This document shows, in pieces, positions 1 to 64,000 of a stretch of DNA of 64,000 bases (within the stretch, counting starts at the first letter, position 1; each line of letters begins with the position of its first letter). The notes under the pieces were generated by a model, which was given only the letters and a program-made list of their open reading frames with translations, had not been told where the DNA came from and did not search any database. Origin of the DNA: Telopea speciosissima (taxonomy: Eukaryota; Streptophyta; Magnoliopsida; Proteales; Proteaceae). The position numbers and the translations under genes are program-made. The stretch spans positions 4,909,568 through 4,973,567 of the forward strand of contig NC_057925.1 of NCBI RefSeq assembly GCF_018873765.1, in the 5' to 3' direction.

Positions 1-539
1 TTTTTTTCTTTCTTATTTCTTTTCTAATTGAAGGAAATATAGAAAAATATATTTGCATTGTAACAGTTTTTTTTTTTTTCTTTGGTAAGAGAAATTTTAT
101 TAAGGATAACATGAGAAACTCATGGTTGAGATGAACAAATATCTCGTAATCATGGATCAGAAATAGGTCACACCATCGTACACGTCACCGATAGAGCCCT
201 CCTTGCCAAGAAAAATAATCAATGTCTAAATCATTAATAATGTGGCATTGTGGCTCAAAATTCTTTTTACTTCCATATAAGCTACTAGCATTAAAGATCA
301 TTAAAGATGATTTGAGAATGTGACTCACAAATAATAAAAGATGATTGAAAACTAAAGATAAAATTCATTCTACATTTCTTTTTCCTTGACAAAAGGACTT
401 AAGTTTTGTATAAGTAGATCGATGATACCTGATATAAATGAAAATAATCAGCATTGGATGATGATCATGTAGTATCAATGGATGATTGACGCGTGGCCAT
501 GGACCTGACAGGAGTCTGACAACAATAGAATTTAGTTAT

Positions 540-960
540 AACAATCACGTTCTCTCGAGATTGGAATCCCACACTCAAAGTAACAACACTCACGAGTAAC
601 AACCAGGGACTTTTCGAAAAATCACTTTATCCACAAGGACAAAGATGACTTTTCATCACTCCTTGAAGTTAGGGTTACATCACTCTCCGTACTATAAATG
701 GTTAGGAGGGGACACAAGGTTGACATTCTTTTGATTATTATTAGAGCAAGAGATCTCTACTTGGTCGCATGGTCTATACACAAGTGTCTAGGCCAATGGG
801 TGAGCACGCCTGGGTAACTACTTAGGGCGCAGAGGCATCATCTCACAGTGCCATGTGAGAGGACGTAGAAAACACCACCAAGAAGAGATCTTCTTCCCTT
901 ATTATCATTAGTTGCTTGGTAAATGCAATAAAAGTAGGTTTCTTTGTGTCAGTGGCTCCA
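540..960 (+). mobile_element. Possible Ty3/gypsy LTR remnant
   Basis: A TATA-like ACTATAAATGG near 700 is followed by a GGAGGGGAC stretch and a run reading like the transcribed part of a Tat-type gypsy LTR (CTCTACTTGGTCGCATGG, then GGGTGAGCACGCCTGGG). No second LTR, primer site or coding part is visible, so it is at best an isolated old fossil piece. The resemblance is from memory only. Confidence 0.22.
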
Positions 961-1327
961 TGTTAAGATTAATTATCTTGAAATTTTCATTTGACCATTT
1001 ATTGTATTCTTTTTAACAATTAGGGATTGAAGGCCTGCCCGGGATCTTAGACTTCTAGCTAGGGTTAGAAAAAATTAGAGATTGTTTTATTTTATTTAAA
1101 ACAAAATAAATAGAAGAGTATTCTGTTTCTTAAAATTACAAAAATAATAATAATAAAAGCACAAAATCCACGGAAATTCAAAATCTTTTCAGCTAATTTA
1201 TGTCTTACCTTCTACTTGATGGGGAGGGGAAAAAGATTATATTTGAGATTTTCATGAGAACCTCCTTGCTACACTTCCCTTGTACAGGTTCTTTTATACA
1301 TTTCTCACATAATAAATAGTGGATCCC

Positions 1328-1329
<2 letters not shown>

Positions 1330-1381
<52 letters not shown>
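1330..1381. repeat. (CT)n microsatellite
   Basis: An uninterrupted CT dinucleotide run of about 50 bases. No gene is adjacent. Confidence 0.95.
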
Positions 1382-1384
<3 letters not shown>

Positions 1385-2279
1385 CTGACCATGTGGGGCT
1401 ATGTGAACCTCATATGGATGATATCATTTTCTATCCCCTCATTGATGTAGCATACAGATTCCTTCTTATACTGCACTTTTAGAAAACCCTTCATTTTCTT
1501 TTGATAGTGGTTTTTTTTTCTTCTAATTTGAGCACTACAATTAAAATTCCTCGAGGAATGGTTAACCCTACACTCATGATAGGGACTATGGTCCCAATAG
1601 ATGCCTAGCTAGACATTGGACCTCATGTCAATAGGAGTTGAGAGCTAAGTTAGATAATTGAATTTAATAAATGGTCAACATTCTTAAACAAATTTAGTTC
1701 ATATCTAAAGTTTGATTGCCATGGATGTCTATGATCAAGCAACATGGTGGGTCAAAATTTTCCTTAAAGAATAGTATGACCAAAGGAAGAAAAAAGGGTA
1801 TGGCCCATTCAATAACTATTAAATAGGGATGAGATACCAAATAAAATTTTTCTTTAACCAAACATTGGATAATGGTAAGGTCATATTTCTTACATTGGCC
1901 ATCAAACTAGAAGTTTTTATATTTCTTACACTCTTAATGGACAAACATATATAAAGTATGTACTAAATACTTAAATCTCAAAGTTGAGTTATAGAACACT
2001 TATTTAATCCACCAATCTAAAAACCCAAAAGCAAAGGGTGTTTATGGGGTTAAGTGGGTATTATGGGTCAGAGGTCCATCATGGAGATGGGCCTCTACCA
2101 TATCTTTTTCAGAGACCCCCCTCCCCCACCCCCAAAAGAAATTAATATAAAGAAAAGCTCTATTTAGGAAAGAATGAAGTAAAATGGAAGAGAAGAGAGA
2201 AAAGAGCTCCTTCACCAGCTTCATCAAAGGCCCTTCTCCTCTCCCAACCTATAATTAAATTAAAGACGAAAAAAAAAAT

Positions 2280-3155
2280 TCCCTTGAAAAGAAAGCGGCA
2301 GTGTACGATTGTGAAGGAACCTTGGGCTTTTGGTGCTGTTGTGACCTGCGTTTTTCATTGGGAGGAGAGGAACAGAAGGTGCTTTGAGAACTGTTTTCGC
2401 AGTCAAAGGCAGATTATTGAGTCCATTAAGGGAGAATTAAAGGATTGTAAGATGGTGATTAAGGGAGTCAAGACAGGTCAAGACCTGAGATGCGTCGGAG
2501 CTTTAGGTTTGGATACTTCTACCTCGGCTTCTAATGAAATATCTGAGGTATTCTGGTGTAAGCCTTCGCCTACTTGGACCAAAATAAATGTTGATGGTAG
2601 CTCTATAGGGAACCCTAGTAGGGCGGGTGCGGGAGGTGTTTTTCGTAATCACCAAGCGCAAGTGGTCTTTTCTTTTAGCAGATACCTGGGGATCTCTAGT
2701 AGTTATGTGGCGGAGTATGAGGCCCTTCTTGAAGGTCTCTTCAGTGCCAGGGAGATGGGGCTTAGAGAGTTATGGATTGAATCTGACTCGGCTTCAGTGG
2801 TTTTGTCTATACAGTCTTTGAACATCCCGTGGTTTGCTCGGCAGAGATGGATGGTTCTCAAACCATATTTGGACTCTTGTAATTGGAAAATAACTCACTG
2901 TTTCAGGGAGGCAAATCCAATAGCGGACTACTTGGCCAAACAGGTAGCGAAATCAGGTTCTTCAGTGACCAACTGTGTTCTTCCTAGACACATTGAGGAA
3001 CATTTAACTCTGGACACCATGGGGCGGCCGAGATATCGGTTCTGGTAATTGTTTGTAGCTCCCTTGTGTATCTGGGGTTGCAGGTGTTTCTTGTGGTTGT
3101 GCTTTTTATTTTTCTCTTTTCTCTTTAATACAATGATCTTTTAGCAAAAAAAAGA
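2280..3155 (+). mobile_element. 3' end of a plant L1-type LINE
   Basis: This is a 5'-truncated non-LTR retrotransposon consisting of the RNase H end of ORF2, a 3' UTR and an A-rich tail (AGCAAAAAAAAG near 3140). The motif WEERNRRCFEN early in the ORF is the usual junction between the RT zinc-binding region and RNase H. A short possible target duplication AAAGAC lies at both edges (about 2261 and 3156), but it is A-rich and so weak. Truncation at the 5' end is normal for LINE insertions. Confidence 0.85.
2284..3048 (+). CDS. LINE ORF2 C-terminal RNase H domain
   Basis: A 254-aa open frame. Residues 1-90 are the tail of the RT connection region, and residues about 100-220 form a type-I RNase H domain (RVT_3 family) that would digest RNA in RNA:DNA hybrids. 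The four acidic catalytic positions are present: D104 (INVDGSS), E144 (YVAEYEALLEGL), D168 (WIESDS) and D215 (NPIADYLAK). The start ATG is simply the first one in a truncated copy and is not a real gene start. An open RNase H frame implies a fairly young insertion. A domesticated RNase H gene is the alternative, but the LINE-style 3' UTR and A tail argue against it. Confidence 0.85.
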   Translation: MKRKRQCTIVKEPWAFGAVVTCVFHWEERNRRCFENCFRSQRQIIESIKGELKDCKMVIKGVKTGQDLRCVGALGLDTSTSASNEISEVFWCKPSPTWTKINVDGSSIGNPSRAGAGGVFRNHQAQVVFSFSRYLGISSSYVAEYEALLEGLFSAREMGLRELWIESDSASVVLSIQSLNIPWFARQRWMVLKPYLDSCNWKITHCFREANPIADYLAKQVAKSGSSVTNCVLPRHIEEHLTLDTMGRPRYRFW

Positions 3156-5039
3156 AAGACAAACCCATGAAGCTGATCAGGTCAGATCTTTAAGATACTT
3201 TCTCTCAAAGATATTTACAGCCATGGTACTTCACTCATCAATGATTTAGATTGATTGGTTTTCATTATTTGGCCACAAAAGAATCCTTAATTCACCACAG
3301 TATTGCTAATATTGGTTGGTGAAGACGTGTAGTTTCAGACTTTAAGGAGCCAAGTCATATCACCTGTTGCAATTGGCTTGATTATGTTGTAACCAATGTG
3401 CTCAAACCTGATCAGTGGTTAGAAGGGATGGGATTTTTTTGATCTCCCTATTGCTTGTTCCAATCGGTGGGCTAGGTTGTCTTGGATAACCCCAGGTATC
3501 TGGTGGTGTCGGAGAAAATAGGGTTGAATCTTCAAGGTGCGTTACAAAGTCGTTTTCCTTAAGATACAATGAAGCCCAACCACTTGTTGATAATCTTGAC
3601 TATGAATTGCATATACGGAATCAACAAAAATACCAGAAATCTTTTGAGAAAAACAGAAAATCTGTTTTACTGCAGGAAGATGTTCTACAAGATCAACTCA
3701 AAGAATAAGGAAGAGACGAAGAGGAAGAAACGTTTATTAATGCCCTTGATCTGATCTTGCTCGAAGCGTGCAAAGTGCTAAGTACGTGCGCCACTAAACG
3801 CCTCTATTGCCCACACACAAGTACGCGCTCAAATGATTGTCCTCGCACGTACACCATAGCGAGCCTATTTGTATTAAATTATAAAACATAAAGCACTTTA
3901 TTAAATATACCCAACAAACTTTCTTCTCTTGCCCGATGTGGGACTATTCTCAAAACACATTATTTTGAAAATACTACAACATCTGGTTGATTTGGTCAAT
4001 CTCTGTCCTTTTGCTTTCTCTTCGGTTTCTATCCAACTTGTTTCAGCTGTAGAGTTATGCCGTTGTTTTTGTTCTGGAAGTGTCTCCTTGTATTTATTTT
4101 CTTTATTTTTGCTGTTTCTCCCCCCCCCCCCACCCTTTTTTGGGTGGGCAGGGGAGAAAGAATTTCTGAAATTCATTGATTATATTTCATTCACCAAAAA
4201 AAAAAGTGCTGAAACCCACCCCAATCTGGTGGCAGAGGCAAAAAAAATTTTCCAGTGAGGCAAAGTTCTACTGACCCTATTGTAAGCTATGTTGGGGGTA
4301 CGATGTCTTGTATTCCATTGTTTGCATTAGTGGGGTGATTAATTATGAAGGGCTGTAGAGATGCCGAAGGCCCCAAGATTTGAATTAACACGCAAGGACT
4401 GGGTCCTCGACAAAGTAATAGATCCATGCGAGGGTTTAGGGCTATAGCCCCGAGGAAAATTTTTTGGGGCTATATGGGTATCACAGTAAATTACCTATAT
4501 AGGGTTTTGCTATATATTTGTAGCCAGGGCTTTTTTTTTTGTAATCAATCCGCGAGAGGTGTGAGGAGGAGCGGCTATAACCCTATTCTCCATTAATAGT
4601 GAACCAGATCTCATCTCACCGTGGACGTAGGCAATTGTCGAGCCACATAAATCCTTGTATACAACTATGTGATTATTGTTTGCGATTTCCATTCGTTCCC
4701 TGCATCGTTTTAGATTCTTGTTTTCTACTGGCTAAGTTACATGAGCTAAAATCTTGTCTTCACCATTATTACTAATTGTACTACCACAACTTTGTTGTAA
4801 GACTGCCAAACCCATGTGGAGTTCTTATTTTAGTCTTTGGAGAGGGGATTAGATATGATGTAGGTTCCAGTCGATAGGCCTATGTTTCTTCTATTCTCTC
4901 TGATGGCTCGTGGAATCCAGGTCCCCCCAGCTTCCACATCTCTTGCTGTGGTTTGGGATCAGCTCCATTTCATCCAGATAGTGGGATTACGCACAATGGA
5001 TCCCTACTTGCTCCAAGAGTTTCTCCTCTGCCTTCGCTT
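3156..5039. other. Gene-free repeat-rich stretch
   Basis: No coding exon is supported. Short open frames near 3.6, 3.9-4.2 and 4.5 kb carry homopolymers (poly-C near 4120, poly-A near 4200) and no recognisable motif. The sequence near 3930 (GCCCGATGTGGGACTATTC) resembles the edge of an old LTR, but nothing else of an element is visible. Confidence 0.5.
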
Positions 5040-5890
5040 GGGAGCTTGTTAGATCCAAATTTATTGTTGTCTCTTGGTGGAATGTTGTCGTTCAACCATC
5101 ATATTTCAAGACATATATAGCTTCATTTCTTGGCGGGCCTTGACTAACAGTTTGCCACTCAGCTGTTACTTTCTCATAAGAATATTAATAGGGTTGATGT
5201 TCTCTATGCCACGGCGTAGCCTGTGCCTAGACACATGGGCCTGCCATTCAGAAGGGTAGGGTGATCATTTTGCCCACCCCCATGTGTCTGGGCGCAGCCT
5301 ACGCCACCGGCACAGAAAACATTCTCCCATATTAATATTACTAACTGGTGTTTCTATTTGTATGCCTTGGAAGATATTGACCACTTTTTTTTTTGTTTTT
5401 CGCTACTTTCTCTTTGCATATTTGGAAGAGGGTTCTTTGGAAATGTTCACTTACTTATTCTCCCCTTATTTCTTTTGAAGGAGAATGGAAGTGGATTAAA
5501 ATCGGGTGGTTAAATTAGCCTTTTGTGCTTCTATTTATCACATTTGGTGAGAAAGAAATATGCGTAGATGAACTTCCTCCCCTCAGACATAAAATCAGAT
5601 TTGGAGCTCTATTGATTTCGAGATAAAGACTAAGGTCAACAAGCTTCGTGCCCCGGATTTGGATTGTGCTAAGAATCGTCATATAGTCTCCTCTTGGGAC
5701 CTTCATATTCAGCTTCTCTAAGAAACCTTATTGCTCTTTGCTTTGTGTTTTTTTGCTCCGGGTGATTGTGTATTATATTTTTCTCCTTTTCTTGTATTCG
5801 TTGTTTTTTTGTTCCCTGGTGGGGGGTCCTTTTGTATAGTTCCCCTTCCTTCTTTAATCATAAACCTATGTTTCTATTCAATTAAAGGCA
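5040..5890 (+). mobile_element. Decayed L1-type LINE fragment (zinc-binding region)
   Basis: Read in changing frames, the plus strand gives the RT zinc-binding (zf-RVT) signature: SFISWRALTNSLPLSCYFLIR, then GVSICM, IDHFFFRC and EWKWIKSGWLNLAFC. A T-rich LINE-like 3' UTR follows to about 5890. Frameshifts and stops show it is long dead. A 138-bp inverted-repeat element is inserted in the middle (5191-5328) between the pieces reading FLIR and LTGVSIC. Confidence 0.65.
5191..5328. mobile_element. 138-bp MULE-like MITE inside the LINE
   Basis: This is a hairpin element with the left end GGGTTGATGTTCTCTATGCC and an inverted counterpart at the right end (reverse complement GGGAGAATGTTTTCTGTGCC). 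It is flanked by a perfect 9-bp duplication ATATTAATA at 5182-5190 and 5329-5337. Nine-bp duplications and G-rich ends fit Mutator-like elements. It has no coding capacity. The host LINE reading resumes on each side, which fixes both boundaries. Confidence 0.85.
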
Positions 5891-6116
5891 ATATCTTGGT
5901 TTGAAGGCACTTATTTCTGGCCATATGCCTCATTAATAACTATTAAGATTCATTGTTAGATGGACCATACCTCAAAGATAATAGATCAAAGTCAGGTCAA
6001 ACAAATGATTACAACAATGTTATGTTTTCCACATTTGTTTAAACAATAAAATGAAGTTTCAATAAATTCTAAAAGCTTTAGCATAAAAAAAAGTAAGTAC
6101 GAAGTAATTAGCTAAT

Positions 6117-7150
6117 TTGTTTGTTGGTCTACAACAGAGTTATGTAAATATGTATTTTTTAGTTGCTTTACCAATTACAAATATGTTTGATGGTGCAGTG
6201 ATAAGTGTAAGAACTATAAGGGGTCAAGGTAGTGATTTCTCAATTACAATTGGGTTACATCGAGGATCAGTTTTAAACCCTTATTTGTTTGCTTATCATG
6301 GATGATTTAACCAGAGAAATTCAAGATGAGATTCCGTGGTATATGTTTTTTGTTGATGATATCATTTTGGTGGATGAGATCAATGCAAGGATTAATGCCA
6401 AGTTGGAGTTATGGAGATCAACCTTGGAATCAAAAGGTTTTAAGTAGAACGAAGACAGGGTATATAGTGTGTAACTTTGGTTACTCTAAGACGGATAATG
6501 AGGTGGTGATGAAAATTGATGAGAAGGAGATTCCACAAAGTGGTTATTTTAGGTATTTGTGTTCGATCATAAATAATAAAAAAAAATGATATAGAGGGTG
6601 ATGTTTCACAAATAACTAAAAAATGATGGATGAAGTGAAAAGGTGCATCTGGAGTGTTGTGTGGTCGATGTACTTCTTTAAAATTAAAAAAAAAAATTTA
6701 TAGGACAATCATTATCGGCTATGGTGTATGGTGTGGAGTTAGGAGCGCAATTAAGAAGCATCATATAGATAAATTCAGTGTAAAGAAGAAGAGGATGTTG
6801 ACATAGATGAACAGCAAAACTAGGAAAGATAAAGCAAGGAATGACCATATTAGAATTGATTTGGGAATAACTCTGATACATAATAAGCTACAAGAAAGTT
6901 GTTTGAGGTGGCATGGCCATGTTCAACGGAAGCCTTTGAATGCTCCAATATGGAGGAGTGACTTGATTCAAATTGAAAGAACTAAAAGAGCCAGTGGTAG
7001 ACCTAAAATGAACTTAGGAGAAGTGGTGAGGAAAAACATGCAAAGCGTAGGCCTTATATCAAGTATGATCTCGAATAGAGTTGATTGGAGGCCAAGGATT
7101 TATGTAGCCAACCCCATTTAGTTGGGATAAGGCTAAGTTGTTGGTGAGGC
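6117..7150 (+). mobile_element. Decayed RTE-type LINE (RT to 3' end)
   Basis: In broken frames the plus strand reads as the RT of a plant RTE clade LINE: FDGAVISVRT, GLHRGSVLNPYLFA, DDLTREIQDEIPWYMFFVDD, a piece like KLELWRSTLESKGFK, then RWHGHVQRKPLNAPIWRSD and RASGRPKM. It ends with the conserved RTE tail GTAGCCAACCCCATTTAGTT and GGGATAAGGCTAAGTTGTTG. Many stops and frameshifts mark an old copy. The 5' part is missing. Confidence 0.85.
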
Positions 7151-7809
7151 TGATTTACAAATTGGTCCAAATTAACATATTCATAAGACTCTACTTGTTT
7201 CAACATAAAATGTCTGAAAGTAAAATAAAGTAAAAGAAATATTTCCAAGTTCTCTACATTATTTTACAAAATTTGTGTATAGAATAGCTAATTTTGCTTG
7301 TTTTTTTTTTTTAATTTTTTATAAGATGAACTCTATAATTAGGTAACCTATTATCCACCATAGAAATCACATACGTATTTAAAAGGGAAAAAAAGATAAA
7401 ATCTGACAACTTAAGCACAGACTCTCCAATTAATTTGTTCCTGTGAATCATGAATCAAATGAACTAAAAATTGAAAAAATACAAAAATTATGCACCATGA
7501 ATATGAATTTGAATAACCAAACCAACAAACCAGGTAATTCTAGTCCTCATAACATGATGTGCTCATTGGGCCTAGCCAAAGCACTATTCTTGTGGTCCCA
7601 AATCCCATAAATTTCCCTTGTTTCAGTAAAAGCAATATGATGTGAGGATCTCTCTTCCAAATCATGGTGCCACAAATTATATTTGTGTGGTATGGGATAC
7701 TTATTAATATTTGGTTAACTATAGTGTTTGTCTCTTATTATATAAAAATAAAAATAAAAAACCTTCATTCATTACAAAGCCAAAGGCTCAAAGTATTGTG
7801 TTCAATGAA
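7151..7809. other. Gene-free AT-rich stretch
   Basis: No coding, RNA or structured repeat signal is seen apart from T runs near 7300. Confidence 0.6.
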
Positions 7810-8043
7810 CCTTTAGTACAATGCCCTAATCTAGTAGTGCACTGCAGTGCGTGTCTGAGAGTTCAACATGTGGAAGATGCAACATCCAACGGTGCCAAGC
7901 TCGAGAAGAAAGAAAAGAAAAAAAAAGAAAAAAAAAAAACTGCCTTGCATTAAGCTCAATTGTACCGTTGAATGAAGCTTCTTCCACACGTCGAGCTCTC
8001 ATGGCCGCACTGTAGTGCACCGCTAGATGCCTGCACTAAAGAG
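7810..8043. mobile_element. Inverted-repeat MITE, about 235 bp
   Basis: Two arms of about 100 bp face each other around an A-rich centre. The left arm reads CTTTAGTACAATGCC, then GTGCACTGCAGTGCG and CATGTGGAAGATGC. The right arm, reverse complemented, reads CTTTAGTGCAGGCATCTAGC, then GTGCACTACAGTGCG and CGTGTGGAAGAAGC. It is non-coding. No clear target duplication was found, so the superfamily is open. Confidence 0.7.
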
Positions 8044-8777
8044 GATTTTAATCCAAACATTATTCACCAATTATAAAGAACCATAATAATGAAATGCAAA
8101 AATATTTCATTTTGAAAGCAAAATCTAAAACACTCATTAAGACAAATTTTACCATCAAAATTACTGCTCCAAATAAAAAAACAAAAGACTAAAATTTACT
8201 AGATAATTTATTTTAGTTTTTTTCAACAAGGTCAATCCATAATAGACAATGAAATTACACTTTAAACTTTTAGATGACAAGTAATTGTTTGGATCTGAAA
8301 TTACCTAACATTGATAGTTTTATAAAATAATTCTCTCCAAAAATGATCTTTCTTCTCTTTTTCCTTTTTGGTGTAAAACCAAAATCAAATAAAAAAGACC
8401 CACAACATGAAAAAGGTGTCTATGGTCCAGTTTTGATCCTAATAATTTCACAGTCAGATTGGAACATCAAATGGTCCATTGATCATCACCATCATGATCA
8501 TGTCCAACAATTCTTTTTTTTTTTTTTTTTTGGGTAAACCAACAACTCTTAAAAGGAGCTGGTCCAACCATGAGCCACCTGGTCTGACAGTGCTGTGAGC
8601 CCTATTCAACCTTCTGGTCTACCACTCTTACAAGTGTTAGATTTAGGAGGTGCAGCTAGGGTTAGTCAAAAAGGTTAATAAAAGGAGGAGTACCAGTGGA
8701 GCTGGCAATCAAAAGAGATGGAAGTACTAACTTTTGTAGGTTGGCTTGGGCAGTTTTTTCTCTCTCTCTCTCACTAA
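8044..8777. other. Gene-free stretch
   Basis: AT-rich sequence with a T run near 8515-8531. No gene evidence is visible. Confidence 0.55.
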
Positions 8778-8996
8778 GATCCTTTTCTACTCTCTAGATT
8801 CTGAATTAATCATTAAATACTACCTTTGCAAATTGTAAGAGAGAGAGAGAGAGATCCTTTTCTACTCTCTAGAATCTGAATTGATCATTAAATACCACCT
8901 TTGCAAATTGTAAGAGAGAGAGAGAGATCCTTTTCTACTCTCTAGATTCTGAATTGATCATTAAATACCACCTTTGCAAATTGTAAGAGAGAGAGG
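8778..8996. repeat. Minisatellite, 3 copies of 73-75 bp
   Basis: Three nearly identical tandem units start with GATCCTTTTCTACTCTCTAG (at 8778, 8853 and 8926) and end in a GA-rich run after TTTGCAAATTGTAAGAG. Units differ by a few substitutions and by GA-run length. No spacer variation is seen. Confidence 0.92.
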
Positions 8997-9009
8997 GGAA
9001 GAAGAAGAA

Positions 9010-9180
9010 GAAGAATGGGTGACTGTGAGTACTGCAATGGAGAGATAGAAAAGGAGGGGGGGGGGGGGATGGGCCATGGGGTGCCTGTGAGTACTGCAAT
9101 GAGCTTCAGAGAAGGGTGGGGGAATGGGCCATGGGGTGACTGTGAAACTGTGATGAGTACTGCAATGGAGAGAGAGAGAA
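9010..9180. repeat. Short tandem array, about 65-bp unit
   Basis: About 2.5 copies of a unit containing GTGAGTACTGCAATG and ATGGGCCATGGGGTG. The array is degenerate and G-rich, and it directly follows the 8.8-9.0 kb minisatellite. Confidence 0.75.
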
Positions 9181-9398
9181 TGGGGAGACTCTGACTGAAC
9201 TGTCCCTTCCTCTTTAAATCCAGAGTCTCACAGACTGAACCAAACTGAACCATCCATTTTGCTCTTGGGGTTTGTTGTTGGACTCTCTCTCACAGACAGA
9301 TGGAATAATGCCCATTACGAATGACCCGACCTCTTCAGCCTTTGTCCTTTTTATATATATTAACGTCTGTCAAGTCAAGTATGAGAGTCTGTACAACC

Positions 9399-9422
9399 CC
9401 CTAACCCTAACCCTAACCCTAA
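9399..9422. repeat. (CCCTAA)4 telomere-like motif
   Basis: Four perfect hexamers CCCTAA. The usual plant telomere unit is the heptamer CCCTAAA, so this is better viewed as a short simple repeat than as an old telomere. Confidence 0.9.
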
Positions 9423-9753
9423 GACCACTTCCACATGCCCTATTACATGTATAGGCTATACAGCCTTTAAGTTAGATGATCATCCTTCTTCTTTACTGCT
9501 CATTGGCCTTAATCAAAAAAAAAAAAAAAAAAACTTCTCATTGGCCATGCTAGACGTATGATCTTAACCGTCTGACAGGAATAAACAGTGGGTTCCTCAA
9601 AAATTTTGAAAAGAGAAGTGTTTCTCTCTCTTTCTTAGGGTCTTTAATGTGGATCCTGTACAAAGCCAAATGGCCGTCAGATTAGAATTTTTCAGTTTCC
9701 TGCATTAGAGAAACCAAAGCCAAGAGATAACATAGGGATGCGATTCTTTTTTT

Positions 9754-10160
9754 GTTATAGGATGTATTCGGCCTTTGGTCCATTAAATCCCCCAAGGCTA
9801 TTCTGACTGGTTTGGTCTTGGTTGTTAATGCTGTTTTGGATAATATTTTATTGGGGATTGATAACACTACCTTGGCGTTCATCCTCAATGACCCTACTAC
9901 TCCAACCCCAATTGAGATAGTCGGCATGGTGGAAGATATCCGTGTAGTCTTATCAAGATGTACCAATGTATCTGCGTCTTGTATCTGTGGAGAGGCAAAT
10001 TTTGTTGTCGATTCTCTAGTCAAGAAGACCTTGTCTCTTGTAAGTAAGATAAATTGACCATTATCCACTCTTTGGCTTCTTAATTCTTGTAATCAGGATG
10101 CCTTGTGCTTCTCTTGCCTTTTTTCTTAATAAATTTGCTTCTTATCAAAAAAGAAAAAAC
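9754..10160 (+). mobile_element. LINE 3' end with RNase H tail
   Basis: The frame 9812-10057 reads as the end of an L1-type RNase H: NDPTTPTPIEIVGMVEDIRV, then SRCTNVSASCICGEANFVVD and SLVKKTLSL. A 3' UTR with CTTAATAAATTTGCTTCTTA and an A-rich tail follow. Only the last third of the domain is present, so it is a heavily 5'-truncated insertion, distinct in sequence from the copy at 2.3 kb. Confidence 0.75.
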
Positions 10161-12379
10161 TCCCCTAAGATTCATGTATGACCCTACAACACATACGAAT
10201 CAGGAGATAGTGAAACCCCCATTGTTCAATAGGGAATTTCCTTACAAGTGGGTGACCCTAAGGGGGGGGGAGGCGGAAAGGATGAAATTTTTATTTAACG
10301 GTTTCAGCTGCTAGGGTCTAGGATCTCGACCGTAGTTTCTAATCTATTAAGATCGTCAACCTAGTCAATCAAATCTCTATCAAGCCATGATGTCCCTTTC
10401 ATCGTGATTAGATGGAAAATCAGACGGAACCTGCACACGTGAAAAACGTCAAACCAGTAAGAGACATAAGAAGGGTTGAAACTGTGCTACAGAGACACCT
10501 TATTATCGTGCTTTGGTTTGGCTAATGTTTTCATCTATCAATGCGCTCTGATTGAATGGCCCTCTTTCGGTTCGATTTCTGTTTTGTGGTTACAAAAATT
10601 AACTTCACCCTTAGTTCCAATGGATCAGAACATCTAATCAGTATCATTATCATGCTGTTGTCCACATTGGAGTTGGCCCAATGAGTTCCACTTTTTTTTT
10701 TTGATAAAAACAAAAGCCCAATGAGTTCCACAGCTTTAAAACAGTTCTGTGATTGTGAGACTGAGTGGGTCCAGGATTCCTTCTTGTAAGATTCCAATTC
10801 AGTCTCTGTTATTGACCAGTACTTCTTGGACTCCGTTTACAGTGAAGTGACCTTAATATTGGACCCAGGTTTGAAGACAAGAAATTAGGTTTTGGCTCTT
10901 ATTGAGGCCCAAAACTCATACAGCCCATACAAATTGATTTGATTAAAGCCCAAACCCCAAATTTTAACTGCAGAGTTGCTTGATTCAGATCAAAGCTGGG
11001 GTTGAATATATGCTTCAAAAATGGAATAATTGTTCTATTCTTGGAGATATACCCTCAGTCAAAGTGGATTCTTATATCAAAAAACTGTAAGAGAAAAGAA
11101 AGACCCTTTAATTTAGATAGTTAAACTAACTTGTTTCATGTGAAAAAGAAAAGAAAAAAATAAAATTCATGGTTAATTAGTGTAGGCCTAATGAAGAAAC
11201 ATCAGTCACTGTTCTTGGCAAGTGGTATAGTTTATCAAATCTCTCTTTATTCTTTTTCCAATGATATCATTGCAGAATTTTCGAGCGAACGGAAAGAAAT
11301 ATGGGTCCCCAAGTCAGTCTCCGTATCGTCTAAGCATAAATAATAATAATAATTTGTGGAAATGTAAATCTAATTAGATCAAACACTAATACATTTCCCT
11401 TTTACATAATAGTGATATAAAAGATATTCCACTAATTTCTCTTTTAGGTATTGCTTTTGAGGTTCCTTCATATTCAAACTTTAATGGACCTAAATAGGGG
11501 GATTGCTGCTATTTTAAGGCTCAAAATTTACAGGGGATGGACTCTCCTGATTCACAAGGAAAGGGGTTGGAGGTTAAATATAAAAAAATAAATTAATTAG
11601 AGCTAAAACAAGAGTTAATTAACAAAAAGAATCCTTTTATATATTAGTGGTATTAATTATTTCTTTAAAATAAGGGGGGAGGAAATCAGGTATCATACTT
11701 AGCCATGAAGGATAATTGTTCTAAGTCCTCTCTTTCATATATTCTGTTGGGGCATTGAGGGTAGCTTTAGGTAGCTTTTAACATTTACATTTAATCAATC
11801 AATGATGGGTTTGTTGCTATCTCTAACAAGTGGTGCCTCTTCCCAATAAAGTTCAAGAAAATAAAATTTTCCTTTTCTTCTTTTTCTCTTTTAGCTGATG
11901 AAACACTTTTCTTCTCTTTTGCTTTTAGTGTAGCTGTCTTTATCTCCCTCTAAGCCTCGGCACATATCCATACTCTCAATTAACTTGGTGAGAATCCATT
12001 CAAAAGCTCACTTTTTTTTTCCCAAATGAAGAAAAGGTAGGACAAGACAACTTTAGTACAATGAAATCCTTTTAGAGATTTATGTTTCATATTATCATAT
12101 ATGACATGTTTGGATGTTGCAATCAAAGCCCATTCTCTAATGTTCTCAAAGAATTTATTGTAGAAATTATATATGGAGATGGACAACTCTTCTTTCAAGT
12201 TTCAATCATAAAGTATCAGAATTACATCTCAGAATGGAACATTGAATGCCAAATTGCCATGGCAGGCTCTGATGTAGACTATGCCCATGCCAATGGTGCA
12301 TGAATTTCTGCAACATAATTTTTATGTTTCAATTTTCTATTCACAGCTTTCTGTTTTGAGCATGTAAAGTACTTGGAAA
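10161..12379. other. Gene-free stretch
   Basis: AT-rich sequence without a supported exon. Open frames at 10.5-10.8 and 12.0-12.3 kb show no family motif and no paired splice signals. Confidence 0.5.
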
Positions 12380-12550
12380 AGATGAAGCTCAGTTGCAAGA
12401 GAAATGCAAATATTTTCCTGAGAAGTGAAATATATTTACAGAAAAAGTCATTTTTGGTGTTTGGTTGCAATATATATTTTACAGTAAATGCATATATTTC
12501 CCTTCACTTCCCTTTCCCCACTTCCATTCAATCAAATGGAGCCGTGAGGA
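12380..12550. repeat. Dispersed repeat copy 1 (related to 62.0 kb)
   Basis: Shares with 62022-62140 the blocks TTGCAAGAGAAATGCAAATA, TTTTCC, AAGTGAAATATATTT and CCCTTTCCCCACTTCC in the same order. The unit starts and ends with TTGC-type inverted ends, so a small MITE is likely. Confidence 0.55.
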
Positions 12551-13070
12551 TTCCAACTTCGTCATCACGTCACGGCTCTTACAGATAAGGGAGAAAAAAA
12601 TGAAAAGAACAGAGGATTAAAGAGAAATTGTCAGCCTTTGGCTGTGGGCTCCTTACTACAGAATGCATTCACAAAAACTCTATCCATTTACTTTACAGGA
12701 GTGTTTGTTGATAAGTTTCACACATCATGCATTTAAAACCCCTGACTTTCTATCATCCCCTTTGCCATTTCTTTTTCTGTTTTGGTTTGCTAATCTATTT
12801 ATTTTTTCTGATGAGAGTGACTAATCTTCCATCACTAATTAGAGGGATGAGAAATAAACATTTTACAGAACATGTAATTCTTTTTAGTTACTGAATGAAC
12901 CTGCCCACCATAACTACACTAAGAACTCACAATCCCAACTCCAAAAATATTAACTCAAAAGCCTTCTAAAAGCAAGCACACACACACACACACACGTACA
13001 GGGAAATCACAGTTCTAGAGGATAGAAAATGTGAAATAACCAGGAATAGTTTACAACGAAAACATAATAC

Positions 13071-13237
13071 CTGTATTTCTTCAATCAACTGGATTTCCAG
13101 AACAACAGCTCCACAACCAAGACACTTCTTATAAGCAGAAGAGAAGTCCAATCTTTGATCAGCTAGCAACAGATCCTCACTTTGAAAGCAAGTGAAAAGG
13201 AAACAGACAGGGTTCCATTGTCTTAAGACATTACGTG
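13071..13237 (-). CDS. Candidate internal exon of an unrecognised gene
   Basis: On the minus strand a 167-nt block is open in one frame and is bounded by a good acceptor (ATTTGACAG) and donor (CAGGTATT). It reads as a peptide with QWNPVCFLFTCFQSEDLLLA, then SSAYKKCLGCGAVVLEI. The paired Cys (CLGC) and natural-looking composition make it more than a random frame. I do not recognise the family and found no partner exon. The ZTP29-like pseudogene starts 11.4 kb to 1.4 kb upstream on the same strand, but the peptide is not part of that protein. It could be a remnant of another gene or chance. Confidence 0.3.
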
Positions 13238-13817
13238 CTGTCAAATTGAATGATCATATATGGAATATACAAGTATCAATATCCAACAGGGACATTGGGT
13301 TACACCCGATCATAGTTTTTCAAAGCCGGATTTTAAAATGAAGTCTCCTTAATTTGAAATTTGGAACTTCAAAGATTACTTATTAAAACATAAATGCTTC
13401 TTCATCAAGAGATAATCAAGGCAATTTGAGCCAGAGATTGCAACAAACAATATAACTTAACAAGCAGAACTAATTGGCACTGAGATTTGAAGTACAAGAT
13501 GTACAAACATATAAATTCCCCCCCCCTCTCTCTCTCTCTCTCTCTCTTTTGGGTGGGTGGCTGGGGTTGGTAGGATAGGGAAGGCAGGGTTGGTGAATTA
13601 AATCTCTGGAGCAGCCTAGTAGAAGCTGCGGATCGGGAGAAACGAGAATGCTTCAATTCGTCATGGAGTTGATCAATCGAACAAGCACTAACAGTTGCAG
13701 GGGGGGATATTCTACTAGAGATCCAAGACTAATGTCTTAATTTTATTCAACCTTCACTACCTTCCTCCATTCATGGAGGATTACATATAGGCTTAGAGTT
13801 GAGTACATGTAAGGAAA
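13238..13817. other. Gene-free stretch
   Basis: Contains a CT run near 13526-13548 and no supported exon. Confidence 0.5.
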
Positions 13818-13998
13818 AAAAGAAAAATAAGAATCCAATCTTCAATCAGCCCAATAGACTCTCAATCAGAAAATAAGAATCCAATCTTCTCTTCAATCAG
13901 TCCAATATACTCTCAATCAGAAAATAAGAATCCAATCTTCTCTCCAATCAGCCCAATATACTCTCAATCAGAAAATAAGAATCCAATCTTCTCTTAAA
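13818..13998. repeat. Minisatellite, 51-bp unit, about 3.5 copies
   Basis: Tandem units of the form AAAATAAGAATCCAATCTTC followed by TCTTCAATCAGYCCAATA and CTCTCAATCAG. The first is slightly shorter and the last is cut off. Copies differ by one to three bases. Confidence 0.92.
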
Positions 13999-14150
13999 TA
14001 GAAATTCCCCGATCGGCAAGTTTGACACACTATTGGAAATTTCAAATTCAAATCTTCCATGTATAGATCGTCACCCAATAGGAAATAATTCTATAGAAGA
14101 TTCAATGCTTCCATAATAAGAACCGCTTTAATTAGGAAACTATGTGAACC

Positions 14151-14464
14151 AAGGTTTCCATTAAAATCCCGTTCCAATTAGGAAAGTGTATCTCTACAGC
14201 AGATCCCGTACTTTCCATAATAGAAATCTTCCAATTAATGTAGGGTATTGCTGAGATGGCTGATAGGAACTTCCAACAATAGAAGATGCAAAGCTGTCCT
14301 GCGAACGAAGGTTTCCATTAAAATCCTGTTCCAATTAGGAAAGTGTATCTCCATAGCAGATCCCGTATTTTCCATAATAGGAACCTTCCAATTAATGTAG
14401 GGTATTGCTGAGATGGCTGATAGGAACTTCCAACAATAGAAGATGCAAAGCTGGCCTGCATGAA
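14151..14464. repeat. Tandem duplication, 157-bp period
   Basis: Two adjacent copies start with AAGGTTTCCATTAAAATCC (14151 and 14308) and end in CAATAGAAGATGCAAAGCTG. They differ at only a few positions, so the duplication is recent. It is non-coding and lies just downstream of the ZTP29-like pseudogene. Confidence 0.92.
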
Positions 14465-14639
14465 TCTCCTTATAATGACACAACTATTTTACCTTCATAA
14501 GAAGACAACATTGCACATAATACAAGCCCTTAATGATCACTAGAAAGGAGGAAAGGAAGAGCTCGGAACACATCAAGAGCCTGTAAAGATTGTTTTGGAA
14601 TATACACAAATTATCAAATGCTGATCAACAAGTCCATAG

Positions 14640-14683
14640 TTACAAGCTCAGGTCCTTTGGCAAGCTGATTTCAAAAATACAGG
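14640..14683 (-). pseudogene. ZTP29: ZTP29-like last exon (remnant)
   Basis: The minus strand reads CTGTATTTT, then AGCTTGCCAAAGGACCTGAG and CTTGTAA, matching the C-terminus LYFxEISLPKDLSL and the stop codon. About one base is missing in the middle, and the expected acceptor reads GCAT instead of GCAG. Confidence 0.75.
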
Positions 14684-15078
14684 ATGCGAGAAAAGCAGAA
14701 AAATGTATAAAAAATATAAATGTGATTGCAGGTACAAAGAACAACCAGGAAACACAAACTGACCCAAAGCCAAGTATATATTGTTGCTCTATGACACACA
14801 GGTCCATCCATTATTCCTTGTGTGTTTGATGAAGATAAGTTTGCACTCTTGGATAGGACCCATCACTAACCAGCATTATGAATCTATAGCTAAACAGTGG
14901 GAGGGCCCAAATCCCTAGAGTCTGTCTGTGTTAATGAAACATTAACAGCTAAAAGGTAAATAATTCTAATAACAGCAGATGTTGTGACTCAGAACAGACA
15001 TGTAAATAAGAGTTTATAGAACATGGAACACCTCAGCATATTAGAGACATCCCACTGTAATGTGCATAATTGGGTTAC

Positions 15079-15202
15079 CTTGCAGACATGAAATCCATTC
15101 CAAGGAACACATCCTTGATTGCGTGCTTATGTGCTGCATAATCAAATGCCCATGGCAACATTTAATGCAAAATCAAAGTGAGAAAAGCCGTCACCCCTTT
15201 GA
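15079..15202 (-). pseudogene. ZTP29: ZTP29-like exon, copy 2
   Basis: A 124-nt exon with acceptor ATGAAG and donor GCAAGGTAACC. It reads GVTAFLTL, then a stop where Glu of LHEML is expected, then MLPWAFDYAAHKHAIKDVFL and GMDFMSA. The stop is shared with copy 1, so it predates the duplication. Confidence 0.8.
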
Positions 15203-15332
15203 CTTCATGGGAAATAAATAAATTTTGTCATGACTCAGAACAGACATTCAAATAAGAGTTTATAGAACAAGGAACACCTCAGCATATTAGAGAATATAAT
15301 ACATCCCACTGTAATGTGCATAATTGGGTTAC

Positions 15333-15456
15333 CATGCAGACATGAAATCCATTCCAAGGAACACATCCTTGATTGCGTGCTTATGTGCTGCATAATCAAA
15401 TGCCCATGGAAATATTTAATGCAAAATCCAAGTGAGAAAAGCCATCACCCCTTTGA
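15333..15456 (-). pseudogene. ZTP29: ZTP29-like exon, copy 1
   Basis: Same 124-nt exon as 15079-15202, 254 bp upstream in gene order. It reads GVMAFLT at the start and keeps WAFDYAAHKHAIKDVFLGMD. It carries the same in-frame stop and slightly more base changes near the metal-site motif. Confidence 0.8.
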
Positions 15457-15559
15457 CTTCATGGGAAATAAATAAATTTGTAAAGCAAAATGAAACAAGG
15501 TAACATATACTAGTTCTCAGTCAATGGCCTGAAAAGATGGGGCATGTTCTACACCAAAC

Positions 15560-15615
15560 CTGACCCAAGTAGGCCCTCGAGAATTTCAGGGCTTAGACTG
15601 CTGGGCATAAGTAAG
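15560..15615 (-). pseudogene. ZTP29: ZTP29-like exon AYLFPRSLSPEILEGLLGS
   Basis: A 56-nt exon with a good acceptor (CCCTTTCAG) and donor (GTCAGGTTTG). It matches AYLxP, then SLSPEILEGLLGS. One base is missing at the Pro-Arg position, so the two halves lie in different frames. Exon phases agree with the neighbouring exons. Confidence 0.8.
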
Positions 15616-17831
15616 CTGAAAGGGAACAAAAATATAAATCCAATAGCTTAATTTTTTTTATAAAGAACAAAAACCCGGACCAATAGATGATTTTCAAATA
15701 TACTGAGACATCCATGACAATTTTTTAGCAGTGAAACTTGTATCTTAATTTTTACTACATGCATGCACGTCAGTTAAATATGTGGTCTAAGATGGTCAAT
15801 ACCATGGTTAGCAAAAGCTGATAATTATTTTCCTTCAAATTGATAGACAATAAAAGCCCACTAATGAATAAACAAGTTGGATTTAAAAAGGTACTGAGAT
15901 AAGGATAACCATGAGAATTTTAACTGCAAAAGTTGTATCTTACTTCTTGCCATATGTATGCAGATCAGGTAAATATATGATCTGGTCACGAATTCATCAT
16001 CTAAAGATTTGGAGCTATGAGATCCCTTATGTCAAAAATCAATAAGATAGCCAGATAGATGACTAAGAATTTGATCTAACACATCTTATGGACAGCTTTA
16101 TCTACACGGGCATCGATGTTCGTTGCATAGGCTCTGGAAGAGAAGGTCTAGATAGGATGCATGCAACCTTCCATTAAGAGCTACCTAGTGGGGCTAGAAA
16201 TTGCACGATGTTAATGCACACTCACTATAACATCCCAAGAAAATTAGAAATTCTTTAGAAATCTTTGTTAGGCAAGGTTTACAAAGTAAATTCTTCCATA
16301 CATACAAGCTGCAGGACTTTTGTATTAAATTTGTTTTTTTCTGATTAGTATTGCTTTATTGTAATTTAAGTTTTCTTTGTTCTTCATTTTTCTAGGCTTT
16401 TGTTTGCATTTTCCATGTTCAAGTGAATTATTCATACAAAAAAGCAGCAACAAATCTTCTGACAAAGGGGCAGAACAAATCAGTAGCCATTGTAGATAAA
16501 CTGCTACTCTTCATTAAGCATGAGAACTTAACCCCCGTGTATGTCTCCTCGAAACACTATCCCACTTATGACCATCTAGATATAATTCTCTGTCATTGTT
16601 TGATTCAAATAGCATTTGTTTGTACATTGCAGTTGTATTATTTCCTATGATTATGTGGGTTATATTTTAGTGTGAAAAGAGTCTACATATAGCATCCCAG
16701 TGCTCTAAACCTTTTTGAAACATTGTTTAGACAGTATGATATGTTCCAAACTTCCATTTTTCCACAAATTATTGGCTTTCAACTTCATTACTTACTAAAG
16801 TAAATGATTATACTCTGATTTTGCTGATTTATCATGTAAGTGATTCAGATCAAACTTGTTTTATTCTCTGAGAGAATAAAAAAATTATACATGATGCAAT
16901 AAGATGAAATTAAACATACCAACAATAACCACACAAAGGGGCTTGAAATTAGCTTATTGCAAAATCTTCAAACAAATCCCATCAATCTTTTCAATAAAAA
17001 TATGAACTTATAACCACATTCAGGATTTAAGTTTTTTTTTTGGGATGAATGAATATATTACCATACCCCAGGAGGGGGCAGGGAGGAAAAAAGGGGGGGG
17101 GGGATATACAAAGGGAGAGGAGAGAGAGGGGGGGGGGAAGAAAAGAGGACCAGCCCAGCCTACGCAGAGGAGGGGGGCCTCAAAAGAGACAAGTCAAGCC
17201 CCCAGGAAACAACAATATGCCTGTTCCTTGGGGATTTAAGTTCATTCATCCTTTTAGAAACAAAATCCAAGCAATGGTATGCCTGCAAAAGATCCACAAG
17301 TATTTTGCATGGTTGTGAGAAAGGGAAAACTCTCTGGTCTGGGTCTACAAGAGTACAAGATCTACACAGCTCTGGGGCCCAATAACTTGCTACATTGGAC
17401 AATGTCAGAGGTTCAGGACCCATACATGAACAGATTTAACCTTAAAGATCATGCATAAAAAACCAGCATACTCTGATAGATCTAACCGTATGATCCAAAT
17501 GCTATTGGTTGCAGCTTTCTGAAACTATTTAAATTCCTCTTGACCCTTCAGATAATGTAAAAGAAACACACAGTTGCAATCATCTCTCAATTCTCAATTC
17601 TTATTATGATTCTAGTTAATCTCTTATACCTCTCATTATGAGAGACATAACAGGCTACAAGACTGTTCTACAGGTATGGGGCCCCAAAGTGGAGATAATA
17701 AAATATTGCCTTTTCCAAAATAATACATCACAGCATCATTGATCAATGCATATTGACCAGTATATCCCACAACATGATGAAAATTTTAGTTATAAAAATC
17801 CACTATGTTCATCAATGGGTAATTAAATTAC
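15616..17831. other. Decayed intron of the ZTP29-like pseudogene
   Basis: No exon is recognised. A purine-rich low-complexity patch with long G runs lies at 17085-17150. The missing transporter exon was looked for here and not found. Confidence 0.5.
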
Positions 17832-17985
17832 AGGGCAAGGGTTGGGCACGCCGCCTGCGTGCTGCAAGCTAGAGGCGTGCACCAATGGGAGTGCGGGATG
17901 GAGGAGGGCAGGGGGTCATTTCCAAAAGGGGGAGAGACAGACACAGGCTGGGCAGCCCAGAGGCGTGCCCAGCCTTTTCCTTAAA
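17832..17985. mobile_element. GC-rich inverted-repeat MITE
   Basis: The left end AAGGGTTGGGCACGCC and right end GGCGTGCCCAGCCTTTT are inverted. The core contains CACCAATGGGAGTGCGGG and GGGGGTCATTTCC, which also occur in altered form near 5.2 and 33.7 kb. No exact target duplication was seen. Confidence 0.5.
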
Positions 17986-18136
17986 ATAAATTTGAAAATT
18001 TAGATTTCAAATTTAGAATAAGAAAAGGAGAGAAGAAATCTGTTCCCCCCCCCCACCTTCCCTTGCATTTTGAACCATCCATTATTTGTGGATATGTTAT
18101 GCAACATTAGTCTATGGTAGTTGTATTGATACAAAC

Positions 18137-20949
18137 TATTATACCCGCACCCCGGATCATAATTAATTATTATTTCTCCCTCATGACGTGTAGATACCAC
18201 TGCCATGTATGCTGGTGACCTGTTCTTGATGATGGTCGAACCCAGGTACAAAATTATTGACCATGATACGGGTTTGCCTATGGAGGAAGCTATTCAGGAT
18301 CATGGGTGACGCACCATGGCAATGGAGAAGTAAGTTCTAGCCCTTGACTTATTTATTTACCCTTTTCTTTGGTGCCCTCAAAGTGCGGGTCAAGATTTAG
18401 ACCGCCCGGGCTATTTTAGTTGAGTTGGGAATATTTTATTTGTGGGTCCCACTTACCTCGAGAAACGTGTGAGGGACTTGTGTTCCATTATTACGTGGTC
18501 CCACCCTTTAATAGACCCCTTTGATAGACTTCTTTCCTATTTAGAACTAATGGGTTGACCCATTTAACTTAAAATAACCCATTTGGCTTAATGACCCATC
18601 CAACCTTGGTGACCCATTTAACCTGGGTGGCTCATTTAAGTTTATTTGACCCAAGAATGGGTTTTATTCTATTTCTTGCCCAACCAAATGGACCCATCCT
18701 TTATTGGGTTCTTTTTCTATTTAAAACCAGTGGGTCGACCCATTTAGCTCTCATGACCCATTTGACTTAAGGGACCCAAGTCTCACTTACTATAAGTAGG
18801 ACTAAAGGGGGGAGGGAGTATTCATTTCTCATTACTTCTCCTCCAACCAAAAACGTGGGAAGAAGGGAAAGAAGAGAAAGAAAGAGGAAAGGAGAGGAAG
18901 AGAAGGAAAGAAGCAAGAAGGAAGGAGAAAAGGAGGAAGGGGAGTGGAAAGGCTTGATTGGAGGCTTGAAGATCTCACTTCTTGGAGCCCTCAACGTGGA
19001 GCACCACTTCCTTGGGGTAGGTAAGCCATTAAAGCCTTCTCTCTTCTTCTATTTTGGGTTTTGGGGTTTGGGAAATGGGAGAGATTCGATCTAGGGTTTG
19101 TCTTGGAACCCAAAGATCGATTGGAACTCTTAGCTTTGGTTGTTGTGGAGTTATTTCACTCCATGGCTTGCTCTAAAGCTCTCAATCTCATTCTATTTGA
19201 GAAACCTAGGGTTTCTACCCTATTTGAGCTATAGATTAGGTTTTCCTTGGTTTCCCTCTTGAATCCTTTGGGATACATGGACCTAGTGAGGTCTTAGAAC
19301 CCTAATGGACCTAGGAGGAAGCTTCCTTGAAGCCTCCTTACCTTTAAACCCCTTGGGAAAGGAACCCCTGGTGAGAAACCCCTCGAATCTCGAGTTTGCA
19401 GGTATGTGGTTTTACATGTGGTTTCAAGACCTACGAGAAACCACCCTTGCAACCACCCCCTGAATAAGCCCCTGTTAAAGTCCGTTTTAGGTGCGGTTTC
19501 ATGTTCTGAGACAAACCACCCGTAAAACCACCCTTGGCAGAGACCTTCCTAAGCCCCTGGTTAGTTAGGATTTACATGTGGTTGCAGGAATTGGGCATGA
19601 GACCACCCATAAAACCACCCTGCCTCTGAAACCTTATACTTAAATGATTTATGGGATACCTTTTGGGGATCCTTCCCTTTACTTATTTAACCTTATTCTC
19701 ACTCTTTCTTTAGGTTTAAATTCCCATCTTGTGACGTGTTACTTAATCTCGGCGACAACTTGTAACATCGGGGCATAACATATACTGTAAGTGGGTTTGG
19801 TTGTTTGGGCTTGTTACTAATATTTGCATTATGTATCATGCTATTAGTATAATTTATTAAGCATGTTTGTGCATTTGCATACTTTATTAAATGATTGATA
19901 TGATGATGTTGTGGTTGCTTTCCATCTCTTATCGGGTTACGGTGTCGGTGAACGCCCATGCCGGAGCCCCGGATTATGTGTATAATATCTTTGATTGAAT
20001 TTCATATTGAACTGTATGCGCCGTGCCGTGCTGGTACCCGAGTGCTAAACCAGATGAAAAGTTGATGCACCCAGAATACCTCTCGGGACGATAGGACTTG
20101 CATGTAGTATATCTACGGCTAGGATTTTTGCACCCTTATGCTACTACCCTTACCAACAGGGGTTAAGGTGTTGGGTAACCAGAACTCCGGATTCTGTGGA
20201 GGTGGGAGAGGCCAGTCATGGTAGTAATGGTTATCGGGGTCTGCCCCTGGGTGGTTTTGGTGGCTTCGACCGGCGTAGGCCCCCTGGTGACAATTGAGGT
20301 TCATTGTGGCGGTAAGTTAAGTGACCCACAGAATTTCCCGAGTTGTCACAGTAGCATATACCTTTGACTTAGTTGTGATGATAGGTGAAAATTTTATTTA
20401 ACATATGCATGCATCATTGGACTATGTGATCTGTGTGTTGTGCATCCCCATCCCCTCACTGGCTCAATGGAGCTAACCCCCTCGTGTACACACTTTTTAG
20501 ATTATAGTGCAGATACGGAGAAGCCGGAAGCTGTGTTTGAGGAACATGGCGACGGATGTCCTTGTGACGATTGCGCCTACGGCGTGAGGATACTTGGGAC
20601 TTGTTCCCCTTTTGTTATTTTAGGGCTTAAAGCCCATGTATAAACATTTACTATTATACCCTTGTTGATAGTTATTAGATGGTCTTGGGAAATGTATTAA
20701 TTACAGTATTTATCATTAACCTTTGAACATCTTGTAACTATTTGATTTTATACGCTTCCGCAAAACTATTGATCTTTTGGAATGTAATATTCCCTTTCCG
20801 CACTCTGATATTATATGGCTTTAATATTGGTTATGACTGTGCGTTGGGACACTGTGTCAGTGATCCTGGTAGCTTAATGGGACAACACGCGTCGTCCTAG
20901 TCACCCCTTATATTATATTATATCCCTTGTCTGGGATGGGGGTGTGACA
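18137..20949. mobile_element. Ty3/gypsy solo LTR, Tekay/Del-like
   Basis: A 2813-bp block is bounded by a perfect 5-bp duplication CAAAC (18132-18136 and 20950-20954). Its start (TTATACCCGCACCCCGGAT) and end (GGGGGTGTGACA) are the ends expected of a long Tekay/Del-type LTR. There is no internal coding region, so it looks like the product of LTR-LTR recombination. It lies in the intron region of the ZTP29-like pseudogene. As a fossil it is a single whole-length LTR of unknown age. Confidence 0.7.
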
Positions 20950-20954
20950 CAAAC

Positions 20955-21477
20955 CCCACTGTTAACTTAGTTTCCATAGATATTGTTCAAGCATCTTTGC
21001 CACCAAACCTTCCTTATTACAGTTGACTATTTATGGTAGCAATAAAACAATCCCTCTTTGATTAACTTCCAAAAATATAAAAACATATTTCCATTAATTG
21101 AGCAAAAATTACCTGAAATGCCAGAATATTAAGCAGTTTCAGCATCATTTCCCTCAATAATATGCAACATTTTAACCATGTAACATTTCTGAAGCATGGA
21201 CATTCACTTAGAAGTACTGGAAGATTCCAAGTCAGATGGCATTTTTAACACAATACGGACACCAAATATCCGAGTGGTACATTTTCTGTGCATGGATCAG
21301 GAAGAGGTGTATTTCTCAATAAATATAAACGAGCACTAAGATATATTTATGTGGTAGGTTCTTCTTTCCCCCTTTTTGTTTTTCCCTCCTGTGATTATCC
21401 ATCACATTAAGGGTTATCTTAAGTCACCATTTGCAAACTTTATCATTTCTCAAATAAAGAGTTACTATGTACAAATC
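20955..21477. other. AT-rich spacer between two LTR insertions
   Basis: Pseudogene intron sequence with no recognised exon. Confidence 0.5.
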
Positions 21478-21482
21478 CTCAG

Positions 21483-21756
21483 AGTTAAAGTTTGAGGACT
21501 CTAGGATTTTATCTTGAGAAGTTCTCCTTGATCACTTACGGTGATTGGAGTCATGTATTTATAATATGCTTGAGAGTTACAACGTTGAGTTTGAATTTTG
21601 AAATACAACAAGTGTTTGAGTTTATCTCAACCTCTCTTCAAGGGAGAAGAAGTAGGAACGTCTCTCAGCTTCTTATGGGATTGCGTTGGACTTGGTCCAC
21701 ATGTGATAACGTTGAGTTGGGATTGGAAATTCAAATTGGAGGGATTAGCCGTTACA
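21483..21756 (-). repeat. 3' LTR of the 21.5-26.3 kb copia element
   Basis: A 274-bp LTR beginning AGTTAAAGTTTGAGG on the plus strand and ending CCGTTACA. It matches 26011-26293 with about five substitutions and one length difference near the end. Confidence 0.93.
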
Positions 21757-24700
21757 CTCCCCCTCAAGCGAAGCGGTCGGTTGCTAACGGTGAGCTTGTC
21801 TCTTCGAGCACGAAACCGTAAACCGGAAAGTCCCTTTGTAAAAATGTCGGCGACCTGATCAGAGCTTGGTACAAACCGAATGCACAGCCGATTGGCAGCT
21901 ACCTGTTCGCGCACAAAGTGATAATCAATTTCGATATGTTTTGTGTACACATGGAATAATGGATTAGCCACAAGGTAAGTGGCACCGATGTTGTCACAGT
22001 AGAGCATTGGTGCTAAGGTGGTGATGCTGAGATCCTGAAGCAATTGTTGAATCCATATTAGCTCTGCAGCTGTATTGGCCAAGCCTTTGTATTCTGATTC
22101 TGTGGATGATCTTGCTACTATGTGCTGTTTCTTAAAACTCCAAGAGATCAAATTTGAGCCAAGGTAGATGCAGTAGCCACTGGTGGAACGCCGATCTTGA
22201 GGACATCCTGCCCAGTCAGCATCTGTAAAGGTACTCAATTGAATGGACTTTGATTTTTGAAATTGAAGTCCGAATGCAATTGTGTCTTTGAGGTAGCGTA
22301 GTATACGCTTTACGGCCGCCCAATGTTCTTCTGTTGGATTGTGCATAAATTGACACACTCTGTTGACCAAAAAGGCAATATCAGGTCTTGTGAGTGTCAG
22401 GTATTGTAGTGCTCCCACTACACTTCGGTATTGGGTAACATCTTCAAATGCAGGTCCAATGTCTTTAGGCAGTGTTTCTGTCGAACTTGGTGTGGGCATG
22501 GGCTTGGCGGCAACCATATTGGTTTTGCGAAGGATGTCTAAAGTGTACTTGGCTTGAGACAAGTGGAGACCACTTGGTGTTTTTACAACCTCAATACCAA
22601 GAAAAAAATTTAGGTCCCCATCCTTGATCGCAAATTCGTCACCCAGCTTTGAGATTAGGTCTTGGACCATTGATGGGCTGGATCCGGTGATGATTATGTC
22701 ATCTACATAGACTAAGACGTAGACCAATTGCTGATTCCAGGTGCGGACAAATAGAGCCGTGTCCGATTGGCATGACTTGAATCCAAGGGTTATTAGGAAA
22801 TTCCCCAATCTATGAGACCATGCTCTTGGTGCCTGTTTACGGCCATAGAGGGCACACTTGAGGTGGCATACATGGTTCGGGTATGCTGGATCGACAAACC
22901 CTTCAGGCTGTGACATAAAGACCTGTTCCTCCAAATTGCCAATGAGGAACGCATTTTGGACGTCTAGTTGACGAAGTACCCACCCTTATGAAACAGCTAT
23001 TGAGAGGACAATCCTGATTGTAGTTGGTTTTACAACAGGACTGAATGTATCAAAATAGTCGATTCCTTCTCGTTGGAGGAATCCTTTTGCTACAAGACGA
23101 GCTTTGTATCTAGAGATGGTTCCATCGGAATGCCTCTTTATTCGATACACCCATTTGTTGCCCACTAAATTCATAGAGGGATGGTTTGGAACTAGCTGCC
23201 ATGTCCCATTGCGGAGTAGAGCGTTAAACTCTTCACTCATTGCTCCTCTCCATTTGGGATCTTTGTTGGCTGAGGCGAATGAAGTTGGTTCCTCATCAGT
23301 GGTAGGTGCATTGGATAAGAAGGTGGTGGGAAGGGGATGTTTGGTAGCCATTAGGTTCAGCTTAGTGATGGGTTTGATCGACCCAGTGCGAGACCGGGTT
23401 ACCATCGGATGGTGAACGGCTGCTATTTGCGGGCCTGGAGGTGGTGGTATTGGTGGCGGTATGGAACCTGTAGAAGGTGAGTTTTGGGTATTTATCGACA
23501 CCGTAGGTGATGACTGAGGTGACTGATTGGGTGGGGAAGATTGATTGGGTGGTGATGTAGGTGGTATGGTATGGGTTTGACAATTTGGGTTGGGAATTGC
23601 TTCACACGGGTTGATAATATATTATTACTTGTGATGACCACCGGAACTGATGAGGATGCATCTGTAGGGATGGATGATTTGGCAGCCAGTAATGCAAATG
23701 GGAATGTAGCCTCGTCGAAAGTCACATGCCTTATAAGTTCTGCCTAGCAGTGGATTGAAGCATCGGTATCCTTTATGGCTATTGCTATAGCCCAAGAAGA
23801 TGCACTGTTGGGACCGGAATTCCAGTTTATTCCTATTGTATGGTCTCAACCATGGGTAGCAGGCACAGCCGAACGTGCGGAGCATGGTATAATCTGCTTC
23901 CGTCTGAAATAGTAACTTGAATGGGCTCTCATTATTCAAAGTTGGTATTGGCAGCCGATTAATAAGGTATACGGCTGTCTCAAATGCTAGAGACCAGAAT
24001 GATAATGGTGCCGATGCTCTTGCTAGAAGCGTGAGACCTGTCTCAACTATATGTCGGTGCTTTCTCTCCACTCTCCCATTTTGCTCTGAAGTGTGAGGAC
24101 AGGAATATTGATGGGTGATTCCTTGTTCTCTGAAATAGCTGTTAAAGGCTTGATACTCCTTTGCTCCATCAGACTGAAAAACTTTAATCTTACAATTAAA
24201 GATATTTTGAATGTGAGCATTGAACTTCATAAAAGTACTAAAAGCCTCAAAGCGGCGTACAATAGGAAAAATCCAACTAAAACGACTATAATCATCTAGA
24301 AAGGAAATATAATACGGAAATCCATGTACTGAAGGAGAGGGAGATGGGCCCCATATATCTGAGTGTACCAGCTGAAAAGGAAATGCTGCTCTTGATTTAT
24401 TTACTGCAAAGGGGAGTTTGTGGGCCTTCCCCATTTGACAGGAAACACAAACGGTTGTGGTAGATGCGCCAGTGGCTGGTAGAGATGAGTGTCGGAGTAG
24501 ATATTCCATGCTCTTTGATGAAGGATGACCCAATCGATCATGCCATATCGATTTGGGTACTCTTTCTCCAATATGAACAGTTGGTTGCGGCTGGTGAGTG
24601 ATGGATGTGGATGGAGCTTTAGGCAAACGATAAAGACCAGCATCAATTGTTCCTTGCAGGATTATGATCCCCGTTTGTGGATCCTTCACATAACAATGAT

Positions 24701-26010
24701 TAGGATGAAATTCTATAAATACATTGTTATCTGATGTAAACTTGCTAACAGAAAGTAAGTTCTTTGTAATCTTTGGTACATGCAAGACATCAGTAAGAGT
24801 GAAATCATGAGAAGAAGATTTAATGGAAGAAGTGCCAATATGTTTGATTTTCAAACCTGCCCCATTACCAACTCTGACTTGATCCATACCATTGTACGAG
24901 TTGTTGATGTTCAGATTAGCCATATCTGATGTCATGTGATGGGAAGCTCCTGAGTCCGGGTACCAAGCCGAGTCGAAGGAAGCATTGGGTGTGGCCATGA
25001 GTGCTTCTGTAGGAGTAGAAGCTGCGGGCTGTGTAGCTGGCTGATAATTCGGGTTAAACCGATTATAGCAAGTAGCCGCAGTATGGTTTGCTTGATGGCA
25101 AATCTGGCAAGACATGGAAGGTGTGGGTAGGAGAGGCCCATTGTGCTGTTGATTTGCATTACCACGGCCACGGTTGTAGGTATAGTGGCTACGGCCGCGG
25201 CCACAGTTGTGGCTGTAGTTGCTTCGACCACGCTGATTTGGAGTTGGACTCCTAGCAGCAACATTGGCTTCAATTTTTGGAAGATCAAGGGGAGAGGCCC
25301 TTTGATCTTTGAGAATCTCTTGGCTTAAGAGGAGACCAATGAAGTCATCCAATGGGACAGGGTCCAGCCGAGATGTGATAGAAGTGGCAAAGGACTCGTA
25401 ATCATCACTGAGTCCCTGAAGAATGGAGAGGATCATGTCTGCTTCAGAGATCGGTTGAGCTGGTGCAGCAAGATTGTCAACTGTGTTCTTGACACGCTGC
25501 AGATATTCGGCCATGGTGAGATTGCCTTTCTTCATCTGGAATAATTGGTACTTGAGTTGCATAACTCTGGCCTGAGACTGAGACGCATAGGTGCGTTCAA
25601 GGGTGGTCCAGGCAGCATGTGAGGTGGTTGATCCAACGATTTGGGCAAGTGCTCCTTCAGTTAAGGAGGATATAATCCAAGAAAGGATTATTTGATCTTG
25701 CTTGCGCCAAGCGAGATATGCTGGATTGGGAAAGAGCTCAGCCGACGATGAGGATTCAGGTGTAGGAGGTAGCATTTGAGGAGGACTGAAAGTGCTTCCA
25801 TCTACATAACCGTACAAGTCATGCGCATGAAGTAGTGGAAGGAATTGGGATTTCCACAAGAGATAATTGGTTCTATCTAACTTAACAGGGAGAAGGGAGA
25901 CGATATTGGTCGGAGAGAGGAAGGTGTAGTGGTTGTTTGCAGAAGAGGTGGTGGAGTTATCCGAATTGGCCATGAGGATCGTGGACTCTTAGTCTTGGGC
26001 TCTGATACCA

Positions 26011-26293
26011 AGTTAAAGTTTGAGGACTCTAGGATTTTATCTTGAGAAGTTCTCCTTGATCACTTATGGTGATTGGAGTCATGTATTTATAAAATGCTTG
26101 AGAGTTACAACGTTGAGTTTGAATTTTGAAATACAACAAGTGTTTGAGTTTATCTCAACCTATCTTCAAGGGAGAAGAAGTAGGAACGTCTCTCAGCTTC
26201 TTATGGGATCGCGTTGGACTTGGTCCACTTGTGATAACGTTGAGTTGGGATTGGAAATTCAAATTGGAATTTGAATTCTCCTTATCCGTTACA
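26011..26293 (-). repeat. 5' LTR of the 21.5-26.3 kb copia element
   Basis: A 283-bp LTR directly next to the tRNA-Met primer site at 25999-26010. Confidence 0.93.
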
Positions 26294-26298
26294 CTCAG

Positions 26299-26824
26299 GA
26301 AGAGGGTTTCTTTTTTTTTTTTTAATCTCTCTAGCAACACATTGTATTGGTATTTTTTTTTTTAATATCTATGCAGTTGGATGGATGAGGCTATCCTTAA
26401 TAAGGCAAGATGCTTTCATGATAGCGGAGCATCTCATAAGGCCTTTTAACCAATATGAATATCATACATTAATGGTCCAAAAGAACTTCTTACTGGTCTA
26501 AAGCACGGAATATGGGTACTGAAAACTACAATGAGGCTAAGATAGACTTTGAAGAGCCTAAAAATCGTGTGAGTACTAATAACATGGTCTTTCTGATCAA
26601 GGAACTTGGCTCTCTTGAAACTACTGGAGGTTTCATTGAGATGGACTTGTTCACTGAATAACCATGGGCATCAAGTGAAAACAACCTCTAGAGGTCCCTA
26701 TGACGACATTCATAGAAGACAAATGAGTCTGGATACGTTCAAAGATAACAAAGTGCTTTTTTATCCTCAACACTTGAGCTCCTCACATTTTCTGTTGCAC
26801 ATACCTTGCTTGAAACTTCTGTTT

Positions 26825-26860
<36 letters not shown>

Positions 26861-27293
26861 AGTAGACTACCATTATCACTATTAGCAGACATTCTAAGCT
26901 TCTGTCGATTGCATTTTATGGTGATGATTGGCAATCTAAACTGCCATATGCATTCAAAAAGACATGTCTATTCTTTAATTATGTCTAGTGCAAAGGTTAT
27001 ACGACATTTGCTACCCACTGTAGTAGCATGTAATGAAAGTCTGAAAGCGCTTAACTTAATTGGAGTTGCAATAATCCCAAAGTGTGTGTTCCTTTTCCTG
27101 CTGTTTTTCTTTCAAGAATGTTGTGACCTACAATAACAATTAAGGATTACTACCATAATGTATTTCTGATTGCAGTAACTAAAAAGAAAATCATACAAGA
27201 AGATTAATAGGAAACAAGAACAACCCAGGAATGCCTTGCAAGCATCTCATGGTTTAGACAAAGGTCAACATCAAAACTAACAGATGCATGTAC
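26299..27293. other. Pseudogene intron
   Basis: No exon is recognised. A GA microsatellite lies at about 26828-26860. Confidence 0.5.
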
Positions 27294-27350
27294 CTATGGA
27301 ATGTTGTGCAAAGCAATAGCCAACGCTAGGTTAAGACCAACATTAAGTCC
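27294..27350 (-). pseudogene. ZTP29: ZTP29-like exon GLxVGLNLALAIALHNIPE
   Basis: A 57-nt exon reading GLNVGLNLALAIALHNIP and then TAG where Glu (GAG) is expected, followed by a good donor GTACATG. The acceptor reads TTTAAGG, so the usual AG is displaced by one base. HNIPEG is the transmembrane metal-binding motif of ZIP transporters. Confidence 0.85.
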
Positions 27351-28198
27351 TTAAAGCATTCAATAAACACAAAAACTGAATTGCCATTAGCTAATGTGAA
27401 CCTCAGTTTATCAAAGCTTGAAATTCAGAACATATACTCCTTATGGCAAAAAAAGATGTCAAAGTGATGTCTAGCGAATAATATAGATTTGAACTGATTG
27501 TTCTCCCAAGCACATTTGGTTCCTCACCACCAAATCTTTAAATTTCAAAGTCACCACTGGCATGTCCAATGATTGCAATCCACAGTTTGGATCATTGATC
27601 ATAAGAAGTAGCAAACATATATTAAAACACAGGTATGATATCAGAAGAATGAATAATATGTATTTTGCAACATGATACAGGATATTTACACATGCAATAT
27701 TTAAGAAAATTTATGTGGCATAACCTAATCCAGGCATATGTTCATGTAATACCACCAAAAACCTGTATATTGTTCAGGAAGATGGATAATTTCTGGTTTG
27801 AAAATCTTAATTAGAGAACCAGGACTTCTAGTGATGGTAATAAGAAATCACAACTGGCTGCTTCCGGCTGCTCCAACTATAGCTCAACTCTGAAATAGTT
27901 CACTAATCAACACAAGTGCACATGGAAAAAGGAAATGTTGTAAAAGAAACACAGTGCACAAATAGGCAACAGTAGAGATGGGATAGCAGATCAAAGAAAA
28001 AAAAAAGGGAATGAATCATAATCACATTAATGGTACAGAAGCACGCAATATCAAACAGGTCACCATTTTATCAACTGTTAAAGATGCACAAATGCCATCC
28101 AGCTGTCAATAAAACCACTTAAGAAAGAAAAAATATGTTCTATTGAGTAAACAGGGGAAACCAAGTTAAAAAGCTTTGAAAGAGAACTTAGGAAGTAC

Positions 28199-28254
28199 CT
28201 TGATTGATCCAAGGAACACTGCCATTCCTTCTGGGAAATTGTGCAAGCTTATAC
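28199..28254 (-). pseudogene. ZTP29: ZTP29-like exon GISLHNFPEGMAVFLGSIK
   Basis: An intact 56-nt exon with clean acceptor (AATTGCAG) and donor (AAGGTACTT). It encodes the first metal-site motif HNFPEG of the ZIP fold and shows no damage of its own. It is the most upstream piece found; the N-terminal exons are not recognised between here and 32.7 kb. Confidence 0.88.
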
Positions 28255-30372
28255 CTGCAATTTGTAAGAAGTACCACATTAGATGAGACAAATAAAAGCA
28301 GAGAACATTTATAGATCAAGGCAAAAGGGGAAAAAAGACTAACTTTTAGGAGAAGAGTCATTTGAGTTCTCAACCCACCAGTTTAGATGCGCCCATCAAT
28401 TCGTTACCCAAAATTATCTAATAATTGGTGCATATTTTTCTTTGTTGAACATGGCTAAACCCTCTCAACCAACCAAAGAAACCCAAAGAATCTAACTTAA
28501 CATCACCAAAACATAGGAACATATAGAAATCCAGAAATCATATTCACAGATCAGCTGAAAGAGGGAGAAAAGCAGAGTAATAAGCATAAATCCTTTCCAA
28601 AAGTTTAAAAATTACATAAATAAAGTTAATAGATACAAATTCTAAATGAATTTAATTTATAAAACTATGATCCAACTCGCAGATGCTTTACATTTGTTCT
28701 TGCTAAAAAGCTCTATCACAGATTATGCAAATTCTCCCTGTTTTGCCCTGTAGACCTCCTGTATTTAAGAACTCCACTTTCTTGTAGCTTGTGAGGTGCA
28801 TCAAATTCATAATATAAGCCACAATCCATATAACCTCTAAGTATGAGAAACATGAGGTTTATTGATCGGGTTTTTGATTGAAAAAACCCACATTGTACTC
28901 CCAAATATGATAAACAAGGATTCTTTACTGACACATAAAATTAAAGATTTTTTACTTTTTGACTAATATTAGGAAGAAGATATAGTTTGAATGAAACTAG
29001 TTAGAATATTTGTTTTCAAACCACATAAATCAAGACAATATTGAGGATTTCCAAAAACAAGCCACAAAATCACATTTCATAAAAAGACGATCGATGGATT
29101 CTATCTGATTTTTGCAAACCTATGTCGATCAATCTTGTAGTTTGTTAAAGGGCTACCCCCAATGACCAACCTACCATATGAAACCATGCCAGCGGGGGTA
29201 AAGCAATTCAGTATTTGAACCAGTTTGTTGGACCGCATCTGTTGCCATTTCAGTTCAAATATTCATAACCAAACCGTTCATAGGTGATGCCCATGGAAGC
29301 TTGGGTGCTCTGTTATCTTCAATTTTTCATTTAGACATGCTAATTTTGAGTAATTTGTGCAGGTCCATAGACACATTGGGACGTGCACAGTATTGAAAGA
29401 GCACCACTAATTCAAGCTCGTATTCAAGTCCCAGTCCCTCCAAGAGAAGCAAACTCCACATGGCTTTGGCATACAGGCTACAGTATTCTGCAAAACCTTA
29501 GAAACCGAGTGAGATCACTCCCGAACTAAATGACGCCAAAGCCATCTCAGGTACCTGTACAGAAGATATGCCTTTGGTGCAATACCCTTTACCAAGATAA
29601 GGATAATTCTCCCACAGTTTTCTCTATCCACGGCTGCATCAATGGTATGGTTTACTCTTCACTGTTTGCATGCCATGTCCTTGATGTTTTTTCTCAAAAT
29701 ATTCTGTTCTGGTGAGCCGGGGGGGGGGGGGGGGAGTGTTTCTTTAATCCATTGAACAGAGTTTATGTTTCCCCATTCTTATAAGACCTGGAAATAGCCT
29801 GGCCACGATGAAGCAAGTATGTTCAAATTGGTGGGCCAAACTGAAAACAACAACAAACTCAGCCTTATCTCAACTTAATGGAGTCGGCTACATGGATCCA
29901 AACAAAACAAAGTAGGGAAAACAGAGTTCGAACCTAAAAGGGGAAGAAAATACGGAAAAGATGTGAGAAATCAAGAAAAGAGAAAGAGTATGAAAGATGG
30001 GATATAAATAGAAAGATGAAAGATAGTAACTGAAAAGCTTCCATAAATTTTCAAACTTTCAGTTGTTTATTTTTGAATCTCAGTCAGTTCCGATAACAAC
30101 AAATTTACCCAACATTGAGAACCATGTGGAGCAGGAAAGAATGATTGTAAGGAGAGAAGAAATATTTGTCTAATTGCTGAACCGATTGCTAAGAGAAATG
30201 GACCCATAGAATTTCCATATTTTGTGCTTGAATTTTAAATAGGGTCTATTCTGATAATTACAAGATTCCCAAACATAACTATAATAACAGGAAAGATTGG
30301 TTGTAAGCAAGGGAATGAGAATCCCTCAATCAAATTGCTGCCCTGACTGATAAGATAAAGTTATGTTTTAAT
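28255..30372. other. Gene-free stretch upstream of the pseudogene
   Basis: No supported exon. A G run lies at 29718-29735 and an RTE tail near 29.85 kb. A 72-aa minus frame at 28716-28934 reads naturally in part (APHKLQESGVLKYRRSTGQ) but has no recognised family. Confidence 0.45.
29846..29960 (-). mobile_element. RTE/SINE-type 3' tail remnant
   Basis: The minus strand reads GGATCCATGTAGCCGACTCC, then ATTAAGTTGAGATAAGGCTG and AGTTTGTTGTTGTT, the shared 3' terminus of plant RTE LINEs and their partner SINEs. Only the tail is left. Confidence 0.7.
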
Positions 30373-30377
30373 GTTTC

Positions 30378-30691
30378 TGTTGAAACCGCTCCCTCTAAAA
30401 GGCCAACCTTGTAGGAAAGGGAGAAAACAATATGTATATCAAATAGGAGCTCTAACACGGCGGACTATCTAAAGGTGGACACAGGTAGATAAATGCATTT
30501 TTTAACACCTGCCCACTCCCAGGAGGACTAGATACCGTGACCTCTGCCTGCTCTGATACCATGTTGAAACCGCTTCCTCTAAAAGGCCGACCTTGTAGGA
30601 AAGTGAGGGAACAATATGTATATCATATAGGAGCTCTAACACGGTGGACTATCCAAAGGTGGACACGGGTGGATAAATGCATTTTTTAACA
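30378..30691. mobile_element. Complete TRIM (miniature LTR retrotransposon)
   Basis: A 314-bp element with two 130-bp direct repeats (30378-30507 and 30562-30691), each beginning TGTTGAAACCGC and ending TTTTTTAACA. They flank a 54-bp interior. It has a 5-bp target duplication GTTTC (30373-30377 and 30692-30696). The interior carries a tRNA-Met primer site (TGGTATCAGAGCAGG on the minus strand) and a purine-rich tract before the other LTR. It has no coding capacity and looks structurally whole. The LTRs differ by about 8 percent, so it is older than the two copia elements. Confidence 0.9.
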
Positions 30692-30696
30692 GTTTC

Positions 30697-32589
30697 AAAT
30701 TCAAAATCTAAGCCTGTTCTGATAATTAGAAGATTTACTCAACTTAGGAGAACCAGGGTAGTCCTAAGGAAGATCACAGAACGAAAGGGATGTGAAAGCC
30801 TTTGTTAACTGCTGTGCTGTCGCAATAGATGAAAGTTCAGGCTGAAACTTGGTATTTGAGCCCTTTGATCTATGGGGGCAGCACATAGATCATGAACAAA
30901 CCTATATTTCTCCCAGAAATTTGCACCAGTGTCTAACCTCCTGATGAAAATTTAACTTCATCATATGTTTGTGGGAGAGAAAGGATTGTTTGCATTGGCC
31001 CCACCACACCAAGGGATCAATGGAGAGTGGAGTGACTACAGCGTTGTGATTGTTTACAAATGGAATGACAAAGGGAACAGACCAAACACTGGAAGTCCCA
31101 ATTGAAGAATAGGTGGATCTGTTGTTCTGAATATGATGAGAATGCACCCCACTTGTTGACGAGGATGCCATGTGTCCTATGATATGGGTTCACTCTCTAC
31201 TAGGAGCAGCAGTAGCAGCCCATGCTCATTGCATAATGAATTAGTAACCAATGCTGTTTATATGTAAACCATAAATGTTCTTGAACTATCTCATTCTTCT
31301 CTTATCAAGCTTTCGAACTCCATCAGAGACCTGCTTTAAGATTAATGCATCTTATTCCTGCAGTTGTTTTATCCCTGGAAGATTTGAGACCACGCCAGAA
31401 TCCCACTTATCAATCTTTGAAGCTGTGAATTCAGCAGTCACATTCTGTAAGCGGAGATCTAACTGACAAAAAGTGGAAGATTCACCATGAGGGGATTTCT
31501 AGTTCCATAAGCCCTACTTTTCGCTGCCAGTACAGCATGGATAAATCTGTGATCACTTGAATTTCCTAGCCTGCAGAGTGCCCATGGCAAAGTGAATGAT
31601 TGTTGGAGTTCAAAGAACATAGATAAAATCTGGAGCACAAAACACCAGCTATTGTCAAAAAAAACTTAAGAACCCATTCAATGTTGAAAGCTTCCATGAC
31701 AGTACAGAGGATAATTTACATTGCAGAGCAGAAGCATCTACTTTGTTTTCTACAAGGGTAATTAAGCCTCCTGTCATTCAAAGAAGAGTCATATTCCACC
31801 CATTTGTCCATTGAACAAGAGGTTTACAGTTTGTACATCTAGTGTAAATCAGTTCACAAGTACTAAGTTGGAGGTTTCTTTTGGATATAAATAAAATCAT
31901 TCAATTCAATACAAAAACAACTACTCAGCCTTATCCAAACTAAATGGGGTTAATTTGGCTACATGGATCCTTGCCCTCCAATCAGCTTATATGGTTGTAG
32001 AATCCATGTAAGAAGGTTGGCTGGGTTTTTTTCGGTGCTGTCTGCCGACCTGATTCACCAACCCTCCTCCTTTATCTGGGCTTGGGACAGGCAGCAAACA
32101 TTGGCGGAGCTAAAATCATTCTATTCAATGCCATCTATAAATTATGAACAGTACTCTGTAGACGTTCAAGTTGGCCCTTCAGCTTATTCCATTCAAATCA
32201 AAGAGAAAAAGAGAGTTTGTCCTTTTTATCAAAAAATTTATAAAGGGGAAAAGAGAAAAAGAAGAGAGAGTTTGCCTTGATACCATCAACAGAACTACAA
32301 TACTCACTCGAATGACTGAATCAATTGATGTCCCTGGCTTTATGATTATTTGATGCTTCCCCAGTTAAATACTTTCTTTGCTAACCACTTTGAAATTAAC
32401 AGAGTGATTAACTGTCCATCAATACCAAAATCATTGAAAATTTATGATGAAACTAACAAATTTCAGTGAAATTAGTCATCCTTGATCGATATGACTCACA
32501 TACAAAACTAAATGATTCTGGTTGAAACCTCCATAATCAAAAGCATTAAGATATTTTCATTTCAGCCATGAGCAAAATCAGGATCAAAG
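30697..32589. other. Gene-free stretch downstream of the TL19-like gene
   Basis: No supported exon. It holds an RTE tail at 31.92 kb. The part from about 32.6 kb is the likely 3' UTR of the minus-strand TL19-like gene. Confidence 0.45.
31911..32000 (-). mobile_element. RTE-type 3' tail remnant
   Basis: The minus strand reads TTGGAGGGCAAGGATCCATG, TAGCC and CCCCATTTAGTTTGGATAAG, then GCTGAGTAGTTG: the last codons and terminus of an RTE LINE. Truncated and isolated. Confidence 0.65.
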
Positions 32590-32713
32590 TAAAAAATTTC
32601 ACTTCTTGATTAACTAGAAATGTAGATATAGCCACAGAGACAAATCAACAAAAATGTATTCCATAATACTTAAAACCTCCCTCTTATCAACCGTGAACAT
32701 TGTTACATAATAT

Positions 32714-33460
32714 CTAAAATAATCCAACCGTTCTAAATGATTCATGGATGTGCTTCAAAGTCTCTTGGTCCCTGTTCCATTCTGGTGTTGGCGCATTGAC
32801 AAAATGTGCATAAAGCTTGTTCTTGGCGCAGGTGACAGAGATCAATCTATGCGAACCCAATCCATCAATCTCATAAACATAGTAGACCTGTCCCTTATCA
32901 TCCTTCCTCTCTTCAGACCTGATGTTATCAGCGCTGGAGATGGCATCCTGCAACTCCACATCCGATAAGGCCAAATTGTTCAAGATGACGTCCATGGGTG
33001 CAAGCTGCCTGAACCCAGCAAGGTACGTAAGGTACTCTTTCTCGGATTTCTTCTTTGGGTTGTAGAATTCACTGTCGGTTCCATTGGTACCCTTCTCCAC
33101 CTTCGATACAAGGCGTTCTTTCCACCCATCGGGGACGTCGTATACATACTCTGCTGAGTCCTTTTTGCTCGAATTGCCGCCGTAGCCACCGTAGTTAGCA
33201 GCGCTGGCGGCCGTGCCGTAGTAGACAAGGTACGATGTGGAGGTGTCAGCAAAAGAGGGAGGGGTGGTTGATAAGATTAGGGCGGCAGCTGCTGCTGCTG
33301 CGACAGCGGCTATGGCAGTTGGCTTGACAGTTATGGCAGTTGATGCTGGCTTGGTTGGGGTTTGTAAGAACAATTGAGGTTTAGGAGAATTTGAAGCTGA
33401 AGAGGCTTTTGGAGAAGAAGAAGAAGAGAGGATGGGTGATGGAGAGAAGATGGAAGCCAT
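32714..33460 (-). CDS. Thylakoid lumen PsbP-family protein (TL19 type)
   Basis: An intact, intronless 248-aa protein of the Mog1/PsbP/DUF1795-like family, closest from memory to the Arabidopsis thylakoid lumenal 19-kDa protein. Residues 1-45 are a Ser/Pro-rich chloroplast transit peptide. About 46-71 is an Ala-rich hydrophobic thylakoid-transfer segment ending in SFA before D72, the likely lumenal cleavage site. It lacks a clear twin Arg, so Sec-type import is more likely than Tat. The mature part begins near YYGTAASAANYGGYGG and continues with EYVYDVPDGWKERLVSKVEK and a C-terminal ESFRTVG. The family associates with photosystem or NDH complexes; the exact role of TL19 is unknown. A TATA-like TTATAAGA lies about 40 nt upstream (33498-33505), with an ACGT core (GACGTGC) near 33481. 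It is divergent from the makorin gene. No damage is seen. Confidence 0.9.
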   Translation of the reverse strand: MASIFSPSPILSSSSSPKASSASNSPKPQLFLQTPTKPASTAITVKPTAIAAVAAAAAAALILSTTPPSFADTSTSYLVYYGTAASAANYGGYGGNSSKKDSAEYVYDVPDGWKERLVSKVEKGTNGTDSEFYNPKKKSEKEYLTYLAGFRQLAPMDVILNNLALSDVELQDAISSADNIRSEERKDDKGQVYYVYEIDGLGSHRLISVTCAKNKLYAHFVNAPTPEWNRDQETLKHIHESFRTVGLF

Positions 33461-35035
33461 TGGGCTATTATGAATGCGTGGACGTGCTTATGCTCTCTTA
33501 TAAGAGGAGTTTACTGTGAGGATGGGAAAGCAAAGATTTTTCCTTACCCACATGAGCTTTCATGGATGACATGGAGCAACAAAATAAATAAATTAGGCAA
33601 GATCAGGGTTGTTTTGGTAATTATGCATATAATCCATTTTTATATTTTTATATTTAAAAAAGGGGAAGAGGAAGGCCGGCGTGGGGGCCAATGGGAGCGT
33701 GCGCATAAACATCCAACAAGGGTGGGCTCATAGGGCAAGGTGGTCATTCCACCCTCTCTATGTTTGGGCATAAGGGCCAATGCGAGTGTGTCCAGAAGCA
33801 TTAAAATATCATTTTTTTATTTTGATTTATATTCATGATGCATATGATTTAGTTTTGTTTAGGATACCTAGGGTCGAAGTTCAGTTTAATCAATCGGACT
33901 AAGGTGCCTAACATGTTCCTTGAACAATAACCTACTACAAACCTAACTTTTGATTGGGCTAATTTGGAGGATAATCAATAATTTTCTTATATGCAATTAT
34001 GTGTGGGTTTTAAATCCCAATCTAAGTGGTGATTCTTTGTCATTGAGACCTTAGATCACCTGGTTCGGTCTAAACCCTTGAAACCAATGACTCTCACACT
34101 ACTCACTAACACTTCATGATGTAGATTGGGGTGGTATTACGCCTTATGTGCAATGTACGATCATAATCAGTTAAATGGGAACGTCAAAAAAACTTTCTTT
34201 GATACATCAGTGTATTTTAAATGGCTTACAATTTGAATGGCACAGTAATATAATCGTATATTTAAAAAAAAGAAAAAAAAAGAAAAAGACAATGAAACAT
34301 GTTTTAACATTTACATTTGAAAAATACAAGATAAAAAATACAATTATATACACATATAAATTTATTTTTTTGATAATAAAGGTTTAAGTGTTTAAAAAAC
34401 TACCATTTTTCACTACACAAAATATAATACACATTTTAAAATAAATTCATGGATGGGCTGTTGGTCATGGAAATCATCAACAAATAAATTTGGTTTCATT
34501 GAACCATCAATATTGATACGATCATCTTTGATGGTTCATAAATAACATAACAAATCGAACTCTAAAATTTTGGGCCTTTAAGATAAATTATTATGAGTTG
34601 CTCCACCAATCCTAATATTGTATGTCTACAATATTTGATTTGATTCTAAGCAAATATTTTTGGTTTACAACATATTTGTACAATTTGAAACTGTCGATTT
34701 AACAATTTAAAACCAAACCGAATTGTTAGATAAATCCATAAAGGGTTTTATTGTTTTTAATCAGAAACGAACCATTTATTAAAACGGTTCAATTCAAATT
34801 TTGATAAACGATTTCGGTTTCTTTTGACTCCTTATTCTGTACGGCCTAACAGAGTGTTTGTCCCAAAAAAAAATGACGCCCCGTACACCGCTAACGCCCG
34901 ACGGGAAGGCATGGTTGTCGGAAGATTACGACCCCGATTTTCCTTTTAATTACGAAACTACCCTCCACCATGAATCTTCCATGCCTCCCTCTCTGTATGA
35001 ATGATTTTAAGGGATAGACTGTTGCGGACAATTTA
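33461..35035. other. Divergent intergenic region
   Basis: About 1.9 kb lies between the TL19-like and makorin starts. A MITE-like piece sits at about 33660-33800. The rest is AT-rich with A and T runs and no supported gene. Confidence 0.55.
33660..33800. repeat. MITE-like fragment sharing the 5.2/17.8 kb core
   Basis: Carries GGGGGCCAATGGGAGCGTGC, GGGCAAGGTGGTCATTCC and GGGCCAATGCGAGTGTG, variants of a core also seen at 5.2 and 17.9 kb. Ends are unclear. Confidence 0.4.
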
Positions 35036-35084
35036 GTATTATTTAAAAGAAGAAGAAATTAACGACGAACAACCAAAAACCCTA
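35036..35084 (+). promoter_or_regulatory. Likely makorin core promoter with telo-box
   Basis: A TA-rich element (TATTATTTAAAAG, about 35036-35048) is followed by a telo-box AAACCCTA at 35077-35084, common just downstream of transcription starts in plant housekeeping genes. The first coding ATG is 230 nt further on. Position inferred from motifs only. Confidence 0.4.
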
Positions 35085-35133
35085 GAAATTCAGAAGAAGC
35101 TGGAGGTTCGTGTTCTCTCTTTTGTACGCCAAT

Positions 35134-35254
35134 CCAATCCATCAATTGCGTTCCCTTTCATTTCACCTTATATTTCCATTCTATTTCAGTTTAGCCAATC
35201 CATGAATCACGTTCCTTCTCAGTTCACCTTATATTTCCATTCTGTTTCAGTTTG
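35134..35254 (+). repeat. 61-bp tandem duplication in the makorin leader
   Basis: Two units start with CCAATCCAT (35134 and 35195) and share TTCACCTTATATTTCCATTC and TTTCAGTTT. They lie between the telo-box and the start codon, so they are probably in the 5' UTR or a leader intron. Confidence 0.8.
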
Positions 35255-35315
35255 ATTGTTATATATACCTTTATCTTCGGAAACATTGGAAGTTTGGAAA
35301 TTAACGAAACTTGCC

Positions 35316-35326
35316 ATGTCGAAGAG
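35316..35326 (+). CDS. MKRN: Makorin exon 1 (11 nt coding)
   Basis: ATGTCGAAGAG followed by donor GTAACA. It encodes MSK plus two bases of Arg, completed by the G opening exon 2. Plant makorins start with a very short N-terminus before the first finger, which fits. Confidence 0.75.
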
Positions 35327-38300
35327 GTAACATTTCGATCTTTTTATTTTTATTTTTTACATTTCATGTTATTCCGTTTAGCTGAAACGTAGCTTAGTAT
35401 AGCTCTTGATGGAGTTGTTTAATAGAAACCGACATTCCTTCGCTAAATGACCTTGTATTGAACTATCTTTCTTGTTATGTCAATGATGCCATTGTAAATT
35501 GTAAATTTGAGTAGGTGTAGGACTCAATTTTTTCCCCCGGTTTAACGAGACGTGTATTGGATTAATGGAAACAGATAGATTGATGGGTATTTGAAATAAT
35601 ATTTACCTTGTTCTTGGAGAGAAGAAGGATGGAAAAAAAAAGGATCCGGGTAGCCAACCCATTTAGTTGGGAGAAAGGCTTTGCTGGGTTTGAGTTGGAG
35701 AGAAGGGAACTCTCAATCTGTGTTTTCATTTCTCTTCAAATGATGCATCAGCCTTCATGTATCTTTTTCCAATTTTTTGAGGATCTATTTGTGCATTTTC
35801 ATTTTCTCTTCTACTTCTTGTTAAATACTAAAATGGGAATTGGGGTGGGGGGGGGGGAGGGGGGATACGATTTGCAGTGATTTGGGTAATAAACAAATGA
35901 TATATTTCACTTAAAATACGTAAATGGGGCTCTATAGAGCTTCTAGTTTATCATTGAATCTTTCCAAAGCTAGGCTTATGATAAATTGTACTTCTGTAGC
36001 CTTTGTAGAAGTAAAGTACTAAAATATTTACTAGTTTATTTTGATGAGGTTTACTAAAGTTGCAATCTTTGCTACCATTGATCCCCACAAGGCCTAATTA
36101 TTTTGGGGGAATTGCCGAGATCCACTAGATAAGAAAATTTATTACAAGATAAGCATGTTTAAAATTTGTTTTGCATCCATTAGTTTAGATTTTGGAAAGA
36201 TTTACTTAATCCCCAAAGTTAGTTATTGCTCATAGGTTCTAAGAAAAAAAGCAATGAGATTCCCCAATATCATGCTAAGAATTGTTACGATTTCCAGAAG
36301 AAGATGCCATTCGTTTGATGAGAAATAAAAAGGAATATTGAAAATTCGAGTGGCTGGAGCTGAAGCTATTAAACTTCCTAAAATACCCCAACATCACTTC
36401 TCGTGTATGACTGCTGAGCTGGAGTAAAGAAATAGGAAAATGCTTTAAACCGCAACAGGGGGAAAGAAGTGGGAAATCGAGAAGGCAGAAAGACGCGTGC
36501 AGCTTTCTCTAATAGCTTGTGTTTCCTAGGATTTTATCTCCCTTCTTCTTTTTCTCTTGTTTCTCTCACTCTCTTCTTTGAGTGTAGTGATAAAAAATAC
36601 TGCTTTTCTTCTTATTTTTATTTTGGTCCTTTTCTTGACCAAACCAGAGGATAATTTCTCGAAGGGTCTGATTGATGATGCCGATACAAATGAAAAAATT
36701 GAATGGGGTTGTATCATGTATGTGTCTAAGGAGTGGGGTTTTATGTAATGTGTCTAAGCCTTGCAGGCTTGCACTACTATGTTAAAGCAGTGTCATGATG
36801 AGGTCGAGTTTTTTTAGTATCTTCCTGCTGCTAACACGTGTGACCTCATTTGAGAGGTTTCCTACTAGACACCAATCACTGTTCTGTCTTCTACGGTGGG
36901 AGAAAACCTGAGATCATCGGAACCTTTTTTATCACCCAGGTAGAGAAAATCCCGTTCTTTCTTCATTGCTGTTTAATTCCGTTTCCTCTCTCTCTTAGTG
37001 GCCCGGTTGATTCCATAAATTCTGAAACTTAATATTAACGTGACTTCAGCTCAGCGGGCATGCCCGAGAAGTGATGTTGGGGTATTTTAGGAAGTTTAAT
37101 TTTGTTTTTTCTTGGAACCCATGAACAATAGCTAACTTTGGGGGTTAAGTGAATCTTTTCAAAATCTAAACCAATGGATGCGAAACAAATTTTAAACATG
37201 CTTATCTTGTAATAAATTTTCTTATCTAGTGGATCTCGGCAATTTCCCCATTATTTTTCTCTTGTCCATCTGGTCAGAGATCTACATTTTTTCAGTACAA
37301 AGTTCGTTTCTTTACAATATATGTTTGTGTGTTTGATGCCTTCTCTTTACAATATGTGTTTGTGTTTGATGCCTTCAGGATTCTTTGCAAGTTCTTTTCA
37401 CATGGAGCATGTTTGAAAGGGGAGAACTGTGAGTTCTCTCATGACTGGAAGGATCAATCGAATAATGTAAAAATGTCTTTCTTCTGATAGCATCTTTCCT
37501 TCAACTTTCTTGGTGCATGGTGTTTATGATTCCTGATCATTGCTTCTAACTGGTTTATCATCACAGATATGCACCTTCTATCAGAGAGGAGTGTGCTCTT
37601 ATGGTAGTCGATGCAGGTATGATCATGTTAAAGTTTCTCGTCCGCAGAATTCTGTTTCATCATCGTCAACAGATTCTCACCATCACCCAGCTTCAGATTC
37701 TGTTCAAGTGATTCGTCCTTGTAGAACTGCTTGGAGTGGGGAAACAACTGAAGTCCTTACTGTTCCTGTAGAGCTATCAGCTTTGAGTAGACCTTTCTTT
37801 CCTCCCACCAGATCAGCATGGAGTTGTGATACTGGAGATCATAACTTCTCTGATGATGAGAACGATGGGGAGTCCACATTCACTCAACCTGCTGACCGGC
37901 CTATATGTTCATTTGCTGCTGCTGGTACTTGTCCCCGTGGGGAGAGATGCCCACATATTCATGGAGACTTATGTGCCACCTGTGGAAAACATTGCTTGCA
38001 TCCATATAGGCCTGACGAAAGAGACGAGCACATAAAAACATGTGAAAGAAATAAAAAACACCTTGAGGCATTGAAACATAGTCAAGAAATAGAGTGCAGT
38101 GTGTGTTTAGATCGTGTTCTTTCAAAGCCCACTGCTGCTGAACGGAAGTTTGGGTTGCTATCAGACTGTGATCATCCCTTCTGCGTATCCTGTATCAGAA
38201 ATTGGCGTAGCAGTTCCCCGGCCTCTGGCATGGACATTAATACTGCACTGAGGGCCTGCCCAATATGTCGCAAACTGTCATACTTTGTTATTCCCAGTGT

Positions 38301-41300
38301 GATTTGGTATTCTACAAAGGAAGAAAAGCAGGAGATCATTGACAGCTATAAAGCAAAACTCAGGTACCATGAGGTTTCTTTTAGTAGCTATTTTTTTAGA
38401 GTAGAGCCTTTTATTTACTTTTCCCTGCCACCCTAAAGTGGGATAATTTAGAGTTCTGTAGACTACAACCCACCTGGCACGCCCTGCCTCCAGGGAGGAA
38501 AGGGCGGGGGAAGAGTCATAGATACAACCTAATATTCAACCCAAAATTTTAAGGTTGATTAATTGACCTACTCCTTTACAGTATGTCATATGTGAAGAAT
38601 AAAAAATCTTTTGTACTTTTTTTTGGGTTAAATATGCATACCCCCCTAAAATGCACCCAATATTCCTCATGCCCCCTTAAGGTTCTGACAAGTCCACACG
38701 CACCCCCTGAAAATTCCACATACCACCCCTACTTTACTCCCCTAAAGCCATTTAAGTCCAAAATACTAAAATATGACCAAACTACCCTTTCTTCTATCTT
38801 TTCTAAAATTTGAAAAGACCTAATTGCCCTGACCTATTTGCTAAAAGATCAAAATGCCCTCATCTTCTTTTACCATGTAGATACCCACCACCACCATCAC
38901 CACCACCACCGCTTTAGAACGGATGTGCAGGTACCACCACCTCTCTCTCTCTCTTCACCCCTCACTTCCTCCATCATTCTTTCTTCCCTCCACTCTCTCT
39001 CTCTCTCTGCAACTGATCAAAGGCGACGAACAAAAGGTTTCGAGGAATTACCCTGAGGTCTGACATAATCTGATTAAGAAAACACAATATAATAATAAGA
39101 AGGAAAATCAATTTCAAAAGGAAAAAAAAAAGAGCATGATTAACCAAGGGAATATTTATATAATTTAAAAGAAAAAAAAAAGATACAATTTGAGCAAAAT
39201 GCCGCTTTCCTGAATGAGATCGCATCCATAAATTCTAAGTGTTGTTTCTGTAGCTTCATCTATGTCATCTTTCCTTGACGGGGAGTTTCTTAACTGCTCA
39301 TCCGTCAAGTAGAATGTATTGATTGCTGTGTAAATCATTATGAACAGCTGCAAAACAAATCCAAGTTTCAGTTAAGGTAAGGTTAAGGGAAAACCCATGA
39401 AGGCAGACGCATTGCAGGCAATCCATGATTACAATCAGACCATCTAACCAACTAGCTTAAAAAAAAATGCAATTAATACTTTATCAAACGAGGGGAAATC
39501 AAGTCATGAGTGCTAATTGATCAAACCCTATTTGAACCTATCCGTAAATTTTAAAGGAAGCGAAGAATACAGGAATCCAATAAGCGTGGCAAATGTAATC
39601 GAAAGCAGATGGATACAGTAATAGAAGAATGAAGAAGAGCTATCAACTGACCTTCGCAGATTTTGCTACTTTTGCAGTGAAGAACGGAAACCCGGAAGCA
39701 GTTCGTCTGACATTGGAAGGAAGGGCAAAGGGACTCGAACCCACGAAGAAGAGGATTTCGAAATTAGACGCTTCAGACTGTATTAAAGTCCCCGCTATTA
39801 CTATTAATTGTTGAGCCTTGAACCATCACTCCAGCAGATTGGAATCGCCGCAGACCGATCCATCTCCGATTCCGCATTTTAAAACCCTAGAGCACAATCA
39901 AAAAACAAAAGGTTTCGAGGAATTTTTTTCCCCCCCGTCACCGGAAGCCATTGATGAGCCAGGGAAGTTTTATAAAAATGGAAAAATGCAGAGATATAGA
40001 AATAGAGCGAAATGCGATTGAAGGAGACGTAAAAGAGTAAAGAATCGGCCATACCTAAAGCTAAAAGAGAAAAGAAAATGGAACTTCAAGAGAAGGATAG
40101 TAACAGAGTGGATCTGCAGAACAGGAGAGTATATTTTCAGACTTGCATTGGAAGAAAAGGTCTGGGTGATTCAGCCATCAATGGAGCTTAGCAATTGATT
40201 TATTTCACTTTTCACTCTGTATTCCCCACCCCACTCCCTTTTCTTCCGCTTTTCCTGTTTTATTTTTTCTTCACTTGTTCGTCGCCTTCGATCAGTTGCA
40301 GAGAGAGAGAGAGAGAGAGTGGAGGGAAGAGAGAATGATGGAGGAAGTGAGGGGTGAAGAGAGAGAGAGGTGGTGGTACCTGCATATCCGTTCTAAAACG
40401 GTGGTGGTGGTGGGTATCTAAATTGTAAAAGAAGATGAGGGTATTTTGGTCTTTTCAAATTTTAGAAAAGATAGAAGAAAGGGTAGTCTGGTCATATTTT
40501 AGCATTTTGGACTTAAATGGCTTTAGGGGGGTAAAGTAGGGGTGGTACGTGGAATTTTCTGGGGGTGCGTGTGGACTTGTCAGAACCTTAAGGGGGCATG
40601 AGGAATATTGGGTGCATTTTAGAGGGGTACGCGTATTTAACCCTTTTTTTTTTGGGGTGTGTGTGATGAAATCCGTCAAAGAGATGGGATTTGGTTTGGA
40701 GGTTTTATGTAAAGCACAGTGGCTTGTAGATTACAGTCTCCTCAATTGTTCTCTTGAAAGAACGGGATTTTTGGAAAGATAGAGATGTTGGGTCAGGCCT
40801 TCCCTCTTTCCCCTTGCTCCTGCACCTGGTTATATTGTGCTATTTCTTGTTGGCCTACTTCTTTATCTCATTCAGTGTATGGTTCTGAGTCAAAAGACTC
40901 ACAGCCACAAAATTCATTGAGCTATTTGGGGGACTTTGGGACAGCAGGGTTGTAAAGAACCATTACAAGGTGCAAAAGACCCAGAGAAACTTGCTTGTGG
41001 GCTATGTCCACCAAAACCTGAATCACTTTAGGTTTACATTAACTTCTTTCAAGTAATTTATGCTGTTGTAGTGTCTAAATAATCCTTAGCCCCCATGAAA
41101 GGGTCCAGAATAAATGAATTAACTTTTAGAGTCTTTAGGAATATTGATGCCTAAAGAGTTCTTTTTTGAATGATTCTTTGAGTTCTCATTGTATTTGGAC
41201 CATTTGTAATAGTCTATGGAATGTTTCAGTACAAGGTTTTGACATGGCAACTCTGATGCTTAGGTGTTTAGGCCTCTTGTGGCAAAGCATTGACTAGTTG

Positions 41301-44300
41301 ATGCCTAGGAAATGATTTATTAACAGCCATAGGACATACAATATTAGGTGCTACGCCATAGTTGTCATGGCGTCGCCATGGCGTCCTGGCGCTGGGAGAG
41401 GTGGCATATTGAGCTACGCCATGGTGGATGTAAATATATCGTTCGATATGGCTTCCATGGCGACGCCATGGCGTCGCCATGGATGCCATACCACGATATG
41501 TTGGCATATCGGTCGATATTTGTACATATAAAAGTTAGATTAAATTTTTTTTTTTTAAACCATTTAATAGCTTAGATGCTTTGCTCCAAATCACACACAC
41601 TAAAGAAAGACTATTGCTATCAAGCTTCAGTAAACAGGTTAGCCTATCATTTGATTTTTACTATTGCTTTCAATTATTTGACAGGTTAATCTATATTTTC
41701 AATTTTTCATACTTTCATATACACTAATGGATATTAGTTACACTTTCATGAATTAAACCATAGTGGCATAGTATATTAGTAGTAGTGTAGTACACTTTCA
41801 TGTTGATTTTTTATGTTATAGGACATATATTATAGCATACTAAATGACATTAAAAATACAGAAAATAAAAAATTAAACATGGTCGACATGCTCGCCATGG
41901 CAACGCCATGGCGGGCGACATGTCGATATATCGTCGTGACACCCTTCCACCGACTTGGATCGCCGTGACGCCGTGACAACTATGTGCTACGCTGTAGAAA
42001 AAGGAACGCAATTAGTTTAACAAAGTACTGAATGACAAGAAAAAGTGAACCGTAACAATTGAGTATTGGATGCTGAATGCCTAAATGGTAAAGCTCAATC
42101 AGGTTTTCAACTTGATTGTTGAACCCAATTTGTGCATAGGTTGAGCTTTGATAACACAGTTCATTCAGCAGTGTTAGCCCTAGAGAGAGATTTTTTTATT
42201 TCAATGTAAGTCGATGTAAAGGCAATTATGGTCTGGTCCTATCTTTTCTTGCTAATGCAAGAACATATTTTGAGGTATTTTTTCTTATTCTGTTCTAATT
42301 ATTATTATTAGTATTAGTATTTGTAAATCAAGTAGTAGAAAATAGAGAAGGAAGAAGAGGAGAAAAGGAGGAGAAGAGATGAGAGTTTGAGAGCCAAGAG
42401 CAGCTCACTCAATTAATGTGAGAGGGCTGCAATATCTTTACTAATAGGGTTAGAGATTTACAAGGGTAAAAAGGGGAAAACAAAAAGCATAAAGCAAAAA
42501 GCAAAAAGTAAATAGGAGAGAGAATATCTCTCGGTATTAGCGCCAAAATGCTGACGCTAATCCCGAGAGGGATATTCCTCTCTCTTAACACTCCCCTTCA
42601 AGCTGGAGCATATATATCAGTCATGCCCAGCTTGTTACATATATAATCAACCCTTCCACTTCCTAAAGACTTGGTAAAAAGATCTGCAAGTTGCTCTCCT
42701 GTCTTGATATGCTTTGTAGAGATTACTCCTTGCTGAAGTTTTTCTCGAACAAAGTGACAATCTACCTCAATATGTTTGGTTCTTTCATGGAACACTGGGT
42801 TGGAAGCAATATGTATTGTTGCTTGGTTATCACACCATAGTTGCATTGGTGAAGAATCCTCAAACCCAAGCTCCATCAATAACATTTTCAACCAAACAAG
42901 TTCAGAGGTTGCATGTGCCATGGCTCGATATTCGGACTCCGCACTTGATCGAGCCACTACACTTTGTTTCTTACTCTTCTAGGAGATAAGATTACCTCCC
43001 ACAAATACACAGTAACCTGTAGTTGATCTCCTATCAATAGGTGACCCAGCCCAATCTGCATCTGAAAAACCTTCTACTCTCCCATGTCCATGATCAGCAT
43101 AGACTAATCCTCGTCCTGGAGCCTTCTTAAGATATCTCAAAATTCTGATAACAGCATCCCAATGAGAAGTGCGAGGAGATGACAAGAACTGACTTACAAC
43201 ACTCACCGGAAAGGCAATGTCGGGTCTGGTGAAAGTCAAATAGTTGAGCTTTCCAACAAGTCTTCTATACTTCTCTGGGTCTACAAGGACATCTCCCTCA
43301 TCAGCAACAAGTTTGACATTAGGATCCATCGGGTTATCAAGAGGTCTACACCTTAACATCCCAGTTTCTGTAAGTAGATCAAGAGTGTACTTCCGCTGCG
43401 AGAGAGATATACCTTTCCTTGACTGAGCCACTTCAACACCCAAAAAATAATTTAATTTTCCCAAATCCTTAGTTTGAAACCTCTGTTGTAAGTGAGACTT
43501 CAAACTCTTAATGCCTTCAAAGTCATCTCCAGTAATGACAATATCATCCACATACACAACAAGGAAAATTCTGCCTGTGGTGGTCTAACGATAAAAAAGG
43601 GAATGGTCATTGTTACATCGAGATAGACCAAACTCAAGAACTACTTCTGTGAACCGACCAAACCAGGCCCTAGGAAACTGTTTCAGGCCGTAAGGACTTC
43701 TTCAACTTACAAACCATGCCACACTCCCCCTGAGCAACAAACCCGGGAGGTTGCTCCATATAAACCTCCTCTTGGAGATCTCCACGAAGGAACGCATTCT
43801 TGAAATCAAGCTGGTGTAAAGGCCACCTATGAGTGGCCGCAAGAGAGATCAAAACCCGAACAGAAGTGTGCTTAGCAACAGGAGAAAAGGTGTCGGAATA
43901 ATCCACCCCATAAATCTGAGCATAGCCTTTAGCCACCAGGCGGGCTTTAAGGCAAGCAAGAGAGCCATCTGCATTAACCTTGACAACATACACCCATCGA
44001 CAACCTATAGCAGACTTCCCAGGAGGCAATGGAACAAGATCCCAAGTGTGGTTATGTTCCAAAGCCTGTAATGCCTCCTCCATAGCTTTCCTCCAGCCAG
44101 AACTAGACAATGCCTCTGCAGTGGTCTTAGGAACAGGATGAGATGCAACAGTAGATAAACAAGTGCTAAAAGAAGTAGACAAACCAGAATAGGAAACATG
44201 AGCAGAAAGAGGATGGCGAACACAGCGACGCTTACCTTTGCGCTGAGCAATGGGAAGGTCCAAATCGGAAAGTGGAGTAACCGGGGTAGGACCTCCAGAC

Positions 44301-47300
44301 GGTAAAGACGTGGTAGCAGGGAGAGGAACAAGAGGGGCATCGGCTTCTTCTCTTGAACGACGACCATAAACTTTGTGAATTTCAGGCCGAGCTTGTGTAG
44401 GGACAGTAGCAGGTGGAGGAGGTACCGGCACATGAGTATGAATAATATAAATGGGAATATCCTCCAAATCAGATGAAGTAACTGGTGTGGTGGAATACGG
44501 CTGAGACTCAAAGAAAGAGACATCAGCAGTAATAAAATATTTCTGAAGAGTTGGAGAATAACACCGATACCCCTTCTGAAGACGGGAGTAGCCAACAAAA
44601 ATGCACTTAAGAGATTTAGGGTCCAGCTTGGACAACCCAGGGGTGTGATCCCGAATAAAACAAACACACCCAAAGACTCGTGGAGGCAAAGGAAACAAAG
44701 AGTCAGAAGGAAAGAGTAAGGAATGAGGAATGCCCCCTTTCAACAAAGAAGAGGGCATTCGATTGATGAGAAAACATGCAGTCAAAATAGCATCCGCCCA
44801 AAAGGGTTTGGTCACCTTCATTTCAAAGAGAAGGGACCGAGTAACCTCCATTAAATGGCGATTCTTCCGTTCTGCCACACCATTTTGTTGAGGTGTGTCA
44901 AGACAAGAAGACTGATGAATCATGAGTGGTCGTGAAAACATTAAAGGGAGCAGAAAAATATTCGCGGGCATTGTCACTACACAAAATCTTAATATAATAA
45001 CCAAACTGATTTCTTATTTCAGCAACAAAAGTGGAAAAGATAGAAAACAATTCAGATCGACTTCTCATTAAATATAACCAGGTAACACGAGAATAGTCAT
45101 CAACAAAAGTAACAAAATACTTAAATCCAAGAGTGGATGTTACAGGACAAGGACCCCATACATCAGAATGAACCAAAGAAAAAGGGGCAGTGGCCCGTTG
45201 ATTGACTCTAGGAGGATAGCTCACACGGTGGAGCTTTCGAAACTGACAAGATTCACAATCTAAAACTGAAAGAGAACGAAAACTAGGATAAAGTTTCTAC
45301 AAACTCTGTAAAGAAGGATGTCCCAGCCGACAATGTATTTGGTGAGGGGATGAAGTACTCAAACAAGCAACAGAAGCCGTGTCCTCAAGAAGATATAGCC
45401 GCTCTGATACCCTGCCTCTACCAATCATCTTCTTCGTCTGGAGATCCTGAAAGACACAACCATCAGGGAAAAAGGTTACAGAACAATTATAAGCCTTAGT
45501 TAGTTGGCTAACAGACAAAAGGTTAAATGGGAACTGAGGCAAATATAGAACTGAAAATAAAGAAATGGTAGGAGTGGGTTGAACAGTACCGGTACCCTTA
45601 ACTGTAGCAAAGGAACCATCAGCAATGGTAACAGTAGAAGAGGAGTTATGTAAAGAGGAAAAGATACCTGACATCCCAAACATATGATCAGACGCCCCAG
45701 AATCAATAATCCAGGGCCTAGAGGTGGAGAAGCACGCAGTGGCATTACCTGTCTGGACAAAAGTAGCAGTGGAGGAAGCCTCCTGAGAGGCCTTTCCTTG
45801 GCTGTACCGAGCATACTCCTCCTCTGTCATGGTCAAAGAGACCCAACGCTCCTCCGTAGGTACAAACGAGGCAGCGGGGTCAACACTAGCTGTGTTGGCT
45901 GTCCTGGGCTGAGATGGTTTGCCATGTAACTTCCAACAAAACCGCTGGATATGCCCAGGTCTACCACAGTGGTGACACACCATTCTTGTAGAGCCACTCT
46001 TCTCAGATTTATCTGGCAAGCCTGGGGAATGAGCAGAAGAAGAAACAACATAGGTGGGCTTAGGAGGACCACGTCCCCCTGCACGGCTACTGCTCACAAG
46101 GGCAGTACTATCAATAGTACTCGAGTCTCGGGTAGTGTCTCGTGACACACGAAGAACCCTAGAAAATGTGTCTGCAAGAGATGGAACCTTATCACCACCC
46201 AGGATTTGAGAGCGAACTGAATCAAATTCGGGTCCCAAGCTACCCAAAAAGCTCATAACAGCTAACTGTTCCCGCTGGTTCTGCATATGTGTCACATCAG
46301 AAGTAATGGGCAGCAATGCATTCAACTCCTCATACATACGCTTGAAATCAGCAAAGTGTTGGGTAAGTGGATTACCCTTCCTATCAACCCAATAAAATTC
46401 CTGAGATAACTCATAAACCCTCGAAAGGTTGTTGTGTCCAGAATACAACACAGCCAAGTAGTCCCACAGTTCCTTGACGGTGTTGATATGGGTGACTAAA
46501 TCAACAACATGGCTGTCCATGGAATTCAGCATTTGTCCCAAAATTCGAGCATCAGTAATTTCCCATGAAGAGTCATCAGTACCCGCAAACTTCACCCCGG
46601 TCAAGTGATTTTTGTCCCCCCTTCCAGTCAAAACTAAGGACACAATCTTCTGCCACTGTTGGAAGTTGGGACTCCCTTCCAACCTCTTAGATGTAAGATA
46701 TGTGGATGAGGAGGATACAACCTCAGTCATCAATTTAGGAGTGTCATCTTTTGGGGTTTCTCCCATTCCGATCAATATAAAGAGAAACCAGAAATATCAC
46801 TTAACAAAGGCCAAAAACAGTAGCAAAGTATGTCAAAGCACTCTAATAAAGGCCAATATGCTGCAGCCAATAAACCACTAAAACAGATCCAAACAGCAGA
46901 AAAATAATCTCCAAAAAATGGTCCAAGATGCTTCAACCAATAACACCACAAGACAGATCCAAATAGCAAAATAATAATCTCAATCAAATAGACAGATATC
47001 CATAAACGAAAAGCTCAATCAGCCCAACCGAGAACCAGGCAGCCATAGGAATGAATCTAAGAATATTCTTCCTTTAATATCGAATGCAAACCACTCTTAG
47101 AGTGTAAAAGAGCAGCAAAAATCGAGTCCCACAAGCACCAACAGAAACAGAGCATAGAATCGAGTATTATGCTTCAGAAATCAGCCAAAAAGGGAAAGAG
47201 AACATCAAACCTGAACAAGATGTCATCAATCCATCATAAAAACAGTCCTTAACCACACTAAAAATGGGGTGAAAGCACCCCCCTGCTTCAGAAACTGAGT

Positions 47301-50300
47301 CGAGAGCCCAAAAGAAGTCGATTACAGCTGCACCTTCTTATTTCGTGGGGATGAAGGAAGCTATGGAAAACCAGGTGAAGAAGCTTAAGCTTGTATCCAG
47401 TAATTGAACAGCTCTGATACCATGTAAATCAAGGAGCAGAAAATAGAGAAGGAAGAAGAGGAGAAAAGGAGGAGAAGAGATGAGAGTTTGAGAGCCAAGA
47501 GCAGCTCACTCAATTAATGAGAGAGGGCTGCAATATCTTTACTAATAGGGTTAGAGATTTACAAGGGTAAAAAGGGGAAAACAAAAAGCATAAAGCAAAA
47601 AGCATAAAGTAAATAGGAGAGAGAATATCTCTCGGTATTAGAACCAGAATGCTGACGCTAATCCCGAGAGGGATATTCCTCTCTCTTAACAGTATTAGTA
47701 GTAGTAGTAGTAATTAGGAAGGATAAAATAAGGAATTAGAGGATTAGAACTGACTTGGGAGTTGCCCCGATAAATGACAAGCTCCGAGAGAGTCGTTTGA
47801 GATGGTATGGTCATGTTCAATGGAGGCCTAGGGACACCCTAGTAAGGAGGAGTGATATGAGTCCGATTGAAGGAGCTAAAAGAGCTAGGTGCTTTGTTTT
47901 TGTTGGATCTATGTAGCCGACCCCATTAAGTTGGGATAAGGCTGAGTTTGTTGTTGTTGTGGTATTATTTTTTTGCGTTCATATAATGTTTTCTCAGTTA
48001 TGCAGTTTCATGTAGAACTTGATTCTTGTTGCTTATTCAGTTTCAATTCTTGTCAGACCATTGGTTCCGTGGTCTCTCTCTCTCTCTCTCTTTTTTGGGG
48101 GGAGGGGGGTGAGGATGGCAAAAGTATAAAAGATAATCACTTTATTTACACTTTAAAACTCTGTGGCTGTTTGCAGTCATACTTCTCAATTTTGATTTTG
48201 GGTATTAGTGCATTTACACCTATTCTTTGGCAGTTCTATTGATTGCAGGTATTTTGACTTCGGAAATGGGACATGCCCCTTTGGGACTAGTTGTTTCTAC
48301 AAGGTATGTGATTCAGTCGTTGAATGAGAACATAACTGTTGTTTTTTCCTGCACTGTGCAACTTAATATTTTGCTTCTCTTGAATGCAATCATGGTTTTG
48401 GTTATCATGAATGAAATCTCATCCCTCTATGGAATTTCTCTTTTAACGTTATTAGTTTTCATAATAATTGTCGTTCTTCACAACCTCTCCCATGGTCATT
48501 TTAGGCCTGCCCCGGGCTCTTTTAGCTCCTTCAATTGGGATCAGATCACTCCTCCTTACTGGTGCATCCCTAGGCCTCCGTTGAACATGGCCATACCACC
48601 TTAGACGACATTCTCGGAGCCTGTCGCTGATCAGGGCAACTCCCACATCAGCTCTAATACGTTCATTCCTCACTTTATCCTTCCTAGTTTTGCCGCACAT
48701 CCATCTTAACATCCTCATCTCTGCAACACATAGCTTCGCTATTTGACACTTCTTAACTGCCCAACATTCCGTCCCATTCATCATAGCTGGTCGGATAACA
48801 GTCCTGTAGAATTTTCCTTTAAGCTTTAAAGGAATACGTCGGTCACACAATACTCCAGTCGCACCTCTCCACTTCAATTCTCTGTCAAATAATCCTAATC
48901 CTTAACTAAAACTAAAACGGGACTCTAACTTGGACTCTAACTCTTTTAATGCTTAGCCAACTAAAACAAAAACAAAAATGACAAGATAAACCCAATGAAT
49001 GAGTCTAAAATAAATAAAGAATTAAATATCCTATTAAACCCAAAAACCCAATTGGACCCGATTCATCTTCATATGGATTACACAATGGATTCTGGTCTAA
49101 GGAATTGCTCCTGCATCAAGATCAGCACACCCCGTATTTTTTTTCCATGTGGAAGAATGATCTGGCAGTTCTGACCGATCGATTTTAAATGGTGTGGATT
49201 GGCCACATGTCAAATTTCTGACCGATTGAGATTCAATGTATCCTCTCATATGTAAGCATACCCTCCAATGTATGTCCATGCACCCCATGGTAGTCCTTCT
49301 CATTGTCTTGTTTTGCCACTTGGCAAATTCAGATTGGTTGAGACTTGATCTGCAAGCAGAGGACCTTGGGGTCCATCTATACACAAAATCTCAGCCCTGC
49401 CTGACCAATGGCAGTAATTGAAGGGTGTGCTGAGGCCCTGCTTCCATATATTTATAATTTTAATATCTTGTGTACCGCTTTACTCTTTCAATTGACCTTA
49501 AAAATTAATATATTATGGTGTCCATTATGATAGGAGTTGTCTATTTCCACTTTTTAGTTAGTCCAATACCTAAAATATTCCTGTGGAAGAGCATCTGTCT
49601 CTTGTAAGTGATTGGTATCTTATAATGGCCAAATGCTAAACAGGACCAGCCAAGTCTCTTTTGAACACCTCTCAGACGTTCGCATCTTGGGTATCAGTGT
49701 ATATGTCACTAAAATAGTTTAACTCGTAGAGAAGGTTTATGGGTTTAATGGATAGCATGTTTGTTGCGTTTCAGCACACACACAAGCCAGATACAAACAG
49801 GCCGCACCAATATATGCCACATAGAAACCGCTCCAGCTGTGTGAACACATATGCCAAGACCATTTTGTTTGGGCACATATACAGGCCACATATGCTTGAT
49901 ATTGATGACAAGGATCTATAGTATCTTGATGATGACGTAGAATATGGCAGCTTAACCCTAGAGGAGGTGCTTTTCTACTAATGCAGCTGGATTTGGATAT
50001 GTTTGGCTCGTCAAGCGATGAGGATAATTAAGTACCACGAGGCACTAGATTTTTTTGGTTGTTAATCTCACTGAAACGTATTCCAGTGATTCTGCAAGAC
50101 TAAGGGATGTGGGAATTATTGATCTCTCTGTTTTGGCTGGGGGTGAGAGGTTGCCAGGTGGGGTGGCGAAGATGACAGACGATCTAATTTTCCAATTTTT
50201 GATTGTTGTTCGAGTTCTCTTGACTATCTTTTGGTGGCAACGTTAATTCATGTTCAACTTATATGGTGGTTGTGTCTATGTTCATGGAATTTGATATTGA

Positions 50301-51103
50301 CAAATCTTAAGATGATGGAGCTCTGAGATCAAGGTCAAGCTTGTATAGGAAATATATGTTATGGTCATTGGAGTGTTGAAAATGCATCATATTTAAGCAT
50401 GGTTTCTTTTTATCCAGGAGATATACTTGAGATAGAATTCCTTGGCATAGGTCCACGCCCATAGTCATATGCTTGCTATGGGTTCAAAATATGTTTAGAA
50501 TGTTTGAAATTGGTTGGATACAGACAAGGTTCAAAGCACCAGGAAACTTTAAAAAAGACACTTTTTGTTAAACAACTTGTCTATTCAACTGGTTATTTTG
50601 TTAGACTAGGCAGCTTTCAAGGTTTTTGAATGGGTAATGAATGAGAAGGGTGTAATGGAGATTGTGCAACGATGAGCTGTTTATGATACATCATCTCCTT
50701 TCCCATTGTGAATTCATGATGTCAGAACTGTTTCTGGTTTTGTTGAATTTCCTTCTCATATTGATTCCTGGTTGTTCCGCTGCTGACTCCCCCACCCCTT
50801 ACTGTTTTATTGGTATGGACTGTCTCAGTGACATTATAGACTCATTACCTATTCAATACATTCATGTTTTGCTGTCGCAGCATGCCTATCGTGATGGTCG
50901 CCTGGAAGAAGTTGTTCTGCGGCATCTTGGATCTGAAGATGGAAATAGTGTAATTGCTAAAGATATAAGGTTTGTGTTACTTCATGCTCTCTTTTCCACT
51001 TAGTTCATTTATGATATTGTTCCTTTTTTTATCTTTTATTTCTGACCGATTATATGGTTATTCCAGGCTTTCTGAGTTCCTTGGTAATTTGCGTCTAAGG
51101 TGA
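35316..51103 (+). CDS. MKRN: Makorin-type CCCH/RING E3 ubiquitin ligase (6 coding exons)
   Basis: Joining six exons with GT-AG borders and matching phases (35316-35326, 37379-37466, 37567-38363, 48234-48303, 50881-50969, 51067-51103) gives 363 aa. Domains in makorin order: CCCH finger 1 (C7, C15, C21, H25), finger 2 (C35, C43, C49, H53), finger 3 (C147 onward, CX7CX5CX3H), the makorin Cys/His segment (169-192), C3HC4 RING (C210, C213, C234, H236, C239, C242, C264, C267) and finger 4 (C303, C313, C319, H323). Makorins bind RNA and act as RING E3 ligases; the Arabidopsis relative is AT3G08505. All key residues are present and no stop interrupts the frame, so it should be functional. Introns 1, 3 and 4 carry many transposons, and intron 3 is 9.9 kb. 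The start ATG is in an 11-nt coding exon; a different first exon is possible. Confidence 0.92.
35640..35690 (+). mobile_element. RTE-type 3' tail remnant in makorin intron 1
   Basis: GATCCGGGTAGCCAACCCAT, then TTAGTTGGGAGAAAGGCTT: a decayed copy of the RTE/SINE terminus in the same direction as the gene. Confidence 0.5.
36105..37249. mobile_element. 1145-bp long-TIR DNA transposon in makorin intron 1
   Basis: A non-autonomous element with an 8-bp duplication ATTATTTT at 36097-36104 and 37250-37257. The inverted ends are GGGGGAATTGCCGAGATCCA and, reverse complemented, GGGGAAATTGCCGAGATCCA. The arms match over about 150 bp (36105-36253). After an extra block in the left arm they match again over 36366-36430 (CTTCCTAAAATACCCCAACA). 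Long G-starting TIRs suggest a Mutator-like element; hAT is the alternative because of the 8-bp duplication. The interior has no recognised gene. It ends 129 bp before exon 2. Confidence 0.88.
37379..37466 (+). CDS. MKRN: Makorin exon 2 (CCCH finger 1)
   Basis: Acceptor GCCTTCAG, donor AATGTAAAAA. Encodes [29 protein letters not shown], including the complete first C-X7-C-X5-C-X3-H finger. Confidence 0.9.
37567..38363 (+). CDS. MKRN: Makorin exon 3 (fingers 2-3, Cys/His motif, RING)
   Basis: A 797-nt exon with acceptor ATCACAG and donor CTCAGGTACC. Encodes residues 34-298: finger 2 ([19 protein letters not shown]), a Ser/His-rich linker, finger 3 ([19 protein letters not shown]), the makorin motif from [14 protein letters not shown] and the RING from CSVCLD to CPICRK. 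The open frame runs past the donor, but the makorin homology stops exactly at it. Confidence 0.93.
38625..40643. mobile_element. Pack-MULE-like element carrying a cyclin-L exon
   Basis: A 2019-bp element with long inverted arms: left 38625 to about 39034, right about 40275 to 40643. They start GGGTTAAATATGCATACCCC and GGGTTAAATACGCGTACCCC and share CACCCAATATTCCTCATGCC. It is inserted in a T run, so the target duplication (8 or more T) is uninformative. The interior holds a minus-strand piece of a cyclin-L gene with its splice sites and upstream leader, so it was captured as genomic DNA. No transposase is present. It lies in intron 3 of makorin. Confidence 0.88.
39186..39338 (-). pseudogene. 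Captured cyclin-L first coding exon
   Basis: Encodes [40 protein letters not shown] and [11 protein letters not shown], the N-terminus of plant cyclin L (arginine-rich cyclin, partner of splicing-linked CDKs). A 5' leader acceptor (GTTTTGCAG) lies just upstream and a donor follows the Leu codon (CAAATTGTATC). The rest of the cyclin box is absent, and the frame stops in intron sequence. The 51 codons show no damage, so the capture is recent or the source was well conserved. The stretch 39354 to about 40130 is probably the source gene's leader and promoter. Confidence 0.88.
41357..41983. mobile_element. 627-bp palindrome-rich MULE-type MITE
   Basis: Flanked by a perfect 9-bp duplication GTGCTACGC (41348-41356 and 41984-41992). 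Ends are inverted: CATAGTTGTCATGGCGTCGC on the left and, reverse complemented, ATAGTTGTCACGGCGTCACG on the right. Both halves contain repeated CGCCATGGCG-type palindromes and GATATATCG/CGATAT motifs around an AT-rich centre. It has no coding capacity. The 9-bp duplication supports a Mutator-like origin. Confidence 0.88.
42322..42590 (-). repeat. 3' LTR of the intron-3 copia element
   Basis: A 269-bp LTR, followed on the plus strand by the purine tract complement CTCCCCTTCAAGC. Confidence 0.93.
47423..47691 (-). repeat. 5' LTR of the intron-3 copia element
   Basis: A 269-bp LTR, seven differences from 42322-42590, directly next to the tRNA-Met primer site. Confidence 0.93.
47725..47970 (+). 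mobile_element. RTE LINE 3' fragment in makorin intron 3
   Basis: Reads [41 protein letters not shown], then the terminus GTAGCCGACCCCATTAAGTT, GGGATAAGGCTGAGTTTG and a TTG repeat tail. Severely 5'-truncated. It lies 30 bp from the copia element. Confidence 0.85.
48234..48303 (+). CDS. MKRN: Makorin exon 4 (CCCH finger 4)
   Basis: A 70-nt exon with acceptor TTCTTTGGCAG and donor AAGGTATGTG. The first base completes a Ser codon (AG plus T), then [23 protein letters not shown]. Finger 4 is C-X9-C-X5-C-X3-H, with its His supplied by exon 5. A second AG at 48246-48247 gives a shorter in-frame reading, but the upstream AG restores the conserved SIDC. It sits 9.87 kb from exon 3. Confidence 0.9.
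48470..48885 (-). mobile_element. RTE LINE internal fragment in makorin intron 4
   Basis: A minus-strand open stretch reads [60 protein letters not shown] and [20 protein letters not shown]. It is the region between RT and the 3' end of an RTE element, cut at both sides and in a good frame, so it is younger than the 6.1-kb copy. Confidence 0.88.
49739..50032 (+). pseudogene. Unassigned decayed coding stretch in makorin intron 4
   Basis: The plus strand contains pieces that read like a protein C-terminus: [16 protein letters not shown], then [18 protein letters not shown], then a shift of frame into [16 protein letters not shown] and a stop. An acidic, Ser-rich tail with a stop is not typical of random AT-rich intron. 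I cannot assign a family. It is not required for the makorin frame, which joins cleanly across it. It may be a captured exon, a processed fragment or chance. Confidence 0.25.
50881..50969 (+). CDS. MKRN: Makorin exon 5
   Basis: Acceptor GCTGTCGCAG, donor ATAAGGTTTGTG. Encodes [29 protein letters not shown] plus two bases of Arg. The leading His is the last ligand of CCCH finger 4. Confidence 0.92.
51067..51103 (+). CDS. MKRN: Makorin exon 6 and stop
   Basis: Acceptor TTATTCCAG. The first G completes Arg, then [11 protein letters not shown] and TGA. This is the conserved C-terminal end of plant makorins. The 3' UTR runs from here; the polyadenylation site was not fixed. Confidence 0.9.
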
Positions 51104-51675
51104 TAAGAACTAGCTGGGGAAGCTTCCAAGGTATGGTGTGTGGTCTGCGATCTGCTTTGCCCATTTTTCTCTCCCTCATGTATCTATTACATGTGTTATC
51201 CAGAATATAAAGGGAAAATCTGCTCCTATATTATTAAAATTATTGCCATAGTAATATATATCATGAACTTATGATGGTAATCTGGGTCCTTGTTATGGTT
51301 GATGGTGATGTCAACTTTATCTCCCATGATTTCATGCCCTGAGGTTTTTTGTTTGTTTGTTTGTTTTTTTTTTTTTGAGGTCACAGGTCTCGGGCAAATT
51401 GTTCTTGGCTTAGCCTGATTCATTTTATTGACAGGATATTCACTGTGGTTTGAATGAATTCTACTGAACTCTTAAAAATCTGCCTCTTCTGACTTGTCTC
51501 CATATGAGCAGGTTTTTAATTTTTATTGCAGACATATGTACGACTTGAAGTGCCGAAATTTATCTAATCTGTTGCCCTTTTGCACTTCACTCTGGCAAAA
51601 GTGAGGTCATTCATATGACTAAGACTGTGCTACTTATCCTGTAGCCGTAAATAGCTATATTTAAGGGTTGAAACC

Positions 51676-51840
51676 ATAGTTGTCATGGCGTCTATGCGAT
51701 TCTAGGCGTTGAAGGAGGGAAAATATCAAAGTGACACCAACAAAGTGCTAAGGCGCTGCCTAGGCGACCAAGGCGCCCTTCCAACAAAGGGCGCCTGGAT
51801 GCCTACTTGCCTAGGCATCCTAGGCAGCACCATGACAACT
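51676..51840. mobile_element. Short MITE related to the 41.4 kb element
   Basis: Starts ATAGTTGTCATGGCGTC and ends with the inverted CACCATGACAACT, the same terminal motif as the 627-bp element at 41357-41983. The interior is rich in CCTAGGC/GCCTAGG and GGCGCC palindromes. The target duplication is not clear, so this copy is older or rearranged. Confidence 0.6.
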
Positions 51841-52782
51841 TTGAGTGAAAATGTCAGAATTATTTCTAAGTGTGACCATTACATTTTTAATTTTCAAATG
51901 AGTAATTATGGAGACATCTCAAGGCAAGCCATTGGACATGGAGATAATTATGTCCTAAATAAGTCTGGGCTGACCTTTTTGAGGATAGTTGAGTGTGGAA
52001 CTCTCTTATGGTGAAGAAGGATTTTGCCGAGCTGCTCCCTTTAAAGAAGCCTAAGCATAACGCTTAAGATTTAAGCGTAAAAGCCTAAGATGAAAGTCTC
52101 GTGAATTTGAGAACATCTTAACTTTGATTTAATTAGCCAATATCATGTGTCATTGGTTAAGGTGCTATTGTTTATTTGTATTGACTAACAACTTGGACGG
52201 TCTCCTTCTGTATAATCAAACTTTAATCTGTAGGTGTTGTATATGATATGGCTAGTAGCCAAATGGTTTTTGAAGTGGTGCTTATTTGGTCTCATCCTTG
52301 TATCTTGAGATTTGGCATCAGGTGGTACTCTACGTTTTTCTTTGATTCTTGTACCCAAACAATTGCAATTGCATTTGGTGGGTTAAACAGGGTCTTAGTA
52401 AGGCCAGCTCATGACTGGTGTATGGAGGTTCAGTGTTGATTCACTGATGGGATATTTAACTAATCCACTCCCCTAGCCCAGGTGTTCTGGTTTATTTTTC
52501 TTTTTCTCTTTTGGGATTTGTCATCAGAAACAGATGGGTTTCCTCCACTGCCATTTCAGGCGATGTTGGTCATCATTTTGCTTGGTTGCGAAGCTTCTTG
52601 AGCTTAGGTCTTTAGTGGGTTTGTTAGAAATTTGTTTCAGGCTCCTAGGGATGCAAGTGCATGGAGACTAAGAGATACTGGGTATATAACGGGTCCTTTA
52701 TTAGTAGCCAAATGGAAAGTGAAGAAAGAAATGTGTATATAGGGCAATAGATCAACTACTCAACCCCAACCACCCCCCCCCC

Positions 52783-52814
52783 CCAAAATAAATAAATAAA
52801 TAAATAAATAAAAA
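52783..52814. repeat. (AAAT)n microsatellite
   Basis: About seven units of AAAT, next to a C run at 52771-52784. Confidence 0.9.
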
Positions 52815-53879
52815 AGAGAGAAAAAAGCACACACAGGTGCCCTCTACGAAAAAAAGAAGAATTCTTACATTATTAACATTCTTCTGAATCAATGATCTTG
52901 TGGTTTTGTTGATTACGTTTTGTTTTGTGGCTAAAGTATGCATGTCTGTCTGTATTTCTCTCATCTCTTTGAAGTAATCTTAGAACATAGGTCTTGTTAC
53001 TGATTCATTGTTCTTTTGCCAGCGACTCGTTCAGAATTTGGTTGCTGGGGATCCAAAAGGTGGACTTACGTGGGGGCATATTGAACTGTATTAATAAACA
53101 CCTTTCACTATAAACAAAGGTGGTTAAGGAAGAAACAGAGAAACAAAATGGATGGTAATGTTGAGGCTCAAGGTTTTTGAGAATTTCCTTTTGGTGCATT
53201 GTCTCATGGATCCCTGGTAGCATCCTTGAAATGGTTCACATTTCACAATAATGAGTTATGAATGTTGTGAATGAACGTGGCAATCGCCAGACCGTCATTG
53301 TTACATCAAGACTGTATATAAATGGATATACATATATATTTGGATTTTTCTATTAAATTGCTTGATTATGATGAGATTATATAGGAAAATACCTATGGAA
53401 GTTTTATGTATATGAATTATTCTAGAGGAACAAATACTGCTGTATGACATTAGTCATACTAGCTGACATGAAGTTGTGCTTTGAAGAGCAGAAGTAATTG
53501 GAAATGCCTTGCATAACGTTTCTAATGAGAGTTGAAGATTGGTTGTGGTTTGTGTTTTTCTTAAAGATACAAGGTGTGAGTTTTCGTTCGCCCAGGGTGA
53601 AGAAAGAATTTCTTCTTCCAAGGTAGTATGGCTACAAGGATTTAAAATCTAGTATGTTAAAACAGATTGGTCACTACCAAATTCTGATCCCAATCTGGAT
53701 CAATTGATTTGTCTGATGCTTGGCCGGAATATCAATTGTATTAGGTCGGTATCAGATCCACTGATGGTATTGTCCTGTACTCAGCCATAAGCGTCTGGTT
53801 ATGCTAGAGCATTTATGTGGTTGGGGAAAAGATACACAACTTTACAAAAAAAAAAAAAAAGATACACAAGGATCTCAAA

Positions 53880-56800
53880 TAAGTACTTTTTTGGTTCCTG
53901 GGCTTCGACCAAAATGGATTGACCTCATCTGTGTTGTTCTCCAATGCTCCTTTTCCATCAAACTGGAAGGTAGTTGTTTTGAATATTTTGAACCCTCTAG
54001 AGGATCGAGGCAGGGATGCCCTCTTAACCCCTATCTCTTTATCCTCACAATGGAGTGTCTCTCAAGACTTCTTAATACCTTCAGAGACTTCAATCTCTTT
54101 AAAGGCATTAAAATTGCAAGGAGGGCTCCCGAAATTACCTACCTACTATTTGCCGATGACACTCATCTTTTGTAGAGCAACCCCTGAAGATGTTAATACA
54201 CTCAAAGCAATCCTCAACCTCTTTGAATCACTTTCAGGTCAACAACTGAATATGTCAAAAAGTGGTATTTTTTTTCAACAAAATACTCCAACATCAATAA
54301 TAAATGATATTAAAAGAATTCTTGAAGTACTTGACAAGTTGATATGAGTGACAATGCTAAATATCTAGGTACATCCATCTTCCCTCATCGATCAAAGAAA
54401 GTTACCCTATCTTCCATTTTCAATCAAGTTCATACCAGACTAGCAAACTGGAAATCCAACCTCCTATCCCAAGCAGGTCACACTATCCTCATAAAATCTA
54501 TCCTCAATTCTGTAGACACTGAAATTTTGCCACCACCCTTGGCGATGATGACAATGGGATACGGATGGAAGGTATCGCACCTATGACCCTTGAAAAACCC
54601 CAAAAAACCCTTGAAAAGCTCAAAAAGTCCATTGAAGTCCAAAATCGGAGTGCTAATGGCGCCGTGGAAAAGGACAAACGTCAACCGAATGACGTCATCC
54701 ACAACGCCGCGGAAGACCAACACGGCGCCACGGTTATGGGGTACCTCCTCCCCCAAAAGATGAAGAGATAGAATGGGGGAGAGAGTCCCAGTCCCTTTTT
54801 CAGCCTTTTTCCCTCTTCAAAGCCACTTTTGAGTGATTTCGAGTGAGGATTCTCTTAAGCCACGGGTAGATCCTTCGATTACCCTATTTTGAGTGCTCCC
54901 ATCCTAGGTTAAACCGTTATTCCGTCTGCATACGGATAATGAAAAAACCTCTCTTTACAGTCGATATTTCGTTCATGTACGGGTAGCGAAAGGTCCTTTT
55001 CACAACCGTTATTCTGTCCGAGGAGTCAATGACGATTCACCCATCCATTTCCATCTGAGCCCAGGGACTATCGACAGTCAAGAACTTCAAGATAGAGGTA
55101 TAATCATTGTATTTTAGGCTGGCATAATGTAGTCTTTTTGGGTTTACCGTGTTAGTGTAAATAGTGTACATATTGATAGAATGCATGTTATGTAGTCATC
55201 TTGTGAATATGTCATGAAGAGAGAACATTCGATATTTAGCAACTATGATAGAAAGATCAGTTTAACCGGACAAGATGGGATGTTAATACCTTCCCATACT
55301 TGTAACCTGACCCCTTACCTATTCTCTGGACAGACCATATGAAATCACGTGAATCTGTTCAATAACTCGGACATAATCACAATCATTGGGCCCTAGGCCC
55401 TAATCCTAGGTGGCGACTCCATTTTTTATGAAGCATGATCCCAATCCCCTATGAAGATGTATCAAAACGTTACGCCATGACACTATGAAAGACAACTTGT
55501 TGCCATAAGGCCACAAAACCCTGACCCGACTGATTCGGGACCGCGACACTTACACATTCCATCCCTTCTTTTCAAATGACTTGCTTCTTTTTCCCAAAGT
55601 CTTTATGTTCTCAACTAGATTTCCTTAGTTCAGCTTTCTAGATAGACCACATCTCATCGAATAAAGGTTTCTCCCCAATACATTGGGGGAAAATTTGTAA
55701 ACCTAAGAGTGTTGGTGGTCTAGGCATTAGACTCCATTGGAACCATAATAGAGCTCTTCTCTTGAAATTGACTTGGAGGCTAGTTCACAATCCAAACCAT
55801 CTTTGGGCAATGATCCTAAAGTCCAAGTATTTTCTGTCAATATCTCTCCTTGATCCAACAAACAACTTCACTGCTGGGTCATGGACTTGGAACAGTATCC
55901 GTGTTGTGCTCCCTATATTCAAAAATATGGTAAGGTGGTCCATTGAAACTGGTACCAATGTCAACATTTGGTCTGATCCTTGGATCCCACTACATCAAGG
56001 AGTTTCTCTACCCTCTGTTGTCCAACAAAACAGAAATTACCTTACAGTTGATGAATTGATCATTGATAGATCCTGGAATACCTCCCTCATATCCTCCCTA
56101 TTTCCACCTTCTATCAGTCAAACCATCATTTCAATCCCTCTCTCTCAATACCCCATGAGGATAAACTGTTTACCTTCACCACTAAATCTGGGAACATATC
56201 GACCAAGAGTGCCACAACTTTCCTTGTTTCTGTTCGAAGCACCAATGGTCAACATAAGGTTTGGAACCGGATATGGAGGCTTAAAACTCATCCAAAATTC
56301 ACACTTTTCCTTTGGAAGGTCCTTAATGATGGTTTATCCACAGGGGATAAATTACAAAAGTTAAATCCCAACTTGGCTCTCTGCCCTGTGTATAAGGAGA
56401 CAACTGAAACCATTTGGCATATCTTCCTAATGTGCCTGCTTTCAAAAAGAATCAGTGCGGGAGGACTTTTGGGCCTTAGAACTGAATTTGTACAAAGAAG
56501 TAATCTGAGAGAAGCCATTTCACATATGATTCTTGATGATACAACTTTGATGAAATCTGAGGGAGATAGAGTGCTAGGAATTGCTAGCATAACTCTGTAT
56601 TCATTTGGCAAAACAGGAATAGATCTGTATTTTATACCAACAAACTTCATCCCCCTATTATTCTCCAACAAATAAATAGATGGGTGAATATGATAATCAT
56701 CTGACCAACAAAAGAGCTGAGAACATTGAGAACCTCCAACTTTTTCAGAATATCTCACAACAACAAACTCTGATTCCAATGGGATTTTATGTAGAACTGG

Positions 56801-57435
56801 AGACCATGGGTTCCGGCATGTTGATCACAGATGGAAGCTTTAACCTCACTTCAAAGAATGGAGGTTGGGGATCTGCTCTAATTTTCAAACAAAAATTCTA
56901 TGAGCGTACCAAGGGACTTACCGACCGAACCTGCTCACTAATGTGACTCCAGACAAAAAATTTCACCTGATCACCTCAATGCCCCGATTGGAAAGCTCTC
57001 CTCTACACGCCCTAGCCTAGCCCCTAGCCCCTAACCCCTAAGGCAACCCTATATGCATCTTCAATGAACTTTGGATTTGCAGGGACAACACATGAGACAT
57101 AACTTAGAGGACTCAAAGAGAGGCTTGAAGGGGCACTTCTATTGGAATGCAGAGAACTAACAATCTGGACGGATTCTGAAGAACTCAAGAATTGATTGAC
57201 AAATGAGGAGATCAACCCATGGCCTTGGGAACTTTATCATCTTCTTCAAGACATTAAAACTATCTTCAAATTTTTTTTTTCCTGGTATGTTATAGTAATT
57301 AAGCAACCCAGACATTTAATATTGTTTGCACATAACTTAGCAATGCATGCTAGAACCTCCCAGATAACATCAAATTGTATGACTTATAATCTTTCTATTA
57401 TGTTTTAATCTAAATTTTCTTAGTTAATAAAAAAT
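53880..57435 (+). mobile_element. L1-type LINE, 5'-truncated, split by an LTR
   Basis: Reading through several frames gives RT (GSRQGCPLNPYLFI, TYLLFADDTHLL, then SGQQLNMSKSGIFF and AKYLGTSIFP), then after the inserted LTR the palm-to-zinc-binding region (KSVGGLGIRLHWNHNRALLL, WRLVHNPNHLWAMILKSKYF) and RNase H (ITDGSF with its catalytic Asp near 56.83 kb, ending HNLAMHARTS near 57.35 kb). Multiple stops and frameshifts make it defective. The 5' end starts inside the RT. Confidence 0.85.
54520..55544. mobile_element. Ty3/gypsy solo LTR-like insertion in the LINE
   Basis: A 1025-bp block interrupts the LINE reading between ILNSV and IPSFQMTCFFFP. It is flanked by GACAC at 54515-54519 and 55545-55549, begins TGAAATTTTGCC and contains CCCTAGGCCCTAATCCTAGG and TGGCGACTCC, typical of Tat/Ogre-type gypsy LTRs. 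No internal coding part is present. The right end is not a standard CA, so the exact border is uncertain. A fossil of one LTR, younger than the LINE. Confidence 0.65.
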
Positions 57436-57439
57436 AATA

Positions 57440-57592
57440 ATTTGTTCCATTGTGACCAAGTTGTCACGGGTTCGAGTCTGGAAACAACTTCTCTATAAAA
57501 AAATAGGGGTAAGGCTGTGTATAGTATAACCCTCTGCAGACCTCACAGTGGCGGGAGCCTTGTGCACTGGGCATGCCCTTTTTATTTTGTTC
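57440..57592 (+). mobile_element. tRNA-derived SINE (5'-truncated)
   Basis: Contains the Pol III B box in CACGGGTTCGAGTCTGG, then GGAAACAAC, GGGGTAAGGCTGTGTA, CCTCTGCAGACC and CAGTGGCGGGAGCCTTGTGC, ACTGGGCATGCCC and a T-rich end. This is the widespread angiosperm SINE body with that order of blocks. The A-box region is not convincing. It lies just after the LINE 3' end. Confidence 0.8.
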
Positions 57593-59243
57593 TAAAAAAA
57601 CATTTTTTTAGAAAGCCTCGGGTAACCTTGTGCTCACCGCTCGGAGTTTTTCCCTTCTCAATTTGTGAGATTTCAGGTCTCAACAACAAAAATTTGTGGG
57701 TTTTATGACTTCTCTGGAGATGCAACTGAGCCCTTTGTGGATGTCATGTGAAATGACATGAGAATCACAGATTTTCATTTTTGAGGAGTCTTTAGCAGGA
57801 TAGATCACTATAACCTTAAAAAGACTCAAATAGGTACCTGGATATCCTTCCTAAGCCATACATACATTAATTATAAAAAGAAGGGAACACTATCCAATCT
57901 TAATTGGAGGTATCAAATCCATCACATAGCTTCATCTATGATGTTTCTATTTTATGTTTTGGGAGGGGGATTGTTGCCAGGCTGCATCGACGTGAGGCAT
58001 CCAATAAGGGTAAAAATTTTGCCATTCTTGTGTTTGGGCATAGGGCGCGCTGCTTGGTAGGCTCTTTTTTCCTTATTGTTTTTTTGTTATATAGTTTTCC
58101 ATTTTTCTTATTTGTAAGGAAAATTTCATTTTTTATGGATGAATGGAAATTAATTAAGTGAATAAACAAAGTACAATGACAGAAGCCCAAAAGCTAGACG
58201 GATAGGGGAGGGGGTATCTAAACACCAAAATAAAATGATGGGAAAAAGAATTCTCTCGGGGAGTGTGGCCTACACCAGCACTCCCATGAATCAATCTCTC
58301 TCCTCCCCATATGAAAAGACACATCTTCCCCCTTTTTGAGGAGGAGAGAGATAGACACATGGGATTCAGGGTTGGGCTAGGGTTTTAAAAAGCCCGGCCC
58401 AACCCGACCCTGTTGCAGCCCTAAGTGATTGTATAACAATTTGGATAACACCAGAAAAGAAATTCAAGAGTGGAAGGCCTAGAGACTGTGACTTTAGGTT
58501 GTAGATGTAAGAGGTGGCCGAACCACTCTAAATAATGTCTTTTCCCGTGTATTTTTTTCAGTTAGAGTAGCTTGTATTGCATCATCCAAAATAGTGCACA
58601 TTGTCTTAGCATTTCCAATTCACCCCTCTTGGATTAAATATTTCGATCACCAGTTTTGAGTCATCAGGTGCAATTGAGACCAACAAATTAGTCAACCATA
58701 TAGTGAGGAGAGTCACCAAAATGTTGTGTAATCTGTTTTTTTATATGATACAAATAGAGTTGCTCTTCTAACTAGGCCAAAAAAGCTTTTATTGCATTAT
58801 AGAAACTCAAAATAGAAAGCAATGCTGGGCATGCCCTGTCTCCCCACACCCTGAAATAAAAATAAATAAAGAAAATATGAACAAATGACAATGGTTCAAC
58901 AGAAGACCTACTGGTACAACTCAAAATTGAGCCCGGATCCACTGCATGTATGGCAACGCTCAACATGATGACCCAAATGGGTATTAGATAAAAGGAAGAC
59001 CTTGTTAAAACCAAAATTGGGGAAAAATAAATTGTGACTTTACTTATTTTGTTTTTTTTCTTTTTTTCAATGTTGGTAAATCTTGTCATTTCATATATGT
59101 ATTCGAAATACATACAAGACAATAACAACTATATAATATTTAGTTACTTCCAAATTATTTTGATAATTTACAAAAGAACCTTAGATAAACCATACTGAGA
59201 AGATAGAATATAAAGAAGTAAATAATAGATTGATGAGAATCTC
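57593..59243. other. Gene-free stretch downstream of the P450
   Basis: No supported exon. Short open frames near 58.0-58.3 kb and 58.8-59.1 kb are low-complexity. The part nearest 59.24 kb is the likely 3' UTR of the minus-strand P450. Confidence 0.5.
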
Positions 59244-60779
59244 TTATTTCACCCTTGGAGAGATGTGGGCTTGCAATGGATTTTTCATGACTACTGTGAA
59301 CTCTAGCTTCTCTGACAAGTCAACATCAACTCCCTCAACAGCCGTCCATTTGTAATCTCTGATCAAATTTGCTACAAAAAACTCCAGATGCAGCACAGCT
59401 AACCCAAGTCCTGGGCAAATCCTCCTCCCTACACCAAATGGCATCATCTTAATCTCCCTACTCCCTGTTATGTCAAACTGTTTCCCTTCGTCACCCAGGA
59501 ACCTCTCTGGTTTAAACTCCATTGGATCTTTCCAAACCTTTGGATCCCTCCCCATCTCTGCAACCGTGAAATTCACTGCGGCATTCTTTGGTATAACATG
59601 GCCGTCCAATACAATATCTTCAGTGACAGCATGTGGCAATACGAAGTGGCCTGGTGGGTGTCGCCTTAGCCCTTCCAAAACCACAGCCTTCAAGTATGGC
59701 ATCTTCGCCAAATCGTCTTCTTTGATCTCTTCTTCACCTGAACCCACATTTCCTTTGATTTCTGAATACAGTTTTTCTTGGATTTCTTGGTTCTTCACCA
59801 GGTTAGCCATGATCCATTGAAGTGCAGTAGATGTTGTGTCTGTACCGGCATTTAGAAACTCTGAGCAAAGAGTCACCATTTCTTGTTCTGTGAGCTTTCG
59901 TCCCCCTTCATCTGGGATTTGAAGATTGAACATTGTATCGATGTAGGAGATGAATAATTCATCTGGGTTCTCTTGTTTCTTCTCTTTTCGTTCTCGTCTG
60001 GCTCTTATTAGAGGGCTTATAACAGAGTCCTGTCTGTGGCGCATATCAAGCAATTGTTGCCAGCGATTTCTGAAAAATATTTTCCCCAAAGTAGGGAAGA
60101 ACGCAAGTACATTGAAAAAACGGAAATTGACAAGTAAGGTTCTTTCTACGTCTTCGATTTCTCTAATGACCTTCTCATCAAGTTTCTCACCAAAGCACAT
60201 GAAAACCAGTAAGCAGAACATAACGTACTGAAAGGTATCCATTACATGCACAGGCTCACCTGATTCACCATGGAATCTGAGCCGTGACTTGAGTATCTCC
60301 AAGACCCATTTGCGGGCATGAGAATAGGATCTAACCTTAGAAGGATGGAGGAGCTCAGAGGTAAGGTTCCGACGAAGGACTCGCCAAAGAGGACCATAGC
60401 CGGCAGAATTGATGTTGTGTTGGTTTGTAGTAAGGATGCGGTTTGAAGCGGTGGATGGTGGGCGGTCGGCAAAAGCGGCACCATTCTCAATGAGGGCTTG
60501 ATGGGCGAGAGAATGGTCTGTGATGAAGATGGCTGGGCGGGAGCCAATATGGAGGGTGATGATGGGGCCATATTTGTGGCGGAGGCTCTGAAGGATTGGT
60601 TCAAGTTCAGAGAAGGATTTGTAAAACCAGAGTAAGTTACCAATTATAGGTACTTTTGGAGGGCCTGGTGGGAGGGAGAGTTTTGTTTGCTTGGGTTTGC
60701 CGTGGGAGGAGAGTTGGAAGAAGGATTTGATAGCTGCACAGATACAGATAGAAGAGAGGATGATGAACCAGAGCTCCAT
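59244..60779 (-). CDS. Cytochrome P450, CYP89A-like
   Basis: An intact intronless 511-aa P450, anchored in the ER by an N-terminal hydrophobic helix (residues about 3-22). A proline-rich hinge (LPPGPPKVPIIG) follows. The core motifs are all present: I-helix AGTDTTSTALQW, K-helix EGLRRHPPG, the PERF region (FKPERF) and the heme loop PFGVGRRICPG with Cys455 as the iron ligand. Length, lack of introns and motifs such as AFADRPPSTASNRIL and NQHNINSAGYGPLWR fit family CYP89A. Arabidopsis CYP89A9 acts in chlorophyll breakdown during senescence; whether this copy does so cannot be read from sequence. A TATA-like TATTTAAA lies about 70 nt upstream. No damage is seen. Confidence 0.93.
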   Translation of the reverse strand: MELWFIILSSICICAAIKSFFQLSSHGKPKQTKLSLPPGPPKVPIIGNLLWFYKSFSELEPILQSLRHKYGPIITLHIGSRPAIFITDHSLAHQALIENGAAFADRPPSTASNRILTTNQHNINSAGYGPLWRVLRRNLTSELLHPSKVRSYSHARKWVLEILKSRLRFHGESGEPVHVMDTFQYVMFCLLVFMCFGEKLDEKVIREIEDVERTLLVNFRFFNVLAFFPTLGKIFFRNRWQQLLDMRHRQDSVISPLIRARRERKEKKQENPDELFISYIDTMFNLQIPDEGGRKLTEQEMVTLCSEFLNAGTDTTSTALQWIMANLVKNQEIQEKLYSEIKGNVGSGEEEIKEDDLAKMPYLKAVVLEGLRRHPPGHFVLPHAVTEDIVLDGHVIPKNAAVNFTVAEMGRDPKVWKDPMEFKPERFLGDEGKQFDITGSREIKMMPFGVGRRICPGLGLAVLHLEFFVANLIRDYKWTAVEGVDVDLSEKLEFTVVMKNPLQAHISPRVK

Positions 60780-60845
60780 TAGAGAATGTTCTCAAGACAA
60801 ATGAAAAGAAGGATTAATGTGAAGGTGTTGTAATGGTGAAATGGG

Positions 60846-60853
60846 TTTAAATA
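60846..60853 (-). promoter_or_regulatory. TATA-like box of the P450 gene
   Basis: TATTTAAA on the minus strand, 67-74 nt upstream of the ATG, leaving room for a leader of about 40 nt. Position-based inference. Confidence 0.45.
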
Positions 60854-62021
60854 TTAGTAAGGTATGGTGCAGGGTTAATGTTTGATGGAAGGACAACTCT
60901 CAAATGAGAGAGCAATGCTTTGAGGTCATTCAGTGAATTACGTTTTGCTTCCTTTTTCATGCCTTTTTATCTGCATGCCCCCAATGCGTGCAAGCATCTT
61001 CTCATGCTGTAAATCTTGTGATGTCTGTATCTGTTTTTCCCTAATGGTTTCCAGAAATTTGCCGTTTCTTTTCCATTTCATTTTCTAATTAACCGGACCA
61101 TGTTTCCCCAATACAGAAAGAGGAAAGCGAACCAAGTGTTTGAAACACCAAGCAATTAATCATGGTTTGCGTCGGTTCATTTGGTCGCCATCGCCATCGC
61201 CATCGCCATCGCCATCAAGAGAGGAATTAGGTACTGTGCCAAGGAGAGAAGGGTTAGAATGATTGAATACAAAAGAGTTCCGAGCTTTTCTGATTTTTCT
61301 AGAAGGGCAATCCATTGGATGATGACCACCATTTGGATTTGGAAAAGAACCAGAAAGCTTGAAGGTGCAAGAACTGGATAAGGACTTCTTTGATATTAGT
61401 ACCTTGCATACTCCTTGTATTGAATCTAAAAAAAAGGAGGCTAACAAAATATTTGAATCCGATGACCAAATTCCTATTATACCCTTAATCAAAGAAATAA
61501 TGCAAGATTTTACATTTTTTAAATTATTTTTCAATTCAAATTTGTGAAATTACATGTCTATCTTAGCTTCAACCAATGATGGGGTTAGTAGAAGAACATT
61601 GGAAAATCGGTTATAATTCCTATGTAACCTTGGTTACAGCTAGGGAAACCCTAACTCATATTGAGAATTAAGATTCTAAGTATGGGTTTATAATACAGGT
61701 TTATTACATTAAATAAATCCAAAAATAAAAGCCCCAAAGCCTATTAAACCTAATTATAATCCAAAAAAATCTTCCAAGTCCCAATTGGCCAATTGGACAA
61801 TCTTAACTGCATCACCACCGGATGCTGATCCCAATTTGGATCAATTGATTTGTCACATGGTACGGCACTATACCCACTGGATCAGTGCCAGCCAATACCA
61901 ATCCATATTGGAAGATCCAACCTTTGATTGTAGTTGAAAGCCATAGAAGGATCAAAATCATGTTTGCTGATTATACTAATAACATTTCTTTTTGTAAACA
62001 CGACAATTCCTCAAGCTCTGT
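60854..62021. other. Gene-free stretch upstream of the P450
   Basis: Contains a GCCATC microsatellite and P450 upstream sequence. The 124-aa minus frame at 61160-61534 ends in a Gly-Asp repeat made by that microsatellite and shows no family motif. Confidence 0.5.
61187..61216. repeat. (GCCATC)5 microsatellite
   Basis: Five perfect hexamers. It would encode Gly-Asp repeats on the minus strand, but no gene supports that. Confidence 0.92.
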
Positions 62022-62140
62022 ATGGTTGCAAGGGAAACGCAAATATTTTCTTAGTAAGTAAAATATATTTTATCAAAAATATAAATATTTCCTTTTCCTT
62101 CCCTTTTCCCACTTCCTTCGCAACCAATTGGAGCCTAGGG
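62022..62140. repeat. Dispersed repeat copy 2 (related to 12.4 kb)
   Basis: Ends are GGTTGCAAGGGAAACGCAAA and, inverted, GGTTGCGAAGGAAGTGGG. It shares ordered blocks with 12380-12550. A small MITE is likely. Confidence 0.6.
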
Positions 62141-63840
62141 ACAACACCACCCCTAAGAGAAAAAAATAAAATAAAATTGTGTGCACTACATGTATCTCCT
62201 ATCTTATTGCAGTTTTTAAATCCATTCCCCAAATTCCATCATGGTAGAAAATGTTTATAGGCAAAGGGTCAGCCATTTAGAAGAACCCCAAATTGAATTT
62301 CACTGCTATGTTTATCAAGATATTTGGCAAGAAAACTTCCTTCATTATGAACTGTTTGGTTGACAATTATGTGAGAAAATATTAATCTACAACTTATTGC
62401 AAAAGAAGATTATCACAATAATTATATTTTAATCCATTTACAGTTGTTGATGATATAGATGTCCACCAGAACACTTGTTTTCATTTTCTCTCACTTCTTC
62501 TAGTTGAACATTTTTAGAATGCCAATGGAACAGTTCTGGGTTAGGTTTCACCAGTAATAATTAAATTAAAGTGAGATCTACTAGTTATTGAGGTGGGGTT
62601 CATGCATACCCATTGTGGAAACCCTTTCCCAAACGTCCACTGCAATCGTCATGTGATAGACAGTTTGGGGCTCAAATTCAGGGAACGTGACTACGTTATT
62701 GTATTTTTCTGTTAAATTACAAATTAATTAAATTTCTTCACATTTCTGTTATAATGTTTTAAAGTTATTTATCAAAGTGATGTTGTGGTATAAAATAAAG
62801 GAATGAAATTTAAAAATAAAAAAAAAAAAAAAATGTTCTTATAATTGGTGATTTGGATGCTCAAGAGGTTCACATTATTTGTGAGTGTAACATTTTATAG
62901 GGGATTTTAAAAACCCACTCGCCCCCCTCTCTCCCCCCACCCCCAAAAGAAAAAAAAAAAAAAAAAAACATTTTATACGAAAAAAAGAAAAAAGAAAAGC
63001 CTTGCCTCGCATTTAGTTGCAACTAAAGGAAAAGAAAGAGAAGTGAAATCAATTTTAATATGCAAAAGAAAGCTTTTGTAAACATGATTGTGTAACTATA
63101 TAAAATTTGATAACCATACTTTTTAAAATATTTTTTTTTTATTTATTAAAACTAATTTATTTTTGGTAGTGAAATTTAATAATAGATTTAGAATATTTTG
63201 GATTTTTTCAGCCTACGACAATATACAGTGGATATTCTTATGGAGAGGGTTCTCTAGGCTTCCAGTGTACGTAGGAGCAATCTCCCACACCACATCAGTG
63301 ACGACGCACATAATGATATCATACATAGAGGCCCATTATGGATAGAGAAGAGAGAGAAAATGAATAAGAAAGCCCTGTTCGAGTACATATCTTAAGTTGG
63401 CAATGTGGAGTTTTTTTTTTCCTAATTTTTTGTTGGGCTGATTTGTCATGTAAACCCTGCACCAACATGGGGCAATGGGAACTTGCACAAGAGCATCAAA
63501 CACGAATGAGATTTTTTATTAAGGGAGATTGATCAGTAATTTTGCACGTTCTTGTATCTAGGGAAAGAGCCACATGACCAAACAACATTTTTTTTTCCCT
63601 TTTTCTGTTATTCTAAACCCCATTAATATCTAACTTTACAACGGCATGACTAAGGTGCTAAACATTCTTATAAAGAAAAGGGAAGTAGGTTGGGGGGAAG
63701 TTGACCAATAGTGGCGTGTGGCTATCGACGGTGTACATATGATATTGCCATCTAAGCTTAGCATATGAGTTCGATTAACTCTACGTACATGGAGAGGTCA
63801 GAACAGAGGAGAGAGGGCAGGGCGGGGGATGGGGAGGCAC
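62141..63840. other. Gene-free AT-rich stretch
   Basis: A runs near 62818-62833 and 62948-62968 and no supported exon. Confidence 0.55.
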
Positions 63841-64000
63841 AAAGGCAAGGTTCAAAATCCAGGTATTGGACTCGGGATCGGTCATGGTCAATACCGATCT
63901 GATATTGATCCGGATCAGTAAAAAATGACCAAAATCCAAGTTGTTTTGGATCGGTCAAAATATTAATAAAATATAAAAAATCGATAAAGATCGATAAAAA
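63841..64000. repeat. GATCGGT/CGGATC dispersed repeat, cut by window end
   Basis: Contains GGACTCGGGATCGGTCATGG, CCGATCTGATATTGATCCGG and GGATCGGTCAAAAT. Relatives occur near 53.69 and 61.82 kb (ATCCCAATCTGGATCAATTG and ATCCCAATTTGGATCAATTG). The boundary lies outside the window. Confidence 0.5.

Follow-up and report, generated by a model that had tools for sequence, protein, structure and literature searches.

The element at 38625-40643 of the window is probably a composite, non-autonomous MULE of the Pack-MULE type that carries the starts of two captured genes, one of which, from a cyclin-L gene, would have been acquired by template switching guided by microhomology. Repeated capture of genes by its lineage is part of this reading and shares its strength. 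The window is the whole 64,000-nucleotide stretch of Telopea speciosissima DNA that was analysed (C10:4909568-4973567), and the genome searched measures 823 Mb.

The element is 2,019 bp long and is bounded by inverted arms of 410 bp (left) and 369 bp (right). According to passages of PMC3310237, terminal inverted repeats in MULEs are long, at about 100 bp or more, and both arms reach that length; the target-site duplication of MULEs is 9-11 bp. The earlier note had called the element Pack-MULE-like; its arms and its gene cargo, with a parent elsewhere, bear this out. The arms, the flanks and the adjoining host-gene frame are as follows.

38625-39034, plus strand: left terminal inverted repeat; the core runs from 38625 to about 38930, and the inner part, about 38931-39033, is derived from the leader of an FPP (filament-like plant protein) gene.
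40275-40643, minus strand: right terminal inverted repeat; the inner part, 40275-40377, is derived from the FPP gene leader.
38617-38624, no strand: left T-run flank, a possible target-site duplication (8/9 counting the base before).
40644-40652, no strand: right T-run flank, partner of the possible target-site duplication.
37537-38364, plus strand: open frame of the host gene upstream of the element, with CCCH and RING domains found by domain search.

Blocks 38625-38835 and 40433-40643 are inverted copies at 94% identity over 211 nt, with further blocks inward, and the right arm matches the left at 85% across positions 1-409 of the left-arm query. The element tips read GGGTTAAATA and TATTTAACCC. 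Its 9-bp target duplication (8/9) is weak because both flanks are T-runs (8 T on the left, 10 T on the right).

The CCCH and RING frame ending at 38364 belongs to what we take to be a makorin gene, a name based on the domain order. Matching host-gene frames begin downstream of the element at 48196 and 50656 (motif match by eye); the element therefore lies within an intron, of about 9.8 kb, of this makorin-like gene, and its minus-strand cyclin-L fragment is antisense to it. A second inverted-repeat element was seen at window positions 36104-37250, immediately 5' of the makorin-like exons, its arms matching over 167 nt (89%) and 58 nt (91%), and short palindromic CATGGCG repeats are clustered at 41366-41990.

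The arms belong to a large family of terminal inverted repeats. A degenerate tip pattern (at most one mismatch) occurs at 651 + 659 = 1,310 genome places, against 1 for the reversed control. A search for other copies of the left arm, as suggested in the earlier note, gave at least 43 matches (best 40 of 1,788 candidates scored); 30 of these end by query position 289, short of the inner part. Querying with the inner arm (38900-39036, including about 30 bp of core) also gave at least 43 matches (best 40 of 48 candidates scored); those listed include both arms of this element and the FPP gene, and several extend into the query by no more than 49-62 bp. Sister element L033 (about C5:1180968-1182736) has a 9/9 target-site duplication, TACTTTTAA, and sister L035 (about C7:64899109-64900950) one of 8/9; these 9-bp duplications, together with the long arms and the gene cargo, are the basis for assignment to the MULE superfamily. 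The element has the marks of a Pack-MULE, namely gene fragments that keep their introns and whose parents lie elsewhere without arms. The MULE transposase domain PF10551 is found at no fewer than 150 genome places (best 150 of 826 candidates scored). At the nearest pairing of a tip with a transposase (L056), among the roughly 100 of the 1,310 tip places that were compared (C1 and part of C2), the arm matches on one side only, and among these places no autonomous partner could be tied to the arms.

Between the arms, the larger passenger comes from a cyclin-L gene.

39047-39895, minus strand: captured cyclin-L fragment, from C7:29515202-29516193.
39652-39895, minus strand: 5' leader exon, its 5' limit undefined.
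39348-39651, minus strand: leader intron that retains donor and acceptor and has a net deficit of about 143 bp against the C7 parent.
39187-39338, minus strand: first coding exon, open over 50 codons plus 2 nt; 3/152 nt differ from the parent.
39060-39186, minus strand: intron 1, complete with donor and acceptor.
39017-39059, minus strand: the first 8 nt of exon 2, then element sequence; the predicted spliced frame stops at the TGA at 39019-39017.

The coding start is the ATG at 39338, the leader-intron acceptor ends at 39348, and the exon-1 donor GT is at 39186-39185, in keeping with the earlier report of a minus-strand cyclin-L N-terminus with a leader acceptor, a first donor and an undamaged coding part. 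The description of the cargo as the first exon and leader of cyclin-L was right as far as it went; the capture extends through the intron 1 acceptor into 8 nt of exon 2, and the FPP leader passenger and the partly FPP-derived nature of the arms had been missed.

The parent is a cyclin-L gene on another contig (C7:29515202-29516193), on the minus strand of locus L029. Its joined exon peptides match the solved Cyclin-L2 best (E 5.9e-63) and then Cyclin-L1 (6.9e-61), with cyclins T, K and C ranking below, among 36 sequences listed, and they hit Pfam Cyclin_N at 51.8 bits (cut-off 23). The element matches this gene at 96.6% over 39047-39423 and at 93.8% over 39459-39894. In the clean blocks there are 37 mismatches in 812 aligned sites, which excludes chance resemblance; the whole-length count of 56/849 is inflated, the aligner having misplaced part of the leader intron. 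The earlier note had placed the origin of the fragment in genomic DNA, and had named as an objection a parental locus flanked by the arms, or a lack of cyclin-L similarity outside the coding codons. Neither applies: likeness to the parent takes in leader, introns and exon, about 850 bp in all, and no match to the arms was found within the 9.9 kb of the C7 locus. A processed retrocopy is ruled out by the presence of the leader intron and the whole of intron 1, and the retained introns place the capture at the DNA level.

Other cyclin-L loci were considered as parents and rejected. The partial copy at C5:45471214-45471965 is more distant (67/688 sites, against 45/688 for C7); its match stops just past the exon-1 donor, and the copy is split by an insertion resembling an LTR retrotransposon. 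Comparison of its flanks yielded no more than two weak matches, inverted or direct (E 0.57). The C4 locus (L032) is a diverged cyclin-L paralogue that differs at 130/509 sites. By site patterns the element groups with C7, with modest support: exclusive sharing is seen at 38 sites for the element with C7, at 26 for C7 with C5 and at 16 for the element with C5, and C4 agrees with the odd one out at 6, 1 and 2 of these, respectively. About 27 bp of the leader intron, as read by eye in the alignment, is common to the element and C5, has a counterpart in C4 and is missing from C7 alone, so the capture probably predates a loss in C7. In exon 1 the element and C7 differ by I/L at codon 6, where the element has the residue of C4 and C5, by N/D at codon 7, where the element is the one changed, and by one silent change. 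An excess of C-to-T changes, as a trace of methylation, is not evident among the 37 differences from C7 (6 C>T and 4 G>A). As a separate observation, the wider C5 locus (L030, C5:45465448-45471965) has leader, leader intron and exon 1, and the repeats of the apparent LTR retrotransposon that splits it lie at about 3566-4032 and 8750-9215.

The genome search with the cyclin-L passenger returned this copy, C7, the C5 partial copy and C4, with short or weak matches besides, and no other element; there is thus no sign of transposition after the capture. Towards the 5' end of the leader (39837-39890), some 50 bp also match five other places at 84-87% (C9, C3, C1 twice and C244), and the exon-1 peptide has one weak genome match (C3:26027652, E 0.0035).

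Splicing of a minus-strand transcript is predicted to give a 64-aa open frame beginning MIYTA, which could arise if that strand is transcribed; the element probably has no present function. A role in trans, along the lines of the small RNAs against the parent gene suggested in the earlier note, appears improbable; antisense cyclin-L sequence in the makorin pre-mRNA, or transcripts of the arms, would then feed small RNAs that tune the parent cyclin-L gene. The element does lie antisense within an intron of a gene, and 140/367 exonic and 337/829 overall 21-mers are identical to the C7 parent (shuffled control 0), so that targeting of the parent would be possible. The cyclin-L fragment, however, sits in the loop of the hairpin, outside the arms, and the hairpin arms alone would therefore yield no cyclin-L small RNAs. 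The passenger was also found in one element only, and two of the three exon changes relative to the parent alter the protein.

The other passenger fills the remainder of the interior.

39896-40274, minus strand: FPP leader fragment, shared with C5:1181376-1181741 (L033) and C7:64900184-64900548 (L035).

The query 39895-40200 matches L033 at 97%, L035 at 92% and C5:5990180-5990488 (L034) at 94%. The last is a gene, with a filament-like plant protein encoded on its minus strand (Pfam FPP, 654.7 bits, cut-off 40) and the coding start downstream of the shared leader (read by eye), and no outer-arm match and no long inverted repeat were found in its 9.0 kb. The match to this C5 FPP locus, at 90% over 39892-40377, runs into the inner right arm. 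Over 102 nt the left inner arm matches the FPP leader at 74.5%, and a CT run differs in length between them. A C4 paralogue (L025) also has the leader (73% over 100 nt), which disfavours acquisition of the leader by the FPP gene from a MULE.

Identical 21-mers shared with the C5 FPP gene number 0/83 in the left inner arm, 9/83 in the right inner arm and 133/359 in the interior, which marks the FPP capture as the older one. The match between the arms and FPP is, on these comparisons, old and imperfect, and we count it against our preferred explanation. Where the present element has cyclin-L, the interiors of L033 and L035 have further FPP sequence; from these sisters we infer an ancestor with a full FPP interior before the cyclin-L capture. 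Sister L036 has the FPP leader at one arm only, which would fit a one-sided capture as the first step.

L057 (C4:13327600-13330000), whose target-site duplication sits in an A-run, combines FPP leader in each arm with another passenger, of 1.1 kb; the FPP-armed subfamily has therefore carried several passengers. Seven other places match most of that passenger at 94-97%, and these and L057 all adjoin inner-arm query matches. Parts of it match C4:29404755, C3:64381936-64382859 and C10:4842125.

The FPP leader region recurs in another element family, whose arms measure about 370-390 bp in L018; there it derives from the C4 paralogue, L025, and is found at eight loci (93-94%): L018 (C3:13474884), L019 (C3:4552376), L020 (C9:8836273), L022 (C11:52654212), L024 (C9:52878935), L026 (C4:5874778), L027 (C3:27067391) and L028 (C10:5040943). 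The arms of this family, compared using L038, do not match those of the cyclin-L element. The FPP leader was thus captured by both families, from two paralogues.

The seams of the cyclin-L capture include a short repeat of the element's own interior.

39029-39049, plus strand: 21-bp copy of 39904-39924 between the left arm and cyclin-L (a templated insertion).
39904-39924, plus strand: presumed original from which those 21 bp were copied, within FPP-derived interior sequence.

The 21-bp direct repeat is exact. Read along the minus strand, the seam from the FPP interior into the cyclin-L leader has 3 bp of microhomology (TGC), with the next base changed; that from cyclin-L exon 2 into the piece of 16-21 bp from the element's own interior has 3 bp (AAT), with 2 bp of cyclin lost nearby; and that from this piece into the left arm has 5 bp (TTGTT). 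At random seams (200,000 per pair), three or more matching bases occurred in 6.1-6.7% and five or more in 0.7-0.8%, figures to be read with the fact that the seams were placed by eye and that such placement favours longer matches. The inserted piece agrees at 21/21 positions with the element's own interior and at 20/21 with the FPP gene, so that the element or its sister chromatid is, on one base, the likelier template.

These features are best explained as follows. A break or a stalled fork inside the element would have started repair, in which a polymerase would have copied the FPP segment of the element itself (or of its sister chromatid) and the cyclin-L gene, with a few shared bases guiding each jump between templates. 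Afterwards the element would have stayed in the makorin intron or moved into it once. The seams were seen in a single element, so the mechanism is not replicated. More tentatively, and with rather less confidence than in the composite itself, the seams may be read as a record of stepwise capture, in which repair used 16-21 bp of interior sequence from the element itself as template, switched to and from a gene at an unlinked site and ended in the arm, the first passenger having served as the bridge for the second.

The main rival to template switching keeps the same composite Pack-MULE and lets alternative end joining seal a free piece of cyclin-L DNA into a break; the 21-bp repeat would then be a brief templated insertion. 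End joining of the polymerase-theta type also leaves short microhomology and small templated insertions, and both are present at the cyclin-L seams. Copying nevertheless fits better with a fragment this long (about 850 bp in the element and about 990 bp in the parent) whose gene is still in place on another contig, and we regard joining of a free fragment as unlikely. Far less likely still is the fusion of two neighbouring insertions that flanked cyclin-L and moved together (the Pack-TYPE model of Catoni et al.). Capture by such fusion is described in passages of PMC8903248, with examples in PIF, CACTA and hAT and the suggestion that all DNA superfamilies are capable of it; here, no arm match was found across the 9.9 kb of the C7 parent locus, and what borders cyclin-L on either side is FPP-derived interior of the element itself, not arms.

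Pack-MULEs are a known kind of transposon, of which we describe a further example with unusually legible seams, and they may be chimeras of several genes. Like the Pack-MULEs of rice, tomato, Arabidopsis and maize, the element has long inverted arms, is non-autonomous and holds intron-bearing gene fragments, and a sister copy has a 9-bp duplication; it differs in that comparison with its sisters shows in what order the two captures probably occurred and lets the seams of the later one be read, and in that its own target duplication is a T-run. Passages of PMC3310237 describe MULEs in which acquired sequence became part of extended terminal inverted repeats, which resembles the FPP leader in the inner part of both arms here, whereas in the present element a second gene was added alongside, with the FPP-derived interior as a bridge. 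How MULEs acquire sequence is 'yet to be understood' in that text, and the origin of Pack-MULEs is 'perplexing' in an excerpt of PMC8277862. The latter treats animal Pack-TIRs under gap-filling and FoSTeST models, with microhomology at one or more breakpoints in 190/281 cases (median 2 bp); short breakpoint microhomology and filler from another locus are common to both systems, but here the element is a plant MULE, the parent lies on another contig, and the templated insert at one seam comes from the element itself. Capture favours low methylation and high recombination according to part of the text of PMC4858842; a review is available (PMC13317346). Among the titles and abstract openings listed for Pack-MULE with cyclin or with Proteaceae, none mentions such an element.

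With a known parent, sisters near the presumed state before capture and readable seams, template switching becomes testable here against insertion fusion. The leader of one gene, FPP, has entered two element families whose arms differ, each time from a different paralogue. If the pattern at the cyclin-L seams is general, earlier passengers and gene-derived arms would seed later captures.
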